Below, piece by piece: positions 1 to 12,469 of a stretch of 12,469 nucleotides of DNA (within the stretch, counting starts at the first letter, position 1; each line of letters starts with the position of its first letter). The position numbers and the translations under genes were made by a program. The notes beneath the pieces are model-generated. The model searched no databases. It worked only from the letters and a program-made list of their open reading frames with translations, and was not told the DNA's origin. The stretch covers positions 1 through 12,469 of the forward strand of contig CAKUHV010000044.1 in assembly GCA_934659445.1 (NCBI GenBank), given 5' to 3'. This stretch comes from an uncultured Oscillospiraceae bacterium (GTDB lineage: Bacteria; Bacillota; Clostridia; Oscillospirales; Oscillospiraceae).

Positions 1-4
1 CTCA

Positions 5-39
5 AACGGCCTTTCGCTCCAAAGGAGCGGAAGGCCGTT
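5..39. terminator. Hairpin, probable bidirectional terminator after the deacetylase gene
   Basis: Two 16-base arms (5-20 and 24-39) pair around an AAA loop with a single G-U wobble. The minus-strand gene ends 65 bases away at 104, so this can end its transcript. The plus-strand side is followed by a T-rich TCTCTT, so it could also end a gene lying left of the window. Neither side has a long T run, so efficiency is uncertain. Confidence 0.6.
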
Positions 40-43
40 CTCT

Positions 44-80
44 TATCAGGTATCAGGTCTCATCAGGTCTCAGGTCTATC
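44..80. repeat. Short irregular direct repeat of CAGGT
   Basis: CAGGT occurs at 47, 54, 64 and 71 (spacing 7, 10, 7), mostly within ATCAGGT or CTCAGGTCT contexts. It lies between the hairpin at 5-39 and the stop codon of the deacetylase gene. It may be a slippage-made minisatellite; no function is evident. Confidence 0.5.
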
Positions 81-103
81 GGGGGCATGTGCCGGCGCCC
101 CTG

Positions 104-1093
104 TCAATACCGGTATCCAAAGGTCACCGGCTTTACCGCCGCCGACAGCGGGGCAAAGGTATAGCCGCCCTTCTGATAGCCCTCGATGATAGCGGGCAGA
201 GCTTCTACCGTAGTAGTCTTGCTGCCGCTGTCGTGCATCAGGATCACGGCCCGCCGCTTGCTGCCCACACCCTTCAGAGCGTTTCCCGCCAGAGTGGCTG
301 CCGGAAGTATCTCGGAGGACACCGCGTCCCCGTTGGCGGCGTTCCAGTCGAAGTAGACAAAGCCCCGCCGGGTCATCTCGGCAATGATCTCCTGATAAAT
401 GCCGCCGTTATAGGCGTTGATGCTGCCCCCGGGGAAGCGGAAGATCTGGGGCCTGACCCCCGTGGCCTCTACGATCTGGGTGTACATCTGGTTGAAGTCC
501 TCCAGATATGCCTCCACCGAGGCGTAGATCTTCTGGTAGTTATGGGAGTAGCTGTGGATGGCCAGCGTGTGCCCCGCGGCCACGATATCCCGCATACGCT
601 GAAGATCGTCCTCGCCCGAGGCCCCCACCACAAAGAAGGTGGCCTTCACCCCGTATTGATCCAGGATCTTCAGGATCTCGTCCGTTCGGGGGGACGGCCC
701 GTCGTCAAAGGTGAGGTAGGCACGGTTGGCCGTGTCCTCCGTGCCCCACCCCTCCGTGTCGGCGTACAGTTCGGGGTAGAGTTCGGTGTAGTCCGGCACC
801 TCGGGGCCGGGGACTGCCGGGGGCTCTGTCCCGGCGGGAGGCTCGGACGGCTCTGCCCCCGCCGCTTCCCCGGCGGCCAGCAGCGCCGCCTCCAGCTGCT
901 CCCGCAGTTCTTCCAGCTGTTGGGACAGCTCGCGCGCCTGAAGGGCAAAGCGGGCCGCCAGCGCCCCGGACGCAAGGAGCAGCAGCACCGCAGCGATGAG
1001 CATGGCGCCCTTGAAAAAGCGGCCGCCGCCCCCCTGCGTATGAACTGTCCCGGCAAAGATGTCCGACTCTCTCTGTCCGATGGCACTGGCCAT
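104..1093 (-). CDS. Membrane-anchored polysaccharide deacetylase (NodB domain)
   Basis: A 329-residue carbohydrate esterase family 4 protein, likely removing N-acetyl groups from cell-wall glycan outside the membrane. After a polar N-terminus there is one membrane segment (about 29-50). A charged helix likely to form a coiled coil (about 51-78) and a Pro/Glu-rich linker (81-101) follow. The NodB domain shows TFDDGPS (128-134; D130 and D131), HSYSH (180-184, metal histidines H180 and H184), RFPGGS (219-224), a Trp-containing FDWN (248-251) and MHD (286-288; H287 as the likely acid). All catalytic motifs are present, so it should be active. The ATG at 1093 has a purine-rich GGGGGAGGAG ribosome site about seven bases upstream. 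The family also contains sporulation deacetylases such as PdaA/PdaB and the vegetative PgdA; the exact substrate, GlcNAc or MurNAc, cannot be read from the sequence. Confidence 0.93.
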   Translation of the reverse strand: MASAIGQRESDIFAGTVHTQGGGGRFFKGAMLIAAVLLLLASGALAARFALQARELSQQLEELREQLEAALLAAGEAAGAEPSEPPAGTEPPAVPGPEVPDYTELYPELYADTEGWGTEDTANRAYLTFDDGPSPRTDEILKILDQYGVKATFFVVGASGEDDLQRMRDIVAAGHTLAIHSYSHNYQKIYASVEAYLEDFNQMYTQIVEATGVRPQIFRFPGGSINAYNGGIYQEIIAEMTRRGFVYFDWNAANGDAVSSEILPAATLAGNALKGVGSKRRAVILMHDSGSKTTTVEALPAIIEGYQKGGYTFAPLSAAVKPVTFGYRY

Positions 1094-1108
1094 ATCCGAT
1101 CTCCTCCC

Positions 1109-1160
1109 CCTCTCCGGGCCGCAGAGACAACCCGGGAGGCACCGCTGTTGCCCTCCCGGG
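1109..1160 (-). promoter_or_regulatory. Structured 5' leader with two mutually exclusive hairpins
   Basis: In the deacetylase leader, arm B (1131-1139) pairs perfectly over 9 bp with upstream arm A (1152-1160). It can also pair over 9 bp, with one bulged A, with downstream arm C (1109-1118). Arm C lies directly against the ribosome binding site, so the A-B/B-C switch could control translation. The pairing is seen in the sequence; regulation is inferred. It does not match any riboswitch consensus I know. Confidence 0.45.
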
Positions 1161-1229
1161 GCTTCAGCCGGCTTTTCCCGGAAGCCGCTTTTATCCCCTC
1201 AACTCCGGAGCCCTTCTCTTCTTCGACAG

Positions 1230-1258
1230 AGTGTACCACACCCACCCACCCCGGTCAA
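1230..1258 (-). promoter_or_regulatory. Sigma-A-type promoter for the polysaccharide deacetylase
   Basis: Minus-strand -35 TTGACC (1253-1258) and -10 TACACT (1230-1235) are separated by exactly 17 bp. Transcription would start near 1223, leaving a leader of about 130 bases that contains the hairpins at 1109-1160. Confidence 0.7.
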
Positions 1259-1298
1259 TGCTCCGGCGGAGGAAAAAACCGCCCGCCATGTTCCGCCC

Positions 1299-1327
1299 TT
1301 GCAAGATCCGGAGCGCTGCGGTATAAT
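1299..1327 (+). promoter_or_regulatory. Sigma-A-type promoter for the GNAT gene
   Basis: -35 TTGCAA (1299-1304), a 17-bp spacer and a perfect -10 TATAAT (1322-1327). It lies about 40 bases before the start codon at 1369 and diverges from the deacetylase promoter at 1230-1258. Confidence 0.82.
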
Positions 1328-1368
1328 CCACAGAAAACAGCCGCAGCTGCTCTCAAGGAGGTTTTTCC

Positions 1369-1935
1369 ATGTCCCATCCCCTGCTCATCCGCTCGGCCGC
1401 TCCGGAGGACGCCCCCGCTCTGGCCGCCATCTACGCTCCCTATGTGGCGCAGACCGCCATCACCTTTGAGTATGACATCCCCACGGCGGCGGAGTTCGCC
1501 CGGCGCATCGCCCGCACACTGGAGCACTACCCCTATCTGGTGGCCGGGCAGAATGGCCGCACCGTGGGCTTCGCCTACGCCGGGGCCTTCGGCAGCCGGG
1601 CAGCCTACGACTGGTCAGTGGAGATGTCCGTCTACCTGTCCATGGACTGCCGGGGCGGCGGCATGGGGACGCAGCTGTACCAAGCCCTGGAGCGGAAGTT
1701 GGTGGAGCGCGGCTTCCGCTCCGCCGAGGCGTGCATCGCCTACACAGACCCGGAGGACGAGTATCTGACCCAGGGCAGCGTGCGCTTTCACGAGAAGCTG
1801 GGCTACCGCATGGTGGGCCGCTTTGACCGCTGCGCCTATAAATTCGGGCGGTGGTACGACATGGTGTGGATGGAAAAGCACCTGGCCCCCCACGAAAACG
1901 GGCCATGGCCCACGAAGACCCCTCTGGGACGATAA
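1369..1935 (+). CDS. GNAT-family N-acetyltransferase, phosphinothricin acetyltransferase-like
   Basis: A 188-residue cytoplasmic acetyltransferase that would transfer acetyl from acetyl-CoA to an amine. The N-terminal substrate region reads IYAPYVAQTAITFEYDIP (21-38). The acetyl-CoA pyrophosphate loop is RGGGMGTQLY (95-104). The C-terminal part has the HEKLGYRMVG stretch (141-150) and KFGRWYDMVWMEK (158-170), which are typical of the PAT/Bar-like subgroup. Many chromosomal members do not act on phosphinothricin; some acetylate methionine sulfoximine or similar compounds, so the substrate is open. The start at 1369 follows a strong AAGGAGG eight bases upstream. It appears monocistronic, with its own promoter and terminator. 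The last 15 residues or so (from about 174, Pro/Gly-rich) run past the conserved domain. Confidence 0.92.
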   Translation: MSHPLLIRSAAPEDAPALAAIYAPYVAQTAITFEYDIPTAAEFARRIARTLEHYPYLVAGQNGRTVGFAYAGAFGSRAAYDWSVEMSVYLSMDCRGGGMGTQLYQALERKLVERGFRSAEACIAYTDPEDEYLTQGSVRFHEKLGYRMVGRFDRCAYKFGRWYDMVWMEKHLAPHENGPWPTKTPLGR

Positions 1936-1970
1936 GCGGCATCCTCTCCTTCAGAATCAGACGACAAAGG

Positions 1971-2010
1971 GCCTCCCACCGGTCATGTTCCGGTGGGAGG
2001 CTCTTTTGCT
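1971..2010. terminator. Bidirectional terminator of GNAT and glycosyltransferase genes
   Basis: A perfect 12-bp stem (1971-1982 with 1990-2001) has a 7-base loop. On the plus strand it is followed by CTCTTTTGCTT, and on the minus strand by CCCTTTGTC. It serves two converging genes. Its right arm and loop lie inside the last codons and stop codon of the glycosyltransferase gene. Confidence 0.88.
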
Positions 2011-3089
2011 TGACAGCTTCGTTGTTTCAGCAGCTGCACATTTTCATATAGTCTCTTGTTTCCTGGTTCCAGCGCCAGTGCCTGCTCCGCCGCCGTCAGG
2101 GACTCCTCCACCCTTCCCGTGCGGAACAGGGCGATGGAGCGCAGGTCGTGGGGCAGGCTGCCCCACGGGGCGGCCTCGCAGATATAGGTCCGGGGCCGCT
2201 CCCGGATGGCCAGCGCCAGCCCGGTGAAATACAGCACCCCGTCCCACTCCTCCCTGCGGTACAGCAGCTGGGCCAGATCCAGATAGGGCTCCCGCAGGTG
2301 GGGGGCCTCTGCCATGGCCCGGAAGTACCAGCTCCGGGCGGCGGAACTATCTCCCAAATTCTCATAGGCCCGGGCGATATACCGCATGGAGGCACACCGC
2401 TCATCCCGCCAGGTGGCCGTGGGCATCTCCAGATGGTGCTTCAGAGTGCGGATGCACTCCTCCCACCGGCCGCGGTAGAGGTATTCCCGCCCCAGATAGT
2501 GGGTGTTCCGGTCGTCCTCCGGCTCCTCGGCTACGGACAGCTCCAAAAGGGGCAGATACTGCCCCCGGGATTTGGTGGGGTCCGGGTGGTGGTCCAGCTG
2601 CATTCCCTCCGCCGCCACTGTGGGGCCGGGGTTCCCCTCCCCCGTCCAGCGCAGCACCTCGTGCACCGGGTGTACCCAGCGGTAGCCCCGGCGGGCATGG
2701 GCCTTCTCGCTCCAGAACACCACGCCCTCGCTGCCGTCGGGATTGAAGGACCAGGTGTAGCGGTAGGCCGCCTGCCCCGTCCCCGGTTTCCACGCTTTCT
2801 CCAGCGCCCGCCGCCAGCCGGGGCGAAACACCTCATCCAGATCGGTGCAGACACAGATGTCCGCGTCCTCCGGCGTCAGCTCCAGAGAGCGGTTTCTTGC
2901 ATCGTCGAACCGCCAGGGTGAGATGACCTCCTGCTCCACCCGGGCTCCCCGGGCCCGCAGGCGCTCCACTGTGCCGTCAGCAGAGCCGGTATCCAGCACC
3001 ACCGCAGCATCCGCCTCCCCCATGGAGTCCATCCAGCGGTCGGCAAACTGTTCTTCATCCTTACAGATGGCGTAAACGACTACCTTCAC
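1983..3089 (-). CDS. Family-2 glycosyltransferase with C-terminal TPR-like repeats
   Basis: A 368-residue GT-A fold glycosyltransferase that probably transfers a nucleotide-activated sugar in the mother-cell or vegetative cytoplasm. The N-terminal nucleotide-binding strand is VVVYAICKDEE (3-13). It is followed by VLDTGSADGT (31-40) and the metal-binding D-x-D within CTDLDE (81-86). Residues about 175-350 are helix-turn-helix units with TPR-like spacing (HYLGREYLYRGRWEE, ARAYENLGDSSAARSWY, ALFRTGRVEESLTAAEQAL), probably for acceptor-protein binding. The start is GTG at 3089, with a GGGGAGGG ribosome site about six bases upstream. It lies 63 bases downstream of the collagen-like gene on the same strand, so the likely acceptor is that Thr-rich protein. 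In C. difficile a glycosyltransferase gene sits next to bclA1, as I recall. The donor sugar and the acceptor are inferred. Confidence 0.9.
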   Translation of the reverse strand: MKVVVYAICKDEEQFADRWMDSMGEADAAVVLDTGSADGTVERLRARGARVEQEVISPWRFDDARNRSLELTPEDADICVCTDLDEVFRPGWRRALEKAWKPGTGQAAYRYTWSFNPDGSEGVVFWSEKAHARRGYRWVHPVHEVLRWTGEGNPGPTVAAEGMQLDHHPDPTKSRGQYLPLLELSVAEEPEDDRNTHYLGREYLYRGRWEECIRTLKHHLEMPTATWRDERCASMRYIARAYENLGDSSAARSWYFRAMAEAPHLREPYLDLAQLLYRREEWDGVLYFTGLALAIRERPRTYICEAAPWGSLPHDLRSIALFRTGRVEESLTAAEQALALEPGNKRLYENVQLLKQRSCQAKEPPTGT

Positions 3090-3107
3090 GCACAGCCCTC
3101 CCCTGTT

Positions 3108-3142
3108 CGCTCCGCCTCCGCCGGATCGGTGGAGGCGGAGCG
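3108..3142 (-). other. Intergenic hairpin between collagen-like and glycosyltransferase genes
   Basis: A perfect 12-bp GC-rich stem (3108-3119 with 3131-3142) has a small inner CCG/CGG pairing in the loop. In the minus direction no T run follows, so it is not a clear terminator. It could reduce read-through into the glycosyltransferase gene or protect an mRNA end. The T-rich side (TGTTCTTTT) is on the plus strand, where no gene needs it. Confidence 0.5.
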
Positions 3143-3152
3143 CTCTGTTCTT

Positions 3153-3740
3153 TTACAGTCCGGTCTCCAGGAAGCCGGCGTTGATCAGGCTGGTACGCAG
3201 GGCGTTGAACTGTGCCACTACGTCGTCCGTGCCGGTCGCCGGGGCCACGTAGGCCCCGGCCGTGATGGCTGCGGCAGGGCCGGTAGGACCGGTGGGTCCG
3301 GTGGGACCTGTGGGGCCGGTTTCGCCTGAGGCGCCCGCTGCGCCTGTGGCTCCGGTCGCGCCGATGGGGCCGGTAGGACCCGTGGGACCTGTGGGGCCGG
3401 TTTCGCCTGTGGCTCCCGCTGCGCCTGTGGCTCCGGTCGCACCGACAGGGCCGGCGGGGCCAGTAGGTCCGGTGGGGCCGGCCGCACCGTCAGGTCCCGG
3501 GATCCCCTGCGGCCCCGTAGGGCCAACGCCCCCCGCAGGACCGGGATAGCCCTGTGGCCCGGTAGGACCGGTGGGGCCGGTGGGCCCCGTCCCGGGCAGA
3601 GGGCAGCAGCAGGGCTGAGGCATCGGCGGCGGACAGGGCGGCGGGCACGCCCCCTGACAGGGCGAGCCGCCCCCCATTAGCTGGGCGGTCACAGGCTCCT
3701 GCCTGTTTCCCTCCCACTGAGATGAATAGTAACGCTTCAT
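3153..3740 (-). CDS. Collagen-like (Gly-X-Y) protein, probable spore-surface glycoprotein
   Basis: A 195-residue protein with no signal peptide and no membrane segment. Residues 1-27 are polar and aromatic ([11 protein letters not shown]). Residues 28-46 hold six cysteines among prolines (C28, C32, C36, C44, C45, C46). Residues 52-156 are 35 uninterrupted Gly-X-Y triplets, mostly GPT, GAT, GAA and GET, and contain a 27-residue tandem repeat. The last 39 residues end in an amphipathic helix ([18 protein letters not shown]). Thr-rich triplets are the glycosylated sites in BclA-type exosporium proteins. Lack of export fits assembly on the forespore from the mother cell. I chose the ATG at 3740 because AAAGGAG stands seven bases before it; an upstream in-frame ATG at 3815 has no ribosome site and adds an atypical extension. 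The glycosyltransferase downstream supports glycosylation. A spore-surface location is inferred; a non-spore surface adhesin is less likely without a secretion signal. Confidence 0.85.
3318..3479 (-). repeat. 81-bp tandem repeat inside the collagen-like gene
   Basis: Two adjacent 81-bp units (3399-3479 and 3318-3398) encode 27-residue blocks with the same plan: four GP-containing triplets, then GAT-GAT-GAA-GA(T/S)-GET. The protein units differ at three residues (Ala/Thr, Val/Ile, Thr/Ser). Part of the duplication is nearly identical at the DNA level. Confidence 0.85.
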
Positions 3741-3818
3741 AGCATAGCTCCTTTGGGCGGGGCGCGCCCCGCCAGAGATGGCGGCCCGAAGCGCCGGAGC
3801 GCCCCAGCGCCACATCCC

Positions 3819-3844
3819 ATTCTATGCCGCCGCCGAAAAACCGT
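3819..3844 (-). promoter_or_regulatory. Candidate sporulation (sigma-K/sigma-E-like) promoter for the collagen-like operon
   Basis: Minus-strand -10 CATAGAAT (3819-3826) fits the CATAnnnT core shared by the mother-cell sigma factors. A -35 AC (3843-3844) lies 16 bases upstream, as in sigma-K promoters. No convincing sigma-A promoter with a -35 box was found for this gene. The predicted start is near 3812, about 70 bases before the ATG. The motif is short and has not been tested. Confidence 0.42.
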
Positions 3845-3847
3845 GTC

Positions 3848-3876
3848 TTTACAGTCACCGCCCTTTCTGGCATAAT
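3848..3876 (+). promoter_or_regulatory. Sigma-A-type promoter for glpK
   Basis: -35 TTTACA (3848-3853), a 17-bp spacer and -10 CATAAT (3871-3876), with TG one base before the -10 (extended -10). The leader to the glpK start is about 77 bases. It is nearly back-to-back with the sporulation-type promoter candidate on the other strand. Confidence 0.75.
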
Positions 3877-3885
3877 AGAGATACT

Positions 3886-3926
3886 CCCTGTGCCCCGTGC
3901 CCTGCACAGACACGGAACACACAGGG
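3886..3926 (+). promoter_or_regulatory. Leader hairpin upstream of glpK
   Basis: A 7-bp outer stem (3886-3892 with 3920-3926) and a 5-bp inner stem (3895-3899 with 3911-3915) form an interrupted hairpin in the glpK 5' leader. There is no T run, so it is not a classic terminator. It could be a protein-binding element; B. subtilis glp leaders are controlled by the antiterminator GlpP. That link is speculative here. Confidence 0.35.
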
Positions 3927-3959
3927 ACAGATCGGAATTTGAGCAAAGGGAGGTATCCC

Positions 3960-5453
3960 ATGAAACGATACATCGCCGCCCTGGATCAGGGCACCACCAG
4001 CAGCCGCTGCGTTATCTTCGACTGGCAGGGCCATATCGTGGGCATGGCCCAGCGGGAGTTCACCCAGCTCTACCTCCAGCCCGGCTGGGTGGAGCAGGAC
4101 CCCATGGAGATCTGGTCCAGCCAGTACTCCGTCCTCACCGAGGCTGTGGCCCAGACCGGCATCGAGCCGGAGGAGATCGCTGCCATCGGCATCACCAACC
4201 AGCGGGAGACCACCATCCTCTGGGATCGTCAGACCGGCCGTCCCATCCACAATGCCATCGTGTGGCAGTGCCGCCGCACCGCCCCCCAGTGCGAGGCGCT
4301 GAAGGCGGACACCGGGCTGGTGGAGTACATCAGGGAGCACACCGGCCTGCTCATAGACGCCTATTTCTCCGCCACCAAGATCCAGTGGCTTCTGGACCAT
4401 GTGGACAACGCCCGGCAGCTGGCCCGGGAGGGGCGGCTGCTCTTTGGTACGGTGGACACCTGGCTGCTGTGGAAGCTCACCGGAGGCCGGGTACACCTTA
4501 CCGACTGCACCAACGCCAGCCGCACCATGCTGTTCGACATCCGGCGCCAGTGCTGGGACGAGCACATCTGCCAAGCCCTGAACATCCCCATGAACATCCT
4601 GCCGGAGGTGGCCGACTCCAGCAAGGTGTACGGCACCGTGCAGTTTCAGGGGGCGGAGATCCCCGTATCCGGCATCGCCGGGGACCAGCAGGCCGCCCTG
4701 TTCGGCCAGACCTGCTTTCTGCCCGGGCAGGCCAAGAATACCTACGGCACTGGCTGTTTCCTGCTGATGAACACCGGGGACAGGCTGTACCGCAGCCGGA
4801 ACGGCCTGCTGTCCACCATCGCCGTGCGGCTGAACGGCAGAGTCTCCTACGCTCTGGAGGGCTCCGTCTTCGTGGGCGGGGCGGTGATCCAGTGGGTGCG
4901 GGACGAGCTGCGCTTTTTGAGCGAGGCCCGGGACGCAGAGTACTACGCCTCCAAGGTGCCGGACACCGGCGGGGTGTATCTGGTGCCCGCCTTCACCGGT
5001 CTGGGCGCCCCCTACTGGGATATGTACGCCCGGGGCGCGTTAGTGGGCATCACCCGGGGCACCAGCCGGGAGCACATCATCCGCGCCGCGCAGGAGTCCA
5101 TCGCCTATCAGAGCTATGACCTGGCCGCCGCCATGGAAAAGGACACGGGCATCCCTCTGGCCCAGCTGAATGTGGACGGCGGCGCCAGCCGGGACGGCTT
5201 CCTCATGCAGTTCCAGGCAGACATTCTGAACAAGCCCGTGTGCCGCCCGGTCATCCGGGAGACCACCGCCATGGGGGCCGCCTTCCTGGCCGGTCTGGCC
5301 GTGGGCTTCTGGAGGGATCTGGATGAGCTGCGGGCCGTGCGCCAGCTGGACCGGCAGTTCGTCCCCGCCATGGAGGAGGAGCGCCGCCGCACTCTGTTGG
5401 CAGGCTGGCACAAGGCGGTGGGCCGGTCTCTGGACTGGACCGAACACACATGA
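3960..5453 (+). CDS. glpK: Glycerol kinase
   Basis: A 497-residue FGGY-family sugar kinase, the usual length for GlpK. It phosphorylates glycerol with ATP to sn-glycerol 3-phosphate for glycolysis or lipid synthesis. Diagnostic stretches are DQGTTSSR at 9-16 (phosphate loop), NQRETT at 80-85 (glycerol-contacting R82 and E83), [14 protein letters not shown] (163-176), [10 protein letters not shown] at 241-250 (catalytic base D242), [11 protein letters not shown] (263-273) and [12 protein letters not shown] (406-417). The start at 3960 follows GGGAGG seven bases upstream; an upstream in-frame frame continues to 3897 but lacks a ribosome site. The regulatory loop before GDQQ (about 222-235) has no histidine and no GGKGGTR-like stretch. 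So neither the HPr phosphorylation site of many Firmicute enzymes nor the fructose-bisphosphate site of the E. coli enzyme is visible. No glpF or glpD lies next to it. Confidence 0.97.
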
Positions 5454-5454
5454 C

Positions 5455-5471
5455 AAGGAGCGATCACTTTG
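5455..5471 (+). promoter_or_regulatory. Ribosome binding site deciding a TTG start
   Basis: AAGGAG (5455-5460) lies eight bases before a TTG (5469-5471) and 14 bases before the first in-frame ATG (5475). Spacing favours the TTG. The site overlaps the region right after the glpK stop codon (5451-5453), indicating translation in the same operon. Confidence 0.6.
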
Positions 5472-5771
5472 GACATGCCCTTTATCCCCACCTATTCCTA
5501 CTGGCTCAATGACAACAGCTGGTACGGCAGTCTGGGGCAGGCCCGGTTCTTCATCAGGCCCGCCGCGCTGGACAAGGCAGACCCCGATGAGCCCCTGCGC
5601 ATCCGGCTGGACGTACAGCTGTGGAAGGGCCCCCTGACTCTGGAGCTGAGCCAGGTACTGGCCACAGAGAGCTTTCCCCTGCTGGAGGACAGCGCCGAGA
5701 GCGATCTGAACGCTCTGGCCCTCTGGCTGGAGGAGCAGGCCGAAAAGCTGAACGGGAAAGCCTCCCTGTAA
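5469..5771 (+). CDS. Small protein of unknown function, downstream of glpK
   Basis: A 100-residue protein that I do not recognise. Residues 1-30 are rich in aromatic and polar residues (YSYWLNDNSWYG at 9-20). The middle (43-65) alternates hydrophobic and charged residues, suggesting beta strands (LRIRLDVQLWKGPLTLELS). The C-terminal part (70-96) is an acidic amphipathic helix. There is no signal peptide or membrane segment. It starts 15 bases after the glpK stop, behind a good ribosome site, so it should be co-transcribed with glpK; a role with glycerol metabolism is not shown. If translation starts at the ATG at 5475 the protein has 98 residues. Codon use matches the neighbours. Its TAA stop lies inside one copy of the 10-bp direct repeat that flanks the mobile element at 5777-5918. 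Confidence 0.78.
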   Translation: MDMPFIPTYSYWLNDNSWYGSLGQARFFIRPAALDKADPDEPLRIRLDVQLWKGPLTLELSQVLATESFPLLEDSAESDLNALALWLEEQAEKLNGKASL

Positions 5772-5776
5772 GGGCG
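5767..5776. repeat. Left copy of the 10-bp target-site duplication
   Basis: TGTAAGGGCG at 5767-5776 is repeated exactly at 5919-5928, and the two copies abut the ends of the element at 5777-5918. The neighbouring bases on both sides differ, so the repeat is exactly 10 bp. It contains the stop codon of the upstream gene. Confidence 0.8.
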
Positions 5777-5918
5777 CAATGTCATTCAGTTAAGGGCTTT
5801 GTCATTGCGCGCCAGTCCGCAGACTGGCGCAGCAATCCGTCTTTTCTAACGGATTCCCACGGCAGTGACATCGGTCACTGCCTCGGAATGACTGGTTCTT
5901 CTGACCTGAATGACATTG
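5777..5918. mobile_element. Miniature inverted-repeat element (MITE-like), 142 bp
   Basis: The ends are perfect 13-bp inverted repeats, CAATGTCATTCAG (5777-5789) and its complement (5906-5918). A 10-bp direct repeat flanks them directly. There is no room for a transposase, so it would have to be moved in trans. The inside holds three strong hairpins: 5809-5816/5823-5830, 5834-5840/5849-5855 and 5861-5868/5875-5882. An inner GTCATT/AATGAC pair (5801-5806/5887-5892) encloses them in a cloverleaf-like plan. Similar GTCATTGCG...AATCCGT...ACGGATT...GGAATGAC repeats are, as I recall, common between genes in gut clostridia, but I cannot check copy number. A 9-12-bp duplication is the type made by IS4-group transposases. 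Confidence 0.82.
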
Positions 5919-5928
5919 TGTAAGGGCG
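5919..5928. repeat. Right copy of the 10-bp target-site duplication
   Basis: Identical to 5767-5776. Deleting the element and one copy restores a simple intergenic sequence in which the upstream gene still ends at the same TAA. Confidence 0.8.
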
Positions 5929-5982
5929 GGGCCTTTCCCTACATCTTCCGTCAACAGACGGATCGTCTCAAGGCTTCCTGAC

Positions 5983-6019
5983 AAAAAACGCGGCCCCCGG
6001 CTTATGCCGGAGGCCGCGT
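5983..6019 (-). terminator. Intrinsic terminator of tsf
   Basis: A 14-bp stem (5988-6001 with 6006-6019), GC-rich with a 4-base loop, is followed in the minus direction by TTTTTT (5983-5988). It stands 18 bases after the tsf stop codon. It may also stop transcription arriving from the glpK side, although the plus-strand tail is less T-rich. Confidence 0.93.
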
Positions 6020-6036
6020 CTGCTCTTATTCCGATC

Positions 6037-6957
6037 TTACTTGATCATGGAAGCGACCTCGGCGGCGAAGTCGTCCTCCTTCTTCTCGATGCCCTCGCCA
6101 GTGGCGTAGCGGGTGAAGGCCTTCACGGTGATCTTGCCGCCCAGCTGCTTGGCTACCTCGGCCACGTGCTTCTCTACGGAGATCTTGTTCTCCTTCACGA
6201 AGGCCTGCTGCAGCAGACAGTTCTCCTCGTAATACTTGCCCAGCTTGCCCATGACGATGCCTTCCTTGACCTTGTCGGGCTTGGCGGCCATCTTGGGATC
6301 GTTGGCCATCTGAGCCAGCTGGATCTCCTTCTCCTTGTCCAGGACCTCCTGGCTGACGTCGGACTTGTCCAGATAGGTGGGGTTCATGGCGCAGATCTGC
6401 ATGGCCACGTCCTTGCCCAGCTCGGTGACCTTGTCGGCCTCGATGCCCTCGACCTCCAGGTTGACCAGAACGGCCACCTTGCCGCCCATGTGGATATAGG
6501 GCACGTTCACGCCGTCGGCGTAACGGAAGAAGCGGCGGATCTGGATATTCTCACCGATGGCCAGCACCTTATCGGCAGTGATGTCGGCCACGGTGCGGTC
6601 GGTGCCGGGATAGCGGCAGGCCTTCAGAGCCTCAACATCGGCGGGGTTCTCGTCAGCCACCACGACGGCCAGCCCCATAACGAACTCCTGGAACACCTCG
6701 TTCTTGGCGACAAAGTCGGTCTGGGAGTTGACCTCGATGATCACGCCGATGCCCTTCTCGGTGACGGTGGCAAAGCTCATGCCCTCGGCGGCGATCTTGC
6801 CGGCCTTCTTGGTCTGGGCAGCCATGCCCTTCTCGCGCAGCCACTCGATGGCCTTGTCGAAGTCGCCCTCGGCGGCGGTCAGGGCCTTCTTGCAGTCCAT
6901 CATGCCAACGCCGGTCATTTCGCGCAGCTTCTGTACGTCCTTTGCGGTAATAGCCAT
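6037..6957 (-). CDS. tsf: Translation elongation factor Ts
   Basis: A 306-residue nucleotide-exchange factor that releases GDP from EF-Tu in the cytoplasm. The N-terminal UBA-like domain (about 1-45) carries the signature LREMTGVGMMDCKKAL (11-26). The core starts with VNSQTDFVAKN (76-86), whose Asp-Phe pair contacts EF-Tu. Two core subdomains and the C-terminal part (EGIEKKEDDFAAEVASMIK) follow. Length is normal for Firmicutes. The ATG at 6957 has GGAGGT eight bases upstream. It follows rpsB by 99 bases, the usual gene order, but a strong terminator hairpin lies between them. tsf expression therefore depends on read-through or on an internal promoter that I could not identify. Confidence 0.98.
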   Translation of the reverse strand: MAITAKDVQKLREMTGVGMMDCKKALTAAEGDFDKAIEWLREKGMAAQTKKAGKIAAEGMSFATVTEKGIGVIIEVNSQTDFVAKNEVFQEFVMGLAVVVADENPADVEALKACRYPGTDRTVADITADKVLAIGENIQIRRFFRYADGVNVPYIHMGGKVAVLVNLEVEGIEADKVTELGKDVAMQICAMNPTYLDKSDVSQEVLDKEKEIQLAQMANDPKMAAKPDKVKEGIVMGKLGKYYEENCLLQQAFVKENKISVEKHVAEVAKQLGGKITVKAFTRYATGEGIEKKEDDFAAEVASMIK

Positions 6958-7009
6958 AAATCGTTACCTCCATTTATCTCAGGGCCGGAGCGCCGGCCCC
7001 CTGTGTTGT

Positions 7010-7043
7010 AAAAAACAGCGCCCGCCCGCCGGGCGGGCGCTGT
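7010..7043 (-). terminator. Intrinsic terminator/attenuator between rpsB and tsf
   Basis: A perfect 13-bp stem (7015-7027 with 7031-7043), nearly all G-C in the middle, has a GCC loop. TTTTTT follows in the minus direction (7010-7015). It starts 13 bases after the rpsB stop codon. Only about 50 bases remain before the tsf start, with no promoter in them. It probably acts as a partial terminator that lowers tsf relative to rpsB. Confidence 0.88.
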
Positions 7044-7056
7044 ATATCCTTATGAT

Positions 7057-7782
7057 TTACTCGGCGGCGGGGGTCTCAGCCTCGGCGGGAGCCTGATCCT
7101 GACCCTGCTTGCCCTCCTGGATGGCGTTGGCCATCACGCCGGCCAGCAGCTTGATGGCGCGGATGGCGTCGTCGTTGCCGGGGATCACATAGTCGATCTC
7201 GTCGGGGTCGCAGTTGGTGTCCACGATGGCCACGATGGGGATGTGCAGCTTGCGGGCCTCGGCGATGGCGTTGCGCTCCTTGCGGGGGTCGACAACGAAC
7301 AGAGCGCCGGGCAGCTTCTTCATCTCGGTCACGCCGCCCAGATACTTCTCCAGCTTGGCGATCTCGCCCATGTGCTTCATGACTTCCTTCTTGGGCAGCA
7401 TGTCGAAGGTGCCGTCCTCCTGCATCTTCTTCAGCTGGTTCAGACGGTCCACACGGCCGCGCATGGTCTTGAAGTTGGTCAGCATGCCGCCCAGCCAGCG
7501 GGCGTTCACCCAGTACATGCCCACGCGGGAGGCCTCTTCCTTAATGGCCTCCTGAGCCTGCTTCTTGGTGCCGACGAACAGGATGGTCTCACCCTTCTCG
7601 CCCAGCTCACGCACGAAGTTGTAAGCCTCTTCCAGCTTCTTCACGGTCTTCTGCAGGTCGATGATATAGATTCCGTTGCGCTCCATGTAGATATAGGGAG
7701 CCATCTTGGGGTTCCACCGACGGGTCTGGTGGCCGAAGTGGACGCCGGCCTCCAGCAGCTGCTTCATAGATACGACTGCCAT
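7057..7782 (-). CDS. rpsB: 30S ribosomal protein S2
   Basis: A 241-residue protein of the small ribosomal subunit, needed for loading S1-type proteins and for initiation. The S2 signature [19 protein letters not shown] (9-27) is complete. [19 protein letters not shown] and the [21 protein letters not shown] stretch are also typical. The last 15 residues are an acidic, Ala/Pro/Gln-rich tail ([16 protein letters not shown]), a common variable end. ATG at 7782 follows AGGAGG seven bases upstream. It has its own promoter at 7898-7926, a structured leader of about 110 bases, and a terminator directly after it. Confidence 0.98.
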
Positions 7783-7818
7783 TGTTGTTTCCTCCTGTAA
7801 TTTCAGTTGTTACCCTCT

Positions 7819-7857
7819 GGAGACCTCATCTCCCCCGCCAACCCTGAAGGGTCAGGG
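7819..7857 (-). promoter_or_regulatory. Structured rpsB leader
   Basis: Two small stems can be read: 7842-7847 with 7852-7857, and 7819-7823 with 7829-7833. They lie between the rpsB promoter and its ribosome site. S2 represses its own mRNA in some bacteria, so this may be the binding site, but it was not matched to a known leader family. Confidence 0.3.
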
Positions 7858-7897
7858 CACAGGGCGGAGCATCCGTCTCCATGCGTAATGCTATGGT

Positions 7898-7926
7898 ATT
7901 TTATCACAGTTTGTCCGGGGACGCAA
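7898..7926 (-). promoter_or_regulatory. Sigma-A-type promoter for rpsB
   Basis: Minus-strand -35 TTGCGT (7921-7926), a 17-bp spacer and -10 TAAAAT (7898-7903). An A/T-rich stretch (7929-7958) lies just upstream, as in strong ribosomal-protein promoters with UP elements. Confidence 0.72.
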
Positions 7927-7962
7927 GAATTTTTTCCTTGTTTTTTCGGAAATTTTCTTCCT

Positions 7963-8247
7963 CTATCCGCATCCGCTCTTTCTCCTGCGGCGCTCCCCCA
8001 GCCGGGGCCGGGGCTCCTCCTCTACCAGAATGATGTCCTGTCCGAAGCGCCGCACCGCGTCCCAGGGGACATAGCGGTCCTCCTCCCGCCCCAGCAGGCC
8101 CAGCAGCCGCAGCCGCCCGGGCACCACCAGGGCGGTCACCCGCCCGGTGTCCAGGTCCACCTCCATATCCCCCACAAATCCGAAACGGCTGCCGTCAGAC
8201 ACGCTGACGACCTCCTTGTACCGCAGCTGAGCCAATCTGTTTTCCAT
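7963..8247 (-). CDS. YlmC/YmxH-family PRC-barrel protein
   Basis: A 94-residue PRC-barrel domain protein, slightly longer than the usual 80-90. The family pattern is clear: LRYKEVVSVSDGSRFGFVGDMEVDLDTGRV (8-37), then TALVVPGRLRLLGLLGREEDRYVPWDAVRRFGQDIILVEE (38-77). The tail is basic (GERRRRKSG). Members are annotated as sporulation proteins in Firmicutes, but their biochemical role is not settled. The fold is also found in RimM and photosynthetic H subunits, where it mediates protein binding. The ATG at 8247 follows AGGAGG seven bases upstream. It lies between the terminators of asp23 and the rpsB promoter, so it is probably transcribed alone. Confidence 0.9.
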   Translation of the reverse strand: MENRLAQLRYKEVVSVSDGSRFGFVGDMEVDLDTGRVTALVVPGRLRLLGLLGREEDRYVPWDAVRRFGQDIILVEEEPRPRLGERRRRKSGCG

Positions 8248-8307
8248 GACCGCCCCTCCTTTTCTCTGTCAGCCTATGCGCGGGGCGGCCTGTCCCATTC
8301 CGGCGGG

Positions 8308-8341
8308 AAAAGCGCCCCCGGCCCATGTGGCCGGGGGCGCT
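8308..8341 (-). terminator. Intrinsic terminator of the Asp23 gene
   Basis: A perfect 13-bp stem (8311-8323 with 8329-8341), with TTTT following on the minus strand (8308-8311). It stands 30 bases after the stop codon. The T run is short but the stem is very stable. Confidence 0.82.
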
Positions 8342-8371
8342 CACTGTTTGGGATCTGGACTCGAGACCGGC

Positions 8372-8755
8372 TTACTGGTTGGCCTTGGGGGGCTGAAGGG
8401 CGATGCCAGCCACGTTCACATTCACCGCGGCTACCTCCATGCCCGTCATGGACTCCACGGCGTTCTTCACCGCCTCCTGCACGGCCCTGCCCACCTCTGG
8501 AATGGTGTGGCCGAAGGCCATGAGGATAGACAGGGTGACCACCACCTTGTCCCCCTCCATCTTCGCAGAGACGCCCTTGGCCAGGTTCTTCTTGCCCAGC
8601 AGCTCGGCAATATCGCTGCCCAGATTGGCGGTCAGACCGCTGACGCCCTCGATCTCCAAAGCGGCGGCGGCGGAGATGCCGGCCAGCACCTCTTCGGAAA
8701 TATAGATATTGCCCTGCTCCTCACAGCGGGTCACATACTCCTTATTCTCGCTCAT
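8372..8755 (-). CDS. Asp23/Gls24 family envelope stress response protein
   Basis: A 127-residue cytoplasmic protein of the Asp23/Gls24 family (YqhY/YloU/AmaP group). Typical stretches are GNIYISEEVLAGISAAAALEIEGVSGL (15-41), a middle segment about KVVVTLSILMAFGHTIPEVGRAVQEAVKNAVESMTG, and MEVAAVNVNVAGIAL near the end. The proteins support envelope homeostasis, and B. subtilis YqhY also affects fatty-acid synthesis through the neighbouring acc genes. ATG at 8755 has AAGGAG about 11 bases upstream, slightly far; a GTG nine bases further upstream is too close to that site. In B. subtilis yqhY follows spoIIIAH directly. Here the two are separated by the oppositely oriented udk. It has its own promoter and terminator. 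Confidence 0.93.
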   Translation of the reverse strand: MSENKEYVTRCEEQGNIYISEEVLAGISAAAALEIEGVSGLTANLGSDIAELLGKKNLAKGVSAKMEGDKVVVTLSILMAFGHTIPEVGRAVQEAVKNAVESMTGMEVAAVNVNVAGIALQPPKANQ

Positions 8756-8780
8756 TGTCTGTCACGCTCCTTTTGCGGCC

Positions 8781-8797
8781 GGGGCGCGGAGCGCCCC
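8781..8797 (-). promoter_or_regulatory. Leader hairpin of the Asp23 gene
   Basis: GGGGCGC (8781-8787) pairs with GCGCCCC (8791-8797) around a GGA loop, 26 bases before the start codon. It is short and very stable and could protect the 5' end of the mRNA. No regulator is apparent. Confidence 0.35.
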
Positions 8798-8807
8798 GTT
8801 TGCAGCT

Positions 8808-8836
8808 ATTGTACCACACGGGAGCGGATTTGACAA
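8808..8836 (-). promoter_or_regulatory. Sigma-A-type promoter for the Asp23 gene
   Basis: Minus-strand -35 TTGTCA (8831-8836), a 17-bp spacer and -10 TACAAT (8808-8813). It diverges from the udk promoter. Confidence 0.78.
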
Positions 8837-8883
8837 CGGGAAAGGAAAATTTCGATTTTTTCCGAAAAATCTTTCAAAGGAAA

Positions 8884-8912
8884 TTGCCCAGCCGCCCGGC
8901 GTGTGCTAAAAT
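8884..8912 (+). promoter_or_regulatory. Sigma-A-type promoter for udk
   Basis: -35 TTGCCC (8884-8889), a 17-bp spacer and -10 TAAAAT (8907-8912) with a TG one base before it (extended -10). The start codon is about 32 bases downstream. Confidence 0.72.
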
Positions 8913-8944
8913 AAAGGGCGAAAAATGACAGGAGGCGCACCCAC

Positions 8945-9574
8945 ATGGGAGACATCATCACCATCGGTATTGCCGGCGGCACCGGCAGCGGCAAGACCAC
9001 CATTACCCGCACCCTGCAGAACCGTTTTTCCAGCCACGTCAGCGTGATCTACCACGATAACTACTACCTCGCCCACGACGACATGACCTACGAGGAGCGC
9101 AGCAAGCTCAACTACGACGCCCCCGAGTCCTTCGACACCCATGGGCTGATCCGCGATCTACGCGCCCTGCGCCGGGGAGAGGCGGTGGACTGCCCGGTGT
9201 ACGACTACACCATCCACAACCGCTCCAAGGAGACGATACGTATCGAGCCCTCCCCCGTCATCATCGTAGAGGGCATCCTGATCCTTCAGAATCCGGAGCT
9301 GTGCGACCTGCTGGACATCAAGCTCTTTGTGGACACCGACGCCGACGTGCGCATCCTGCGGCGCATCCTGCGGGACGTGAAGGAGCGGGGACGCAGTCTG
9401 GAGTCGGTGGTGAACCAGTATCTGACCACAGTGAAGCCCATGCACGAGATGTACGTAGAGCCCTCCAAGCGCAGCGCCGACATCATCATCCCCGAGGGCG
9501 GCCACAATCTGGTGGCCATGGAGATGCTCATTCAGCGGGTAAACGCCCACCTGAACCGGGAAAAGCAGGCATAA
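8945..9574 (+). CDS. udk: Uridine kinase
   Basis: A 209-residue P-loop kinase that phosphorylates uridine or cytidine with a nucleoside triphosphate in pyrimidine salvage. The Walker A motif is GGTGSGKT (11-18). The following region has the conserved YHDNYY and DAPESFD stretches that contact the nucleoside. PVYDYTIHNR (about 82-91) and the VIIVEGILIL strand are family hallmarks, and a basic helical region (DADVRILRRILRDVKERGRSLESV) forms the lid. The start at 8945 follows AGGAGG nine bases upstream. It is a single-gene unit with its own promoter, on the strand opposite to its neighbours. Panther phosphoribulokinase/uridine kinase relatives exist, but this match is to the Udk subgroup. Confidence 0.96.
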   Translation: MGDIITIGIAGGTGSGKTTITRTLQNRFSSHVSVIYHDNYYLAHDDMTYEERSKLNYDAPESFDTHGLIRDLRALRRGEAVDCPVYDYTIHNRSKETIRIEPSPVIIVEGILILQNPELCDLLDIKLFVDTDADVRILRRILRDVKERGRSLESVVNQYLTTVKPMHEMYVEPSKRSADIIIPEGGHNLVAMEMLIQRVNAHLNREKQA

Positions 9575-9621
9575 GGCCAACTCCCGATTCCATTCCGTAT
9601 CCCCTTGCAGCAGAGATGCCT

Positions 9622-9655
9622 GTGTTCCCCGCCCCCCTGCGGGGGCGGGGAACAC
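9622..9655. other. Perfect hairpin followed by an A run on the plus strand
   Basis: A perfect 15-bp stem (9622-9636 with 9641-9655) has a CTGC loop and is followed by A9 (9657-9665). On neither strand is it followed by T, so it is not an ordinary terminator. It lies between udk and the downstream hairpin at 9679-9709. Confidence 0.6.
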
Positions 9656-9678
9656 GAAAAAAAAATTGCGCGAAGGCC

Positions 9679-9709
9679 AAAGCCCCCGATCCGCAGGATC
9701 GGGGGCTTT
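9679..9709. terminator. Bidirectional terminator of udk and spoIIIAH
   Basis: A perfect 14-bp stem (9679-9692 with 9696-9709) has AAA/TTT at its base, so both strands end in TTT. It is placed 15 bases after the spoIIIAH stop codon and 104 bases after udk, between converging genes. Confidence 0.82.
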
Positions 9710-9724
9710 GTACTGCTCTGCACT

Positions 9725-10315
9725 CTACTCTACCTCGATGATCTTGATCTGCTCGGCGGTAAAGCCCGCCGTCTGATTCACCACATCCACGATGCGGGCA
9801 GTATCGGCCTCGGTCAGCCCGGCCTCGGGCGCGGCCACCGCCAGGCTGACGGAGTCCTCCCCGATAAAAGCCACGCAGTCGGCGTAGCCCTTGGCCACCA
9901 CCAGGTTTTCGATCTGGGCCTCGGTGACGGTGTAGTCGGCCATAGTCTGGATGGCGGCGTTGGCCTCATCCCGCATGGTCTGGTCGGCGTCCTGACGGGC
10001 GGCGGCGTCCTGCAGCAGAGTCAGGGCACTGTCCCGGGCCTGCTGCCGGTTCAGGCGGGCGGTGGCGAAATAGCCGGAGGTCACCTGGGCCTGGCCCCCC
10101 TCCGTCCCGGCCCCGCCGGTCTGCTGTCCCACCAGGGGGTCGCTCTGGCTGACCAGCGTGGAGTCCCCCAGATTCTTGCCCGCCTGCTCCTCCTCTTTGC
10201 CGTAGCTCCAGTTGAGATACACCGCCGCACATACGAACACAGCCACAGCGGCCACCACTGCGTTGCGCCGCCACAGTGGGGAGCCGCCCTCCCGCTTTCG
10301 ACCTGCCATCTTCAT
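9725..10315 (-). CDS. spoIIIAH: Stage III sporulation protein AH
   Basis: A 196-residue protein of the mother-cell membrane that binds SpoIIQ from the forespore, forming part of the channel that keeps the forespore active after engulfment. A short basic N-terminus is followed by one membrane segment (about 18-36). A flexible Gly/Gln-rich region (40-78) and the SpoIIIAH domain from YFATARLNRQQARDSALTLLQ (82-102) come next. The C-terminal half has the ring-building fold, ending AEQIKIIEV. Length is a little under the B. subtilis protein. Two possible starts are M1 (10315) and M3 (10309); the AGGAGGAAGGAG tract serves either. It is the last gene of the spoIIIA operon, 48 bases after spoIIIAG. 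Confidence 0.94.
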   Translation of the reverse strand: MKMAGRKREGGSPLWRRNAVVAAVAVFVCAAVYLNWSYGKEEEQAGKNLGDSTLVSQSDPLVGQQTGGAGTEGGQAQVTSGYFATARLNRQQARDSALTLLQDAAARQDADQTMRDEANAAIQTMADYTVTEAQIENLVVAKGYADCVAFIGEDSVSLAVAAPEAGLTEADTARIVDVVNQTAGFTAEQIKIIEVE

Positions 10316-10363
10316 GCTCTCCTTCCTCCTATTCCCTTGTTTCCATACCTGCTCCGCGCCGGA

Positions 10364-10867
10364 TCACCCGCCGCTCTGACAGACGCACACCCGGTCCGCC
10401 CCCAGACCGGTCAGGGCGGATACCGCCTTCAGCAGCTCCAGCCGCACCTGGGGGTCTCCGCCGCCGGGGCACACCACCAGCGCCCCCCGGAATCGGGGGG
10501 CGTCGGTCTGCAGGGGGACCACCGACTGCCCTCCGCTGCCCCGATTCAGGGTGACGGTGTCCCGGGTGACCCGCTCCCCCTCCTGCTTTACATCCTCAGC
10601 CAGGACCTGGCGGCCGCCGCTGTCCAACGACAGCACCACCTCCACCTCCCCCGCCCCGCTGACGCGGGACAGGGTGCGGGCCAGCTTCTCCTCAAAGCCC
10701 TCCAGGTCAAATTCCTGCTGCTCCGTCTGGACGGTGGCGCCTGCGCTCTCCCGCCCCGAGGGCAGAGCCATGAGCACCGCGCCCAGAGCGGCCACCAGCA
10801 GCATGGGTCCGTACCGCTTCCAAAGGCTCCGCCCCTGCTCCCCGGTCTTCGGCCACTGCAGCTTCAT
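10364..10867 (-). CDS. spoIIIAG: Stage III sporulation protein AG
   Basis: A 167-residue protein that forms the large ring of the SpoIIIA channel on the mother-cell side of the intermembrane space. One membrane segment (about 20-36) is followed by a linker. The ring-building domain, related to the secretion-ring proteins PrgK/EscJ, begins at FEEKLARTLSRVSGAGEVEVVLSL (58-81) and closes with ALVVCPGGGDPQVRLELLKAVSALTGLGADRVCV (129-162). The insert between the two halves (82-120) corresponds to the beta-rich region that forms the ring crown. I chose ATG at 10867, which overlaps the spoIIIAF stop (ATGA) and has AGGAGGGAG upstream; extending to 11038 gives an implausible Arg-rich leader in another gene's frame. 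It is shorter than the B. subtilis protein of about 229 residues. Confidence 0.92.
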   Translation of the reverse strand: MKLQWPKTGEQGRSLWKRYGPMLLVAALGAVLMALPSGRESAGATVQTEQQEFDLEGFEEKLARTLSRVSGAGEVEVVLSLDSGGRQVLAEDVKQEGERVTRDTVTLNRGSGGQSVVPLQTDAPRFRGALVVCPGGGDPQVRLELLKAVSALTGLGADRVCVCQSGG

Positions 10868-11355
10868 GGCACTCCCTCCTGTACAAAATACTGTTCGGCG
10901 GCGGGGATGCCCAGCTCGTCGGCGATGGCCGCGGACAGGCTGTCCCAGGCTTCCCCCGGGGCGGCGCCCCGGACGAACACCGCAGCGGGCATCGGGTTCC
11001 CGGCTTCGTCCGTCCGGCACTCCACGCTTACGGTGCACTTCAGGCCCAGCTGTGCCGCCTTGTCCAGAATATATGCGGCCGCTTCCTCCTCTATGACCTG
11101 TTCCAGCTGCTCCTGCCTGCCCTGCTTCAGCTCGCTCTCTATCTCCTCCACCCCCTGAAAAAAATCCTCCAGCCAGCGCTGTCCGCCCTCCGGGCGGAAC
11201 TGCGGCAGGGGGCGCAGGATGGCCGCCAGCAGCACCAGCCCGCAGGTGAGCTTGCCCACCCGCTTCACCGCCCCCTCGGGCATCAGAGTCTGGGCCAGAG
11301 CGGCCAGAATGGCCGCCGCCGCCACCCCCAGCACCCAGGCGCGCAGGGCGCTCAT
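10864..11355 (-). CDS. spoIIIAF: Stage III sporulation protein AF
   Basis: A 163-residue membrane protein of the SpoIIIA complex. Two membrane segments lie at about 6-24 and 34-50, with ILRPLPQF after the second, a common SpoIIIAF feature. An acidic helical linker follows (EDFFQGVEEIESELKQGRQEQLEQVIEEEAAAY). The small C-terminal ring-building domain starts around KCTVSVEC (105-112), followed by IADELGIPAAEQYFVQEG. The family forms part of the channel base. Start ATG at 11355 overlaps the spoIIIAE stop (ATGA), so translation is coupled. It ends at 10864, overlapping spoIIIAG by four bases. Confidence 0.92.
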   Translation of the reverse strand: MSALRAWVLGVAAAAILAALAQTLMPEGAVKRVGKLTCGLVLLAAILRPLPQFRPEGGQRWLEDFFQGVEEIESELKQGRQEQLEQVIEEEAAAYILDKAAQLGLKCTVSVECRTDEAGNPMPAAVFVRGAAPGEAWDSLSAAIADELGIPAAEQYFVQEGVP

Positions 11356-12422
11356 GGGACGGCCGCCGCCACAGCGGCGATCAGGCTGACCAGCAGCAGC
11401 AGAGCGCAGGCGCCAGTCATGCCCAGGATCAGGCCGAAGGCGGAGCCTATGTCATCCATCAGTTTACATAATCTCATATCGCACACCATTCCCGCCAGAG
11501 CGGCGGCCAGCTTATAGGTCAGATAGTGCAGGGCCAGCCGGAGGAAGGGGATCGTGCAGATGGCCAGCGTCGCCGCCAGCCCCACCGCCCCCACGGTGCC
11601 CCGCAGGGCCCCCGCGCCGGCCAGTACGGTCTCCGCCGCATCGGACAGGATCCCCCCTACCACGGGCACCGCCCGGGAAATAGCCATCTTCGCCGTTTTC
11701 ACCGCTGCCGCGTCCGCCGACCCCGCAACGGCCCCGCTGGCGGTGAGCCAGCCCACGAAGAGCAGCAGGAACACGGTCAGCGCCCCCTGTACGCCCCCGC
11801 GGATCAGCTCCGCTACTTTTTTCAGGCCCGGGCTGCCCACGGCGGCGCAGGCGCAGCAGGCCCCCACATAAGTGTAGATCAGGGGGATCAGCAGCCCGTC
11901 CATGGCGCTCATCAGCAGGTCGGCAAACAGCACCGTAGCCCCCTGGCGCACCGCGGCCGCCCCCACCTGACCGGTGGCGGCGGTCAGGGCGGCCAGCACC
12001 GGCAGCAGAAGGGAGGAAAAGCCGTCCATGACCTCCACCGTCTGCCGCCCCAGCCCTATCATGGCCCCCACATCGCCCACGGCCAGCGCGGTGACCGACA
12101 GCGCCCCGGCCAGCTCCACCGCCTGCATCGCCCCCTTGTCTCCCTCCGGGACCATCCCCTGGGCCAGGGCGCACAGCAGGGCCACGGCCACCAGCCGCGC
12201 CCCGGCGGGGGCCATCTCCCGGATCAGAGGGACCAGCGCCTCCGCCGCCCTGCGCAGCACCCCGGCTATCCCCCCGGAAAGGCCGTCCGACCGAGAAACG
12301 CCGTAGTCCTCCGCCGCCTGAAACAGCTCCCCCGCCCCGTAAGCGGCGCTCTCCTCCGCCCCGCTCACGGGGGCGGTCAGCGCCAGAAGCAGAAGGAGCA
12401 CGGCCAGCGCCCGGCCCCTCAC
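11352..12422 (-). CDS. spoIIIAE: Stage III sporulation protein AE
   Basis: A 356-residue polytopic membrane protein of the SpoIIIA channel, proposed to act in the mother-cell membrane as the transport core. A cleavable-looking signal (about 1-22, ending SGA before EES) is followed by a luminal region. Six or more hydrophobic segments then appear (around 75-92, 103-121, 133-151, 163-186, 212-230, 285-302, 330-352). GLSGGIAGVLRRAAEALVPLI and GGILSDAAETVLAGAGALRG are typical of the family. The start is GTG at 12422, preceded by GGAGGAG five bases upstream. It overlaps the spoIIIAD stop by four bases (GTGA). Its end overlaps the spoIIIAF start. Membrane-segment positions are estimates from hydrophobicity. 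Confidence 0.93.
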   Translation of the reverse strand: MRGRALAVLLLLLALTAPVSGAEESAAYGAGELFQAAEDYGVSRSDGLSGGIAGVLRRAAEALVPLIREMAPAGARLVAVALLCALAQGMVPEGDKGAMQAVELAGALSVTALAVGDVGAMIGLGRQTVEVMDGFSSLLLPVLAALTAATGQVGAAAVRQGATVLFADLLMSAMDGLLIPLIYTYVGACCACAAVGSPGLKKVAELIRGGVQGALTVFLLLFVGWLTASGAVAGSADAAAVKTAKMAISRAVPVVGGILSDAAETVLAGAGALRGTVGAVGLAATLAICTIPFLRLALHYLTYKLAAALAGMVCDMRLCKLMDDIGSAFGLILGMTGACALLLLVSLIAAVAAAVP

Positions 12423-12469
12423 AGCAGCTCCTCCAGCAGGGCCAGCACCGCCCCCATCAGGGGCAGTGC
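12419..12469 (-). CDS. spoIIIAD: Stage III sporulation protein AD, C-terminal end (partial)
   Basis: The last 16 residues (ALPLMGAVLALLEELL) and a TGA stop can be read; the rest is beyond the window. The hydrophobic then acidic helix matches the end of SpoIIIAD-type proteins. The identity rests mainly on position just before spoIIIAE, with translational coupling through GTGA. Confidence 0.75.
   Translation of the reverse strand, partial: ALPLMGAVLALLEELL

What the first reader, a model, noticed from the sequence alone, without database searches (positions are those of the whole stretch)
5767..5928. A 142-bp MITE-like element inserted exactly at a stop codon, with a 10-bp target-site duplication
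13-bp perfect inverted repeats sit at 5777-5789 and 5906-5918. The 10-bp TGTAAGGGCG lies directly on both sides (5767-5776 and 5919-5928), with no match beyond. The left copy contains the TAA of the small gene, so insertion kept the gene intact. An exact 10-bp duplication at both ends of an inverted-repeat element is unlikely by chance. The duplication length suggests mobilisation by an IS4-type transposase. The element has no coding capacity.
Basis: partly seen in the sequence, partly recalled or inferred. Interest (0 to 1): 0.7.

Follow-up and report, generated by a model that had tools for sequence, protein, structure and literature searches.

The report
Terminator-targeting IS4-type miniature mobile element
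A 142-letter piece of mobile DNA without genes of its own, using the same ends as IS4-type jumping genes of related bacteria, landed in a hairpin at the very end of a gene, left that gene intact, and belongs to a group that prefers transcription-stop signals as landing sites.

Summary
A 142-bp element (5777-5918) with 13-bp perfect inverted ends lies between exact 10-bp copies of TGTAAGGGCG, the only such pair in the window. The reading as an IS4-type MITE is supported. Ten further copies of the same layout were found in 5 genomes (junction searched in 61 of 400); 8 of 10 have their own 10-bp duplication at 8-10 matching bases. The same ends and 10-bp duplications bound 3.4-3.6-kb elements with IS4 transposases, and transposase-free cassettes.

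16 of 20 reconstructed sites have an A-run left and a T-run right of the duplication; 11 of 20 are hairpins centred on it. At one site two congeners have an intact terminator where the element sits. The stop-codon position probably follows from a gene-end hairpin. (2) The interior is a three-stem palindromic repeat also found alone; one genome holds it 99% identical with and without IS4-type ends.

Untested: copy number, transposase and empty site in the window's own genome, which is not held.

The parts
5767..5776 (+). left copy of the 10-bp target duplication TGTAAGGGCG (contains the TAA stop of the small gene)
5919..5928 (+). right copy of the 10-bp target duplication
5777..5794 (+). left IS4-type end, CAATGTCATTCAGTTAAG (13 bp perfect, 18 bp at 89% with the right end)
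   Evidence: pattern CAATGTCATTMAGTTA in 40 of 400 genomes, reversed control 0 in the rows shown
5901..5918 (-). right IS4-type end (inverted copy)
5801..5892 (.). core: three-stem palindromic repeat GTCATTGCG..CGGAATGAC; relatives of it occur without IS4-type ends in other genomes
5809..5830 (.). core hairpin 1 (GCGCCAGTC/GACTGGCGC)
   Evidence: I10
5834..5855 (.). core hairpin 2 (AATCCGT/ACGGATT)
5861..5882 (.). core hairpin 3 (GGCAGTGAC/GTCACTGCC)
   Evidence: I11
5754..5765 (+). left arm of the target hairpin (GGGAAAGCCTCC)
   Evidence: I6, 83%; flanks joined fold with the rest of the stretch at -25.3 kcal/mol
5928..5939 (+). right arm of the target hairpin (GGGGCCTTTCCC)
   Evidence: I6
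5469..5771 (+). small conserved 100-aa gene behind a gene that I recognise as glycerol kinase (not tested by a call); left intact by the insertion; no Pfam match
   Evidence: 53 homologues at E <= 0.001, best 95% identical; P0001-P0003, P0006 and P0015 of the ten looked at end in the same residues; Pfam none

Best explanation
A non-autonomous IS4-family (IS4-subgroup-like) miniature element. Its two ends are bound in trans by an IS4-type DDE transposase encoded by a relative with the same ends; the element is inserted at the centre of a terminator-like hairpin (A-run, about 7 bp, 10-bp cut zone, about 7 bp, T-run), and the staggered cut gives the 10-bp duplication. In this window the hairpin overlaps the stop codon of a small gene, and because the stop lies in the duplicated stretch the gene survives. 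The interior is a palindromic repeat module that also exists without these ends. Shown by sequence: ends, duplications, copies, relatives with transposase, target pattern. Inferred: transposition in trans, a transposase in this strain, how the core entered, and any effect on transcription.
For: Exact ends and duplication. 11 same-layout copies including the window: duplication 10/10 in 5 (window, L011, L015, L144, L150), 9/10 in 2 (L026, L052), 8/10 in 2 (L085, L086); L138 fits 10 of 11 at an 11-bp register and L153 only 8 of 11. In G007 three further copies are 94-97% identical to L150 over the element, at different sites. Same ends with 10-bp duplications on L075 (one end shifted by a base), L080, L082, L107 (3.4-3.6 kb) and L083 (959 bp). 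Transposases of L075, L082, L107 and L077 pass PF01609 and NF033592 and show D(75-83)D(131-133)E with Y(2)R(3)E(6)K by motif search, the hallmarks given in PMC2266710. Targets: AAA/TTT arms in 16 of 20 sites against 1.6% of locus positions and 7.1% of 721 positions outside long frames; 11 of 20 hairpins at or above the 95th percentile of those 721. Congeners G192 and G039 have an intact terminator at the place where L085 sits in G241. The L011 element is missing in three congeners.
Against: The window's own genome is not held, so no second copy, transposase or empty site in that species. Of 11 genomes searched for NF033592, 8 had no match, G282 one below the cut-off, and only G023 and G237 passed; so of the four composite-bearing genomes among them (G241, G282, G379, G007) none shows a transposase over the cut-off, and G285 was not searched. 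The six orthologous loci (43-54% protein identity) do not test the site. 4 of 20 sites fail the A/T-run test (L011, L086, L107, L138) and 9 of 20 are under the hairpin threshold; L011 and L138 and L107 fail both. L081 and L084 have the ends but no duplication; without them the counts are 14 of 18 and 10 of 18. The window hairpin has no T-run tail and the terminator scan does not call it. At the L011 site the left flanks of the congeners do not align up to the junction.
Confidence: 0.92

Rival explanations
1. The core palindrome is the mobile unit, and the IS4-like ends are accidental or decayed neighbours.
For: The core is more widespread than the composite: strict core pattern in 28 of 400 genomes, composite junction in 5 of 61 chosen genomes. 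A 99% identical core stands without such ends at G007:C24 (L213).
Against: 33 cores without IS4 ends show no clear excess of direct repeats at their boundaries (4-mers 21% against 22% in mismatched controls, 5-mers 12% against 8%, none of 7 or more), whereas in the composites the duplications sit at the IS4-type ends.
Confidence: 0.04
2. A full-length IS4-type element inserted here and shrank in place by internal deletion; the short form never moved.
For: Full-length relatives with the same ends exist.
Against: In G007 three short copies are 94-97% identical to L150 at other sites, L150 with its own exact duplication; the short layout occurs in 5 genomes.
Confidence: 0.04
3. Not mobile: a host regulatory or terminator hairpin with a chance flanking repeat.
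For: Very strong predicted structure, z -8.6.
Against: The end pattern recurs in 40 of 400 genomes with no reversed control; copies elsewhere have their own duplications; the element is absent at the same places in congeners.
Confidence: 0.01
4. On the origin of the composite: all composites descend from one IS4-MITE with a core, and the likeness of cores within a genome is due to later exchange, not to repeated capture.
For: Similar arm lengths between end and core in the copies read (about 17-27 bp, from the sequences).
Against: The cores of 10 of the 11 copies (L144 was not compared) and of L188 are closer to cores not labelled composite (0.73-0.88) than to composite cores of other genomes (0.70-0.76); but more of the former were available and the labels were loose.
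Confidence: 0.4

Closest known systems
IS4 family, IS4 subgroup (PMC2266710)
   Same: Left end fits -AATR--------WTW----; duplication of 10 bp within 10-13; transposases of relatives have the DDE spacing and YREK; [quoted passage not shown] the E. coli IS4 preference AAAN20TTT is recalled, not from a call).
   Different: The window element has no transposase; the relatives with passenger genes are 3.4-3.6 kb, against 1.4-1.65 kb typical in that table.
IS231 and mobile insertion cassettes of the Bacillus cereus group
   Same: Same logic: IS4-family ends around passenger genes, with or without transposase (PMC2266710 section 6; the cassettes are named in PMC6542083 passages; that they share IS231 ends is recalled).
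   Different: Ends here are CAATG, not CAT; the 2008 review had not seen passenger modules outside the IS231 subgroup.
Bacterial MITEs such as RUP, BOX, SPRITE and QMITE (PMC10969869, passages)
   Same: Short, structured, repeated; BOX, RUP and SPRITE are described as inserting into one another.
   Different: The review text holds no mention of IS4, and the passages seen do not describe a preference for terminators as targets.

Membership tests
MITE | short (<~500 bp), terminal inverted repeats, no transposase | tested here: met
   142 bp, 13-bp perfect ends, no supported frame
MITE | target-site duplication | tested here: met
   exact 10 bp
MITE | several copies in the same genome | tested here: inconclusive
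   window genome not held; relatives G007 and G241 have 4 and 3 scored copies
IS4 family, IS4 subgroup | ends -AATR--------WTW---- | tested here: met
   left end CAATG..TTA fits; right end fits AATR only (against PMC2266710 Table 1)
IS4 family, IS4 subgroup | duplication of 10-13 bp | tested here: met
   10 bp here; 10 bp in most relatives scored
IS4 family | autonomous partner with D(60-110)D(100-150)E and YREK transposase | tested here: met
   in relatives only: L075, L082, L107, L077; none over the cut-off in the four composite-bearing genomes searched
IS4 family | mobilisation in trans by that transposase | not testable with these tools
   needs a transposition assay
IS231-type mobile insertion cassette | IS4-family ends around a passenger gene, no transposase | tested here: not met
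   the window element has no passenger gene; L083, L079 and L078 are of that kind
REP/REPIN | palindrome mobilised by a RAYT (Y1) transposase | not tested
   considered for the core alone

The most novel reading that the evidence does not exclude
IS4-type ends have captured a separately occurring palindromic repeat more than once, giving modular miniature elements that insert in the loop of intrinsic terminators. Being palindromes placed inside palindromes, they lengthen the terminator hairpin instead of breaking it, so termination may be kept and the host gene unharmed: a safe-harbour strategy for a miniature element.
Probability: 0.3. Interest if true: 0.65.

Novelty: new variant of a known kind. 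Interest (0 to 1): 0.48.

Why it matters
It gives an IS4-type MITE group of Oscillospiraceae together with larger relatives that encode the transposase, a measured target preference for terminator-like hairpins that may explain why such an element lies exactly at a gene end, and a modular interior shared with a more widespread repeat. It makes testable whether terminators serve as safe sites and whether a palindromic insert keeps termination. It also shows passenger-gene and cassette forms, noted in 2008 only for IS231, on elements with IS4-subgroup-like ends.

Tried and rejected
Window's own genome: not held. Orthologous empty site of the window: six loci, 43-54% protein identity, other sequence downstream, uninformative. 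Phage collection: no match. Rfam on 5400-6300: eight matches, all outside the element and below their gathering scores. A duplication for the core alone: no clear excess. Empty site for L015: no match to its unique flanks in the other six genomes of the genus, only to the core and to another repeat; for L150: none in the one other genome. Whether targets avoid genes in general: inconclusive; frames of 100 aa or more span a duplication copy at 15 of 20 sites, many of them plainly mechanical, so intact genes are claimed only for the window and L085. Papers: nine searches gave in their listings no report of IS4-type MITEs aimed at terminators or of the core repeat (one search listed 20 of 37). 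Beyond listings I saw PMC2266710 (abstract, section 6, passages), PMC10969869 and PMC6542083 (passages). Most subscription journals are not in that library, so this absence is weak. The loose end criterion mislabelled cores (for instance L213, which has no such ends by sight and by the core-only match); its tallies are not used, only identities.

Full report
Observation. The ends are 13 bp perfect and 18 bp at 89%. Over the window this is the only perfect 13-bp inverted pair of element size. The left repeat contains the TAA of a 100-aa gene with 53 homologues; five of the ten looked at end in the same residues. The element with its repeats folds at -82.9 kcal/mol (z -8.6).

Copies elsewhere. 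The window's genome is not held. Through the small gene, loci in records titled Lawsonibacter, Pseudoflavonifractor, Oscillospiraceae or uncultured were found, and 400 genomes drawn from the family of one of them (G002) were searched: 66 of 400 have a DNA match to the element at E <= 0.01, mostly to the interior and with few candidates scored per genome. The end pattern CAATGTCATTMAGTTA occurs in 40 of 400, the reversed control in none of the rows. End and interior joined as in the window were sought in 61 chosen genomes and found in 5. A script over the loci then fetched found 11 such copies including the window: duplications 10/10 in the window, L011, L015, L144 and L150; 9/10 in L026 and L052; 8/10 in L085 and L086; L138 and L153 fail at 10 bp, L138 fitting 10 of 11 and L153 8 of 11 at 11 bp. 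L188 is a further, degraded copy seen by eye, not scored. In G007 three copies are 94-97% identical to L150 over the element, so the short form itself seems to have spread.

Larger relatives. The same ends with 10-bp duplications bound elements of 3403 (L075, one end shifted by a base), 3382 (L080), 3551 (L082) and 3614 bp (L107), and a 959-bp cassette (L083). L075, L082 and L107 encode long IS4 transposases, as does L077, whose ends were not paired here; these four pass PF01609 and NF033592 and show D(75-83)D(131-133)E and YREK by motif search. In L080 the transposase lies in two frames. Passengers are a GNAT protein (L075), a hexapeptide transferase (L080), a LysM protein (L082) and a protein without Pfam match (L107); elements without transposase hold a RelB/ParE pair (L083), a protein with an AraC-type helix-turn-helix (L079) and one without Pfam match (L078). 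Duplications of L079 and L078 are imperfect; L081 and L084 have none. Against the trans model: of 11 genomes searched for NF033592, 8 have no match, and of the composite-bearing ones G241, G379 and G007 have none and G282 one below the cut-off; these are drafts in many contigs and G285 was not searched.

Target. Twenty sites were rebuilt: the 11 composites, L075, L080, L081, L082, L107, L083, L079, L078 and L084. A peaks at 7-10 bases left of the duplication (14 to 17 of 20) and T at 8-12 bases right (11 to 16 of 20). AAA and TTT in both arms: 16 of 20, against 1.6% of locus positions and 7.1% of 721 positions outside long frames. Hairpins centred on the duplication reach the 95th percentile of those 721 in 11 of 20. 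Without L081 and L084, which have no duplication, the counts are 14 of 18 and 10 of 18. L011, L107 and L138 fail both tests; L086 fails the A/T test only. The clearest case is L085: behind the corresponding gene the congeners G192 and G039 have an intact terminator with a T-run, and at that place in G241 a GC-rich stem with T-run is split at its loop by the element; the third congener gave no right-flank match. At the L011 site the element is absent from three congeners, though their left flanks do not align up to the junction. In the window, the joined flanks fold with a hairpin (-25.3 kcal/mol for the stretch) and the filled site keeps the outer stem; the hairpin lacks a T-run tail and the scan does not call it a terminator. 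I take the stop-codon position as a consequence of a hairpin that overlaps the gene end.

Core. The interior (5801-5892) has three stems. A strict form occurs in 28 of 400 genomes, up to 24 copies in one, with no reversed control in the rows. 33 copies without IS4 ends show no clear excess of direct repeats. Some cores lie inside other inverted repeats: 12 of 45, composites included, reach the 99th percentile of mismatched pairs; L016, L124, L126, L127, L132, L136 and L180 are those without IS4 ends. The cores of the copies compared (10 of the 11, and L188) are nearer to cores not labelled composite (0.73-0.88) than to composite cores of other genomes (0.70-0.76). L213 in G007 is a 99% match to the core of L150 that does not extend into the ends. 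Repeated capture, or exchange, is inferred; loose labels and unequal numbers limit this.

Mechanism. Shown: ends, duplications, related transposases, target pattern. Inferred: binding of both ends in trans by an IS4-type transposase and insertion into the hairpin centre with a 10-bp stagger. Whether termination is kept, and whether targets avoid genes in general, is open.

Known frame. PMC2266710 (section 6 and Table 1) gives the IS4-subgroup ends and 10-13-bp duplications, notes target-arm specificity in that subgroup, and had seen passenger genes only in IS231. The AAAN20TTT target of IS4 is recalled; a search for the string found nothing of use. I file the element as an IS4-type MITE. New, as far as the searches named under Tried and rejected show, are this group, the terminator targeting measured here and the modular core.

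Noticed in passing
L083:453-1411 (G135:C10): A 959-bp cassette with the same IS4-type ends and exact 10-bp duplication carries a RelB/ParE-type toxin-antitoxin pair and no transposase, inside a long hairpin target.
   Followed up: partly
L075, L080, L082, L107: IS4-type elements of 3.4-3.6 kb with passenger genes (GNAT, hexapeptide transferase, LysM, one without Pfam match).
   Followed up: partly
L016, L124, L127, L132, L136: Cores without IS4 ends that lie in the middle of other inverted repeats, for example a 21-bp perfect pair in L016; perhaps other MITE families or terminators.
   Followed up: partly
L144:1501-1735 (G285): A 236-bp composite with an exact 10-bp duplication and an enlarged interior with extra sequence.
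   Followed up: no
window 3153-3815, - strand: A 220-aa frame with a long collagen-like GPTGPTG repeat.
   Followed up: no
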